Assembly: GCF_021555155.1 (NCBI RefSeq)
Contig: NZ_JAKGBU010000026.1
Coordinates: 10,000 to 59,899, forward strand
Origin: Rhizobium alarense
Lineage (GTDB): Bacteria; Pseudomonadota; Alphaproteobacteria; Rhizobiales; Rhizobiaceae
Reading direction: 5' to 3'
DNA: 49,900 nucleotides
Shown: one piece after another, positions 1-49,900 of the stretch
How the letters are laid out: the number at the start of each line of letters is the position of its first letter
Position numbering within the stretch: position 1 is the stretch's first letter
Program-made: the position numbers and the translations under genes
Notes under the pieces: model-generated
What the model was told of the DNA's origin: nothing
The model's input: the letters and a program-made list of their open reading frames with translations, nothing else
Databases searched by the model: none

Positions 1-1
1 T

Positions 2-2656
2 GCAGATCCCGAGCACGTAGAGACTGTGCCGTCCGGCGTTTCGGGACCGCACGGTGAATTTGCCAAGGCCTATGCCGCGGGATTTCTGCAAAATATCCGT
101 GCGGCGATCGACGTCCTGAAGGAAGCGGAAAAGCGCTATCCGGACAATGCCGCCCTTCCCGCCTATCGCGCACAGTTCGCCTTTCTGCTGAACGATCGCG
201 ACCAGACACGCGAGGCGACGGATCGCGCCCTCTCGCTCGATCCGAAGAATCCGATCGCCCTGCACGCGCGGGCACGCTATCGGGGAGAGATCGAAAGCGA
301 CCTCACCGGCGCTATGACAGACCTGCTCGCAGCGCTCGAGGTTACGCCGGGCTCGACGGTTACCTGGAACGACCTCGGTCTTCTGTATATCGAGCGGGAG
401 GATATTCGGGGCGCGGAAAAGGCGCTCAAGAAGGCGATCGAGCTCGACCCTGAAGGCGCCCTTTCCCACGCCAATCTCGCTATCCTCTATCTCGACCAGG
501 GACGCATGGTCGAAGCGAAGCGCGAGATCGACATCGCCTTTGCCGTCGACCCGGCCTTCGACATCGCACTCATTGCCCGCGGTCGCTACCATCTTCAGAT
601 GGGCGACCTCGAGCAGGCGGCGGAGGATCTCCTTGCCGGCACCACGACGAATCCGGCCTATGCGCAAGGCCAATTGCTGCTCGCCGCGGCCTACGACGAG
701 AAAGGCGACCGGCTGGGTGCCGACCAGGCAGTCGACAATGCGGATCGTCTCGATCCCAATGATCCCGTGACGGCCTCCTATCGCGCATCGATCGCCATCG
801 ACCGCTACGATTCCGACGGCGCAATCGCCAATGCCCAGGAATTCATGCGCCGTTCGCGCCTGCGCGGGGGAGACTATCGCGGGCTCAGCGCCAACCAGGA
901 CGCAGGTTCGACGCTCAACGATGCCTTCCGCCTGCAGAGCCTCGACGCCTGGGGGCAATATTACGGCGACCTGGTCTTCGATCCCTTCACGGCGAGCGGA
1001 TATATAGACCAGACGGTGCACGGCGCGCTCGACCTGGTCGCGAACAATTTTCTGCCTGGCGACAGCGTCGTCGAAAACGCGCAGCATGCGGGGACGACAT
1101 CGTCGCTTCTACAGGGCCTGCTCTACGACCCGCATATGATCTCGAGCCCCGCACTGACGCCCTATCTGCTCCAGCGCCCCTTCATCGAGGCGACACTCGG
1201 CGGCGGTTTCACGACCTATAACCACGGTCATGGCGAAGGGGGATCGGCCGAAATCCAGAGCTATTCGCATGCGCCCTTCCCGATCAGCACCTATTTCAAT
1301 GTCGACTGGTCCCGGCAACCGCTGAGCGGCGATGCTGCCCGCGCAGGTGTCTTCGAAGGCGACAACGAGATACTGAGCGGGGTGGGATACATCACCGCTA
1401 CGCCCACCCCCTACAATCGCGTCTTTGCCTATGGCATTCGTTCGACGGACGATCTTTCGATCCGCCGATTCCTGCCTCTTGTCCCGACATTCGACCGGCA
1501 CAGCGAGGAATCGGTCACGGATCTGGCCGGCATCGGCGGGAGCCACACGTTCGGCTACAAGAATGTCCTGAACGCCGCCTTCTTCTTCGCGGACAGCGAA
1601 AGCGACATCCTTACGAATGACAACGGAGGCGTCGAGGCCTACTCGGTCGATCTCGTGAGCAGGATCGGCGCGCTCAACCACACGGTTGCAACGGGGCCGC
1701 TCACCTGGCGATACGGCTTCGAGGCCGGCCAGATCGAGATCGACCAGACGAGCACGGGCCTGTCGCCTTTCACCAGCTCCGTTCAGATCGACTACGGCCG
1801 TGCCTATGTCGACGTCCTCCACGAAATCCGCCCCGATCTGAAGGCGGAATATGCCCTGTTCGGCAGCTACCAGGACGGCGAGGGCGTAGACGTGCAGCGG
1901 CTCGAGCCGCGCATCGGCCTAGCCTTCGAACCCGTCGGCGGACAATGGCTGCGCACCGGCTTCATGCGCCAGGGCCAGGACTGGGAGATCCACACGCTTT
2001 CGCCTATCGGCTTGCTCGGACTGCAACCCATCCAGACCGAGCTCAACGCGGAGGGTTATGCCGATACTTTCATGGCGCGCTGGGACGCGGAGTGGAACAG
2101 CAGGCTCTTCACCGCCCTCGACTACCAGCACCAGGATCTTCACGGGATTGCGTCGTCTTATCCGACGCTCTGGCCCGTCCCCTATTTCTCCGATTCCATC
2201 ACGATCGGTGAAGGGCGCATCGACCGGATCGCCGCGACGGCAAACGTCCATCTCGGCTCCGGCTTCGGCCTTGCCGGCACGCTGGCCTATACCGATTCCG
2301 AGAACGAAGGCCGCAACCAGGTCGACAACGGCAAGAGCTTGCCCCTGGTTCCGGACTGGGCGGGGCGCGTCGCGCTTACCTGGGTCAACGAAGCCAACAT
2401 CAAGGCGACACTTGCGGCGAACTATGTCGGGCAAAGGGCCGGCAGCCTGTCCGCGGTCCATGCAAACGGTTTTGTCGAGCGCGAAATGCTCGACGACTAC
2501 TGGACGCTCGACGCCAATGTGAGCTGGGAACCGCTCGACAAGCATCTCGTCTTTGAATTCGCGGCCTTCAACCTGCTCGACGAGGATTTCGAAGTCGCGG
2601 CCGGGGTGCCCGGCTGGGGACGAAGCTTCAAGGGCACGCTCAAGGTCCGCTTCTGA
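2..2656 (+). CDS. TPR and outer-membrane beta-barrel protein, 5' partial
   Basis: The frame is open to the left edge, so the gene starts outside the window; the GTG at 26 is only an internal codon. The visible 884 residues have two parts. Residues about 10-270 are tandem TPR units (repeated A..L.LDP and G.L..A patterns), a protein-binding scaffold. Residues about 300-884 are rich in alternating aromatic/polar strands and resemble a TonB-dependent-receptor-type barrel. The last residues end in ...KVRF, and a terminal Phe is typical of proteins inserted by the Bam machinery. Related genes often carry an N-terminal FecR-like domain, which would lie outside the window. The TGA stop shares its A with the ATG of the cyclase gene, so translation is probably coupled. 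Outer-membrane location is inferred from the barrel; ligand unknown. Confidence 0.75.
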   Translation, partial: ADPEHVETVPSGVSGPHGEFAKAYAAGFLQNIRAAIDVLKEAEKRYPDNAALPAYRAQFAFLLNDRDQTREATDRALSLDPKNPIALHARARYRGEIESDLTGAMTDLLAALEVTPGSTVTWNDLGLLYIEREDIRGAEKALKKAIELDPEGALSHANLAILYLDQGRMVEAKREIDIAFAVDPAFDIALIARGRYHLQMGDLEQAAEDLLAGTTTNPAYAQGQLLLAAAYDEKGDRLGADQAVDNADRLDPNDPVTASYRASIAIDRYDSDGAIANAQEFMRRSRLRGGDYRGLSANQDAGSTLNDAFRLQSLDAWGQYYGDLVFDPFTASGYIDQTVHGALDLVANNFLPGDSVVENAQHAGTTSSLLQGLLYDPHMISSPALTPYLLQRPFIEATLGGGFTTYNHGHGEGGSAEIQSYSHAPFPISTYFNVDWSRQPLSGDAARAGVFEGDNEILSGVGYITATPTPYNRVFAYGIRSTDDLSIRRFLPLVPTFDRHSEESVTDLAGIGGSHTFGYKNVLNAAFFFADSESDILTNDNGGVEAYSVDLVSRIGALNHTVATGPLTWRYGFEAGQIEIDQTSTGLSPFTSSVQIDYGRAYVDVLHEIRPDLKAEYALFGSYQDGEGVDVQRLEPRIGLAFEPVGGQWLRTGFMRQGQDWEIHTLSPIGLLGLQPIQTELNAEGYADTFMARWDAEWNSRLFTALDYQHQDLHGIASSYPTLWPVPYFSDSITIGEGRIDRIAATANVHLGSGFGLAGTLAYTDSENEGRNQVDNGKSLPLVPDWAGRVALTWVNEANIKATLAANYVGQRAGSLSAVHANGFVEREMLDDYWTLDANVSWEPLDKHLVFEFAAFNLLDEDFEVAAGVPGWGRSFKGTLKVRF

Positions 2657-4635
2657 TGCCCGCCAAACGAGGCGGCGCGGCGGCCTTCGCGCAAAGCGCC
2701 AGCCCCGGACGGCGGCTGCGCAGGCTGCTCCTGCTCGTGGCCGCCACCGTCGCCGTCCTGTCGCTGCTTGCGACGCTTCCCGCCTGGTCGCTGCTCGAGC
2801 TCAGGAGCTTCGACTATCTCTCCACCGTCGACGATCCGCTGCCGCCCGACGGCGGCCCGGTCATCGTCGCGATCGACGAGCCGTCGCTCGCCGAGATCAA
2901 CCGGCAATGGCCCTGGCCGCGGGATCTGCATGCCCGCCTCATAACCGCGCTGAGAACCGCCGGTGCCCGGGCGATCGGCGTCGACATCATCTTCGCCGAG
3001 CCCTCCGATCCGGCCCAGGACGAGGCTCTCGCCACGGCCCTCGGCCCGGACGTCGTGCTCGCGGCCGACGAGAGCCTCATCGTCACGCCGCAGGCCGAAC
3101 AGCAAGTGCGCACCATGCCGCTTCTCGCGCTCACCGCCACGGGCGCGAAGTCGGGCATCGCCTCCATCGCGCTCGACGGCGACGGCATCTTTCGCGACGT
3201 TCCGTCCTATCCGGACGGCTTTGCCGCCGAACTTGCGCGCATCGTAGGTCGGGCGGTCACGGGCACCGGCAGCGGCTGGCTGCTCCAGGCCTACGGGCCG
3301 GCGCGCAGCTATCCGACGGTGTCCTACTACCAGGCGCTCGATCCGGAGAACTTCCTGCCGCCCGGCTTCTTCCGGGACCGCGTCGTCGTCGTCGGGCTCA
3401 GCCTGCAGAACGCCCCGGTCATCGACCAGGGAGGTGCCGACGCCTTTGCGACACCCTATACGGTCCACACCGGTCGGCTCGTCTCGGGTGCCGAGATCCA
3501 GGCGACGATCTTCGACAATCTCACCCGCGGCAGCGCCGTTGCACGCGCCGGCCCTGTCGCCGTCATGCTCGCCATCGCCGTCGCCGCGCTCCTCGCCGCC
3601 GTCACGGTCTGGCGTTCGACGCGCTGGCACACCGCTGCGGTCGCGGCCGGCGCCGTTCTGGTCTTCGCGGCGGCGAGCTACCTCGCGATCCGTCACCTCG
3701 GCATCTTCCTGTCGCCGCTCGGCCCGACGCTCGCCTTCGTCTCTGTGGCGATCGGCCAGGCGGCGCTCGACTATGCGGACGAGCGGCGCGGCCGCCGGGC
3801 GATCACCCGTGCCTTCTCGCAATATCTCTCGCCTGCGCTCGTCGAGCGGCTGGCGCGCGATCCGGCCCAGCTCCGCCTCGGCGGCGAGCGGCGCACACTT
3901 ACCATCCTCTTTTGCGACGTGCGGGGCTTCACGACGATCGCCGAGACGATGAAGGACGACCCGGAGCAGCTCACGACGCTCATCAACCGGCTGCTCACAC
4001 CGCTTTCCGACATCGTCATGAGCCATGGCGGCACCATCGACAAATATATCGGCGACTGCCTCATGGCCTTCTGGAATGCGCCGCTCGACGACGAACGGCA
4101 CGCGCTCCATGCCGTGCAGGCGGCACTCGACATGCTGGAGGCGATGGAGCGACTGAACGGCGAGCTGAAGCGCGAGGCGGCGGCGAAGGGGCTTGCCCAT
4201 CACCGGCTGCGCATCGGCATCGGCATCAATACCGGCGACTGCGTCGTCGGCAACATGGGCTCGATCCACCGCTTCGACTATTCGGTGCTCGGCGATTCGG
4301 TCAATCTCGCCTCCCGGCTCGAGGGCGTCTCGAAGACCTACGGCGTGCCGCTGCTGATCGGCGAGGAGACCGCGCGACGCGTGCGCGGCGACCTGGCGGT
4401 CTTCGAGCTCGACCGCATCACCGTCAAGGGTCGCCTGTCGGCAGCGCCCGTCTTCACCGTGCTTCGCGCCGCCGATCCTCAGGCCCATGCGCTTCATGAC
4501 GCACTGGTGGCAGATCGTTATCGGGATCAGCTTTCCTGCGACGACCCCCGCTTCGAGCGTCTCGCCGCGGCACTTCCGCCGCTTGCTGCCTACTATGACA
4601 TGCTGCGGACCGCTGGATCCGAGGGCGGCGCCTGA
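2656..4635 (+). CDS. CHASE2-domain adenylate/guanylate cyclase
   Basis: A 659-residue class III nucleotide cyclase. An N-terminal membrane segment (about residues 18-45) is followed by a CHASE2 sensor domain (about 45-290, with the VIVAIDE and GVDIIF signatures) that should face the periplasm. Two or three more membrane helices follow (about 295-375), then a cytoplasmic cyclase domain (about 410-600). In the catalytic domain FCDVRGF carries D421 and YIGDCLMAFW carries D467, the two metal-binding aspartates; GINTGDCVVGNMG and YSVLGDSVNLASRLEG are the other family signatures. The product (cAMP or cGMP) cannot be told from sequence alone. Start overlaps the previous stop (TGATG), so it is likely co-translated with the TPR/barrel protein and may report an envelope signal. 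Confidence 0.9.
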   Translation: MPAKRGGAAAFAQSASPGRRLRRLLLLVAATVAVLSLLATLPAWSLLELRSFDYLSTVDDPLPPDGGPVIVAIDEPSLAEINRQWPWPRDLHARLITALRTAGARAIGVDIIFAEPSDPAQDEALATALGPDVVLAADESLIVTPQAEQQVRTMPLLALTATGAKSGIASIALDGDGIFRDVPSYPDGFAAELARIVGRAVTGTGSGWLLQAYGPARSYPTVSYYQALDPENFLPPGFFRDRVVVVGLSLQNAPVIDQGGADAFATPYTVHTGRLVSGAEIQATIFDNLTRGSAVARAGPVAVMLAIAVAALLAAVTVWRSTRWHTAAVAAGAVLVFAAASYLAIRHLGIFLSPLGPTLAFVSVAIGQAALDYADERRGRRAITRAFSQYLSPALVERLARDPAQLRLGGERRTLTILFCDVRGFTTIAETMKDDPEQLTTLINRLLTPLSDIVMSHGGTIDKYIGDCLMAFWNAPLDDERHALHAVQAALDMLEAMERLNGELKREAAAKGLAHHRLRIGIGINTGDCVVGNMGSIHRFDYSVLGDSVNLASRLEGVSKTYGVPLLIGEETARRVRGDLAVFELDRITVKGRLSAAPVFTVLRAADPQAHALHDALVADRYRDQLSCDDPRFERLAAALPPLAAYYDMLRTAGSEGGA

Positions 4636-4720
4636 ACCCCGCGGCATTTTTTTCGCGTGGACGGCATTGAAGCACGCACCCTCAACCGTCCTTGAGAGGA
4701 ACATCCTCGCTTGCTCAGCG

Positions 4721-4740
4721 CGGACGCAGCCCTGCGTCCG
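4721..4740. repeat. Perfect 20-bp inverted repeat upstream of the macroglobulin gene
   Basis: CGGACGCAG-CC-CTGCGTCCG: 9-bp arms around 2 bases, 83 bp before the macroglobulin ATG. No T-run follows, so it is a poor intrinsic terminator. A smaller dyad, CGTTC-CCCC-GAACG, lies at 4761-4774. An operator or leader hairpin is possible. The 187-bp gap 4636-4822 shows no other clear element. Confidence 0.5.
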
Positions 4741-4822
4741 TTCCTCCGTCGGTTGACAGACGTTCCCCCGAACGGAAGAGTGAGCGGCATCGAGACTGGC
4801 AGCGTTGGGAGGACATTCGTCT

Positions 4823-7800
4823 ATGCGCGCGTTCATCGGATTCTCGGCCCTTATCTCCGCCTTCCTCGCCTTCACGCCGCCCGGCACGGCCGCCGGTCCC
4901 GAACGCACGATCGTCACCAGCGAGAACAGCGATTATTTCGGCTTCGACCTGCGTACCGTGCAGGATGTGACGCTCGACCAGTGCAAGACGAGCTGCGTCG
5001 ACGATCTCTCCTGCCGCGCCTTCACCTACAATCCGAAGGCGAAGTGGTGCTTCCTGAAATCCGACTTCAACCAGATGAACCCCTTCCCCGGCGCGGTGGC
5101 CGGCCGCGTCGTCCGTACCGACGGCGAACCGGACATCGGCGCACCGCCCTCGCTCGACTTCATCACGGAAACGGCCGAACAGGAGGCACGCGACCTCAAG
5201 AACGGCCTTGCGCTCGCTCCCGACCAGATCGGCCAGGGCGCGGAGAGCCTCGCCGCACTCGGCCGGATCGAAACGGCATCCGGCCGCATCCAGGAGGCGG
5301 TCAATGCCTATCGCGGCGCGCTCTCGCTGGCATCCGACGACCGCTACCTCTGGATCGAGATGGCGCAGGCGGCCGGCCGGGCGATCAGCAACAGCTATCT
5401 GGCCGGTCAGGGCGTGCTCGCGGCACTGAATGCCTACGAGCTCTCCCGCACCACATCGAGCCGCGCCGAGGCGCTTGCCGTTCTCGCCGACGCGCTCGAC
5501 AAGGCGCAGAACTACCGCGCCGGCCTCAATGCCTACAAGGCAAGCCTTGCCCTCATGGAAAATCCGGGCGTGCGGACCGCCTATCTGGCACTCAAGGTCC
5601 GCCAGGGCTTCCGCGTCGTCAACCACACGATCGACGCCGACAGCGCGACGCCGCGCGCCTGCGTGGAATTCTCCGAGCCGCTCATCAAATTCGGCGCCGA
5701 CTATGCAAGCTTCGTGACGCTCAACGGCACCGCGCCCAAAGCCGTCGAGGCGAAGGACAGCCAGATCTGCGTCGAGGGCCTGACGCATGGCGAGCGCTAC
5801 CGCATCGGCCTGCGCCCCGGCCTGCCGTCGTCGGTCGACGAGAATCTCGAGGCGCCGGTCGAGCTCGAGGTCTACGTGCAGGACCGCAGCCCGACGGTGC
5901 GCTTCACCGGCGAAAGCTTCGTGCTCCCGAGCACGGCGCGGCGCGGCATCCCGCTCGTCACGGTCAATACCGCGACCGCCGACCTCAAGCTCTACCGCGT
6001 CGGCGACCGCAGCATCGCGGGCGTGCTCGCAAACTCCCAGTTCCTGACACAGCTTGACGGCTACAGCGCCTCGCGCATCGAGGACGAGATCGGCGAGGTG
6101 GTCTGGGAGGGCAAGATCGAGATCGCCAACGACCTCAACAAGGACGTGGTCACGAGCTTCCCGGTCGACGAGGCCCTGCCGCAGCGCAAGCCCGGCGTCT
6201 ACGTACTGACCGCCGCTGCCTCCGACAAGCCGGGGCAATACTGGGAATCGCGCGCCACCCAGTGGTTCGTGGTCTCCGATATCGGACTCACCACCTATGC
6301 CGGCACGGACGGTCTTCACGTCTTTGCCCGTGCGCTCTCTTCGGCCAGGCCGATGGCCGGCGTCGAACTGCAGCTTCTGGCCAGGAACAACGAGATCCTC
6401 GGCACCGCCACGACGGACGTCGACGGACGCGTGACCTTCACAGCAGGCCTGATGCGCGGCTCCGCCGCCCTCGCACCGGCGGTGATGACGGCAAAGAGCG
6501 GCGCCTCCGACTATGTCTTCCTCGACATGACGCGTGCCGGCTTCGACCTCTCCGACCGCGGCGTTACCGGCCGCGCGGCGCCCGGCGAGATCGACGTCTT
6601 CGCCTGGACCGAGCGCGGCGTCTACCGCGTCGGCGAGACGGTGCATGCCGCAGCCCTTGCCCGCGACATCGAGGCGGAAGCGCTTGCCGGCCTGCCGCTC
6701 ACCTTCGTCTTCACCCGGCCGGACGGCGTCGAGGACCGCCGCGTCGTCAGCCGGGGTGCGGGCCTCGGCGGCCACACGGTCGATCTCGCGCTGCAGGACA
6801 ACGCGATGCGCGGCACCTGGACGATGCAGGTCTATGCCGACCCGAAGGGCAGCGCGATCGCCGACAAGCAGTTCCTCGTCGACGATTTCGTGCCGGATCG
6901 CACCGAGTTCGACATGACGAGCGAGGCCAGGGAGATCGTCGGCGAAACGCCGGTCGCGATCGACATCGACGGCCGCTACCTCTATGGCGCGCCCGCAGCC
7001 GGACTCGACCTCGAGGGCGAGGTCACACTGAAGCCGGCCCGCAGCCGCGAAAGCCTGCCCGGCTATGTCTTCGGTCTCGCGGACGAGGAGGCGACGGAGG
7101 GTGTGCAGACGACGCTCGACGCACTGGAGCCGCTCGATGACGAAGGCAAGGCCGTGGTCGAGGTCGCGGTCGGCGAATTGCCGTCCACGACGCAGATGAT
7201 CGACGCGAAGGTGACCGTGCGCATGAGCGAGGCCGGCGGCCGCGCGATCGAACGGTCGCTGACGCTGCCCGTCAGGGCCGAAGGGCCGATGATCGGCATC
7301 AAGCCGCAGTTCTCCGGCGACCTCGCCGAAAACGCACTCGGCCGCTTCCATGTCATCCTGGTCGACCCGGACGGCAGCCGCCTGACGATGAACGGCCTGC
7401 CCTGGAAGCTGGTGCGCGTCGAGCGGAACTATCAATGGTATCGCGACGGATCGAGCTGGCGCTACGAGCCGGTGCTGTCGACAACCCAGGTTTCCGTCGG
7501 CACGGTCGATGTCACGGAGAATGGTGCGGAAATTACAGTGCCGGTCTCCTGGGGCCGTTATCGCCTCGAAGTGGAGAGCCCCGAGGTCGACGGCCCCGCG
7601 ACGAGCGTCGAGTTCGACGCCGGCTGGTACGTGGCCGCCTCCTCGACGGAAACGCCAGACGCCCTGGAGATCGCCCTCGACAAGCAGAGCTACACGGTGG
7701 GCGAAACGGCCAAGCTCAAGATCTCGCCGCGCTTTGCCGGCGAGCTCCTGATCATGGCCGGCGCAGAGAGCCTCGTTTCCGTGCAGTCCGCCAGCATCGG

Positions 7801-10267
7801 CGCGACCGGCGGCGAGGTGGAAATCCCCGTCACCGAGGCGTGGGGTGCCGGTTCCTATGTCACCGCGACGCTGTTCCGGCCCGGCGATCAGCAGGAAAGC
7901 CGCATGCCGATGCGGGCGATCGGCATCACCTGGCTGAAGGTCGATCCCGCCGAACGCAAGCTGGACATCGCTCTCGACGCACCCGAGAAGACGCTGCCGC
8001 GCCAGCCGCTCGATATTTCCGTCGCGGTCAACGGCGCGGGTGTCGGCGAAGAGGCCTATGTCACGGTCGCGGCCGTCGATGTCGGCATCCTCAACCTGAC
8101 GCGCTACGAGGCGCCGGATCCGGATGGCTGGTATTTCGGCCAGCGCCGGCTCGGCATCGAGATCCGCGACCTCTACGGCAGGTTGATCGACGGTTCGCTC
8201 GGTGCGACCGGACGGCTGCGCACGGGCGGCGATGGCGGCCAGGTGGCGCTGCAGGGCGATCCGCCGACGCAGAAGCTCGTCGCCTTCTTCTCCGGTGTCG
8301 TGACGCTCGACGCCGAGGGCAAGGCGAAGGTCAGCTTCGCCATCCCGCAGTTCAACGGCACGGCCCGCGTCATGGCGGTCGCCTGGTCGAAAGCCGGCGT
8401 CGGCCATGCGTCGAAGGACGTCATCATCCGCGATCCGGTCGTCGTGACCGCCAGCATGCCGAAGTTCCTCGCTCCCGGCGACCGGTCCGACCTGCGGCTC
8501 GACATCGCCAACACCGATGCACCGGCCGGCGACTACACGCTGGAAATCACCCACAACGCGGCCGTCATGGTCGAGCAGACGGCCGCGGACCGAACGGTGA
8601 CGCTCGCTGCAGGCGGCAAGACCGACCTCACACTGCCCCTCATCGGCGGCGAGCCCGGCGACGGCGTCGTGACAGTGGCGCTCGCGTCACCGGGCGGCAA
8701 ACGCTGGGAGCAATCCCTGTCGATCCCCGTCCGCCCCGCGACCATGCCGATCACCACGCGGCGCACATTGGAGATCGCTGCAAACGGCAGCCTCACCGTC
8801 GACGACCAGCTCTTCGTCGGCAGCATGATGCCGAGTGCCTCCATCTCGCTCAACGTCTCGCGTTCCGCCGCCTTCGACATTCCCGCCCTCCTGATGTCGC
8901 TCGACCGCTATCCGTATGGCTGCGCCGAGCAGACGACGAGCCGGGCGCTGCCGCTTCTCTATCTGAGCGAGCTGTCGAAACAGTCGGGCCTGCCGGAGGA
9001 TACCGCCACCCAGAAGCGGGTGCAGGACGCGATCCACCGCGTTCTCGCCTACCAGTCCTCGTCCGGCAGCTTCGGCCTGTGGAGCCCGGGCTATGGCGAC
9101 CTCTGGCTCGACTCCTACGTCACCGACTTCCTGACCCGGGCGCGCGAGCAGAAATTCCACGTGCCGGAACAGGCGATGGTGCAGGCGCTCGACAACCTGC
9201 AGAACGCGCTGTCCTACGACAGCAATGTCGGTGATCGCGGCAACGAGCTCGCCTATGCCCTCTACGTGCTCGCCCGCAACCGCAAGGCGGCGATCAGCGA
9301 CCTGCGCTACTATGCGGACACGAAGCTTTCGGACTTCCGCACGCCGCTCGCCAGGGCCCACCTTGCCGGGGCACTCGGCCTCTATGGCGACGGCCAGCGG
9401 GCGGAGCGGATCTTCCGCGAGGCACTCGGCCTGTCGTCGCTCGTCTCGAATGTCAGCCTGTCGCGCTCCGACTACGGCTCCAGCCTGCGCGACAGCGCGG
9501 CGGTGCTGGCGCTGGCGGCCGAAAGCCGGCCCGTTCCCTCCATCATCCCGGAGCTGACGCGCGTGGTCGCCGGGGAATGGCAGCGCAAGCCCTATACCAG
9601 CACCCAGGAGCAGACTTGGATGCTGCTCGCTGCCCGCGCCGTGGCGGGCCAGGACCAGGGCCTGAAGCTCGAGGTGAACGGCGAGGCACGCGACGGCGGC
9701 TACGCAGTGCGGCTCTCGGGCGACGACGTCCTGCGCCAGCCGCTGACCGTCGCCAACCGGTCCGGCGAACCGATCTCGGCGACGCTGACGACGGTCGCCG
9801 CCCCGATCGATCCGCTACCCGCCGGCGGCGACGGCTTCACCATCCAGCGCAGCTACTACACGCTGGACGGCGAGCCCGCCAACATTTCCGACGCGGTGCA
9901 GAACGAGCGCTATGTCGCGGTCATCACGGTGCGCGAGAACAATGACTGGCCGTCGCGCGTCCTGATCAACGACCTGCTGCCGGCCGGCCTGGAGATCGAC
10001 AATCCGAGCCTCGTCGACAGTGCGCAGCTCGCGAACTTCGAATGGATCGGCGAGGTGCAGGCAGCGCATACGGAGTTCCGCAGCGACCGTTTCGTCGCGG
10101 CCTTCGACCGGATGCAGGGCGACAACCGCGACATCACGCTCGCCTATGTCGTGCGCGCCGTGACGCCGGGCCAGTACGACCATCCTGCCGCGTCCGTCGA
10201 GGACATGTATCGCCCGCAGTTCTCGGCGCGTACCGCCGCCGGGCGCATGCAGGTCACGGCCGAGTGA
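4823..10267 (+). CDS. Alpha-2-macroglobulin family protein with PAN domain and thioester
   Basis: A 1814-residue periplasmic protease-trap protein. The ATG at 4823 is chosen over an in-frame TTG at 4805 because GGGAGGA (4807-4813) sits 9 bases before it and a signal peptide (MRAFIGFSALISAFLAF) follows at once. There is no lipobox cysteine, so the protein is probably soluble. Residues about 35-100 form a PAN/Apple-like domain with paired cysteines. MG and bait-region domains follow. YGCAEQTTS contains the thioester motif C1367-A-E-Q1370, which in this family covalently captures attacking proteases; the helical thioester domain surrounds it. The pbpC stretch starts immediately downstream, the usual pairing of bacterial macroglobulin and PBP1C, read as damage defence plus repair of peptidoglycan. 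Confidence 0.92.
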   Translation: MRAFIGFSALISAFLAFTPPGTAAGPERTIVTSENSDYFGFDLRTVQDVTLDQCKTSCVDDLSCRAFTYNPKAKWCFLKSDFNQMNPFPGAVAGRVVRTDGEPDIGAPPSLDFITETAEQEARDLKNGLALAPDQIGQGAESLAALGRIETASGRIQEAVNAYRGALSLASDDRYLWIEMAQAAGRAISNSYLAGQGVLAALNAYELSRTTSSRAEALAVLADALDKAQNYRAGLNAYKASLALMENPGVRTAYLALKVRQGFRVVNHTIDADSATPRACVEFSEPLIKFGADYASFVTLNGTAPKAVEAKDSQICVEGLTHGERYRIGLRPGLPSSVDENLEAPVELEVYVQDRSPTVRFTGESFVLPSTARRGIPLVTVNTATADLKLYRVGDRSIAGVLANSQFLTQLDGYSASRIEDEIGEVVWEGKIEIANDLNKDVVTSFPVDEALPQRKPGVYVLTAAASDKPGQYWESRATQWFVVSDIGLTTYAGTDGLHVFARALSSARPMAGVELQLLARNNEILGTATTDVDGRVTFTAGLMRGSAALAPAVMTAKSGASDYVFLDMTRAGFDLSDRGVTGRAAPGEIDVFAWTERGVYRVGETVHAAALARDIEAEALAGLPLTFVFTRPDGVEDRRVVSRGAGLGGHTVDLALQDNAMRGTWTMQVYADPKGSAIADKQFLVDDFVPDRTEFDMTSEAREIVGETPVAIDIDGRYLYGAPAAGLDLEGEVTLKPARSRESLPGYVFGLADEEATEGVQTTLDALEPLDDEGKAVVEVAVGELPSTTQMIDAKVTVRMSEAGGRAIERSLTLPVRAEGPMIGIKPQFSGDLAENALGRFHVILVDPDGSRLTMNGLPWKLVRVERNYQWYRDGSSWRYEPVLSTTQVSVGTVDVTENGAEITVPVSWGRYRLEVESPEVDGPATSVEFDAGWYVAASSTETPDALEIALDKQSYTVGETAKLKISPRFAGELLIMAGAESLVSVQSASIGATGGEVEIPVTEAWGAGSYVTATLFRPGDQQESRMPMRAIGITWLKVDPAERKLDIALDAPEKTLPRQPLDISVAVNGAGVGEEAYVTVAAVDVGILNLTRYEAPDPDGWYFGQRRLGIEIRDLYGRLIDGSLGATGRLRTGGDGGQVALQGDPPTQKLVAFFSGVVTLDAEGKAKVSFAIPQFNGTARVMAVAWSKAGVGHASKDVIIRDPVVVTASMPKFLAPGDRSDLRLDIANTDAPAGDYTLEITHNAAVMVEQTAADRTVTLAAGGKTDLTLPLIGGEPGDGVVTVALASPGGKRWEQSLSIPVRPATMPITTRRTLEIAANGSLTVDDQLFVGSMMPSASISLNVSRSAAFDIPALLMSLDRYPYGCAEQTTSRALPLLYLSELSKQSGLPEDTATQKRVQDAIHRVLAYQSSSGSFGLWSPGYGDLWLDSYVTDFLTRAREQKFHVPEQAMVQALDNLQNALSYDSNVGDRGNELAYALYVLARNRKAAISDLRYYADTKLSDFRTPLARAHLAGALGLYGDGQRAERIFREALGLSSLVSNVSLSRSDYGSSLRDSAAVLALAAESRPVPSIIPELTRVVAGEWQRKPYTSTQEQTWMLLAARAVAGQDQGLKLEVNGEARDGGYAVRLSGDDVLRQPLTVANRSGEPISATLTTVAAPIDPLPAGGDGFTIQRSYYTLDGEPANISDAVQNERYVAVITVRENNDWPSRVLINDLLPAGLEIDNPSLVDSAQLANFEWIGEVQAAHTEFRSDRFVAAFDRMQGDNRDITLAYVVRAVTPGQYDHPAASVEDMYRPQFSARTAAGRMQVTAE

Positions 10268-10281
10268 CGGGGAGGCGGCGC

Positions 10282-12372
10282 GTGCGGCGGCCCTCGTTGC
10301 GCAAGCTCGTTCTCGCCGTCACGGCGACCGCGGTGATCGAGGCCGGCGCCGTCGCCGGCCTCGAATGGGCGGACACGGCATTCCCCCCGCCGATCGACGC
10401 CGCACAGCAGGTTTCGCGTGAAGTGCTCGATCGCGACGGCCGGCTCCTGCGCGCCTTCGCAACGCCGGAGGGCCTCTGGCGGCTGAAGACCACCGCGGCC
10501 GGCGTCGATCCGCGTTATCTCCGCATGCTGATCGCCTACGAGGACCAGCGCTTCAACGCGCATGGCGGCATCGATCCACTGGCACTGGGGCGGGCGACCC
10601 TGCAATTTCTCGGCAACGGCCGCATCGTCTCCGGCGCATCAACGCTCTCGATGCAGGTCGCGCGCCTCATCGAGCCGCGCGAAAGCAGGTCGCTGCTTGC
10701 AAAGCTCCGCCAGATGGCGCGCGCCATCCAGATCGAACGACGCCTGAGCAAGGCGGAGATCCTGGATCTCTACCTGACGCATGCGCCCTATGGCGGCAAC
10801 CTGGAAGGTGTGCGGGCGGCGAGCCTCGCCTATTTCGGCAAGGAACCGAAGCGCCTGTCGGTCGCGGAAGCGGCGCTGCTCGTGGCGCTGCCGCAACTGC
10901 CGGAACGCCGCCGGCCGGACCGGCACCGCGCGGCGGCGGAGGCCGCCCGCGAGCGCGTGCTGTCGCGCCTTGCGGTGGCCGCCGTGATCGGCGAAGGCGA
11001 GGCCGAACGCGCCACGGCAGAGGCCGTGCCGTCGCGCCGGCTGCAGCTACCCGCGCTCGCCGCGCATGTGGCGGAACTCGCCCGTCGGACCAAGCCGGAT
11101 GCAACGGCCCATCGCACGACGCTCAGCGCTCCTGTCCAGGAGCGGCTGGAGGCCGTCGCCCGCGCGGCGGCCGAAAAGCTCGGCCCGAAACTCTCCGTCG
11201 CCATGGTGATGGCCGATGCCCGCACCGGCGCGGTCGTGGCTGAGGTCGGTTCCGCGGGCTATTTCGACGCAAGCCGCTCCGGCTTCATCGACATGACGCG
11301 GATCAACCGGTCGCCCGGCTCGGCGCTCAAGCCCTTCATCTACGGCCTCGCCTTCGAGGAAGGCCTGGTCGCACAGGAGACCATTGTTGAGGACCGGCCC
11401 GCCGACTTCTTCGGCTATCGCCCGCGCAATTTCGACATGAGCTACCAGGGCGACGTCACCGTCCGCCATGCGCTGCAGCTCTCGCTGAACGTGCCGGCCG
11501 TGCGTCTCCTCGATGCGGTCGGCCCGACGCGCCTGATGGTTCGCTTGCGCCGCGCCGAGGTGCGGCCCGTGCTGCCGGCCGGCGAGGCACCGGGCCTGGC
11601 CATCGGCCTCGGCGGCGTCGGCATTACCCTGCGCGACCTTGTCCAGCTCTATGCGGCCCTTGCCAACGAGGGACGGATGGTGCGCCTCGGCAACGGGGTG
11701 GACCGCGACCCCGACGTGCTCGTCGCCGATCCCCTCCTGGACCGCGCCGCAGTGTGGACCGTGACCGACATTCTCTCCGCCGTCCTGCCGCCGAAATCGA
11801 GCCGCCGCCTCGGGCTGGCCTACAAGACGGGCACCAGCTACGGCTACCGGGACGCCTGGTCGGTCGGATACGATGGACGTCACGTGCTCGGCGTCTGGGT
11901 GGGGCGCGCCGACAATGGCGCGGTTCCCGGACTGACCGGCTACGACTCGGCCGCGCCGATCCTGTTCGAGGCCTTCGCCAGATCCGGGGTCGCGATCACC
12001 GCGCTGCCCCGAGCCCCCGCAGGGGCGGTGAGGATCGCCCAGTCGGAACTGCCGATCGGCCTGCGCCGATTCGCAACAAACGCCAACGGCCTCGTCACGG
12101 CATCCGCCCGCGAACCGGCCCCCGAGATCGTCTATCCGCCGGAGGGCGCGCATGTCGAACTCGGTGCGACGGGCGGCGGCGACATCATGCCGCTTTCGCT
12201 GAAGCTGCAGGGCGGTCGGGCGCCTTTCCGCTGGCTCGCGAACGGCAGGCTCCTGCCGGACGCCTCGCGTCGCCGCCAGGCGCAATGGACGCCGGAAGGT
12301 GCCGGCTATTCGACCCTTACCGTCATTGACGCAGCGGGACGGGCGGCAAGCGTCCGCATTTTCGTGGAATGA
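10282..12372 (+). CDS. pbpC: Penicillin-binding protein 1C
   Basis: Bifunctional peptidoglycan synthase of 696 residues, anchored by one N-terminal membrane helix (about residues 10-28). The GT51 transglycosylase domain (about 45-215) has the catalytic Glu in EDQRF (E87) and the conserved GASTLSMQ stretch. The transpeptidase domain (about 290-560) has SALK (S347, K350), SLN and KTGTS (K515). A C-terminal beta-rich domain of the BiPBP_C type follows. A GTG at 10282, six bases after GGGGAGG (10269-10275), is preferred; a GTG at 10264 overlapping the macroglobulin TGA is the alternative. The tight spacing makes co-transcription with the macroglobulin near certain. Confidence 0.93.
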   Translation: MRRPSLRKLVLAVTATAVIEAGAVAGLEWADTAFPPPIDAAQQVSREVLDRDGRLLRAFATPEGLWRLKTTAAGVDPRYLRMLIAYEDQRFNAHGGIDPLALGRATLQFLGNGRIVSGASTLSMQVARLIEPRESRSLLAKLRQMARAIQIERRLSKAEILDLYLTHAPYGGNLEGVRAASLAYFGKEPKRLSVAEAALLVALPQLPERRRPDRHRAAAEAARERVLSRLAVAAVIGEGEAERATAEAVPSRRLQLPALAAHVAELARRTKPDATAHRTTLSAPVQERLEAVARAAAEKLGPKLSVAMVMADARTGAVVAEVGSAGYFDASRSGFIDMTRINRSPGSALKPFIYGLAFEEGLVAQETIVEDRPADFFGYRPRNFDMSYQGDVTVRHALQLSLNVPAVRLLDAVGPTRLMVRLRRAEVRPVLPAGEAPGLAIGLGGVGITLRDLVQLYAALANEGRMVRLGNGVDRDPDVLVADPLLDRAAVWTVTDILSAVLPPKSSRRLGLAYKTGTSYGYRDAWSVGYDGRHVLGVWVGRADNGAVPGLTGYDSAAPILFEAFARSGVAITALPRAPAGAVRIAQSELPIGLRRFATNANGLVTASAREPAPEIVYPPEGAHVELGATGGGDIMPLSLKLQGGRAPFRWLANGRLLPDASRRRQAQWTPEGAGYSTLTVIDAAGRAASVRIFVE

Positions 12373-12569
12373 GCCGCGCGCTTTTCGGATGCCGTTCCAT
12401 TCCGGGATGCGGCCGGTTCCTTGCACGCCCTTCGCACGACGGCGCGAAGCGCGTTCCGCAACCATTGCGGTCCAAACAAGTTCTTTCATTTCCGGCACGA
12501 GGCGCTATTAACGGGAGGTGGCGCCTTGGATCGGGCCGGCACAACACACGAATGCAGAAAGAAGCAGTC

Positions 12570-12938
12570 ATGGCACAAGGCAGTCTCTACAACGTCGGCG
12601 ACAGCGACGAACGGCCCTGGGGAACCTGGAAAGTCCTGGACATCGGATCCAACCACGTCGTCAAGCGCATCGAGGTGAAGCCCGGCGCACGCCTGTCGCT
12701 GCAGTATCACCATCATCGCGCGGAGCGCTGGACGGCAGTCGCCGGAGAAGGCGTCGCGGAGATCGACGGGGTCAAACACCCGCTGTCGCTCGGCAAAAGC
12801 GTGGACATCCCGCTGCGGGCACAGCACCGGGTGGCCTGCGAGGGCAGCGTGCCGCTGGTCTTCATCGAAGTCCAATACGGCGAACTCCTCGACGAAAATG
12901 ACATCGTACGGCTGAGTGACGACTACAACCGCGCCTGA
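12570..12938 (+). CDS. Cupin, mannose-6-phosphate isomerase type II-like
   Basis: A 122-residue single-domain cupin. PWGTWKVL, the metal-ligand cluster YHHHRAERW and VDIPLRAQHR match the C-terminal isomerase domain of type II mannose-6-phosphate isomerase/GDP-mannose pyrophosphorylase, here without the nucleotidyltransferase part. Such stand-alone domains occur in polysaccharide loci and may supply mannose-6-phosphate or act on another sugar. The ATG at 12570 is preceded by AGAAAGAAG; an in-frame ATG at 12552 lacks a ribosome binding site. A glycosyltransferase-like gene follows 36 bases later. The 197-bp region before it (12373-12569) holds no gene. Confidence 0.78.
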   Translation: MAQGSLYNVGDSDERPWGTWKVLDIGSNHVVKRIEVKPGARLSLQYHHHRAERWTAVAGEGVAEIDGVKHPLSLGKSVDIPLRAQHRVACEGSVPLVFIEVQYGELLDENDIVRLSDDYNRA

Positions 12939-12974
12939 GAAGGCGGAGCGAACCCCAATGAAGCCCGGCCATCG

Positions 12975-14201
12975 ATGACCCGCGTTCTTGCCCTGGCGGC
13001 CTATGATTCCTTCCTGAACGTGGCCAGACTGCTGGGCGACCAGTTTGCGGCGGCAGGTTGCACCGTCGATTATGCGCTGGTGCGCGCCCGTGTTGCAAAG
13101 CAGATCACCGACGCGCAGGTGAAGACCCTGGGCTTCGGTGACGTGCCGCGCTGGACGACCATCGCGGAGCTGGTCGAGTCGGGCCGGCTCGCCCGTTATG
13201 ACATCGTGCTCGGCATCCTCGAAAACCGGTCGACACGCCGCCTGCTGGACGCACTTCCGCGCGGCTCGGCTGCAAGACCGCTGATCGTCTCGGCGTTTCC
13301 GGGCCTCGTCCTCCGGCACGCCCATGACAGCTTCGCGGCGCGCGCCGGCTGCGACCGGCTCTGGCTCAACTGTCGGCGCGACGTGGAGCGATATCGGGCC
13401 ATGGCCGACAGCATGGGCGGCGACCACGCGGCGGCGCATCTGCTGGGCCTGCCCTCACTGCTTTCGCCCGTGAAGCGGGACGCAAAGGCGGCGGCGACCG
13501 GTCCCGTCGTCTTCTTCGAGCAGGCCGGCATTCCGAAATCGCGGGCAGAGCGGGAATATCTCGCCCACGCCCTGCTGCGGCTCGCCAGAAACAATCCGAC
13601 GCGCCACGTCCTCATAAAACCCCGCATGTCGCGCAACGAGACCTCCCTGCACGTCACGCGCTGGCATCTCGAGGGGCTTCTGCGCGACGAGGCCGCTGCC
13701 GAGGGTTGGCCCGGCAATCTCGAAATCACCCAGGAAAACAGCACAAGCCTGCTGGCGCGCGCCGGTTTCTGCCTGACGATTTCCTCGACGGTCGCCATCG
13801 AGGCAATCCATGCAGGCGTCCCAACAACGATCGTCAGCGACTTCGGCGCGCGGGACGACTACGGCCTGCAGTATTTCTTCGGATCAGGTCTCATACGCTC
13901 ATTTTCCGACATGGACTTCGACACGCCGCCACAGCCCGATGCAGCATGGCTCGCGCATTGCTATTGCGCACCGCAGGATAATATCGGCCGGCTCGTTTCG
14001 GAGGCCGTCGCGGCAAGCCGGCAGCGACAGGCCCTGACCGGACAGGCCGAATCGCAAGCCGAGATGTCCGGCGACATGCGCGCATTCCTTGCCTCCCGTC
14101 ACGGCGAAGAGGCGGTGACCGAACGCTCGCACGAAAGGGACACGGACCTGAAGGGAAGCCTGCTGAAGGTGCTCCGCCGCATTCCCTTCCTACGCGGCTG
14201 A
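12975..14201 (+). CDS. Putative glycosyltransferase, DUF6716-like
   Basis: A 408-residue protein without signal peptide or membrane helix. The N-terminus (RVLALAAYDSFLNVARLLGDQF) looks like the first Rossmann unit of a GT-B fold. The second half has HVLIKPRMS and SLLARAGFCLTISSTVAIEAIHAGVPTTIVSDFG, the kind of donor-site pattern found in capsule and CDP-glycerol-type transferases. I recognise it as resembling the DUF6716 'putative glycosyltransferase' family; the substrate is unknown. It follows the cupin on the same strand and converges on the sialidase operon with 65 bases between stops. No strong ribosome binding site is visible before the ATG. Role in surface glycan assembly is inferred from neighbours. 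Confidence 0.65.
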   Translation: MTRVLALAAYDSFLNVARLLGDQFAAAGCTVDYALVRARVAKQITDAQVKTLGFGDVPRWTTIAELVESGRLARYDIVLGILENRSTRRLLDALPRGSAARPLIVSAFPGLVLRHAHDSFAARAGCDRLWLNCRRDVERYRAMADSMGGDHAAAHLLGLPSLLSPVKRDAKAAATGPVVFFEQAGIPKSRAEREYLAHALLRLARNNPTRHVLIKPRMSRNETSLHVTRWHLEGLLRDEAAAEGWPGNLEITQENSTSLLARAGFCLTISSTVAIEAIHAGVPTTIVSDFGARDDYGLQYFFGSGLIRSFSDMDFDTPPQPDAAWLAHCYCAPQDNIGRLVSEAVAASRQRQALTGQAESQAEMSGDMRAFLASRHGEEAVTERSHERDTDLKGSLLKVLRRIPFLRG

Positions 14202-14266
14202 TTGGCCTGATCAAACCCGCTGCGGCCGGCCCCGTCTTCGCAAGACAGACCGCGGTTCTCCTCCCG

Positions 14267-15826
14267 CTACTGGCTGCAGGCGCCGCTGCCCGGCATCTGG
14301 CCGCGCACGCCTGAAAGCGGCAGCAGCCGGAAGCGGATGCTTTCCTGGTAGGCGCGGAAGGCCAGATCCGGCCCCTTGTTGTCGCCCGCCTCGAACAGGA
14401 TCCCGATCTCGCGCCGCGGTTCGTCGTAGACGGGCGCGGAATAACCCGAACTTCCAGGCCAGACCGGTTCGAACGCGATCGCGGCCCTGGCGGTCCCCAG
14501 AGCGCAGCCCCGCCGCGTACCCGGCTCCGGCTGCCCGTTCTCGAGGAAGAGCTTCACGGACGAGAGATTGCTGCGCAGATCGACATCCGTGCCCTTCTTG
14601 CGCTGCCGGATCGGTCCCTGATCGACGTTCACCAGGTTGAAATGGACGGCATAGGGCGGGTTCGCGTCCCAGATGCCGACGATCGACCCCTGAGCGGCGG
14701 CATCCGGGATCGGCGCGTCCGCGATCGGGGCATCCGCCGTCCAGGTCAGGCCGCCGTCGCGGCTGATCGAGAAGAGCCGCTCCTTCGCATCGTCGTCACG
14801 ATGGCGGAGCGTCATGAGCAGCGTGTCACCGCCCATCCAGGCGATCTGGCGTTCGCTGCCGAGGCGGATAGCACCCGTGTCGCCGCAACCAAACGTCTTG
14901 CCGCCGTCGTCGCTGTAGACGCCGAACGGGATCGACGGGAACACGATCCTGGCCGAGTCCTTGTGCGGAAAGGCCACCGCATTGCCCGGTCCGACACGAA
15001 CATCCGCATCGAAGAGGGTCTTGAGCGCACTCTGTTCCGCCTTCAGCGCGTCACCGGCCACCCCGATCAGGTCGGCGAGCTGCAGCAGATTGGCCGCAAG
15101 CGCCTTCGGCCCGCGCGTGTTTTGACGGATGAATTGCAGCGCCTCGCTCGCGGCCGGTGCCATCCTGCGATCGTCCGCAAGCAGTGGCGAAATCGCCTTG
15201 CGCACGGCAGGGTTGCGAACGAGCCGATCCGCGCAGGCGTTGAGGAGTTGCGAATGGATGCGCCGAGGCGGAGCCCAGTGCCGTCCGCCATCATCACTGG
15301 ACGTTATGAAGAACCGGTCCTTCGCATCGCCACGAAAGCGGTTGCGTGCGGAATTCTCGCAGATTTTCTTGCCGTCGCAGGCGTTTTCGAGATTGTAGCG
15401 CACCGTGAACATGAGCACGAGCCGACGGCCGACCGCGACGAGACTCTGCGCGCCGGCGCGCACCAGGCGCCGCTCCGGGGCAACCACGGCGAAATCCGGA
15501 TCATAGATCGGCGATGCCTTGTCGCTCATCTCCCAGCCGAGCCGGTCGGCGTCGACGATAACCACTTCTTTGGACCAGCGCTGGCCGGGCCCGGCGATCC
15601 GGGCGACGAGGTCGATATTGCCGTCATCGGCACACGGCCGCTCGTCGAAGATACCGCGACGACGCTGCGCCACGGCCACATAGCTGTCACCGACCATCGC
15701 AAGGCTCGGTATGCGATAACAGAACTCCTTGTTCCGCTTGAAGACGATGGGGGCATCGTCGGCGGCCCAGACCGCGGAAACCAGGAAAGCAGACACCAAC
15801 GCCAACGCAAGAGCGACTACACGCAT
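14267..15826 (-). CDS. Secreted sialidase-like (BNR/Asp-box) protein
   Basis: A 519-residue protein with a clear signal peptide (MRVVALALALVSAFLVSAVWA, cut near residue 21). YRIP at 37-40 is the sialidase F/Y-RIP motif that carries one active-site arginine. Three Asp-boxes follow: SDDGGRHW (about 176), SDDGGKTF (about 303) and SRDGGLTW (about 353). This is a six-bladed propeller of the exo-alpha-sialidase type. Between the first and second boxes lies a helical stretch of about 90 residues (from QLLNACADRLV to LFDADVRVG) not usual for compact bacterial sialidases. AAGGAGA precedes the ATG. The gene is third in a minus-strand operon after a polysialyltransferase-like gene, suggesting trimming or remodelling of a sialic-acid-like glycan outside the cytoplasm. 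Activity and substrate are unproven. Confidence 0.75.
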   Translation of the reverse strand: MRVVALALALVSAFLVSAVWAADDAPIVFKRNKEFCYRIPSLAMVGDSYVAVAQRRRGIFDERPCADDGNIDLVARIAGPGQRWSKEVVIVDADRLGWEMSDKASPIYDPDFAVVAPERRLVRAGAQSLVAVGRRLVLMFTVRYNLENACDGKKICENSARNRFRGDAKDRFFITSSDDGGRHWAPPRRIHSQLLNACADRLVRNPAVRKAISPLLADDRRMAPAASEALQFIRQNTRGPKALAANLLQLADLIGVAGDALKAEQSALKTLFDADVRVGPGNAVAFPHKDSARIVFPSIPFGVYSDDGGKTFGCGDTGAIRLGSERQIAWMGGDTLLMTLRHRDDDAKERLFSISRDGGLTWTADAPIADAPIPDAAAQGSIVGIWDANPPYAVHFNLVNVDQGPIRQRKKGTDVDLRSNLSSVKLFLENGQPEPGTRRGCALGTARAAIAFEPVWPGSSGYSAPVYDEPRREIGILFEAGDNKGPDLAFRAYQESIRFRLLPLSGVRGQMPGSGACSQ

Positions 15827-15868
15827 CGCAATCTCCTTGTCAGATGCGGACCGAAGTGGCCGGCTGGT

Positions 15869-17383
15869 CTATTTCTTGCCGCGCGGCTTGCCGAAGCGGC
15901 CGAGCGCCGTCATCCCGTTGCGTAGCGCAGTCGGACTCGTCTGTCGACGGACGCCGCGCCAAATATCCTGTGCAAGCCGTCCGGTCATCCGCCACGCCTG
16001 TGTGCCCCTTCCCGACAGGAGCAGTCGCAGGGCGAGGCCCGCTTGCGGCCGGGCGCCAAGCAGATCCTCGTCGGTCGCCCCGGCGAGATAGAGTTTCGTC
16101 GCGCGACCGCGGAAGCCGGTGCCCCGAATGTTGTCGAGGCTCGACGAATGGCTGCCGAACAGCAGCGCCAGCGTCTCGTCGCTGGCGGGAGCAGCCAGCC
16201 CGTTTGCTAGAGAGACCTTGCTCTTGAATTTCGCCGGCTGCATCGCGAAACCGAGGAGGAAATGGCCTGCCTTCACCATATCGTCGTAGACGTGACGGGC
16301 CGCGATCTTGCGATAGGCGGCCTGCAACTCGGCCGCCGACGTGGACGCCAGCAGCGCGCGGCTCTCGCTCGCATTCATGTCCGGGATCAGGTGCTCGGCG
16401 AGGAAGAGCGGAATGCGGTTGGAATTCTCGAAAGGGGCCAGCCTGCGGTAGACGTCGCGGCAGCCGAACTGCAGCACCGGGACGCCGAGCACGTCCTTGA
16501 GGAAGAACAGCGAGGTCGAGAAAATGCCGACCGCCAGCACGACGTTTTCGGGTCCGGCAAGGTCTTCCACCTCGTCGCTCCCCTGAAGCTCCTCGACGGC
16601 GAGAGCCGGAAAACGCTTGCGCAGTCCGGCCAGAATACTCTGCGAGGAGAAATACTTCATGCGGGGATGCGGCTTGAAGGCCACCCGTTCGATGAAAGCC
16701 GGCCATTGGAAGTCCGCGGGGAAGGCCGACAGCCAGAGCTTGATCTCGTCCGCCTGCGACATCATGCCGGAATGCTCGAAGCACTGTCCGACCAGCAGTG
16801 CCGTTGCAGGCGCATGCCCCTGTCCCATCGCGGCCTTCGCAGCCGGGAAGAGACCGGCGCAGTCGATGCGATGCGTCCGCGCGCCCACGTCGAGGCCGAA
16901 ATACATCGACGGCTCAGCGATGAAATCGAGATGATAGGCGTCGGTCAGCCGGTGGATGATGTCGTCGGTGAACGTTGCCCGCGGCGGACTGAAGCTCATC
17001 AGGCCGTCGCCGTAATAGTGAAGTTCCGCTCCGGGAAACATGCCGGCAATGCCGAGCGCCGGATAGGCCTGCAGCGACGTCAGATAGACCCGCACGGCGG
17101 ACGAGAAGCCGAGCTTCAGGAATATCGCCGAAACGATCTGCCGGGTATAGGCCGGCTCCGAAGCCGGATGGTACGGCTGGCAGAGATCGTTGAAATAGAC
17201 GATCTCGTCGAAGCTGCCCGAATAGGTCCGCTCCAGGTAGGCCTTCGTCTCGGACGCACGAAGCTCCGGCGCAGACCCCGTGTCGACATAAAAGAGCACC
17301 TTGCGCGCCCGCGGCTCGCCACGCGCGAACTCGGTGCAAACCCTCAGATTCATCCGCGTGGAAGCGACATAGACATAAAGCAT
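15869..17383 (-). CDS. Alpha-2,8-polysialyltransferase-like protein
   Basis: A 504-residue protein resembling the bacterial polysialyltransferase (POST) family. Three hallmarks are visible: an acidic-Gly element YYGDG (about 120-124), the HP motif in KPHPRMKY (about 235-242), and a serine-rich FSTS (about 286-289). In known bacterial sialyltransferases of this type these regions bind CMP-sialic acid. The ATG at 17383 is used because the preceding gene stops one base earlier (TGA-T-ATG) and AGGAAG lies just upstream; longer in-frame extensions run into that gene. The sialidase-like gene follows after 42 bases. No CMP-sialic acid synthesis genes (neuA/B/C type) are present in the window, so the donor may be made elsewhere or be a different nonulosonic acid. 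Confidence 0.65.
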   Translation of the reverse strand: MLYVYVASTRMNLRVCTEFARGEPRARKVLFYVDTGSAPELRASETKAYLERTYSGSFDEIVYFNDLCQPYHPASEPAYTRQIVSAIFLKLGFSSAVRVYLTSLQAYPALGIAGMFPGAELHYYGDGLMSFSPPRATFTDDIIHRLTDAYHLDFIAEPSMYFGLDVGARTHRIDCAGLFPAAKAAMGQGHAPATALLVGQCFEHSGMMSQADEIKLWLSAFPADFQWPAFIERVAFKPHPRMKYFSSQSILAGLRKRFPALAVEELQGSDEVEDLAGPENVVLAVGIFSTSLFFLKDVLGVPVLQFGCRDVYRRLAPFENSNRIPLFLAEHLIPDMNASESRALLASTSAAELQAAYRKIAARHVYDDMVKAGHFLLGFAMQPAKFKSKVSLANGLAAPASDETLALLFGSHSSSLDNIRGTGFRGRATKLYLAGATDEDLLGARPQAGLALRLLLSGRGTQAWRMTGRLAQDIWRGVRRQTSPTALRNGMTALGRFGKPRGKK

Positions 17384-17384
17384 A

Positions 17385-18356
17385 TCAGAACTTCCTGGCG
17401 GACTTCGGGAGATAGCGGCGCAGTCGGAGATGCCGCAGGAATCGCACGTTGCGCTCAACGACGTCGGCAAGCAAGCCGGGGTCGAAATCGGTCCAGATTT
17501 CGCCGGTCAGCGTGTCCAGTCTCCTGTTGACTGCGCGTTCCAACCGCTGGCGGTTGCGGAGGTGGAAGTCGACCAGCGACACGGCCATGATGTAGATCTT
17601 GCGCACGCAGTTGTCCGGCAGGCGGGCGTCATGAGCATAGCGCACGCAGTCCCGGATGGCGCCGAAGATGTCGAGTTGCCGCATGTCGCCGACGGAGCGC
17701 AGCGTCGGGCGCGGCTCGCGCCGATAGTAGATGTTGTTGACCGAGGAGCAGACATAGAAATCCGCTTCCGCATGCATGCGAATGACCGTCAGCCGGTCCT
17801 CGGCCGTATGCAGGTGATCGGCATAGCCGATCTTGCGGTCGCGCAGGAACTTCGCGTCGAAAACGCCCGCCCAGGCAAAGGGATAGTCGACCATGGCTGT
17901 CTTGTCGACAGGTACGAAGCCACTGATCAGGGCGCTGATCGGGATGTTGCAGACCGATTCCGGCGGTTTTCCGAGCTTGCGCAAAGGACCGTTGAACTCG
18001 ATGTGCCCCGAGCGCACGAAAGGCGCCTCGAATTCCTTCGCTTGCTGAATGAGCGCGGAATAGTAGCCCTCGCCGACATAATCGTCCGAATCGAGATAGG
18101 CGATGTAGTCGCCCCTGCTCTCGGCGAACCCCCGGTTGCGGGTCGCCCCGAGGCCTATGTTCTTCTCGTTCTGCAGCACCCGGAACCGGCTGTCGCCGGC
18201 CGTCAGCCGGGTGACGATGTCGAGGGTGCCGTCGGTCGATGCATCGTCGATGAGGATATATTCCGCATCCTCGACATTCTGCAGCTTAAGGGACGCGATG
18301 GTCTCCGGAACGACGGTTTCGACGTTGAAGCAGGGCACGATGACGGAAAAGGGCAT
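17385..18356 (-). CDS. Family 2 glycosyltransferase
   Basis: A 323-residue GT-A type transferase. The start MPFSVIVPCFNVE..VPETIASLK, the DDASTDGT element and the metal/nucleotide-binding YLDSDDYVGEGYY are classic GT2 signatures, all within the first 115 residues. The rest is a variable acceptor domain with no membrane helix, so the enzyme is cytoplasmic or membrane-associated. It is the first gene of the minus-strand glycan operon, with a good promoter about 57-85 bases upstream, and its stop lies one base before the ATG of the polysialyltransferase-like gene. Sugar donor unknown. Confidence 0.88.
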   Translation of the reverse strand: MPFSVIVPCFNVETVVPETIASLKLQNVEDAEYILIDDASTDGTLDIVTRLTAGDSRFRVLQNEKNIGLGATRNRGFAESRGDYIAYLDSDDYVGEGYYSALIQQAKEFEAPFVRSGHIEFNGPLRKLGKPPESVCNIPISALISGFVPVDKTAMVDYPFAWAGVFDAKFLRDRKIGYADHLHTAEDRLTVIRMHAEADFYVCSSVNNIYYRREPRPTLRSVGDMRQLDIFGAIRDCVRYAHDARLPDNCVRKIYIMAVSLVDFHLRNRQRLERAVNRRLDTLTGEIWTDFDPGLLADVVERNVRFLRHLRLRRYLPKSARKF

Positions 18357-18412
18357 GAAAGATTTTCTTCTCGAGGACGTGCGGAAGGGCGACGCCCGTT
18401 CATCAGTGTCTT

Positions 18413-18441
18413 CGTATAAAAAGTGTGGACCGCCTTTTCAA
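18413..18441 (-). promoter_or_regulatory. Sigma-70-type promoter of the glycan operon
   Basis: On the minus strand TTGAAA (18441-18436), a 17-base spacer and TATACG (18418-18413) form a well-spaced promoter. Transcription would start near 18406, about 50 bases before the GT2 ATG. The remaining gap to the hydratase gene (18442-18554) holds only short GC-rich dyads. Confidence 0.6.
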
Positions 18442-18554
18442 GACGAATGGGCGTTCGTTACGGCCACTTTCGGCCGAATATGTGTCGGCACGAAATGATG
18501 GCCGCTGCCGGCAACGGCTTCCGGTCCCCCGTGCTGCCTTCGATCCGTCGATCG

Positions 18555-19346
18555 TCAGCCGGTCTCGTGCCAACGCGCCTTCCGCTTTTCAAGGAATGCC
18601 GCGATCCCCTCCTCCGCCTCCGGCGTCTCCCACGTATCCGCAAGCCGCGTCAGCGTCATCTCGATCGTCGCATCGTCGATCGGTGCCGACAGGCCGTGGA
18701 CGAGCGCCTTGGCCGCGGCAACGGCGGCCGGTGCCGCGGCCAAATAGGGCCTCAACTCCGCCTCTGTCGCGTCGTCCAGCGTCGCAAGCGGGACCACCCC
18801 GTTCAGAAGACCGATGCGCTGCGCCTCGGCCGCATCGAAAAACCGGGCGGAGGTGAACAGCCGAAGCGCGGCCGAAGCGCCGATCCGGGCAATCACATAG
18901 GGGCTTATCGTTGCCGGTATGAGGCCGAGCCTCGTCTCCGTCAGACCGAAACGCGCGTCGGTGACCCCGACCGCCGCATCGCAGACGCTGATCAGGCCGA
19001 CGCCGCCGCCATAGGCCTGGCCGTTGACCCGCGCGACCAGGGGCTTCGGCAGGTCACGCAGCGCCTTCAGCATCAGCGCGAGCTTGCGCGCCTCTGCCAT
19101 GCGCTGCTCGCGGCTCGCCGCCATTTGCTCCTTCATCCAGTTGAGATCGCCGCCGGCGCAGAAGCTCTCGCCCTCGCCCGTCAGCACCACCACCCGGATG
19201 TCCGCATCCTCGGCGATCAAACCCGCGACCGCGGCCAGTTCGCGGATCATCAGCGCCGAGAGCGCATTGTGCTGGGCGTGGCGCCGCAGCGTCAGGGACG
19301 CCACGCCGCGCCGGTCCACGGAAAGCGAAATCGTCTCGAAATGCAT
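18555..19346 (-). CDS. liuC: Enoyl-CoA hydratase, probable methylglutaconyl-CoA hydratase
   Basis: A 263-residue crotonase-fold enzyme. SFCAGGDLNWM gives one half of the oxyanion hole, and RVNGQAYGGGVGLISVCDAAVG is the family signature. By context it should hydrate 3-methylglutaconyl-CoA to HMG-CoA in leucine degradation, because it directly follows HMG-CoA lyase. GGGGAGG precedes a GTG (19349) and an ATG (19346) that are adjacent in frame; the ATG has the better 8-base spacing. Both overlap the TGA of the lyase gene, so translation is coupled. Crotonase specificity cannot be read from sequence alone. It is the last gene of the minus-strand catabolic group. Confidence 0.85.
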   Translation of the reverse strand: MHFETISLSVDRRGVASLTLRRHAQHNALSALMIRELAAVAGLIAEDADIRVVVLTGEGESFCAGGDLNWMKEQMAASREQRMAEARKLALMLKALRDLPKPLVARVNGQAYGGGVGLISVCDAAVGVTDARFGLTETRLGLIPATISPYVIARIGASAALRLFTSARFFDAAEAQRIGLLNGVVPLATLDDATEAELRPYLAAAPAAVAAAKALVHGLSAPIDDATIEMTLTRLADTWETPEAEEGIAAFLEKRKARWHETG

Positions 19347-20233
19347 CACGAATTCCTCCCCAAAGCGTTCGTTGCCACGCCTCCGCCGACGAGCGCGCGG
19401 GCGAAGGCCGCGGCCTCCTCCAGCGCCGGTACGTCGAGCCCGGTCCTGAACCCCATGCCCTCGAGCATAGCGACGACCGAGAGCGTGTCGACATTGCCCT
19501 TGGCACCGGGGGCATAGGGGCAGCCGCCGAGCCCGGCAACGGAGGCGTCGAAGATGCGCAGCCCCTTGTCGAGGCTGATCCGGATGTTGTCGAGCGCCAG
19601 CCCGCCGGTATCGTGGAAATGGCCCGCAAGGTTCTCCGGAAAGGCGACGGCACGCACGGCGTCCAGCATTGCCGCCGTCTCCTTCGGCCGCGCCCGGCCG
19701 ACCGTGTCGCCGAGGCTGACTTCATGGCACCCGAGATGGAACAGCCTCTCGGTGACCCGCGCAACCTCGCCGGGCGCGACAGGTCCGTCATAGGGGCAAA
19801 CGACGACACAGCTGACATAGCCGCGCATCGGAACGCCGTCTGCCGCCGCCGCCTCGGCGACGGGCACCAGACGCTCCAGGCTCTCCGCGATGGAACAGTT
19901 CAGGTTGGCGCGCGAAAACCCCTCGGATGCGGAAATGAAGATCGCGATCTCGTCGACGGCGGCGGCCCTCGCGGCTTCATAGCCCGTGATGTTCGGGACG
20001 AGGGCCGAATAGGTCACGCCGGCGTGGCGGGCAATGCCAGCCATGACCGCCGATCCGTCGGCAAGTTGCGGCACCCATTTCGGGCTGACGAAGCTCGTCG
20101 CCTCGATGCGGGCATAGCCGCAGGCGGAGAGTTGGTCGATCAGCGCGATCTTCTGATCGGTCGGGATCAGCCGCTTCTCGTTCTGCAGCCCGTCGCGCGC
20201 CGCCATCTCGACGATTTCGACGGCGTCGCTCAT
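19346..20233 (-). CDS. mvaB: Hydroxymethylglutaryl-CoA lyase
   Basis: A 295-residue TIM-barrel lyase that splits HMG-CoA into acetyl-CoA and acetoacetate, the last step of leucine breakdown. Seen: VEMAARDGLQNEK at the start (metal and substrate site), SFVSPKWVPQLAD, GHFHDTGG (metal-binding histidines) and GLGGCPYAPGAKGN, which contains the catalytic-loop cysteine. The ATG at 20233 overlaps the TGA of the carboxylase alpha gene (ATGA), so the two are translationally coupled. Longer in-frame extensions upstream lie inside that gene and are ignored. Confidence 0.94.
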   Translation of the reverse strand: MSDAVEIVEMAARDGLQNEKRLIPTDQKIALIDQLSACGYARIEATSFVSPKWVPQLADGSAVMAGIARHAGVTYSALVPNITGYEAARAAAVDEIAIFISASEGFSRANLNCSIAESLERLVPVAEAAAADGVPMRGYVSCVVVCPYDGPVAPGEVARVTERLFHLGCHEVSLGDTVGRARPKETAAMLDAVRAVAFPENLAGHFHDTGGLALDNIRISLDKGLRIFDASVAGLGGCPYAPGAKGNVDTLSVVAMLEGMGFRTGLDVPALEEAAAFARALVGGGVATNALGRNS

Positions 20234-22218
20234 GGCGCGGCGCTCCCTTCGAGCGTCAGCAGCAGCGCGCCCTCGCTCACCTGCGCACCGACCGCCACCG
20301 CGAGTTCGGCGACGACGCCGTCTCGGGGTGCGGCCAGCACCAGTTCCATCTTCATCGCCTCCATTGTCACAAGCGGCTGCCCCCGGGCAACCGTCTGGCC
20401 GGCTCCCACCGACACCTGCCGGACGAGCCCCGGCATCGGCGCCCGGATCGTGTCGCCGCCCGTATCGGCCTCGCCGTGATGGCCGGGCATCTCCGGCCGG
20501 ACGAAGACATGGCATGATCCGCCTGCGGACACCGAAAGGGTGTCGCCATCGCGCACGACCGACGCATCGAGGATGCGCCCGCCGACATCGGCGCGGAGAG
20601 ACGTTCCATCGCAATCGAGCATCGTCAGCGACAGGCGCTCGCCCTCCACCTCGACCGCATAGCGCCCGCTACCCTCGACAGAGACGCCCACCTCTGCCTC
20701 CCGGCCTTCATATTCCAGGAAGACCGACTGCCGGTTTCCGCCCCACAGGCGGAAGCCCGCGAGTGACAGCCAGGGATCATCCGACATCGGCGAACCGAAA
20801 AAGCCGAGGGCCGCGATTGCCGCAAGCGCGACCGTTTCGGCTGAAGGCAGCGGATTACCTGCCAGAGCGTCGCCAGCGCGGGCGATCAGGCCCGTGTCCA
20901 CGTCGCCAGCCGAAAAGTCCGGATCGCGGCAGAGCCGAGTCAGAAAAGCAGTGTTGCTGGCGACGCCGGCGATCCGGCAGCGCCGAAGTGCCGCCTCCAG
21001 CCTGCCAAGCGCGATATTGCGATCGGCGCCATGGACGATCACCTTGGCGATCATCGGATCATAGAAGGGCGTGACATCGTCGCCCTGGCGGACACCGGCA
21101 TCGACGCGCGCCACATCCTCCGGCAGGTCGAACAGGGCGAGCTTGCCGGTCGCCGGCAGGAAACCCTTTGCCGGATTCTCTGCATAGATGCGTGCCTCGA
21201 AGGCCCAGCCATCGATTGACAGGTCCTCCTGCTGCTTGGGGAGCGGCTCTCCGGCCGCAACCCGCAACTGCCACTCGACGAGGTCGAGGCCCGTGATTGC
21301 CTCGGTGACCGGATGCTCGACCTGCAGCCGCGTGTTCATCTCCATGAAAAAGAAGCGATCCGGCCGAAGCCCCTCCGAGACATCGGCGATGAACTCGACA
21401 GTGCCCGCCCCGCGATAGCCGATCGCCTCGGCAGCGCGAACCGCTGCCCGGCCCATCGCCTCGCGCATCCCGACGGTCATGCCCGGCGCCGGCGCCTCCT
21501 CGATCACCTTCTGGTGGCGGCGTTGTACCGAGCAGTCGCGCTCGAAGAGATGCACGACATTGCCATGGGCATCGCCGAAGACCTGCACCTCGATATGTCG
21601 GGGTTTCGCCATATACTTTTCGACCAGCACGCGCCCGTCGCCGAAGGCAGCCTCCGCTTCACGCCGGGCGCTTGCGAGCGCCATACCGAAATCTTCGGCC
21701 ACATCGACCCGGCGCATGCCCTTGCCACCGCCACCGGCGCGCGCCTTGATGAGCACCGGATAACCGATCGCCGCCGCGCGGGCCGCGAGGCAACCGGCAT
21801 CCTGTTCCTCGCCATGATAGCCGGGTACAACCGGAACGCCGGCCTTCTCCATCAGCGCCTTCGCCGCATCCTTCAGCCCCATGGCGCGGATCGCCGGCGC
21901 CGAGGGGCCGATGAAGACGAGCCCGGCCGCTTCGACCGCTTCGACGAAATCCGGGTTCTCCGACAGGAAGCCATAGCCTGGATGCACCGCTTCGGCGCCG
22001 CTTGCCTTGCAGGCAGCGATGATCGACGGAATATGGAGATAGCTCGCCTTCGCCGCCGCAGGGCCAACGCGCCAGGCCTCGTCCGCCATCTCGACGTGCA
22101 GCGCCTGCCGGTCCGCGTCCGAATAGACGGCCACGGTTGCGATGCCGAGCCGCCGGGCGGTGCGGATGACCCGGCAGGCGATCTCGCCCCGGTTGGCGAT
22201 CAGGATCTTCTTGAACAT
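20230..22218 (-). CDS. mccA: 3-methylcrotonyl-CoA carboxylase, alpha (biotin) subunit
   Basis: A 662-residue biotin-dependent carboxylase subunit. Residues 1-445 are the biotin carboxylase: MFKKILIANRGEIACRVIRTA, the ATP-grasp loop GGGGKGMR, and EMNTRLQVEHPVTE. A linker of about 120 residues follows, then a biotinyl carrier domain with MEAMKME, in which K623 is the biotinylation site. It works with the beta subunit encoded by mccB upstream to carboxylate 3-methylcrotonyl-CoA. The beta partner being MCCB-like, and ivd and HMG-CoA lyase nearby, favour methylcrotonyl-CoA over propionyl- or geranyl-CoA. Only a short gap separates it from ridA. Confidence 0.93.
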   Translation of the reverse strand: MFKKILIANRGEIACRVIRTARRLGIATVAVYSDADRQALHVEMADEAWRVGPAAAKASYLHIPSIIAACKASGAEAVHPGYGFLSENPDFVEAVEAAGLVFIGPSAPAIRAMGLKDAAKALMEKAGVPVVPGYHGEEQDAGCLAARAAAIGYPVLIKARAGGGGKGMRRVDVAEDFGMALASARREAEAAFGDGRVLVEKYMAKPRHIEVQVFGDAHGNVVHLFERDCSVQRRHQKVIEEAPAPGMTVGMREAMGRAAVRAAEAIGYRGAGTVEFIADVSEGLRPDRFFFMEMNTRLQVEHPVTEAITGLDLVEWQLRVAAGEPLPKQQEDLSIDGWAFEARIYAENPAKGFLPATGKLALFDLPEDVARVDAGVRQGDDVTPFYDPMIAKVIVHGADRNIALGRLEAALRRCRIAGVASNTAFLTRLCRDPDFSAGDVDTGLIARAGDALAGNPLPSAETVALAAIAALGFFGSPMSDDPWLSLAGFRLWGGNRQSVFLEYEGREAEVGVSVEGSGRYAVEVEGERLSLTMLDCDGTSLRADVGGRILDASVVRDGDTLSVSAGGSCHVFVRPEMPGHHGEADTGGDTIRAPMPGLVRQVSVGAGQTVARGQPLVTMEAMKMELVLAAPRDGVVAELAVAVGAQVSEGALLLTLEGSAAP

Positions 22219-22236
22219 GCGATTTCCGTTCCGCCT

Positions 22237-22620
22237 CTATTTGGCAGCGACCGCCTCGACCTCGATCAACCATTTGTCGTCGAAGATACCGGCGATCACC
22301 ACGGTGAGCGCCGGCGCCACTGTGCTCAGATATTCGCTGCGAATCTCCCTGTTCGCCGCCGCGTGTTTGCGGTCGGCGAGATACATCGTCACCTTGACGA
22401 GATCGGCCTTCGACATGCCGGCCGCCTTCAACTGCGCCTCGACGTTCAGCCAGACCTGACGCGCCTGCGCCTCAAAGCCCTCCGGCACCATGTCGTCCGA
22501 CGTCACCGGGATCTGCCCGCTGATCAGGAGCAGCGTCTCGTATCCCGTCAGCTTCACGGCCTGCGAATAGCCGCCATGCGGGTCCGGTGCACTCTTTGCG
22601 TTGATGTTTTCCCGTTTCAT
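22237..22620 (-). CDS. RidA/YjgF family protein without the catalytic Arg
   Basis: A 127-residue Rid-family protein, placed between the two methylcrotonyl-CoA carboxylase genes. Seen: GGYSQAVKLTG, LLLISGQIPV and LIEVEAVA, all in family positions. Classical RidA hydrolyses reactive 2-aminoacrylate using an arginine in the P-x-R context at residue 105; here the matching residue is Leu (VAPALTVV). This suggests a different Rid subgroup, perhaps with another substrate from amino-acid catabolism. It is trimeric and cytosolic in known relatives. Spacing of 18 bases to mccA and 24 to mccB indicates the same operon. Confidence 0.85.
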   Translation of the reverse strand: MKRENINAKSAPDPHGGYSQAVKLTGYETLLLISGQIPVTSDDMVPEGFEAQARQVWLNVEAQLKAAGMSKADLVKVTMYLADRKHAAANREIRSEYLSTVAPALTVVIAGIFDDKWLIEVEAVAAK

Positions 22621-22644
22621 CGTCTGCCTCCCCAGTTGGTTAGC

Positions 22645-24252
22645 CTACATTCTGAAGATCCCGAAGCGCGTCGGCTCAATCGGCGCGTTCAGCGTTGTCG
22701 CGAGTGAAAGTCCGAGTACGTCGCGCGCCTTGCGCGGATCGACGACGCCATCGTCCCAGAGCCGCGCAGAAGCATAGAGCGGGTGACTCTGGCGGGCGAA
22801 CATCTCGATCGTCGGGCGCTTGAACTCCGATTCCTCCTCCGCCGACCACGAACCGCCGTTTCGCTCGATGCCCTCGCGCTTCACCGTCGCCAGCACACCC
22901 GCGGCCTGCTCGCCGCCCATCACGGCAATGCGGCTGTTCGGCCAGGTCCAGAGGAATCGCGGCGAATAGGCCCGGCCGCACATGCCGTAATTGCCGGCAC
23001 CGTAGGAGCCGCCGATCAGCATGGTCACCTTCGGCACGTTTGCGGTCGCAACCGCCGTCACCAGCTTGGCGCCGTTCTTGGCGATCCCTTCCGCCTCGTA
23101 TTTCCGCCCCACCATGAAGCCGGTGATGTTCTGCAGGAAGACGAGCGGGATGCCGCGCTGGCAGCAGAGCTCGATGAAATGCGCCCCCTTCAGCGCCGCT
23201 TCCGAGAAGAGCACGCCGTTGTTGGCGAGAATGCCGACCGGGATGCCGTGGAGATGAGCAAAGCCGCAGACGAGCGTCGTCCCGAAGCGCGCCTTGAATT
23301 CGTCGAACCGCGAACCGTCGACAAGGCGCATGATGACCTCGCGCACGTCATAGGGAACGCGCGTGTCGGCCGGCACGATGCCGAGCAGTTCCTCCGGATC
23401 GTAAAGCGGCGCTTCGCTTGCGATCCGCTCGACCCCGACCTTCGGTGCGATTCCGAGATTGCCGGCGATCCGGCGCGCCAGCGCCAGCGCATGGTGGTCG
23501 TCGCGGGCGAGATGATCGGCGACGCCGGAAAGCCGCGTATGCACGTCGCCGCCGCCGAGATCTTCCGCTGTGACCACCTCGCCCGTCGCCGCCTTTACCA
23601 GCGGCGGGCCGGCGAGGAAGATCGTGCCCTGGTTCTCGACGATCACCGTCTCGTCGCTCATTGCCGGCACATAGGCGCCGCCCGCCGTGCAGCTTCCCAT
23701 CACGACCGCGATCTGCGGAATACCCTTCGCCGACATCTGCGCCTGGTTGTAGAAGATGCGGCCGAAATGGTCGCGGTCCGGGAACACCTCGTCCTGGTTC
23801 GGCAGGTTGGCGCCGCCGGAATCGACGAGATAGAAGCACGGCAGCCGGTTCTGTTCGGCGATCTCCTGCGCGCGGAGATGCTTCTTGACCGTGATCGGAT
23901 AATAAGTGCCGCCCTTCACGGTCGCGTCGTTGCAGACCACCATGCAGTCGCGCCCGGCGATCCGTCCGATGCCGGTGATCAGCCCGCCGCCGGGCGACGC
24001 GCCATCATGGAGCCCGTACCCGGCAGTGATGCCGATTTCCAGAAAGGGCGAACCCGGATCGATGAGCTGCGCCACCCGGTCCCGCGGCAGAAGCTTGCCC
24101 CGCGCCACATGCCGCTCGCGCGCCTTCGCCCCACCCCCGTCGAGCGTGGTCGCGACGGCTTGCCCGACAGTATCGATGGCATCGAGCATCGCCTTCCGGT
24201 TGGCTGCAAAGGCATCGCCGACGGTCGAGAGCTGAGAGTTGAGGGTACTCAT
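22645..24252 (-). CDS. mccB: 3-methylcrotonyl-CoA carboxylase, beta (carboxyltransferase) subunit
   Basis: A 535-residue carboxyltransferase of the crotonase-like fold, the usual length for MCC beta. Seen: [25 protein letters not shown] near the start, [50 protein letters not shown], and [15 protein letters not shown] in the second half. The ATG at 24252 gives the expected N-terminus; upstream in-frame sequence is antisense to hicA and is not used, though an ATG at 24261 is possible. No strong ribosome binding site is visible. Its start region is shared with the divergent hicA promoter, 54 bases away, so the two may influence each other. Confidence 0.93.
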
Positions 24253-24280
24253 TGACAGCATCCATATGATATCATATTTT
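24252..24280 (+). promoter_or_regulatory. Likely hicA promoter
   Basis: TTGACA (24252-24257), 17 bases, then TATTTT (24275-24280). The -35 hexamer overlaps the mccB start codon on the other strand. Transcription would start near 24287, about 20 bases before hicA. Confidence 0.45.
24264..24277. promoter_or_regulatory. Perfect 14-bp palindrome, candidate HicB operator
   Basis: ATATGATATCATAT is its own reverse complement and lies within the spacer of the proposed hicA promoter, between divergent mccB and hicA. HicB proteins with a ribbon-helix-helix end, as here, bind palindromes to repress their own operon. Binding is not demonstrated. Confidence 0.55.
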
Positions 24281-24306
24281 GGTATCTCGCCATCGATGAA
24301 GACGGA

Positions 24307-24570
24307 ATGGCGCCCGTGCGTACCAAGCATCGCAAGCCGCTCGAAGCCATTTTTGCCGATCCGATCAGCGGGACGATCGCGTGGCGTGATGTCGAAAGCC
24401 TGCTGGAAACGCTTGGCGCGGCAATCAGTGAAGGCAGCGGTTCGCGCGTCCGTTTCACGGTCAACGATGCGACGCTTTTCGTCCACCGCCCGCATCCGCA
24501 ACCGGAGGCGAAGAAATACGTCATCCGCAATGTCAGGGACTTCCTGACGAGCCTGGGAATTACGCCATGA
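24307..24570 (+). CDS. hicA: HicA-family mRNA interferase toxin
   Basis: An 87-residue double-stranded-RNA-binding-fold toxin. [15 protein letters not shown], the GSGSRVRF stretch, FVHRPHP with the likely catalytic histidine, and the end [16 protein letters not shown] match HicA of type II toxin-antitoxin systems, which cleave mRNA. The ATG at 24307 is used; a GTG at 24316 is an alternative with slightly better spacing from GAAGACGGA. The stop overlaps the hicB start (ATGA). The pair is oriented against the flanking leucine genes and lies in an interval where ivd and mccB are normally adjacent, which points to insertion of a TA module. Confidence 0.88.
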
Positions 24571-24932
24571 GGCCCTACAAGGGATATACCGGAACCGTCG
24601 AATTCGATGAGGACGACATGGTCTTTCACGGCCGCCTCGTCGGGATCGGCGACATCGTGACCTTCGAGGCGGAAACGGCGCAGGATCTGGTTCAGGCGTT
24701 CCGCGACAGCGTGGACGACTATCTCGCCTTCTGCGCGGAGCGCGGCAAACCGCCGGAAAAACCCTTCTCCGGCAACATCTCGTTGCGAATGGCGCCCGAA
24801 CTCCACGGCCAGGTCGTCCGCGCCGCCGGCAACCGGGCCAAATCGGTGAACCAGTGGATCACCGATACGCTGAGCGAAGCTGCCAGCCGCGATGCCCAGT
24901 CGGCCAGCCAGGTCGTGAAGGTCAACCGGTAG
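24567..24932 (+). CDS. hicB: HicB-family antitoxin with ribbon-helix-helix end
   Basis: A 121-residue antitoxin. Residues 1-60 ([46 protein letters not shown]) form the partly degenerate RNase-H-like HicB domain that neutralises HicA. Residues about 68-112 ([32 protein letters not shown]) are a ribbon-helix-helix DNA-binding domain for autoregulation. The ATGA overlap with hicA ensures coupled synthesis. Its stop lies 26 bases from the convergent ivd stop, with no obvious terminator between them, so transcripts may run into each other. Confidence 0.9.
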
Positions 24933-24958
24933 AGAGCCGGACCGCCGCCGAGCACGCA

Positions 24959-26122
24959 TCATCGGCTCTCCTCGAATATTTCCCGGCCGATCAGCATTCG
25001 CCGGATCTCGGACGTACCCGCACCGATCTCGTAGAGCTTGGCGTCGCGCAGCAGCCGGCCGGTGGCATAGTCGTTGATGTAGCCGTTGCCGCCGAGCGCC
25101 TGGATCGCTTCGAGCGCGAGGCGCGTCGCGTTTTCCGCGGCATAGAGAATGCAGCCTGCGGCGTCCTTGCGGGTCGTCTCACCCCTGTCGCAGGCAGCCG
25201 CGACTGCATAGACATAGGCGCGCGCCGAGTTGAAGGCGACATACATGTCCGCCACCTTGCCCTGCATGAGCTGGAACTCGCCGATCGGCCGGTCGAATTG
25301 CCGGCGCTCGTGCAGGTAGGGCACGACGATGTCAAGGCAGGCCGCCATGATGCCGAGCGGACCGCCGGAGAGCACGACGCGCTCGTAGTCGAGGCCGGAC
25401 ATCAGCACGTTGACGCCGCGTCCCTCCGCGCCCATCACGTTCTCGGCCGGCACCTCACAGTCGGAAAACACCAGTTCGCAGGTGTTGGAGCCGCGCATGC
25501 CGAGCTTGTCGAGCTTCTGCGCCGTGGAAAAGCCCTTAAAACCCTTCTCGACGAGAAAGGCCGTGATGCCGCGCGGCCCGGCGGTCGGATCGGTCTTGGC
25601 GTAGACGACGAGCACGTCGGCATCCGGCCCGTTGGTGATCCACATCTTGTTGCCGTTCAGCACATAGCGGCCGCCGCGCTTCTCGGCCCGGAGCTTCATC
25701 GACACGACATCGGATCCCGCGCCCGGCTCGGACATGGCGAGCGCGCCGACATGGTCGCCGGAGATCAGCTTCGGCAGGTATTTTGTGCGCTGCTCCGCCG
25801 AACCGTTGCGCATGATCTGGTTGACGCAGAGGTTCGAGTGAGCGCCGTAGGAGAGGCCGACCGAGGCGGAGGCGCGGCTGATTTCCTCCATCGCGACGCA
25901 ATGGGCGACATAGCCCATGCCGGCGCCGCCATAGTCCTCCGACACGGTGATGCCGAGCAGGCCGAGCGCGCCGAATTCCTTCCAGAGATGCATCGGGAAG
26001 GCATTTTCGCGGTCCACCTCCGTCGCAATCGGTGCGATGCGTTCCGCCGCGAAACGGCTCACACTTTCGCGCAGCGCTTCGATCTCCTCGCCGAGCCCGA
26101 AACTCATGCCGCCTGCATACAT
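24959..26122 (-). CDS. ivd: Isovaleryl-CoA dehydrogenase
   Basis: A 387-residue FAD-dependent acyl-CoA dehydrogenase, oxidising isovaleryl-CoA to 3-methylcrotonyl-CoA, the substrate of the MCC enzyme encoded just downstream. [12 protein letters not shown] and [10 protein letters not shown] are FAD/substrate signatures; [17 protein letters not shown] carries E247, the catalytic base in the position specific to isovaleryl-CoA dehydrogenases rather than near the C-terminus; [13 protein letters not shown] closes the fold. The ATG at 26122 after GGAGGGGACG gives the normal length. A GTG at 26149 overlapping the previous stop would add nine residues and is less likely. The gene is cut off from mccB by hicAB. 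Confidence 0.93.
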
Positions 26123-26145
26123 CGTCCCCTCCATTCCTCCGCCGG

Positions 26146-29100
26146 TCACGCGACGGCCGTTTCCTTCACCGTTCCTGCCGTCTCGAAGGCTGCCAGAAGC
26201 TCCGGTTCCCTCGCCTTCACCTTCACGGCCGCGGCCTCCTTCACCGGGCCGAAGCCGCGGATGTCACCATAGCTCGAGAGCAGAGCATCCGCCGCTTCGA
26301 CATTCTCCGGTCGCAGCCCGGCAAGAACCCGCTCGACCAGTGCCTCGTAGTCAGCGATCAACTGCCGCTCCATGCGCCGCTCGGCCGTCCGCCCGAAGAC
26401 ATCGAACACCGTGCCCCGCAAAGCCTTCATCGCCGCAAGCATCCGGAAGACAGTCAGCATCCAGCGACCGAACTGCCGCTTCTTCGGCCGGCCGCTGGCG
26501 TCGACGCCGCGCTTGAGGAAGGGCGGCGCGAGGTTGAACGAAATGCGGTAATCGCCCTGGAACTGCGCCTCGAGGCCGGCGCGGAAGGCCGGATCGACAT
26601 AAAGCCGCGCCACCTCGTATTCGTCCTTGTAGGCAAGCAGCCGGGCATGCACATGCGCGACGGTGCGCACCAGCCGGTCGCCGGCGCCAACGCGACGGCT
26701 CGCCTCGGCGACGCGATCCACCAGCGCCTTGTACCGTCCGGCAAGGGCCGCGTCCTGGTAGGCCGTCAGGTGTCGCATGCGGTGGGCGATCAGGTCGTCC
26801 GTCGCCATCGTTTCCAGCGTCGGCGCCTGCTCGCGGTTGCCCATCAGCGCCTCGACCGTCTCCGGCGCGTGTGCCAGCAGCCGGCCCCAGTCGAAGGCCG
26901 CCTGGCTCGCCTCGACGGCGACGCCGTTGAGCCCGATCGCCTGTTCGATCGACTGGCGCGTCAGCGGAATCAGGCCCTTCTGCCAGGCGTAGCCCGCCAT
27001 CATCAGGTTGGTGGCGATGGCATTGCCGCAGACCGTTTCGGCGATCGCCGTGAAATCGCGGAAATGCGACGGCTCGCGCAGCACCTTGCGCACCGTCGCC
27101 TCGACGTCGCCGCGCCTGAAGTCGAAATCGCGGTTGCGCACGAAATCGGCCACCGGCGTCAGCCGGGTGTTGACGACACCCGTCGCCCGCCGGCTGTCAC
27201 AGAGCGTGACGGCATCCTTCGAGGCACCGACCACGTCGTCGGCCGCGATCAGCAGATCGGCGCCGCCGGTGACGATGCGCGGCGAGGAGACGTCCTGCTC
27301 GTGCAGGCCGATGCGCAGGTGGCTCATCACCGCACCGCCCTTCTGGGCGAGGCCCGCCATGTCGAGGATCATCGGCGCCTTGCCGTCGAGATGGGCCGCC
27401 ATGCCGAGGATGGCGCTGACCGTCAGGATGCCCGTGCCGCCGATGCCGGCGATCGCGATATTGTAGGAGCGGTCGCCGATCGCGACGACTTTCGGCTCCG
27501 GCACACCGGAAATGTCCGGCCGGCCAGCCGAGCGCTTGCGCAGCCTGCCGCCCTCGACCGTCACGAAGGAGGGACAGAAGCCCTTGAGGCAAGAGAAATC
27601 CTTGTTGCAGGTCGACTGGTTGATCTTGCGCTTGCGGCCCATCTCCGTGTCGAGCGGCTCGACCGAGACGCAGTTCGACTGGACGGAACAGTCGCCGCAG
27701 CCCTCGCAGACCGCCGGATTGATCATCACGCGTTTCGGCGGATCCTCCAGCAGCCCCCGGCTGCGGCGCCGGCGCTTCTCGGCGGCGCAGGTCTGCACAT
27801 AGACGATGGCCGAGCAGCCGGGCGTCTCGCGCAGTTCCCGCATCACCGTGTCGAGCTCGTCGCGATGCAGCACCTTCGTGCCGGGCGCAAGGCTGGCGGG
27901 CGGATAGACGTCCGGCGTATCCGACAGGAGGTAGATCGGCGCCACACCCTCGTCGTGGAGCTGGCGCACCACCAGCTCCGGGCTGAGCGGTCCGTCGACG
28001 GCCTGCCCGCCGGTCATGGCGACCGCATCATTGTAGAGCAGCTTGTAGGTAATGTTGACCTTCGCCGCGACCGCCTGCCGGACGGCAAGGATGCCGGAAT
28101 GGAAATAGGTGCCGTCGCCGAGATTGACGAAGACGTGCTTCTCGTCGGTGAAGGGCGCGATACCCGTCCAGGTGACGCCTTCCGCCCCCATATGGGTGAA
28201 GGTCTCGGTGTTGCGGTCCATCCACTGGACCATGAAGTGACAGCCGATGCCGGCGAGTGCCCGGCTCCCCTCCGGTACCTTCGTCGACGTGTTGTGCGGA
28301 CAGCCGGAACAGTAATAGGGCACGCGGGCGACGGGCGCGACATGGCCCTTGCGCAGCTTCTCGCGGCCGAGCAGATAGTCGAGTTCGTCGGCAATCAGCC
28401 GCTTCAGGCCGGCATCGAACTCGAACTGCAGCAGCCGCGCCGCAATCGCCCGCGCCACCATGCCGACGGTGAGCCCTTCCGACAGCGGCAGGAAATGGTG
28501 ATCCTGATGGTCGAACTTGCCGACGATGCGCGGCCGCTCGCCCGGATGCCAGTTGAAGAGCTGCTGCTTGATCTGGTGCTCGATGACCTCGCGTCGCTCC
28601 TCGACGACGAGCACTTCCTCCAGCCCTGACGCGAACTGGCGCACGCCTTCGGGCTCCAGCGGCCAGGGCATGCGCACCTTGTAGACGCGCATGCCGATCT
28701 CGGCCATTTCGGCCGGCCCGATCTGGAGTTCCCGCAAGGCTTCCAGCACGTCCTCATAGGCCTTGCCCGAGGCGATGATGCCGAAGCGCGCCTTCGGTGA
28801 GTCATGCGTCACCTCGTTCACCCGGTTGGCGCGGGCAAAGGCGATGGCGGCATAGCCCTTGTAGGTCTGCAGCCGCTCGTCCTGCACCAGCGGCGGATCC
28901 GGCCAGCGGAGATTCAGCCCGCCCGGCGGCAGCTCGAAATCGGTCGGGATGTGAAACTGCCGCTTTTCCCCTGCAAGGCCCACCGTCGCCGTCGTCTCGA
29001 TCGTGTCGGAGATCACCTTCATCGCGACCCAGCAGCCGGAATAGCGCGACATGGCGATGCCGAGCAGGCCGTATTCGACGAGTTCCTGGATGGAGGACGG

Positions 29101-29616
29101 ATAGAGCACCGGGATGATCGCCGACATGAAGGCATGGTCGGACTGGTGCGGGATCGACGATGACTTGCAGGAATGGTCGTCGCCGGCAAAACAGAGCACG
29201 CCGCCGTGTTTGGCCGTGCCGGCGGCGTTGGCATGCTTGAAGACGTCGCCGGAGCGGTCGACACCCGGCCCCTTGCCGTACCAGTAGCCGACGACACCGT
29301 CCTTGCGCGCGCCCGGCGAGAGATGAAGCTGCTGGGTACCCCAAATGGCGGTTGCCGCCAGATCCTCGTTGACGCCGGGCCGGAACTCGATGCCATGCGC
29401 CGCCAGATGCCTGCCCGCCTTGGCGAGCTGCTGGTCGTAGCCGCCGAGCGGCGAGCCGCGATAACCGGAGACGAAGGCGGCCGTGTTGAGGCCCGCTGCA
29501 TGGTCGCGCCGCATCTGGACGATCGGCAGGCGCACCAGGGCCTGGATACCGGAGAGGAAGACCCGCCCCTCCTCTGCCGTGTATTTTTCCTCGAGAGAAA
29601 AGGTCTGCTTGAGCAT
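26146..29616 (-). CDS. Indolepyruvate ferredoxin oxidoreductase, fused subunits
   Basis: An 1156-residue fused alpha/beta 2-oxoacid:ferredoxin oxidoreductase, expected to decarboxylate aryl-pyruvates from aromatic amino acids to aryl-acetyl-CoA. The N-terminal pyrimidine/TPP half begins [29 protein letters not shown] (about 434) and [10 protein letters not shown] belong to the TPP-binding region; [13 protein letters not shown] (about 635-647) is a cysteine cluster for an iron-sulfur centre; [19 protein letters not shown] starts the gamma-type domain; the last 250 residues are the extra domain of the long aerobic form. The ATG at 29616 starts the family N-terminus. ivd begins 23 bases after its stop, so the two are probably co-transcribed. 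An Lrp-type regulator precedes it. Confidence 0.9.
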
Positions 29617-29731
29617 TCCATCCTCCTTCTCGATGGCCCTCCTCCACGACGGCCATCCTCCCTATTTAGGATTCTACGCCGGGATAAGGAGACGCGCGTC
29701 CCTATTTTGCCGGGGGAAATTCACGATTTCG

Positions 29732-29742
29732 GGATGCCATCC
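29732..29742. promoter_or_regulatory. Dyad GGATG-N-CATCC, copy 1
   Basis: GGATG-C-CATCC, a perfect inverted repeat with one central base, about 116 bp upstream of the oxidoreductase start. A second copy starts 31 bp away (three helical turns). Candidate binding site of the adjacent Lrp-type regulator. Confidence 0.45.
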
Positions 29743-29762
29743 GCAATCAGGGGTATTCCGCG

Positions 29763-29773
29763 GGATGTCATCC
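29763..29773. promoter_or_regulatory. Dyad GGATG-N-CATCC, copy 2
   Basis: GGATG-T-CATCC, same arms as the copy at 29732 with a different central base. Same-face spacing supports binding of a multimeric regulator. Confidence 0.45.
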
Positions 29774-29800
29774 TCCGATTGGCCGCTGCGTGCGAATTCA

Positions 29801-29815
29801 TGTTGCATCGCAACA
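29801..29815. promoter_or_regulatory. Perfect dyad TGTTGC-N3-GCAACA
   Basis: A 15-bp inverted repeat 14 bases after the end of the Lrp-type gene. No T-run follows on the minus strand, so it is a weak terminator; an operator is as likely. Confidence 0.4.
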
Positions 29816-29829
29816 CCAGCAACCGGTCG

Positions 29830-30282
29830 TCAGACAGGCACTTCCAGCGTGTTCTTGAGTTCGTCGAGAGCAAAGCTCGAATTCACGAAGCCGACGCCCG
29901 GAAGCTTCAGCAGCGCCTTCTTCAGGATCTCCTCGTATTGCCTGACACTGCTCGTCAGAACGCGCAGCACATAGTCGTGCTCGCCGGTCATCGAGTAGCA
30001 CTGCACGACCTCGGGCATGGCGCGCACCGCCCGTTCGAACTCGAGCAGCGTCTCCTCATCATGCTGCTTCAGCCGCACGAAACAGAAGACGGAGACGTCG
30101 TAGCCCACCATCTTCGGATCGATCCGGATGACGCGATCACGGATGATACCGAGCTTCTCCATCTCCTTGATCCGACGCCAGCAGGGCGTATGGCTGAGCC
30201 CCACGCGCTGGCCGATCTCGGCAACCGTCAGCTCCGGCTCCTTCTGCAGGAGCCTCAGGATCCTGCGGCTTGTCTCGTCCAT
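29830..30282 (-). CDS. Lrp/AsnC-family transcriptional regulator
   Basis: A 150-residue regulator: residues 1-60 are the winged helix (MDETSRRILRLLQKEPELTVAEIGQRV..SHTPCWRRIKEMEKLGII) and 65-148 the RAM ligand-binding/oligomer domain (SMTGEHDYVLRVLTSSVRQYE). The ATG at 30282 has AGGAGG nine bases upstream; the frame continues upstream but without family similarity. It lies 213 bp before the oxidoreductase gene on the same strand and likely controls it in response to an amino acid or keto acid. Its own leader contains a perfect GC-rich hairpin ending just before the ribosome binding site. Confidence 0.92.
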   Translation of the reverse strand: MDETSRRILRLLQKEPELTVAEIGQRVGLSHTPCWRRIKEMEKLGIIRDRVIRIDPKMVGYDVSVFCFVRLKQHDEETLLEFERAVRAMPEVVQCYSMTGEHDYVLRVLTSSVRQYEEILKKALLKLPGVGFVNSSFALDELKNTLEVPV

Positions 30283-30300
30283 GGTCGTGCGTCCTCCTCG

Positions 30301-30328
30301 CGCGGCCGGGCCGAAGCCCCCGGCCGCG
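30301..30328 (-). promoter_or_regulatory. Perfect 10-bp-arm hairpin in the leader of the Lrp-type gene
   Basis: Arms CGCGGCCGGG and CCCGGCCGCG around an 8-base loop. On the mRNA the stem ends about 2 bases before the AGGAGG that serves the regulator. It could hide or expose the ribosome binding site, or be an autoregulatory operator. Confidence 0.55.
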
Positions 30329-30437
30329 ACTATGGCGGGCCGGGCGGCTTTCGGCAATCGCCGACGATGCGCCGCCGCCGTCATCGGCGCCCGCGCGAAT
30401 GCAGCGGGCAAACGACAAAAAAGCTTCACGAAGCCTA

Positions 30438-30467
30438 TTGACGCCGCACGGGAATTTTGGTCTATGC
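30438..30467 (+). promoter_or_regulatory. tRNA-Val promoter
   Basis: TTGACG (30438-30443), 17 bases, TCTATG (30461-30466), close to the alphaproteobacterial TTGAC-N17-CTATAT form. The start would be about 6 bases before the tRNA. Confidence 0.65.
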
Positions 30468-30480
30468 GCCCCCATCGGAT

Positions 30481-30555
<75 letters not shown>

Positions 30556-30566
30556 TTCGAGTTTCT

Positions 30567-30603
30567 GAAGGCCTTCCGAGCGATCGGGAGGCCTTCTTGT
30601 TTT
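30567..30603 (+). terminator. Intrinsic terminator after tRNA-Val
   Basis: GAAGGCCT (30567-30574) pairs with AGGCCTTC (30589-30596), with more pairs inside, followed by TTGTTTT. It also lies just downstream of the convergent hydrolase gene and may act in both directions. Confidence 0.85.
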
Positions 30604-30654
30604 CTCCGGCGCGCCTGGCGAATCTCGATGCCGGTACGCGACCGCCTCGCAGCG

Positions 30655-31920
30655 TCACTGCCGCGGGTCGCTCAGCAGAATCGCGTCCAGGTCGCTCGGC
30701 GTCTTCGACGTCCGGGTCGTCTGGGGGTTCGTGACGATGTCGATCGGCGCGGTGACCGTCGTGGCGGCGACCTTGCCGATGCCGCCCGCCGTCCCGGCGA
30801 CGACCGCCGTGATCCCCTCCCCGAGCGAGACATCCGAATCGGTCAGCGTCTGGCCCGTCACCAGCCGTTTGCCGATCAGCTGAACAATCTCGGGACTTTC
30901 GGCAAACTTGCCGTGATTGAGGCCGTCTTCGGTCTTCACCGTCGTCAGGTCCACGACCGTGATGCCGGCGCGCTCGAGTTGCGTCCGATAGGGTTCGTCC
31001 GCAGGATTGATGGCTCCGAGCCGCTGGACGTCGCCGGAAATGAAACGCGACAGGGCCAGCGCCTTGTCGTCCTGCGAGACGAAGATCGTGAAGTTCGGCC
31101 GTTCGGCGCCCAGTTCGGTGAACTGCCGCGCGAAAACGTCGACATCGATGTCCGGCGAGGCAAGAATGACATTCTTGATCTTCGACGCCACGTGGCCGTC
31201 GCGGATCGCCATCTGCCGAAGCGCCTCCATGGTGAGCCACGTTCCCATCGAATGGGCCAGCACGGTCACGGTGGTGACATCCTCCTCCTTCGCAACCGTG
31301 CGCAGCGCGGTCTCCAGCATGGTGCGAGAATAGTTCGTGCTTTCCTTGTCATAGTTGTAGTCGAACAGCTTGGCGCGGGACGGCCAGGTGAACAGGATCG
31401 GCGCCACATTCGCACCGGAGTCGTGCACGATCTGCGCAAACCGGAAGACTGCGTCCTCGTAGCGATTGTTGAAGCCATGAACGAAGATCATGACATGGCC
31501 GTCATGTCTGTGGCGTTCGAACCAGACACGCCCGCCGCCCGGCGACGGCAGTTCGTCAACCCGGACGACGGCGAACTCGGTTTCCGGATTGGCAGGCAGC
31601 TTCTTCGGCCACTGCACCGTGCCGGGCGTCCGGTGCTCGTCGGAAGGAATGGAGACCGCGACACCGGTGAGATAGGGAACGGCACTTCGTTCGCCCGAGA
31701 AAAGCGTTGCCGGATCGCCCGAGGGCGCCCGGCTGGTCGCGACGAGCATCTCGACGACGCTGCCGGCCGTGTCGGCTTCTGCATAGGCAACCGGAGCCAT
31801 GACGCCCTTCGGCCGGCCGCCGCAGGCGCTTACCGCCAGCGTGATCATGACGACGAACGCGACCCGCAGGCAACCTGCGACCCCGGACCGTGCAGCATCG
31901 TTTCTCCGCCAGCATGCCAT
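30655..31920 (-). CDS. Alpha/beta hydrolase lipoprotein, DUF900 type
   Basis: A 421-residue esterase/lipase-like protein. The N-terminus has a lipoprotein signal (FVVMITLAVSAC), so it is probably anchored in the envelope. HVMIFVHGFNNRYEDAVFRFAQI gives the oxyanion region, PILFTWPS is typical of the DUF900 group, and AHSMGTW holds the nucleophile S224; an aspartate in ILASPDIDVDVF may be the acid. The substrate is unknown. The ATG at 31920 follows GGAGAG; the frame stays open far upstream, but that part is antisense to the dehydratase gene and has no hydrolase similarity. It stands alone, convergent with the tRNA unit. Confidence 0.85.
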   Translation of the reverse strand: MACWRRNDAARSGVAGCLRVAFVVMITLAVSACGGRPKGVMAPVAYAEADTAGSVVEMLVATSRAPSGDPATLFSGERSAVPYLTGVAVSIPSDEHRTPGTVQWPKKLPANPETEFAVVRVDELPSPGGGRVWFERHRHDGHVMIFVHGFNNRYEDAVFRFAQIVHDSGANVAPILFTWPSRAKLFDYNYDKESTNYSRTMLETALRTVAKEEDVTTVTVLAHSMGTWLTMEALRQMAIRDGHVASKIKNVILASPDIDVDVFARQFTELGAERPNFTIFVSQDDKALALSRFISGDVQRLGAINPADEPYRTQLERAGITVVDLTTVKTEDGLNHGKFAESPEIVQLIGKRLVTGQTLTDSDVSLGEGITAVVAGTAGGIGKVAATTVTAPIDIVTNPQTTRTSKTPSDLDAILLSDPRQ

Positions 31921-32071
31921 GTCGCTCTCCGGGCCGGTCACTCGACAAATCTCTGTAAGTCCAAAGAGCCACGGAGGCAAATGAAGATCGAACGATACCG
32001 GGGCGCGGCACGGATCTGCGCCGGGCCTGCGGCAGACGCGCAACAAGCAAAGGTGTGTGCCATCCCGCAAT

Positions 32072-32098
32072 TTGACTTTTGCCGGCAGTGTGCATAAT
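32072..32098 (+). promoter_or_regulatory. Putative promoter of the dehydratase gene
   Basis: TTGACT (32072-32077), 15 bases, CATAAT (32093-32098). The spacing is short, but both boxes are good, and the leader would be about 22 bases ending in GGGAGGA before the ATG. Confidence 0.45.
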
Positions 32099-32127
32099 TC
32101 GCGGATCGGAGCCTGCCCGGGAGGAAT

Positions 32128-33660
32128 ATGATGCTTGCCGAAATCCCAGCCGTTCTCGTCCTCAATCCCAGGGACAATGTCGGTGTCGTACCGGCCAACG
32201 CGGATGCCGGGCGGGCGCTGGTGAACGGGGTGGTTGCGGCCGAGCGCATTCCGCGTGGCCACAAGGTGGCAATCGTGCCGATTGCCGAGGGTGCGCCGGT
32301 GCTGAAATACGGCCAGATCATTGGCTATGCGACGAAGGCGGTTCGTCCCGGCGAGCATGTGCACCTGCAGAATCTGGCGATCGTCGACGTTGCCCTGCAG
32401 CACGAATTCTGCGTCGACAACGCCCAGCCTGTGATGGTTCCGGAGGCCGAGCGGCGCACCTTTGACGGCTACGACCGCGGCAATGGCCGCATCGGCACGC
32501 GCAACTATATCGGCGTGCTCTCGACGGTGAACTGTTCCGCCACCGTTTCGCGCTACGTGGCCGAACACTATGCCCGCAAATTCCGCGAGGCCGGCCACGA
32601 CAACATCGACGGCGTGGTGGCGCTCACCTATGGCGGCGGCTGCGCGATCAACATGAAGTCGGAGGGCGGGCGCATCCTGACGCGCACCTTCAAGGGCTAT
32701 GCGCGGAATCCCAATTTCGGCGGCATCCTGATGATCGGGCTTGGCTGCGAGACCTTCCAGTACGGCCCGCTGATCGAGGAAGCCGGCCTCGAGGAGGGCA
32801 GGACCTTCCGCAAGATGATGATCCAGGAACAGGGCGGGACGAAAAAGACCATCGAAGCAGCCTGTGCGATGATCGATGACATGCTGCCGGACGTCGGCCG
32901 CATCCGCCGCACGCCGCAGCCGCTCTCCGGCATCAAGCTGGCGCTCGAATGCGGCGGCTCGGACGGCTATTCCGGCATTTCCGCCAACCCCGCGCTCGGC
33001 GTCGCCTCCGACCTGCTGGTGAAGGAGGGCGCGACGACGGTTCTCGCCGAAACGCCCGAGATCTACGGCGCCGAACATCTCCTGACCCGCCGCGCGGCGC
33101 GTCCCGAGGTCGCACAGAAGCTTCTGTCCCGCATCGAGTGGTGGCGGGACTATACGGCGAAGAACGACGCCGAACTCAACAACAATCCCTCGCACGGCAA
33201 CAAGGCCGGCGGGCTCACAACCATTCTGGAAAAGTCGCTCGGCGCCGTCGCCAAGGGCGGCTCGATGCCGCTCAACGCGGTTTATGAATATGCCGAGGAG
33301 GTGACGGAACCGGGTTTCGTCTTTATGGACACGCCCGGCTACGATCCGGCGGCCGTCACCGGCCAGATCGCCGGAGGCTGCAATCTCGTCGCCTTCACCA
33401 CCGGCCGCGGCTCGGTCTCCGGCTACAAGCCGGCTCCCTGCATCAAGATCGCCACCAACACGCCGATGTACGAACATATCAGGGACGATATGGACATCAA
33501 CTGCGGCACCATCGTCGATGGTACCGAGACGATCGAACAGGCCGGCCGCCGCATCTTCGACTTCGTCATAGAGACGGCATCGGGCAGGAAGACGGCAAGC
33601 GAAGCCTACGACTACGGCGACAACGAGTTCGTGCCGTGGCAGGTCGGCGCGATTACTTGA
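32128..33660 (+). CDS. Altronate/galactarate dehydratase family protein (UxaA type)
   Basis: A 510-residue iron-dependent sugar-acid dehydratase. Residues 1-100 form the SAF domain (NPRDNVGVVPANADAG..HLQNLAI); the catalytic part includes RIGTRNYIGVLSTVNCSATV, ALTYGGGCAINMKSEG, GLGCETFQYGPLIEE, ALECGGSDGYSGISANPALG and FTTGRGSVSGYKPAPCIKIATNT. Full length supports a fused UxaA protein. Family members dehydrate altronate, galactarate or related acids; which one applies here cannot be decided. Two ATGs (32128, 32131) follow GGGAGGA. No sugar-acid transport genes are adjacent. A 5-bp hairpin straddles the stop (33659-33671) but lacks a T-run. Confidence 0.85.
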   Translation: MMLAEIPAVLVLNPRDNVGVVPANADAGRALVNGVVAAERIPRGHKVAIVPIAEGAPVLKYGQIIGYATKAVRPGEHVHLQNLAIVDVALQHEFCVDNAQPVMVPEAERRTFDGYDRGNGRIGTRNYIGVLSTVNCSATVSRYVAEHYARKFREAGHDNIDGVVALTYGGGCAINMKSEGGRILTRTFKGYARNPNFGGILMIGLGCETFQYGPLIEEAGLEEGRTFRKMMIQEQGGTKKTIEAACAMIDDMLPDVGRIRRTPQPLSGIKLALECGGSDGYSGISANPALGVASDLLVKEGATTVLAETPEIYGAEHLLTRRAARPEVAQKLLSRIEWWRDYTAKNDAELNNNPSHGNKAGGLTTILEKSLGAVAKGGSMPLNAVYEYAEEVTEPGFVFMDTPGYDPAAVTGQIAGGCNLVAFTTGRGSVSGYKPAPCIKIATNTPMYEHIRDDMDINCGTIVDGTETIEQAGRRIFDFVIETASGRKTASEAYDYGDNEFVPWQVGAIT

Positions 33661-33709
33661 CGGCGACCGTCGGCAAGGAAGCAAATTTGATCCATCCTGA
33701 CGCCACCGT

Positions 33710-33943
33710 GTGAAGAAAAATCCTCTCCCGAAATTTTGCACGCTACGGCGGATGCTGGTGATTGCCGCGGGCCTGTTCTCCTGCGGTAGCGCAATCGCGC
33801 ATGCCCAGACGGTGGGTGCCCGGGTGCCCGGAAACTACCGGGGTGCCGGCTACTGGTTCCCGGGGATCGTCGAGAAGATCGGCATCGCCTATGGCGACGG
33901 CGACAGGGAGACGACGAAGACGGGCCGCTGCCTCAGCCGCTGA
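33710..33943 (+). CDS. Small secreted protein, Tudor-like fragment
   Basis: A 77-codon frame from GTG; ATG at 33752 is an alternative. A signal peptide is visible (RRMLVIAAGLFSCGSAIAHAQ, cut after AHA). The mature part, about 43 residues, reads GARVPGNYRGAGYWFPGIVEK..IAYGDGDRET, similar to the Y-R-G-x-x-W-Y-P-G ... Y-D-D-G-D pattern of Tudor-like small barrels, but with a short link between the halves and a rapid stop after DRET. It may be a trimmed copy. No good ribosome binding site is seen. The gap 33661-33975 (315 bases) holds nothing else beyond a small hairpin at the preceding stop. Confidence 0.45.
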   Translation: MKKNPLPKFCTLRRMLVIAAGLFSCGSAIAHAQTVGARVPGNYRGAGYWFPGIVEKIGIAYGDGDRETTKTGRCLSR

Positions 33944-33975
33944 CGAACAATGGCGGGCATTGCCTGCCCCTGCCC

Positions 33976-34326
33976 TCACGCGTGCATGACGATATTGACG
34001 AGCGTGCCCGCGGGATCGCGCACGAAAAAACGCCGCACGCCCCAGGGCTCATCCACCGGTCCATACTCCACGGGATAACCGCCCTTCACGACGGCGGCGT
34101 AAACGGCTTCCAGATCATCCACCTCAATCGACAGTCGCGGCACCGGCGTGCCCGCACCGCCTTCCGAGGCGAAACTGACCTGCAAGGGCATGGTGCCGCG
34201 GGTGCCATAGGTGGCGATCCAGCCGTGGTCCATCAGCAGGTCCAGCCCGAGTATGTCCTTGTAGAAGCCCGAGACGGCGGACGGATCGGCCGTCTCGATA
34301 TTCGCGGCGATGCGTTTGACCTTCAT
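33976..34326 (-). CDS. VOC (glyoxalase-like) protein
   Basis: A 116-residue single-unit vicinal-oxygen-chelate protein: ANIETADPSAVSGFYKDILGLDLLMDHG at the start and FFVRDPAGTLVNIV at the end, with a beta-alpha-beta-beta-beta pattern twice. As a one-domain protein it should dimerise. The metal ligands of true glyoxalase I are not clearly complete, so function is open (dioxygenase, antibiotic or toxic-compound binding). AGGAGG precedes the ATG, overlapping the end of the GntR gene 10 bases upstream, so both form one transcript and the regulator may control it. Confidence 0.82.
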   Translation of the reverse strand: MKVKRIAANIETADPSAVSGFYKDILGLDLLMDHGWIATYGTRGTMPLQVSFASEGGAGTPVPRLSIEVDDLEAVYAAVVKGGYPVEYGPVDEPWGVRRFFVRDPAGTLVNIVMHA

Positions 34327-34336
34327 CAAAACCTCC

Positions 34337-35350
34337 TCAGCGCGCAAGCGGCGTCGCATAGGCCGGCATGTCCGGCCGGTGCGCTTCGCGCAGGTCCGAG
34401 ACACGGGCGATGACCTTGGGCAAGGAAACGGCGATGTGATGGCGCAGCGCCTTCGCCGCCCGGTCGCTGTCCTCCACGTCGAGCGCGCGAAAAACCGCAA
34501 GATGCTCGGCGATGAACGGCTCGTCGGCGGGCATGCGGTGCGAGACGCCGATGATGTGTTTGCTGACGTTCAGCATGAAGCGCGCGCGGCGGAGCGCGAT
34601 CAGCAGTTCCCGGTTCGGGCAATGGCCGAGGCAGGTGATGTGCAGGTCGGTTTCAAGGCCGTCCATCGCCTCGACCGAAAGATCCGGGTAAACGGCCAGC
34701 GCTTGTTCCAGGCGGCGAATCATGTCCCGTCGTTCGGCGGACGGTATCAGGGGCGCGGCCTGGATCAGTGCCAACGGCTCGAGTGCAACGCGGATGTCGC
34801 AGAGATCGTGCATGCGCTTCTCATCGAGCGGCACCAGCATCCAGCGCATGCGCTCGTCCTTCTCGACGATGCCGAGCGCCTCCAGCCGCAGGAGGGCGTC
34901 GCGTGCGACCTGCCGTCCAACGCCATGGGCTCTGGCGAGTTCGACTTCGTTGAGGCGGTATCTGCCGAAAACGGAAAGGTGGACGATCTCCCGCTCGAGT
35001 CCGTCATAAATCGCCTCCCAGCCCGGCGCCTTGCGAAGGCCCGGCACCTCCTCCGCGAACCCCAGCATGCGCGGCGTCAGCGCGATCCTCTTCGGCGCGT
35101 TACGCCCTTGGCCGACGAGAAAGCCGCGACCTTCGAAGCGGCGGATCAGGCCCGTTTCCTCGAGAAGGACGAATGCCTGACGGACTGGCGTACGGGTCGA
35201 TAGAAACACGTTTGCGACCGGGCCCTCCAGCAGGATCGCGCCCCGAGGCAACCGGCCCGACGCGATCGATTCGGCCAGCACATCGCGGATGCGGACGTAA
35301 AGGGGACTCTTGTCGACCGGTGTGCCGGTGCTCTCGACCTTCGTATCCAT
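34337..35350 (-). CDS. GntR/FCD-type regulator with two winged helices
   Basis: A 337-residue regulator, about 100 longer than usual FadR/FCD proteins. Residues about 14-80 are one GntR winged helix ([42 protein letters not shown]). Residues about 108-172 are a second ([45 protein letters not shown]). Residues about 177-330 form the helical FCD effector domain ([33 protein letters not shown]). The ATG at 35350 follows GGGAGGTGGG, itself next to a perfect leader hairpin. It is divergent from ilvD and upstream of a VOC gene. FCD ligands are usually organic acids. The second helix may allow binding to a longer or bipartite operator. Confidence 0.88.
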
Positions 35351-35358
35351 CCCACCTC

Positions 35359-35378
35359 CCGCGCCGGACCCGGCGCGG
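35359..35378 (-). promoter_or_regulatory. Perfect leader hairpin before the GntR ribosome binding site
   Basis: CCGCGCCG-GACC-CGGCGCGG on + : 8-bp arms, 4-base loop. On the mRNA it is followed at once by GGGAGGT and the ATG. May tune translation or act as operator. Confidence 0.5.
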
Positions 35379-35438
35379 ACCATCTCACAATTGCATTCTG
35401 CCGACAACGGTCACGCCGCGTCGGCTTTTGCAACGAAA

Positions 35439-35456
35439 TTGCGCAATATCGCGCAA
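35439..35456. promoter_or_regulatory. Dyad TTGCGC-N6-GCGCAA between gntR and ilvD
   Basis: Perfect 6-bp arms in an otherwise A/T-rich part of the 223-bp divergent intergenic region, 118 bp before ilvD and 89 bp before gntR. Candidate operator for the GntR-type regulator or another factor. Confidence 0.45.
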
Positions 35457-35573
35457 AAAACAGCCATTCCTTTCGTGACGCGGCCGTCGATTTGCGCTAG
35501 GGAACCCTGTCTGGCGCCCGGCAGCGCTCGCAGCGGACGGTTGCCGGGCAGAATCGATACCAAGGACGTCATC

Positions 35574-37409
35574 ATGCCCGCATATCGCTCCCGAACCACC
35601 ACTCACGGCCGCAACATGGCCGGTGCCCGCGGCCTCTGGCGCGCAACCGGCATGAAGGATTCGGATTTCGGCAAGCCGATTATCGCGGTCGTGAACTCCT
35701 TTACGCAGTTCGTGCCCGGCCATGTGCACCTGAAGGACCTCGGCCAGCTTGTTGCCCGCGAGATCGAGGCTGCCGGCGGCGTCGCCAAAGAGTTCAACAC
35801 GATCGCCGTCGACGACGGCATCGCCATGGGCCATGACGGCATGCTCTATTCGCTGCCGTCGCGCGAGATCATCGCCGACTCGGTCGAGTACATGGTCAAC
35901 GCGCATTGCGCCGACGCCATGGTCTGCATCTCGAACTGCGACAAGATCACGCCCGGCATGCTGAATGCAGCCATGCGCCTCAACATCCCGTCCGTCTTCG
36001 TCTCCGGCGGGCCGATGGAGGCCGGCAAGGTCGTGCTGCATGGCAAGACGCACGCGCTCGACCTCGTCGACGCGATGGTCGCGGCCGCTGACGACAAGGT
36101 TTCCGACGAGGACGTCAAGGTCATCGAGCGTTCCGCCTGCCCGACCTGCGGTTCCTGCTCCGGCATGTTCACCGCCAATTCGATGAACTGTCTGACGGAA
36201 GCGCTCGGCCTCTCGCTGCCCGGCAACGGCTCGACGCTCGCGACACATGCCGACCGCCGCCGCCTGTTCGTCGAGGCCGGCCACCTGATCGTCGATATCG
36301 CACGCCGCTATTACGAGCAGGAGGACGAGAGTGTCCTGCCGCGCAATGTCGCCAACAGGAAGGCCTTCGAAAACGCGATGTCGCTCGACATCGCCATGGG
36401 CGGCTCGACCAACACGGTGCTGCATATCCTCGCGGCCGCCTACGAAGGCGGCATCAACTTCGACCTCAAAGACATCGACCAGCTGTCGCGCAAGGTGCCC
36501 TGCCTCTCCAAGGTCGCACCGGCCAAGCAGGACGTGCACATGGAAGACGTGCACCGCGCCGGCGGCATCATGCGCATCCTCGGCGAACTGGACCGCGGCG
36601 GCCTCATCCACCGCGACACGCCGACGGTGCATGCCGAAACGCTCGGCGACGCGATCGACCGCTGGGACATCACCCGGACCGGCAGCGAGACCGTGCGCAC
36701 CTTCTTCCGCGCGGCACCCGGCGGCATCCCGACGCAGGTCGCCTTCAGCCAGGAAGCCCGCTGGACCGAGCTCGACACCGATGGCGAAAAGGGCGTCATC
36801 CGCTCCGTCGAGCATCCCTTCTCGAAGGACGGCGGCCTAGCCGTTCTCTCGGGAAACATCGCGCTCGACGGTTGCATCGTGAAGACGGCGGGTGTCGATG
36901 AATCGATCCTGAAATTTTCCGGTCCGGCCGTCGTCTTCGAAAGCCAGGATGCGGCGGTGAAGGGCATCCTCGGCAACGAGGTGAAGGCCGGCGACGTCGT
37001 CGTCATCCGCTACGAAGGCCCGAAGGGCGGCCCCGGCATGCAGGAAATGCTCTATCCGACGAGCTACCTGAAGTCGAAAGGCCTCGGCAAGGCCTGCGCG
37101 CTGATCACCGACGGCCGTTTCTCCGGCGGCACGTCCGGCCTGTCGATCGGCCACGCTTCGCCGGAAGCCGCCCAGGGCGGCGCGATCGGGCTCGTCAGGA
37201 ACGGCGACCTCATCGAGATCGACATCCCGAACCGCACGATCAACCTCGCTGTCGCCGAAGACGAACTCACGGCCCGCCGCGCCGAGCAGGACAGGCTTGG
37301 CTGGAAGCCGGCGACACCCCGCAAGCGCAACGTCACGACGGCGCTGAAGGCCTATGCCGCCTTCGCCGCCAGCGCCGACAAGGGCGCCGTGCGCATTCTG
37401 CCGGAGTAA
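35574..37409 (+). CDS. ilvD: Dihydroxy-acid dehydratase
   Basis: A 611-residue iron-sulfur enzyme of valine, leucine and isoleucine biosynthesis, converting dihydroxy-acids to 2-oxo acids. Cluster and metal ligands are in the known places: CISNCDK with C122, D123 and K124 (the lysine carbamylated in relatives), and [11 protein letters not shown] with C195. [12 protein letters not shown] and [22 protein letters not shown] are further signatures. The ATG at 35574 starts the normal [31 protein letters not shown] lies 10 bases upstream. The frame is open farther upstream but has no family similarity. No leader peptide rich in branched-chain codons was seen. Confidence 0.96.
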
Positions 37410-37416
37410 GCTTTTG

Positions 37417-37447
37417 CCGGGCGCGGGATTTTCTTCCGCGCCCGGTT
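37417..37447 (+). terminator. Probable terminator after ilvD
   Basis: CCGGGCGCGG (37417-37426) pairs with CCGCGCCCGG (37436-37445), 10 perfect pairs with a T-rich 9-base loop. Only TT follows the stem, so strength is uncertain. Confidence 0.65.
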
Positions 37448-37578
37448 CCGTCCCAGCGTCCGTTTGAGAACGCCGGTGGCTGATACGTCGGAGCAGAAGC
37501 GGATGGACCCTGCACAGGCGGGTCGGCCTCGGATGCGCTCGCTGACGTCGCTCGTCGCCATTTGTCTTCGTATTGCGC

Positions 37579-38016
37579 TCAGCTGAGTTCTTGAGCGAGT
37601 CCGATGAGGAGCCCTTCAGGCCCACGGATGTAGCAGAGCCGATACACGTCCTTATATTCCACAACGTCGCCTACGAGCTGCGCGCCGCGCGTGCGGAGCC
37701 TTTCAAGCGTCTCATCGATGTCGTCCACGGTGAACATGACGCGCAGGTAGCCGAGCGCGTTGACCGGGGCGTTCCGGTGATCTGCGACGACAGGCGGCAT
37801 GAGGAAGCGGGAGAGCTCGAGCCGGCTGTGGCCGTCCGGTGTGCGCATCATGGCAATCTCGACATGCTGATCGCCCAGTCCGGTGACACGTCCGGCCCAT
37901 TCTCCTTCGATGGCGGCCCGCCCTTCGAGCTCGAGACCGAGTTCGCGAAAGAAATCGATCGTCGATTCGAGGTCTTCGACGACGATTCCTACATTGTCCA
38001 TCCGCTTGAGCGCCAT
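37579..38016 (-). CDS. VOC (glyoxalase-like) protein
   Basis: A 145-residue VOC-superfamily protein: RMDNVGIVVEDLESTIDFFRELGLELEGRA, HVEIAMMRTPDGHSRLELSRF, and YIRGPEGLLIGLAQEL. The histidine and glutamates (HVEIA, RLELS, GPEG) are placed like metal ligands, so it may be an active lyase or dioxygenase-type enzyme. The ATG at 38016 is preceded by GGAGATTGGAAAC. It converges with ilvD and lies downstream of the GFA gene with 151 bases between, which hold no gene. Confidence 0.85.
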   Translation of the reverse strand: MALKRMDNVGIVVEDLESTIDFFRELGLELEGRAAIEGEWAGRVTGLGDQHVEIAMMRTPDGHSRLELSRFLMPPVVADHRNAPVNALGYLRVMFTVDDIDETLERLRTRGAQLVGDVVEYKDVYRLCYIRGPEGLLIGLAQELS

Positions 38017-38167
38017 GTTTCCAATCTCCAAGGTGCCGCCTGGCCCAGCAACGTACGCTTCAGGTGTCCCCAACGCCGGCGGCCGTCCGGACCCAACTCG
38101 CGGCGGCCCACATCAGAAGCGTGAACATGGATCGCCTCAAACCGCCATCCCGTTTTCAAACGGTCTC

Positions 38168-38572
38168 TCAGAGATAACGCGTTTCGGCCGGTGTGTTCCA
38201 CCAGGCATTGTTTCGCCCGTCGAAATACTGGATCGGTAGCTCCGCCAGTTCGCGCGGCTCGACATCATCGAGGCAGGCGACGTTGATCGAGACGTAGGCG
38301 CCGCCGATCGCCTCGATATAACCATGCCCGAAGGGGGCGATTCCGCAGGTCTTGCAGAAGCGGTGGTGCCCGCTCATCGTGCCGAACTGGTAATCCGCAA
38401 GATCTGCCTCGTCGCATTGCAGACGGAACGCATCCGGCTTGATCTGCGCGCCCCAGTAGCGCTTCTTGGTGCAGATCGAACAATTGCACCTGCCCGTACC
38501 TTCGGAGAGATCGACATCCGCCTCATAGCGGATTTTCCCGCAGTGGCAGCTTCCCTTGTAGGTTTTCAACAT
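38168..38572 (-). CDS. GFA-family (glutathione-dependent formaldehyde-activating-like) protein
   Basis: A 134-residue zinc-binding protein of the CENP-V/GFA fold. Zinc-ligand cysteines are visible in GSCHCGKIRYEADVD (CxC), RCNCSICTKKRYWGA (CxCxxC) and FCKTCGIAPFGHGY (CxxC), all expected for the family. Members act in detoxification or thiol chemistry; the formaldehyde role is proven for only a few. The ATG at 38572 follows GGAGAG. Divergent from marR across 84 bases that contain two matching palindromes, so MarR control of this gene is likely. Confidence 0.88.
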   Translation of the reverse strand: MLKTYKGSCHCGKIRYEADVDLSEGTGRCNCSICTKKRYWGAQIKPDAFRLQCDEADLADYQFGTMSGHHRFCKTCGIAPFGHGYIEAIGGAYVSINVACLDDVEPRELAELPIQYFDGRNNAWWNTPAETRYL

Positions 38573-38586
38573 GATGCTCTCCTCGC

Positions 38587-38615
38587 TTGCACCGGTCAAG
38601 TCAAAATGACAATAT
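38587..38615 (+). promoter_or_regulatory. Putative marR-type promoter
   Basis: TTGCAC (38587-38592), 17 bases, CAATAT (38610-38615). The -10 box lies inside the first palindrome, as expected for autorepression. Confidence 0.45.
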
Positions 38616-38622
38616 GTTGTCA
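38607..38622. promoter_or_regulatory. MarR operator candidate 1
   Basis: TGACAATATGTTGTCA: arms TGACAA/TTGTCA, perfect 6-bp dyad, size typical of MarR sites. Lies between the divergent GFA and marR genes. Confidence 0.75.
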
Positions 38623-38638
38623 AATCACTCTCTCAGAA

Positions 38639-38654
38639 TGACAGCATATTGTCA
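38639..38654. promoter_or_regulatory. MarR operator candidate 2
   Basis: TGACAGCATATTGTCA: same outer arms TGACA/TGTCA as site 1, centre 32 bp away (three helical turns), ending two bases before the marR ATG. Confidence 0.75.
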
Positions 38655-38656
38655 AT

Positions 38657-39118
38657 ATGAACCCCGATCGTACCCCCCCCGGCGATGCTTTCGCCACCTT
38701 CGCCATTTCCGTCCTGCGCCTTGCCGGACATTTGCAGAATGCCGGCGACGCACTGGCCAAACCCGCGGGCCAGACGAGCGCCCGCTGGCAGGTGCTTGCC
38801 GCCGCCGACCACGCACCGATGTCGGTTGCCGATGCCGGCCGGACGCTGGGCATGACGCGGCAGGGCGTGCAGCGCGTCGCCGATCTGCTCGCGAAGGACG
38901 GCCTGATCGCCTACCGCAGAAATCCTGTGCACCAGCGGGCGAAACTGATGGTCCTGACGAACGCCGGCAAGGCGGCACTCGACCGTATCAAGGAGCGGCA
39001 GGCGGTCTGGGCCAATGCGCTCGGCGCCACCCTCGGCGGCAAGGAATTGGAGGAGGCAACCAAAACCGTCATCGCGGCGTTACAGGCCGTTGAGAAACAA
39101 TCCGTGCCGGAAACGTGA
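38657..39118 (+). CDS. MarR-family transcriptional regulator
   Basis: A 153-residue regulator. The winged helix spans about 45-110: ARWQVLAAADHAPMSVADAGRTLGMTRQGVQRVADLLAKDGLI and the wing YRRNPVHQRAKLMVLTNAGKAAL. Helices at both ends form the dimer interface. The start is forced: a TGA lies in frame 18 bases upstream and the next Met is inside the DNA-binding domain. There is no ribosome binding site before this ATG, since the second palindrome occupies the place; translation may be leaderless or weak. It heads a unit with DUF899 and VOC genes and is divergent from the GFA gene. Confidence 0.9.
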   Translation: MNPDRTPPGDAFATFAISVLRLAGHLQNAGDALAKPAGQTSARWQVLAAADHAPMSVADAGRTLGMTRQGVQRVADLLAKDGLIAYRRNPVHQRAKLMVLTNAGKAALDRIKERQAVWANALGATLGGKELEEATKTVIAALQAVEKQSVPET

Positions 39119-39130
39119 CGCTCCGGTGCT

Positions 39131-39159
39131 TTGACACAGACCATAAATGTTGATACCAA
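39131..39159 (+). promoter_or_regulatory. Possible internal promoter before the DUF899 gene
   Basis: TTGACA (39131-39136), 17 bases, TACCAA (39154-39159). The -35 is perfect, the -10 weak. It would allow DUF899 expression apart from marR. Confidence 0.3.
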
Positions 39160-39197
39160 CGCATTTGTCGAATGTCCGTGAAAGAGGAGTTCCGAGC

Positions 39198-39932
39198 ATG
39201 AGACCGAACCACCGGATCGTATCCCGCGAAGAGTGGCTGGAGGCCCGCAAGAGCCTTCTTGCCATGGAGAAGGAGGAGACGAAGCTGCGCGACAAGGTGC
39301 GCGCCGAGCGGCTTTCTCTTCCCTGTGTCGAGGTCGACAAGACCTATGCATTCGACACGCCGGCAGGCCGCAAGACGCTGACGGAGATCTTCGACGGCCG
39401 CAGCCAGCTCGTCATCTATCACTTCATGTTCGGGCCCGAATGGGAGGCCGGCTGCCCCGGCTGCTCTTTCCTCGCCGATCACATCGACGGCATGCTGCCG
39501 CATCTGAACAACCACGACGTCACCATGGTCTGCGTTTCCCGCGCGCCGCTCGACAAAATCGAGGCCTACCGGAATCGCATGGGCTGGACGTTTCCCTGGT
39601 ATTCTTCCTTCGGCAGCGACTTCAATTTCGATTACCATGTCTCCTTCACCAAGGAAGAGCTGGCCAGCGGCAAGGTCATGTACAATTTCCGTGAGACGGA
39701 CGCGGCCGACGCACATGACGAACTCCCGGGCTTGAGCGCCTTCTTCAAGGACGAGAGCGGCACCGTCTATCACACCTATTCCGACTATGCCCGCGGCGGC
39801 GAGGAGGTGCTCGGCACGCTGATGATCCTCGACCGCGCGCCGAAGGGCCGCAACGAGACCGGCACGCTGAGCTTCGTGAAGCGCAAGGACGAGTATGAAG
39901 CCGCGGCCAAGCCCGCCTCCTGTTGCGCCTGA
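39198..39932 (+). CDS. DUF899 thioredoxin-like protein
   Basis: A 244-residue protein of the DUF899 family, a thioredoxin-fold group. LSLPCVEVDKTYAFDTPAGRKTLTEIFDGRSQLVIYHFMFGPEWEAGCPGCSFLADHIDG includes a CPGC pair at the position of a redox motif, in parts: GCPGCSFLAD. GWTFPWYSSFGSDFNFDYHVS and VYHTYSDYARGGE are other conserved stretches. The protein ends in CCA after a lysine/alanine tail. Function is unproven; oxidoreductase activity is inferred. The ATG at 39198 follows AGAGGAG. It lies between marR and a two-domain VOC gene, suggesting a small stress or detoxification unit. Confidence 0.85.
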   Translation: MRPNHRIVSREEWLEARKSLLAMEKEETKLRDKVRAERLSLPCVEVDKTYAFDTPAGRKTLTEIFDGRSQLVIYHFMFGPEWEAGCPGCSFLADHIDGMLPHLNNHDVTMVCVSRAPLDKIEAYRNRMGWTFPWYSSFGSDFNFDYHVSFTKEELASGKVMYNFRETDAADAHDELPGLSAFFKDESGTVYHTYSDYARGGEEVLGTLMILDRAPKGRNETGTLSFVKRKDEYEAAAKPASCCA

Positions 39933-39976
39933 GCGGCAGCAAAGACCGATTCCACCCCAACTGAGGAGAGCGTCCC

Positions 39977-40738
39977 ATGGCAAGCGCCGGTGAATTCATC
40001 TGGTACGAAATGATGACGACGGACATGGACGCAGCCGAAGCCTTTTACACGTCGGTCGTCGGCTGGGATGCGGCAGACGCGGGAATGCCGGGTCCGAAAT
40101 ACACGCTGCTATCGAGAAACGGTGTGAACGTTGCCGGCCTGTCGACGGTCGAGGGGGGCATGCCGCCCGCCTGGCTCGGCCATGTGCTTGTCGAGAACGT
40201 GGATGCGACGGCCGACAAGGCCGTTGCCCTCGGCGGAAAGATCGTCGCCGCGCCGCAGGACATCCCCGGCATCGGGCGTTTCGCCGCGCTCGCCGACCCC
40301 GATGGCGCGGTCATCCTGATCTTCCGCGGCGACGGCGACCCGCCGCCGAGTCTCGGTCAGATGGACGAGGGTAATATCGGCTGGCACGAGCTGATGGCCG
40401 GCGACCTTGACGGGGCATGGGCCTTCTACTCCGCCCTTTTCGGCTGGGTGAAGGACCAAGCGATGGACATGGGCGAGATGGGCACCTACCAGCTCTTCAA
40501 GCTCGACGGCGGCGCGGCCGCGATCGGCGGCATGATGACCAAGCCGAAAGACGTGCCGGCCCCGCCCTACTGGACCTACTACGCCAATGTAGACGCAATG
40601 GATGCCGCGATCGAGCGGGTCAAGGCGGGCGGCGGCCAGATCGTCTTCGGCCCGATGGAAGTGCCCGGCGGCGCATGGGCGGCCAACGGCATCGATCCGC
40701 AGGGCGCATTCTTCTCGATCGTCGCGCCGAAACGCTGA
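39977..40738 (+). CDS. Two-domain VOC family protein
   Basis: A 253-residue protein made of two glyoxalase-like units: residues about 5-120 (EFIWYEMMTTDMDAAEAFYTSVVGW.. FAALADPDGAVILIFRG) and 132-250 (IGWHELMAGDLDGAWAFYSALFGW..AANGIDPQGAFFSIVAP). This is the pattern of hydroxylase-like VOC proteins first noted in Streptomyces; no enzymatic function is certain. GAGGAG precedes the ATG by 11 bases. It follows the DUF899 gene after 44 bases and is likely in the same transcript. Confidence 0.88.
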   Translation: MASAGEFIWYEMMTTDMDAAEAFYTSVVGWDAADAGMPGPKYTLLSRNGVNVAGLSTVEGGMPPAWLGHVLVENVDATADKAVALGGKIVAAPQDIPGIGRFAALADPDGAVILIFRGDGDPPPSLGQMDEGNIGWHELMAGDLDGAWAFYSALFGWVKDQAMDMGEMGTYQLFKLDGGAAAIGGMMTKPKDVPAPPYWTYYANVDAMDAAIERVKAGGGQIVFGPMEVPGGAWAANGIDPQGAFFSIVAPKR

Positions 40739-40742
40739 TCGC

Positions 40743-41648
40743 TCAATCCACCCGTCCATGCTCCGCCAGAAAATCCAGCACGACACGGATCCGCGCCGGC
40801 ATCACCCTCCCCTGGTCGACGAAGACGGCATGGAACGTTTCCCGTTCCGTGCCGCTGAAGTCTTCGAGCACCGGCGACAGGAGACCCGCCTCGATATCTC
40901 TCCCAACCGTGAAAATCGGCAGCCGGGCGAGCCCGACCCCGCACAGCGCGAGGGTACGGATCGCCTCGCCGTCACTCGCCTGGACGCGACGCCCCGGCGG
41001 CAGCACGACCGTTTCACCCGCCTCCGCCAGCGGCCAGCCTTCGGTCGCGCGCCGGTATCCCGGGCCGATGCGGATGTGAGCGTCGAGGTCGGCGGGGATC
41101 CTCGGCCTGCCCGCACGCGCGAGGTAGGCGGGCGAACCCACGATGACCATACGCGTCTCGCCGAGCGTGCGCGCGACGAGGCTCGAACTCTTCAACGGAC
41201 CGGCACGCACAGCGATGTCGGTCCGGTCCTCGAGCAGGTCAACGACCGCGTCTGTCTGGACGATGTCGATCGCAATCTCGGGATAGCGCAGCAGGAAATC
41301 GGGCAGCACCGGCGCAAGCACATGGGTCGCATAGGACGCGCTGACATTGAGCCGGACCCGACCGCTGGGCCGATCGGCAGCGGAGGCTGCGACTTCGGCC
41401 TCCGCCAGCGAATCGAGGATCCGCACGCTGCTCTCGAAAAATACGCATCCTTCCGGCGTCAGTTGCAGACGGCGGGTGGTGCGGTTGACGAGCCGTGCGC
41501 CGAGGCGGGCTTCAAGGCGCGAGACGAGCTTGCTTACGGCGGAAGGCGACATGGCGAAGATCCGCGCCGCCGCCGAAAAACCGCCGGCCTCGACGGCCGT
41601 GACGAAGACCTCCATCTCGCCCGACCGGTTGACGGAGAGTCGCGACAT
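40743..41648 (-). CDS. LysR-family transcriptional regulator
   Basis: A 301-residue regulator. The N-terminal winged helix is MEVFVTAVEAGGFSAAARIFAMSPSAVSKLVSRLEARLGARLVNRTTRRLQLTPEG; the remainder is the periplasmic-binding-like effector domain (RVRLNVSASYATHVLAPVLPDFLLRYPEIAIDIVQ). It lies divergent from the aldo/keto reductase across 113 bases, the classical arrangement for LysR control of its neighbour. Its stop is 4 bases from the convergent VOC gene stop. The ATG at 41648 is used; another Met at residue 12 would also give a complete helix-turn-helix. Confidence 0.92.
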   Translation of the reverse strand: MSRLSVNRSGEMEVFVTAVEAGGFSAAARIFAMSPSAVSKLVSRLEARLGARLVNRTTRRLQLTPEGCVFFESSVRILDSLAEAEVAASAADRPSGRVRLNVSASYATHVLAPVLPDFLLRYPEIAIDIVQTDAVVDLLEDRTDIAVRAGPLKSSSLVARTLGETRMVIVGSPAYLARAGRPRIPADLDAHIRIGPGYRRATEGWPLAEAGETVVLPPGRRVQASDGEAIRTLALCGVGLARLPIFTVGRDIEAGLLSPVLEDFSGTERETFHAVFVDQGRVMPARIRVVLDFLAEHGRVD

Positions 41649-41761
41649 ATGAATTCATCTCACAAATGATGTTCGTTTCGCCATTCTAGTTGCAGGGTGA
41701 GATCATGTCCATCTTCCGATCGCGCGGTGCGCAGGCGCCGGTTACGACAGGAGACGGACAT

Positions 41762-42793
41762 ATGGATTACAGACGACTGGGTGCATCAGGCCTCAAGGTT
41801 TCGGCCCTGAGCTTCGGGACAGGCACCTTCGGCGGCGAAGGCCCGCTTTTCAGTGCCTGGGGAAACACACAGGAGGCGGAAGCGCGCCGGCTGGTCGATA
41901 TCTGCCTCGAGGCCGGCGTCAATCTCTTCGACACCGCCGACGTCTATTCGAACGGGGCGTCGGAGACGGTGTTGGGGGCGGCACTCAAGGGGCGCCGCAC
42001 CGAGGCGCTGATCTCGACGAAGATGGGGCTGCCGACCGGCGACGGTCCCAATGACGCCGGCACGTCGCGGCCCCGGATCATCGCCGCCGTGGAAGCCGCC
42101 CTTCGCCGGCTCGGTACCGACTATATCGACCTGCTGCAGCTCCATGCCTTCGACGCATCGGCGCCCGTCGAGGAGATCCTCTCGACGCTCGACACGCTCG
42201 TTGGTGCCGGCAAGCTGCGCTATGTCGGCGTGTCGAACTTTTCGGGCTGGCACCTGATGAAGTCGCTCGCCACCGCCGACCGGCATGGATACCCGCGCTA
42301 CGTCGCCCACCAGGTCTATTATTCGCTCACCGGCCGTGACTACGAATGGGAACTGATGCCGCTCGGGCAGGACCAGGGCGTCGGCGCGCTCGTCTGGAGT
42401 CCGCTCGGCTGGGGCCGGCTCACGGGCCAAATCCGGCGCGGCGTACCGTTGCCGGCCGGAAGTCGGTTGCATGCGACCGCCGACTACGGCCCGCCGGTCG
42501 ACGAGGCGCGACTCTACGACATCGTTGACGCGCTGGAGACCGTCGCCGAAGAGACGGGAAAGACCGTGCCGCAGGTGGCGATTGCCTGGCTGCTGACCCG
42601 CCCGACCGTTTCGAGCGTCATCATCGGCGCCCGGAACGAGGCGCAGCTCCGCCAGAACCTGGGTGCCGTCGGCTGGACGCTTTCATCCGAACAGATCGGG
42701 CGGCTTTCCGCGGCAAGCGCCGTTACCGCGCCCTATCCCTATTTTCCCTATTACCGGCAGGAGGGCTTCGCGCGCCTCAACCCGCCTCTCTGA
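41762..42793 (+). CDS. Aldo/keto reductase
   Basis: A 343-residue NADPH-dependent TIM-barrel reductase. Catalytic tetrad residues are visible: Asp and Tyr in FDTADVYSNGASE, Lys in ISTKMGL, His in LLQLHAFD. PTVSSVIIGARNEAQLRQNLGAV is the cofactor phosphate-binding end. The YajO/Gfo-like long form with GRDYEWELMPLGQDQGVG suggests the aldo/keto reductase 12-13 type group; substrate unknown. The ATG at 41762 is preceded by AGGAGA; an earlier in-frame ATG at 41705 would add 19 unmatched residues. Probably controlled by the divergent LysR protein. Confidence 0.92.
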   Translation: MDYRRLGASGLKVSALSFGTGTFGGEGPLFSAWGNTQEAEARRLVDICLEAGVNLFDTADVYSNGASETVLGAALKGRRTEALISTKMGLPTGDGPNDAGTSRPRIIAAVEAALRRLGTDYIDLLQLHAFDASAPVEEILSTLDTLVGAGKLRYVGVSNFSGWHLMKSLATADRHGYPRYVAHQVYYSLTGRDYEWELMPLGQDQGVGALVWSPLGWGRLTGQIRRGVPLPAGSRLHATADYGPPVDEARLYDIVDALETVAEETGKTVPQVAIAWLLTRPTVSSVIIGARNEAQLRQNLGAVGWTLSSEQIGRLSAASAVTAPYPYFPYYRQEGFARLNPPL

Positions 42794-42918
42794 TGACCGC
42801 GCGCCCTGCGTAGAAAGACGTAGGACACGCGGCCATTGCCGCTTGCAATCCGCCTTCGCATTGCACAAACTCCCCCCGATGGCGGCACAGACCGTCACCG
42901 AGGGGATAAAAATCACGC

Positions 42919-45900
42919 ATGTCGATCAAGGCCAGTATCTACCACCTGACCCACTACACATATGACAACCCCGTCCGTCTTGGACCGCAGATCATCCGGC
43001 TGAAGCCTGCTGCCCACTCGAAGACCAAGGTCATCAGCCATTCGCTGAAGGTCTCGCCGGCGAACCACTTCGTGAACCTGCAGCAGGATCCCTACGGCAA
43101 CTATCTCGCCCGTTACGTCTTTCCTGATCCGGTGACCGAGCTGAAGATCGAAGTCGATCTCGTCGCCGACATGACGGTCTACAATCCCTTCGACTTCTTC
43201 GTCGAGGAAGAGTCCGAAAACTGGCCGTTCGAATACCCGGAAGATCTCCGCGACGATCTCAAGATCTACCGCGCGCCCGAACCGATGGGACCGGCGCTGG
43301 AAGCCTTCATGGCGACGGTCGACCGCTCGCGCCAGCGCACCGTCGACATGGTCGTCGGCCTGAACGCCCGCCTGCAGGAAAAGGTCGGTTACGTCATCCG
43401 CATGGAGCCCGGCGTCCAGACGCCCGAGGAAACGCTGACCGCAGCAAAGGGCTCGTGCCGCGATTCGAGCTGGCTCCTGGTACAGATCCTGCGCAATCTC
43501 GGCCTCGCCGCCCGCTTCGTCTCAGGCTACCTGATCCAGCTGACCCCGGACCTGAAGGCACTCGACGGCCCTTCCGGCACGGAGGTCGATTTCACGGACC
43601 TGCATGCCTGGTGCGAAGTCTATCTTCCGGGCGCCGGATGGGTCGGCCTCGACCCCACATCCGGCCTGCTGACCGGTGAAAGCCATATCCCGCTCGCCGC
43701 CACGCCGCACTACCGCAATGCCGCGCCGATTTCCGGCGGCTATTTCGGCGAAGCGAATACCGAATTTGCCTTCGACATGCAGGTGAGGCGCGTCGCCGAA
43801 CATCCGCGCATTACCAAACCCTTCTCCGACGCGTCCTGGGATGCGCTGAATACACTCGGCGAGGACGTCGACCGCGTGCTTGTGCAGAACGACGTTCGGC
43901 TCACCATGGGCGGCGAGCCGACGTTCGTGTCGATCGACGATTTCGAATCCGGCGAATGGAATACCGACGCCGTCGGGCCGACAAAGCGGGAGAAGGCAGA
44001 CCTGCTGATCCGCCGTCTGCGCGACCGTTTCGCACCCGGCGGCTTCCTGCACTACGGGCAGGGCAAATGGTATCCGGGCGAAAGCCTGCCGCGCTGGACC
44101 TTCTCGCTGTACTGGCGGCGAGACGGAAAGCCGATCTGGAAGAACGCGGAGCTGATCGCTCCCGAGGGCAAGGAGACCGGCGTCGACGAAAAGGATGCGC
44201 TGGCCGTGCTTGCCGGTGTCGCCGAACAGCTCGGAATCGAGCCGGACATGGTGCAGGCCGCCTATGAGGATCCGGCCGAATGGATCATCAAGGAGAGCAG
44301 CCTGCCGGAAAACGTCGACCCGTCGAACTCCAAGCTGGAGGACCCGGAGGAGCGCAGCCGCATCGCACGCGTTTTCGAGCGCGGCCTGACCAGGCCAAGC
44401 GGCTATGTCCTGCCCGTCCAGGCCTGGAATGCGAAGGCGACGGGCAGGCGCTGGGTCAGTGAAAAATGGCGGACCCGCCGCGGCAAACTCTTTCTCGTGC
44501 CCGGCGACAGCCCCGTCGGCTACCGGTTGCCGCTTGGATCCCTTCCCTATCTGTCGCCGTCCAGCTACCCCTATATCAATCAGGCCGATCCATCCGAGGA
44601 CAAGCCGCCGCTGCCCGATTTCAAGCCCGCCGCACGGCCGCTCGCCGAGGCGTCGTTCCAGGCGACAGAAGGCGGGCAGGACAGGGTCGAACAGGTGCGG
44701 AGCGAAATCGTCGGCACGGTGCGCACGGCGATGAGCGTCGAGGCCCGCGACGGGCGCCTCAGCGTGTTCATGCCGCCGGTCGAGCGGGTCGAGGACTATC
44801 TCGAACTGATCGCGGCAGCCGAAGCCGCAGCCGAGGCCCTTGGCCTTCCCGTGCATATCGAGGGCTATGTGCCCCCCCACGACGAACGGATCAACGTCAT
44901 CCGCGTCGCACCCGATCCGGGCGTCATCGAGGTGAATATCCATCCGGCTTCCAACTGGCAGGATTGCGTCGACATCACCTCCGCCGTCTATGAAGAAGCA
45001 CGGCAATGCCGCCTCGGCGCCGACAAGTTCATGATCGACGGGCGCCACACCGGTACCGGTGGCGGAAACCATGTGGTCGTCGGCGGCAGGAGCCCGAACG
45101 ACAGCCCCTTCCTGCGCCGGCCCGATCTGCTGAAGAGCCTGGTGCTGCATTGGCAACGCCATCCGTCGCTCTCCTATATGTTCTCGGGCCTCTTTATCGG
45201 TCCGACCAGCCAGGCGCCCCGCTTCGACGAGGCGCGGCACGATTCGCTCTACGAACTGGAGATCGCGCTGTCGCAGGTGCCGGCGCCCGGTCGCGGCGCG
45301 CCGCCGCTGCCCTGGATGGTCGACCGGCTCTTCCGCAACCTGCTCGTCGACGTCACCGGCAACACCCATCGCTCGGAGATCTGCATCGACAAGCTGTTCT
45401 CGCCGGACGGGCCGACCGGCCGGCTCGGCCTCGTCGAGTTCCGCGGCTTCGAGATGCCGCCGAATGCGCGCATGAGTCTGGCGCAACAGCTCCTGATCCG
45501 CGCCCTCATCGCCCGTTTCTGGCTCAGCCCGGAGGACGGTTCGTTCGTCCGCTGGGGCACGACGCTGCACGACCGTTTCATGCTGCCGCATTTCGTCTGG
45601 CAGGATTTTCTCGACGTTCTGGCGGACCTGCGCACGCACGGCTTCGATTTCCGTCCGGAATGGTTCGCGGCCCAGCTCGAGTTCCGCTTCCCCTTCTGCG
45701 GCGAGGTGGAATACGAGGGATCGAAGCTGGAGCTCCGGCAGGCGCTCGAACCCTGGCACGTGATGGGTGAGCAGGGCGCGATCGGCGGGACGGTCCGCTA
45801 CGTCGATTCGTCGGTGGAAAGACTGCAGGTGAAGCTGGAGACAGCCAATCCCGAACGCTACACGGTGACCTGCAACAATCGGCCCGTACCGCTGCACCGC

Positions 45901-46236
45901 ACGGACATCAAGGGCGTCGCAGTCGCTGGCGTGCGCTACAAGGCCTGGCAGCCCGCCTCCGGCCTGCACCCGGTGCTTCCCGTCAATACGCCGCTTACAT
46001 TTGACATTTATGATACATGGTCACGGCGGGCGATCGGGGGGTGCATTTACCACGTTGCCCATCCGGGTGGACGAAACTATGACACCTTCCCTGTGAACGG
46101 CAACGAGGCCGAGGCGCGCCGTCTTGCACGCTTCGAGCCATGGGGGCATACGGCAGGGACGTATACGGCATGGCGGGAGACGCAATCCTCCGACTTCCCC
46201 ATGACGCTTGACCTGAGACGGCCCGCAGGAGTGTAA
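42919..46236 (+). CDS. Transglutaminase-amidoligase (DUF2126) fusion
   Basis: An 1105-residue cytoplasmic fusion. Residues 1-300 are a transglutaminase-like cysteine protease with an N-terminal beta-domain ([24 protein letters not shown]); the triad is C180 (GSCRDSS), H229 (LHAWCEV) and D245 (GLDPTSG). Residues about 320-1105 are DUF2126, assigned to the putative amidoligase group with glutamine-synthetase-like fold: [84 protein letters not shown]. Family-level work predicts such enzymes to cut and ligate peptides. The ATP-grasp/alpha-E gene starts 4 bases after its stop, so they form one operon. Confidence 0.9.
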
Positions 46237-46240
46237 GGCA

Positions 46241-48655
46241 TTGACGACGAAGGCAGCCGAAGCGGCATCGACGGAAGGGGCGCGCGCGAAAGGCGCATCG
46301 CTCGCCTATCGGCCGCTTCCCGGCATTGCCGACGAGATGGTGGCGACCGACGGGCGCGTGCGCTCCGTCTGGCAGCATCTTCTGGCTGCGCTCGGTCGCA
46401 TGGGTGCGGAGGAACTCGCGAACCGCTTCGCGCGCGCCGACCGCTACCTGCGGGACGCCGGCGTCTTCTACCGCGCCTATGGTGGCAGGGAGACGGCCGG
46501 AGAGCGAGCCTGGCCGCTGTCGCACGTGCCCGTGCTCATTGACGAGGAAGAGTGGGCGGCGCTGTCGCGGGGCCTCGTGCAGCGTGCCAATCTCCTCGAG
46601 ATGATCGTCGCCGACATCTACGGCAAGAACCGGCTTGTAGCGGAAGGCATCGTGCCGCCGGCGCTCGTCGCGTCGAACGCCGAATTCCTGCGTCCGCTCG
46701 TGGGTCTGGAGCCGGCAGGCGGCCACTTCCTCCACTTCTGTTCCTTCGAAGTGGGACGCGGACCCGACGGAAGCTGGTGGGTGCTCTCCGACCGCACCGA
46801 AGCGCCGTCCGGCGCCGGTTTCGCATTGGAAAACCGCGTCGCCACGACCCGCGCCTTCTCCGACATCTATGCCGAGACGCACGTGCACCGCCTGGCGGGC
46901 TTTTTCGGCGCCTTCCGCGACACGCTGCAGGCCAACAAGCAGCACCCGGAGGACCGCATCGCCGTCCTGACGCCAGGGCTGGCGAACGAGACCTATTTCG
47001 AACACGCCTACATTGCCCGCTATCTCGGCTTCATGCTGCTCGAAGGCGAGGACCTGACGATCGTCAACGGCAAGGTCATGGTGCGCACCGTCGCCGGCCT
47101 GAAGCCCGTCGGCGTGCTGTGGCGCCGGCTCGACTCCAGCTTCGCCGATCCGCTGGAGCTGAACCAGAACTCCCACATCGGCACGCCGGGCCTCGTCGAG
47201 ACACTGCGCGAAGGCTCCGTCACCATCATCAACGCGCTCGGATCCGGCATCCTGGAAACCCGCGCCCTGCTTGCCTTCATGCCGGCCATCTGTCGCCATT
47301 TCCTCGGCGAGGACCAGATGGTGCCGAGCATCGCGACCTGGTGGTGCGGGCAGAAGAGCGAGCGCGAGCATGTCGCCCGCAACATCGAGCGCATGATCAT
47401 CGGGCCGGCCTACTCCACCCGCCCCTTCTTCGACGACAACGGCCAGTCGGTCCTGGGCTCGTCTCTGCGCGAGAATGCGAAGATCTCCATCGCCGACTGG
47501 CTCGCCGCCGACGGCGCCAAGCTGGTCGGGCAGGAAGCCGTTACCCTCTCGACCACGCCGGCCTTCATCGACGGCAAGCTCGTGCCACGACCGATGAGCC
47601 TGCGCGTCTTCGCCGCCCGCACCCGCGACGGCTGGCAGATCATGCCCGGCGGCTTCGCCCGGATCGGCGCCGGCGACAATGTTTCGGCGATCGCCATGCA
47701 GGAGGGGGGCACGGCCGCCGACGTCTGGATCGTCAGCCGCAAGGCGGTCGAGCGCCACAGCCTGCTGCCGGCGGAAGAGAGCTTCACCCGCAACATGCCG
47801 GGCAGCCTGCCGAGCCGTGCCGCCGACAATCTCTTCTGGCTCGGCCGCTATATCGAGCGGGCGGAAGGAGCGTTACGCATCCTGCGTGCCTGGCACGGCC
47901 GCTACGCCGAATATGCCGACCCGAACCAGCCGCTGCTGAAGGATGTGAGCGAATATCTGGAAGCGCTGGACATCGATACGGCCGAAGCCGTTCCGACGAG
48001 CCTGATCCGCAGCATCGACAGCGCCGTCTTCAGCGCAAGCAACATCCGCGATCGCTTCTCGCCGGACGGCTGGCTGGCGTTGAACGACCTTTCCAAGACC
48101 GCCAAGCGCTTCCACGACAGCATCCAGTCCGGCGACGACGCCACGCGGGCGATGACCGTCCTCCTGCGCAAGCTCGCGGGCTTTGCCGGTCTCGTGCACG
48201 AAAACATGTACCGCTTCACCGGCTGGCGCTTCCTGTCGATCGGCCGCTACCTGGAGCGCGGGCTGCACATGACCCGCCTTCTCGGGCATCTGTCGGGCGA
48301 GGACGCCCCCGATGGCGCGCTCGACATGCTGCTCGAAATCGGCGACAGCGTCATGACCCATCGCCGCCGCTACAATGTGGCGACCGCCCGGCTGACGGTC
48401 ACCGACCTGCTTGCTTTGGACCCCCTGAACCCGCGTTCGGTGCTCTACCAGCTGAATGAGATCAAGAACGAGGTCGAACAACTGCCGAACGCCTTCGTCA
48501 ACGGCCAGATGTCGTCCTTCTACCGGGAGGCGATGCGCCTGCATGCAGGCCTCGCGGTGATGACGCCGGATGGCATGACCAATGCAGCCTACAAGCGCTT
48601 CGAAGCCGAGTTGGAGCGCCTGTCCGACATTCTCGCTCAGACCTATCTCGGATAG
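46241..48655 (+). CDS. Circularly permuted ATP-grasp and alpha-E fusion
   Basis: An 804-residue fusion. Residues 1-490 are the circularly permuted ATP-grasp type 2 domain (RSVWQHLLAALGRMGAEELANRFARADRYLRDAGVFYRAYGG; VLTPGLANETYFEHAYIARYLGF; GEDLTIVNGKVMVRTVAGLKPVGVLWRRLDSSFADPLELN; NALGSGILETRALLAFMP). Residues about 515-800 are the helical alpha-E domain (SRAADNLFWLGRYIERAEGALRIL). In many genomes these are separate genes. The start is TTG at 46241, with AGGAG (46227-46231) nine bases before it and no better ATG in frame nearby. Predicted to activate a carboxylate with ATP and form a peptide bond; the substrate is unknown. Confidence 0.9.
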   Translation: MTTKAAEAASTEGARAKGASLAYRPLPGIADEMVATDGRVRSVWQHLLAALGRMGAEELANRFARADRYLRDAGVFYRAYGGRETAGERAWPLSHVPVLIDEEEWAALSRGLVQRANLLEMIVADIYGKNRLVAEGIVPPALVASNAEFLRPLVGLEPAGGHFLHFCSFEVGRGPDGSWWVLSDRTEAPSGAGFALENRVATTRAFSDIYAETHVHRLAGFFGAFRDTLQANKQHPEDRIAVLTPGLANETYFEHAYIARYLGFMLLEGEDLTIVNGKVMVRTVAGLKPVGVLWRRLDSSFADPLELNQNSHIGTPGLVETLREGSVTIINALGSGILETRALLAFMPAICRHFLGEDQMVPSIATWWCGQKSEREHVARNIERMIIGPAYSTRPFFDDNGQSVLGSSLRENAKISIADWLAADGAKLVGQEAVTLSTTPAFIDGKLVPRPMSLRVFAARTRDGWQIMPGGFARIGAGDNVSAIAMQEGGTAADVWIVSRKAVERHSLLPAEESFTRNMPGSLPSRAADNLFWLGRYIERAEGALRILRAWHGRYAEYADPNQPLLKDVSEYLEALDIDTAEAVPTSLIRSIDSAVFSASNIRDRFSPDGWLALNDLSKTAKRFHDSIQSGDDATRAMTVLLRKLAGFAGLVHENMYRFTGWRFLSIGRYLERGLHMTRLLGHLSGEDAPDGALDMLLEIGDSVMTHRRRYNVATARLTVTDLLALDPLNPRSVLYQLNEIKNEVEQLPNAFVNGQMSSFYREAMRLHAGLAVMTPDGMTNAAYKRFEAELERLSDILAQTYLG

Positions 48656-48665
48656 CAGGCGCGCC

Positions 48666-49553
48666 ATGCTTTACGACGTCAACCTGCAAATCACCTACAC
48701 CTACGACGCGGTCGTGTCGGGCGGACGGCACCTCGTGCGCGTTCTGCCGCTTTCGATCGGCGGACGGCAGCGGCTGGTGGCCGGCAACCTCACCGTGTCG
48801 CCGCTGCCGGGCGAGCGCAAGACCTACAGGGACTTTTTCGAGAATCCGGCCACCTCCATCCTGTTCCGCATGGCGCATGAGGAACTGAACATCCGCATGC
48901 AGGCCCGCGTCCATGTGGAGTCTCCGGATACGACGGCCGACTTCTCCCCCCGGATCAATGCCCTGGCCTCGGAAATCGCCGGCTACTGGTCGCTCGACGC
49001 CGGCTCGCCGCATCACTTTATCGGCCACAGCCCGCGCCTGTCGGATTGCACCGACATCGCCGCCTATGCGCGCGATATCGTCAAGCCCGACATGACGGTG
49101 CGCCAGGCGGCGACGTCGATCTGCGAGCGCATTCACAAGGACTTCGTTTACGATACTGAAGCCACGACCGTGGACACGACGCCGCGCGAGGCGTTCAAAC
49201 TGAAGCGCGGTGTGTGCCAGGACTTCACCCATGTCATGATCGTGGCGCTGCGCAGCCTCGGCATACCGGCAGGCTATGTCAGCGGTTTCCTGAGGACCAT
49301 TCCGCCGCCCGGCAAGGAGCGGCTCGAAGGCGCCGACGCCATGCATGCGTGGGTCCGCCTCTGGTGCGGCCGCATCAACGGCTGGATGGAGCTCGACCCG
49401 ACCAACAACATCCCGGCCGGCACCGACCATATCATCGTCGGATACGGGCGCGACTATTCCGACGTCGCTCCCGTCATCGGAATTCTCAAGGGTTACGGTC
49501 ACCACAAGACCAATCAGGCGGTCGACGTCGTACCGGTCCACGTGCCGGCCTGA
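48666..49553 (+). CDS. Transglutaminase-like cysteine protease
   Basis: A 295-residue stand-alone transglutaminase-fold protein: an N-terminal beta-domain (MLYDVNLQITYTYDAVVSGGRHLVRVLPLS) and a catalytic domain with C184 (GVCQDFTHV), H227 (DAMHAWVRL) and D244 (ELDPTNN). No signal peptide is seen, so it is cytoplasmic. Proteins of this kind act as peptidases or amide-transfer enzymes. It starts 10 bases after the ATP-grasp/alpha-E gene, completing a three-gene operon in which two transglutaminase domains flank a ligase. The ATG at 48666 is preferred over in-frame upstream codons inside the previous gene. Confidence 0.92.
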   Translation: MLYDVNLQITYTYDAVVSGGRHLVRVLPLSIGGRQRLVAGNLTVSPLPGERKTYRDFFENPATSILFRMAHEELNIRMQARVHVESPDTTADFSPRINALASEIAGYWSLDAGSPHHFIGHSPRLSDCTDIAAYARDIVKPDMTVRQAATSICERIHKDFVYDTEATTVDTTPREAFKLKRGVCQDFTHVMIVALRSLGIPAGYVSGFLRTIPPPGKERLEGADAMHAWVRLWCGRINGWMELDPTNNIPAGTDHIIVGYGRDYSDVAPVIGILKGYGHHKTNQAVDVVPVHVPA

Positions 49554-49716
49554 GGCCGCCGACTGCTTCCCGTTTCGGGACACTGCAAGCGCCCGCGAAC
49601 ACCCGGTTTTCGACTGCAGATAGAATTTTACGAAAATTATACCACTGCGTTGAACCCAAAACTAACAGATGCCAGCTATCGTGCACCCAACATTATGATG
49701 ATGGGTGGGCAAATCA

Positions 49717-49900
49717 ATGATGCAGACGATGGGGCGCGATGCCGGGCTAAGGCGGTTTGCAAAGGATCGCGGCGGAAATTTCGCGATGATGACGGCGCTT
49801 GTGCTGCCCGTCATCCTCGGCGCCGGCGGCTTTGCGATCGACCTGACGAATGTCGTTCTGGAAAAGTCGAAGCTGCAGGCCGCGGCCGACTCGGCGGCAC
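49717..49900 (+). CDS. TadE/TadG-like pilus assembly protein, 3' partial
   Basis: The first 61 codons are visible. A basic N-terminus (MMQTMGRDAGLRRFAKDRGGNF) leads into a hydrophobic helix, AMMTALVLPVILGAGGFAID, and then LTNVVLEKSKLQAAADSAA. This RGNFAMMTAL..P.L...G..ID.....KSKLQ.AADSA pattern is the N-terminal signature of TadG-like proteins of the Tad/Flp pilus or related secreted proteins. Two ATGs lie in tandem (49717, 49720). The gene continues past the right edge, so the C-terminal part (often a von Willebrand-type domain) cannot be judged. The 163-bp gap before it is A/T-rich but shows no promoter I can place with confidence. Confidence 0.8.
   Translation, partial: MMQTMGRDAGLRRFAKDRGGNFAMMTALVLPVILGAGGFAIDLTNVVLEKSKLQAAADSAA

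What the first reader, a model, noticed from the sequence alone, without database searches (positions are those of the whole stretch)
12570..18441. A compact sialic-acid-like surface glycan locus with its own sialidase
A GT2 transferase, a polysialyltransferase-like protein and a secreted sialidase-like protein form a one-promoter operon, with one base between the first two genes. A cupin and a DUF6716-type transferase converge on it. Seen: POST-type motifs (YYGDG, KPHPR, FSTS), and YRIP plus three Asp-boxes with signal peptide. Known: such transferases use CMP-sialic acid, and sialidases cleave it. Inferred: the strain makes and trims a nonulosonic-acid polymer, although no neuABC-type genes are nearby.
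Basis: partly seen in the sequence, partly recalled or inferred. Interest (0 to 1): 0.72.

Follow-up and report, generated by a model that had tools for sequence, protein, structure and literature searches.

The report
Split Kdn capsule locus with sialidase
A bacterium, likely of the rhizobium family, carries on two separate contigs genes that would build a surface sugar likely containing the sialic acid Kdn, using transferases that resemble those of Streptomyces loci, plus a sialidase-like protein predicted to be secreted and to trim that sugar.

Summary
GT2 (17385-18356), a PF07388 transferase (15869-17383) and a GH33-fold protein with a signal peptide (14267-15826) are co-directional; cupin and DUF6716 genes converge on them. 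A single promoter is unproven.

The missing sugar pathway lies on another contig (C133): a NeuB without SAF domain and a NeuA-HAD fusion, with KpsCS/KpsMT-type genes on the same contig. No NeuC-family (Epimerase_2) match was found. This favours Kdn over Neu5Ac.

Two comparisons tie the halves together. In actinobacteria, 59 of 80 polyST loci hold all five genes (GT2, polyST, DUF6716, NeuA-HAD, NeuB); Streptomyces walls carry Kdn polymers. In all four other family genomes found with this NeuB (5 of 374 with the own one), NeuB, NeuA-HAD and DUF6716 stand side by side; here the only DUF6716 match lies in the window. A Kdn capsule is reported from Sinorhizobium fredii.

The sialidase-like protein keeps six residues assigned as the GH33 catalytic set; one distant relative lies about 21 kb from such a module in another genome. 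That it trims this glycan is inferred. New variant of a known kind; nothing biochemical is shown.

The parts
12570..12938 (+). Cupin of the mannose-6-phosphate isomerase C-terminal type (PF01050)
   Evidence: E 5.2e-31; 54% identical to a cupin lying between NeuB and DUF6716 in G093. Isomerase role inferred
12975..14201 (+). DUF6716 putative glycosyltransferase (PF20471)
   Evidence: E 6.6e-63; only match in the own genome; 42-49% identical relatives stand beside NeuA-HAD in 8 rhizobial loci
14267..15826 (-). GH33-fold sialidase-like protein with signal peptide
15869..17383 (-). PF07388 (polysialyltransferase family) GT-B transferase
17385..18356 (-). GT2 glycosyltransferase, one base upstream of the transferase gene
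   Evidence: PF00535 E 1.7e-30; a GT2 match lies upstream of polyST on the same strand within 1.5 kb in 79 of 80 actinobacterial loci

Best explanation
The window holds the transfer half, and likely the trimming enzyme, of a split gene set that would make a surface glycan containing a nine-carbon nonulosonate, likely Kdn; a NeuB, a NeuA-HAD fusion and capsule-export-type genes lie on another contig of the same genome. Proposed working, step by step: the cupin supplies mannose-6-phosphate (inferred); the SAF-less NeuB condenses it with PEP to Kdn-9-phosphate (inferred); the HAD half of the fusion removes the phosphate and the NeuA half makes CMP-Kdn (inferred from family and domain content); polyST and GT2, with DUF6716, assemble the chain in the cytoplasm (inferred); KpsC/KpsS-type enzymes lay a linker and KpsM/T/E/D-type proteins export it (homology only); the GH33 protein, 42 bases behind polyST and on the same strand, removes Kdn from chain ends in the periplasm or outside, for length control, clearance or release (inferred).
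For: NeuB and NeuA-HAD on C133; no Epimerase_2 match in the genome while 11 of 14 control genomes ring; SAF absent from this NeuB and from three other NeuBs of the module, present in the NeuB that stands beside a NeuC-like gene in G044; five-gene co-occurrence in 59 of 80 actinobacterial loci; NeuB, NeuA-HAD and DUF6716 adjacent in 4 of 4 other family genomes with this NeuB and in the 5 plasmid loci fetched; cupin, DUF6716, NeuB and NeuA-HAD in one locus in G093; capsule-type genes on C133; Kdn capsule of S. fredii and Kdn wall polymers of Streptomyces in print (passages); GH33 residues and fold; of 374 family genomes the two with a sialidase match are both NeuB carriers.
Against: The two halves are on different contigs. 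The fusion's best NCBIfam match is the pseudaminic acid cytidylyltransferase PseF (120.3 bits, cut-off 205.7), and its HAD half is below the Kdn-9-phosphatase cut-off (95.4 against 180). The genome has three further CTP_transf_3 matches (C158, C1, C125) that I did not study. The human synthase makes both Kdn and Neu5Ac (passage), and a Serratia neuB-dependent capsule held Kdn with some Neu5Ac (passages). The transferase lacks the first acid of the D/E-D/E-G motif. No sialidase match in the 80 actinobacterial loci or around the other rhizobial modules; the G497 match is weak (E 3.9e-5).
Confidence: 0.55

Rival explanations
1. The glycan contains another nonulosonate (Neu5Ac by a 9-phosphate route, or a pseudaminic-type sugar), not Kdn.
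For: PseF is the best NCBIfam match of the NeuA-HAD fusion and NeuB_NnaB of the synthase, both below cut-off; the NeuA half matches CMP-Neu5Ac synthetases of solved structure (6ifd, E 9.7e-32); the human synthase makes both Neu5Ac and Kdn (passage).
Against: No Epimerase_2 (NeuC) match; SAF-less NeuB and fused HAD phosphatase, shared with Streptomyces loci and Sinorhizobium, two groups with reported Kdn polymers (passages). PseB/PseC/PseG-type genes were not searched for.
Confidence: 0.2
2. The sialidase-like enzyme scavenges or strips glycans of other organisms and has nothing to do with the strain's own polymer.
For: Most known GH33 sialidases act on foreign glycans (general knowledge); no sialidase match in the 80 actinobacterial loci or near the other rhizobial modules examined.
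Against: It sits 42 bases behind polyST on the same strand; the only other family genome of 374 with a match, G497, also carries the NeuB module, about 21 kb away; chance for that is 4 in 373.
Confidence: 0.3
3. The window transferases use another donor (such as CMP-Kdo or a nucleotide hexose) and the C133 NeuB and NeuA-HAD serve a different glycan.
For: The two gene sets are on separate contigs; GT-B folds match widely, and NeuC-type epimerases and other glycosyltransferases also score in the structural comparison; the PF07388 score is only just over cut-off.
Against: DUF6716 stands beside NeuA-HAD in 8 of 8 rhizobial loci examined and on the same strand within 2.5 kb in 65 of 80 actinobacterial loci, and the own genome's only DUF6716 match is in the window; the transferase model's best match is a CMP-Neu5Ac-using polysialyltransferase.
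Confidence: 0.15

Closest known systems
Streptomyces loci with GT2, polyST, DUF6716, NeuA-HAD and NeuB (Kdn teichulosonic acid cell-wall polymer)
   Same: Same five gene families, GT2 directly before polyST, SAF-less NeuB, NeuA-HAD fusion.
   Different: Here split over two contigs in an alphaproteobacterium, identities of about 25-49%, with a sialidase-like gene and a cupin that gave no match in those loci; attachment to peptidoglycan not tested. That the Streptomyces locus is the teichulosonic region is fitted from a table and recall; the 2014 paper was seen only as a reference.
Sinorhizobium/Ensifer/Rhizobium NeuB, NeuA-HAD, DUF6716 modules on megaplasmids; Kdn capsule of S. fredii
   Same: NeuB 86-94%, NeuA-HAD 62-68%, DUF6716 42-49% identical; capsule-type genes close by in the annotated case.
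   Different: There the three genes are adjacent and no relative of the window polyST or sialidase was found around them; here DUF6716 is apart, with GT2, polyST and sialidase.
Mannheimia haemolytica polysialyltransferase (PF07388, solved structure)
   Same: GT-B fold; counterparts of base E153 (D126), H291 (H239) and S339/T340 (S289/T290).
   Different: No detectable sequence match in the PDB search; first acid of the D/E-D/E-G motif is Gly; 13% identity in the fold alignment; polymerase activity unknown.
GH33 sialidases and fungal Kdnases
   Different: Three relatives at 38-46% identity found; a stretch of predicted helices at about 190-272 that the G497 relative lacks; substrate unknown.
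G044 locus (polyST, NeuC-like, SAF-bearing NeuB, NeuA, DUF6716, capsule genes)
   Same: Same family of bacteria; PF07388 and DUF6716 genes adjacent.
   Different: Has a NeuC-like gene and a NeuB with SAF, and NeuA without HAD; its polyST scores 122.8 bits against PF07388, a different branch.
Serratia marcescens KL1/KL2 Kdn capsule
   Same: Gram-negative capsule with Kdn depending on neuB (passages).
   Different: Its NeuB carries an isomerase domain; no comparison of its genes was made here.

Membership tests
PF07388 polysialyltransferase family | Score over the curated cut-off | tested here: met
   26.0 bits against 23.3
PF07388 polysialyltransferase family | Catalytic base with following Gly, HP motif, S-T phosphate contact | tested here: met
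   D126-G127, H239-P240, S289-T290 invariant in 15 aligned; roles from passages of PMC5517516
Bacterial polysialyltransferase proper | Both acids of the D/E-D/E-G motif | tested here: not met
   Gly125 here; Ala, Ser or Gly in the actinobacterial relatives aligned. Hence not filed as a polysialyltransferase
Bacterial polysialyltransferase proper | Makes a nonulosonate polymer from a CMP sugar | not testable with these tools
   Needs enzyme assay
GH33 sialidase | Sialidase beta-propeller fold with Asp-boxes | tested here: met
GH33 sialidase | Arginine triad, nucleophilic Tyr with Glu, acid/base Asp | tested here: met
   R38, R341, R418, Y462, E325, D67 identical in 5 of 5 aligned. R38, E325 and R341 align to P. 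gingivalis sialidase; naming of the full set is recalled
GH33 sialidase | Pfam BNR_2 over curated cut-off | tested here: inconclusive
   26.7 bits against 31.4
Kdnase | Preference for Kdn over Neu5Ac | not testable with these tools
   Fungal Kdnases are among the fold matches but so are Neu5Ac sialidases, with higher Z
Kdn biosynthesis | NeuB-type synthase and nonulosonate cytidylyltransferase present | tested here: met
   C133 NeuB E 4.5e-56 and NeuA-HAD
Kdn biosynthesis | No ManNAc-forming UDP-GlcNAc 2-epimerase | tested here: met
   No Epimerase_2 match in the own genome, 99.08% complete
Kdn biosynthesis | NCBIfam Kdn-9-phosphatase equivalog (NF058599) over cut-off | tested here: not met
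   95.4 bits against 180; hence not filed as that equivalog
Streptomyces teichulosonic acid locus | GT2, polyST, DUF6716, NeuA-HAD and NeuB in the genome | tested here: met
   Window plus C133
Streptomyces teichulosonic acid locus | The five genes in one locus | tested here: not met
   Split over contigs C121 and C133; hence not filed as such a locus
ABC-dependent (group 2/3-type) capsule | KpsC/KpsS-type proteins, ABC transporter pair, export protein | tested here: met
   On C133: PF05159 in two proteins, ABC2_membrane, ABC_tran and Poly_export over cut-offs; a KpsE-like protein hits Wzz below cut-off, 21.4 against 25.5. That they export this glycan is inferred

The most novel reading that the evidence does not exclude
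A self-trimming capsule: a Gram-negative bacterium combines the Kdn-polymer transferase pair otherwise found in Streptomyces-type loci with the rhizobial Kdn-activation module and ABC-type capsule export, and has placed a dedicated Kdn-sialidase in the transferase operon to set chain length or clear stalled polymer, as periplasmic hydrolases do in exopolysaccharide operons.
Probability: 0.3. Interest if true: 0.75.

Novelty: new variant of a known kind. Interest (0 to 1): 0.55.

Why it matters
It proposes Kdn synthesis genes for rhizobia, where a Kdn capsule was described chemically in 1998 (seen as a reference and in citing passages), and gives DUF6716, a family named in no paper of the library searched, a testable role as partner in nonulosonate glycan assembly in both Streptomyces and rhizobia. 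A capsule gene string that carries its own sialidase would be an unusual way to control a sialic-acid-type coat, and the enzyme might be a bacterial Kdnase of use as a reagent.

Tried and rejected
A classical Neu5Ac polysialic-acid locus: less likely, because no NeuC-family match is in the genome and NeuB lacks SAF, in contrast to the relative G044, which has a NeuC-like gene, a SAF-bearing NeuB and a strongly scoring polyST. Close relatives of the polyST outside actinobacteria: the first genome-contig scan gave 24 pattern matches and no relative; with the alignment, the 80 loci kept of 584 confirmed were all actinobacterial by their record titles; of 374 family genomes two gave weak matches besides the own one, and none of 8 query proteins matched around those at E 1e-3; of the plasmid records only one, Nonomuraea, matched. 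The polyST against PDB sequences: nothing meaningful. The 369-aa protein beside DUF6716 in G093 as a polyST: not supported. Defence link: no PADLOC match for four window proteins. E. coli NeuE as a relative of DUF6716: read about (passages), not tested. Promoter scan: nothing above chance. Class-wide DUF6716 search: 2 of 385, the second very weak (E 5.5e-4). Surroundings of the three closest sialidase relatives were not fetched. Sialidase in the plasmid collection: no match.
Full report
WHAT IS THERE. The five genes are as described: cupin 12570-12938 (+) and DUF6716 12975-14201 (+), and converging on them GT2 17385-18356 (-), PF07388 transferase 15869-17383 (-) and a sialidase-like protein with signal peptide 14267-15826 (-). 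GT2 and transferase are one base apart, transferase and sialidase 42 bases. Flanking frames look like housekeeping genes by eye. A promoter scan gave nothing above chance, so one transcript is plausible but not shown.

THE MISSING PATHWAY. The genome (5.2 Mb, 201 contigs, 99.08% complete) has one NeuB match, on contig C133, directly followed by a NeuA fused to a HAD phosphatase domain. CTP_transf_3 has four matches in the genome; the three others (C158, C1, C125) were not studied. The HAD half is nearest in the PDB to 3mmz (E 2e-38) and also matches 3e81 (E 2.2e-22), but is below NCBIfam's Kdn-9-phosphatase cut-off, and the fusion's best NCBIfam match is PseF, below cut-off too. There is no Epimerase_2 (NeuC) match, with 11 of 14 control genomes ringing. 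NeuB shows no SAF domain, nor do two Streptomyces NeuBs and one Sinorhizobium NeuB of the same module, while the NeuB beside a NeuC-like gene in G044 has one. In the meningococcal enzyme that domain's Arg314 is described as placing the N-acetyl group of ManNAc (passages of PMC6795526). Together these favour Kdn, made from mannose-6-phosphate, without proving it; the human synthase makes both sugars (same paper). The window cupin could supply mannose-6-phosphate (inferred); G497 has a GlcNAc 2-epimerase-family gene beside its module. C133 also carries two KpsC/KpsS-type proteins and KpsM-, KpsT-, KpsE- and KpsD-like genes, about 14-23 kb from NeuB.

WHY WINDOW AND C133 BELONG TOGETHER. First, actinobacteria. 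Of 80 polyST loci (the best of 584 confirmed), tblastn at 1e-5 finds GT2 in 79, DUF6716 in 71, NeuA-HAD in 67 and NeuB in 61, and all five in 59; a GT2 match lies upstream of polyST on the same strand within 1.5 kb in 79; DUF6716 and NeuA-HAD are on one strand within 2.5 kb in 65. Some loci are cut by contig ends. Streptomyces walls carry a galactose-Kdn polymer, teichulosonic acid (passages of PMC7831098 and PMC11481543). A table in PMC2267785 (passage) lists SCO4878-SCO4881 as glycosyltransferase, conserved hypothetical, transferase and polysaccharide biosynthesis protein, which fits this order; that this is the teichulosonic region of Ostash 2014 is recalled, and only the reference was seen.

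Second, rhizobia. Of 374 family genomes, 5 have this NeuB at E up to 1e-90. In the other four, NeuB (86-92%), NeuA-HAD (65-67%) and DUF6716 (42-49%) stand side by side, as they do in the five plasmid loci fetched of 12 records that match DUF6716; one of these five is the same record as one of the four, so 8 distinct loci in all. In the own genome the only DUF6716 match is in the window. Third, G093, of another family in the order, has a cupin (54%), DUF6716 (35%), NeuB (67%) and NeuA-HAD (55%) in one locus. A Kdn-containing capsule is reported from Sinorhizobium fredii (passages of PMC9000132 and PMC7845648; the 1998 paper is not held).

DOES THE SIALIDASE BELONG? Of the same 374 genomes 2 match it: the own one, and G497 at E 3.9e-5. 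The G497 protein (439 aa, PF13088 E 1.5e-15, the six residues kept) lies about 21 kb from G497's own NeuB. Both are among the five NeuB carriers; setting the own genome aside, chance gives 4 in 373. That is suggestive, not strong: the match is weak, and other GH33 proteins may be missed by this query. No sialidase match was found in the 80 actinobacterial loci, around the other rhizobial modules fetched, in the plasmid collection or in the 100 other relatives.

RARITY. polyST by profile: 1 of 101 relatives and 3 of 374 family genomes, two of them weak. DUF6716: 3 of 101 relatives and 2 of 385 in the class, the second weak; nearest named relatives are Sinorhizobium, Ensifer, Mesorhizobium, Stappia, Roseibium and Labrenzia.

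VERDICT. Shown: gene content, order, families, predicted folds, conserved residues, co-occurrence. Inferred: Kdn as the sugar, polymer formation, export as a capsule, trimming. The ten searches of the paper library listed no paper that I recognised from titles and abstract openings as describing this arrangement; the library lacks most subscription papers.

Noticed in passing
L002 7102-8073 (own genome, contig C133): A 323-aa frame follows NeuA-HAD; its N-terminal HKTGTT motif recalls sulfotransferases (by eye), but no Pfam or NCBIfam match was found.
   Followed up: partly
L104 (G044 C19:20001-40000): A relative has DUF6716, a strongly scoring PF07388 protein, a NeuC-like gene, SAF-bearing NeuB and NeuA in a row, beside capsule-type genes; 13 Sinorhizobium plasmid records match its polyST.
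   Followed up: partly
L106 13314-14984 and L111 14232-17291 (S. meliloti ml28 pSymB): Near the NeuB module: a protein with CST-I and GT8 matches, and about 12 kb away a 1019-aa protein with PF07388 and HAD-type matches.
   Followed up: no
L002 9347-10285 against L106-L110: Very uneven divergence in one module: NeuB 89-94% identical, NeuA-HAD 62-68%, DUF6716 43-49%. Unexplained.
   Followed up: no
L103 14644-15753 (G093): A 369-aa frame overlapping the DUF6716 frame has no Pfam match and no convincing profile match to polyST.
   Followed up: partly
L123 13187-14404 and 17641-18870 (G497): A GlcNAc 2-epimerase-family gene (PF07221, E 1.2e-84) follows the module, and a second DUF6716 gene lies about 5 kb on.
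   Followed up: partly
L125 10743-12230 (own genome, contig C133): The KpsS-type protein also weakly matches DUF6716 (E 7.4e-4, below cut-off), hinting at a distant relation of the two families.
   Followed up: no
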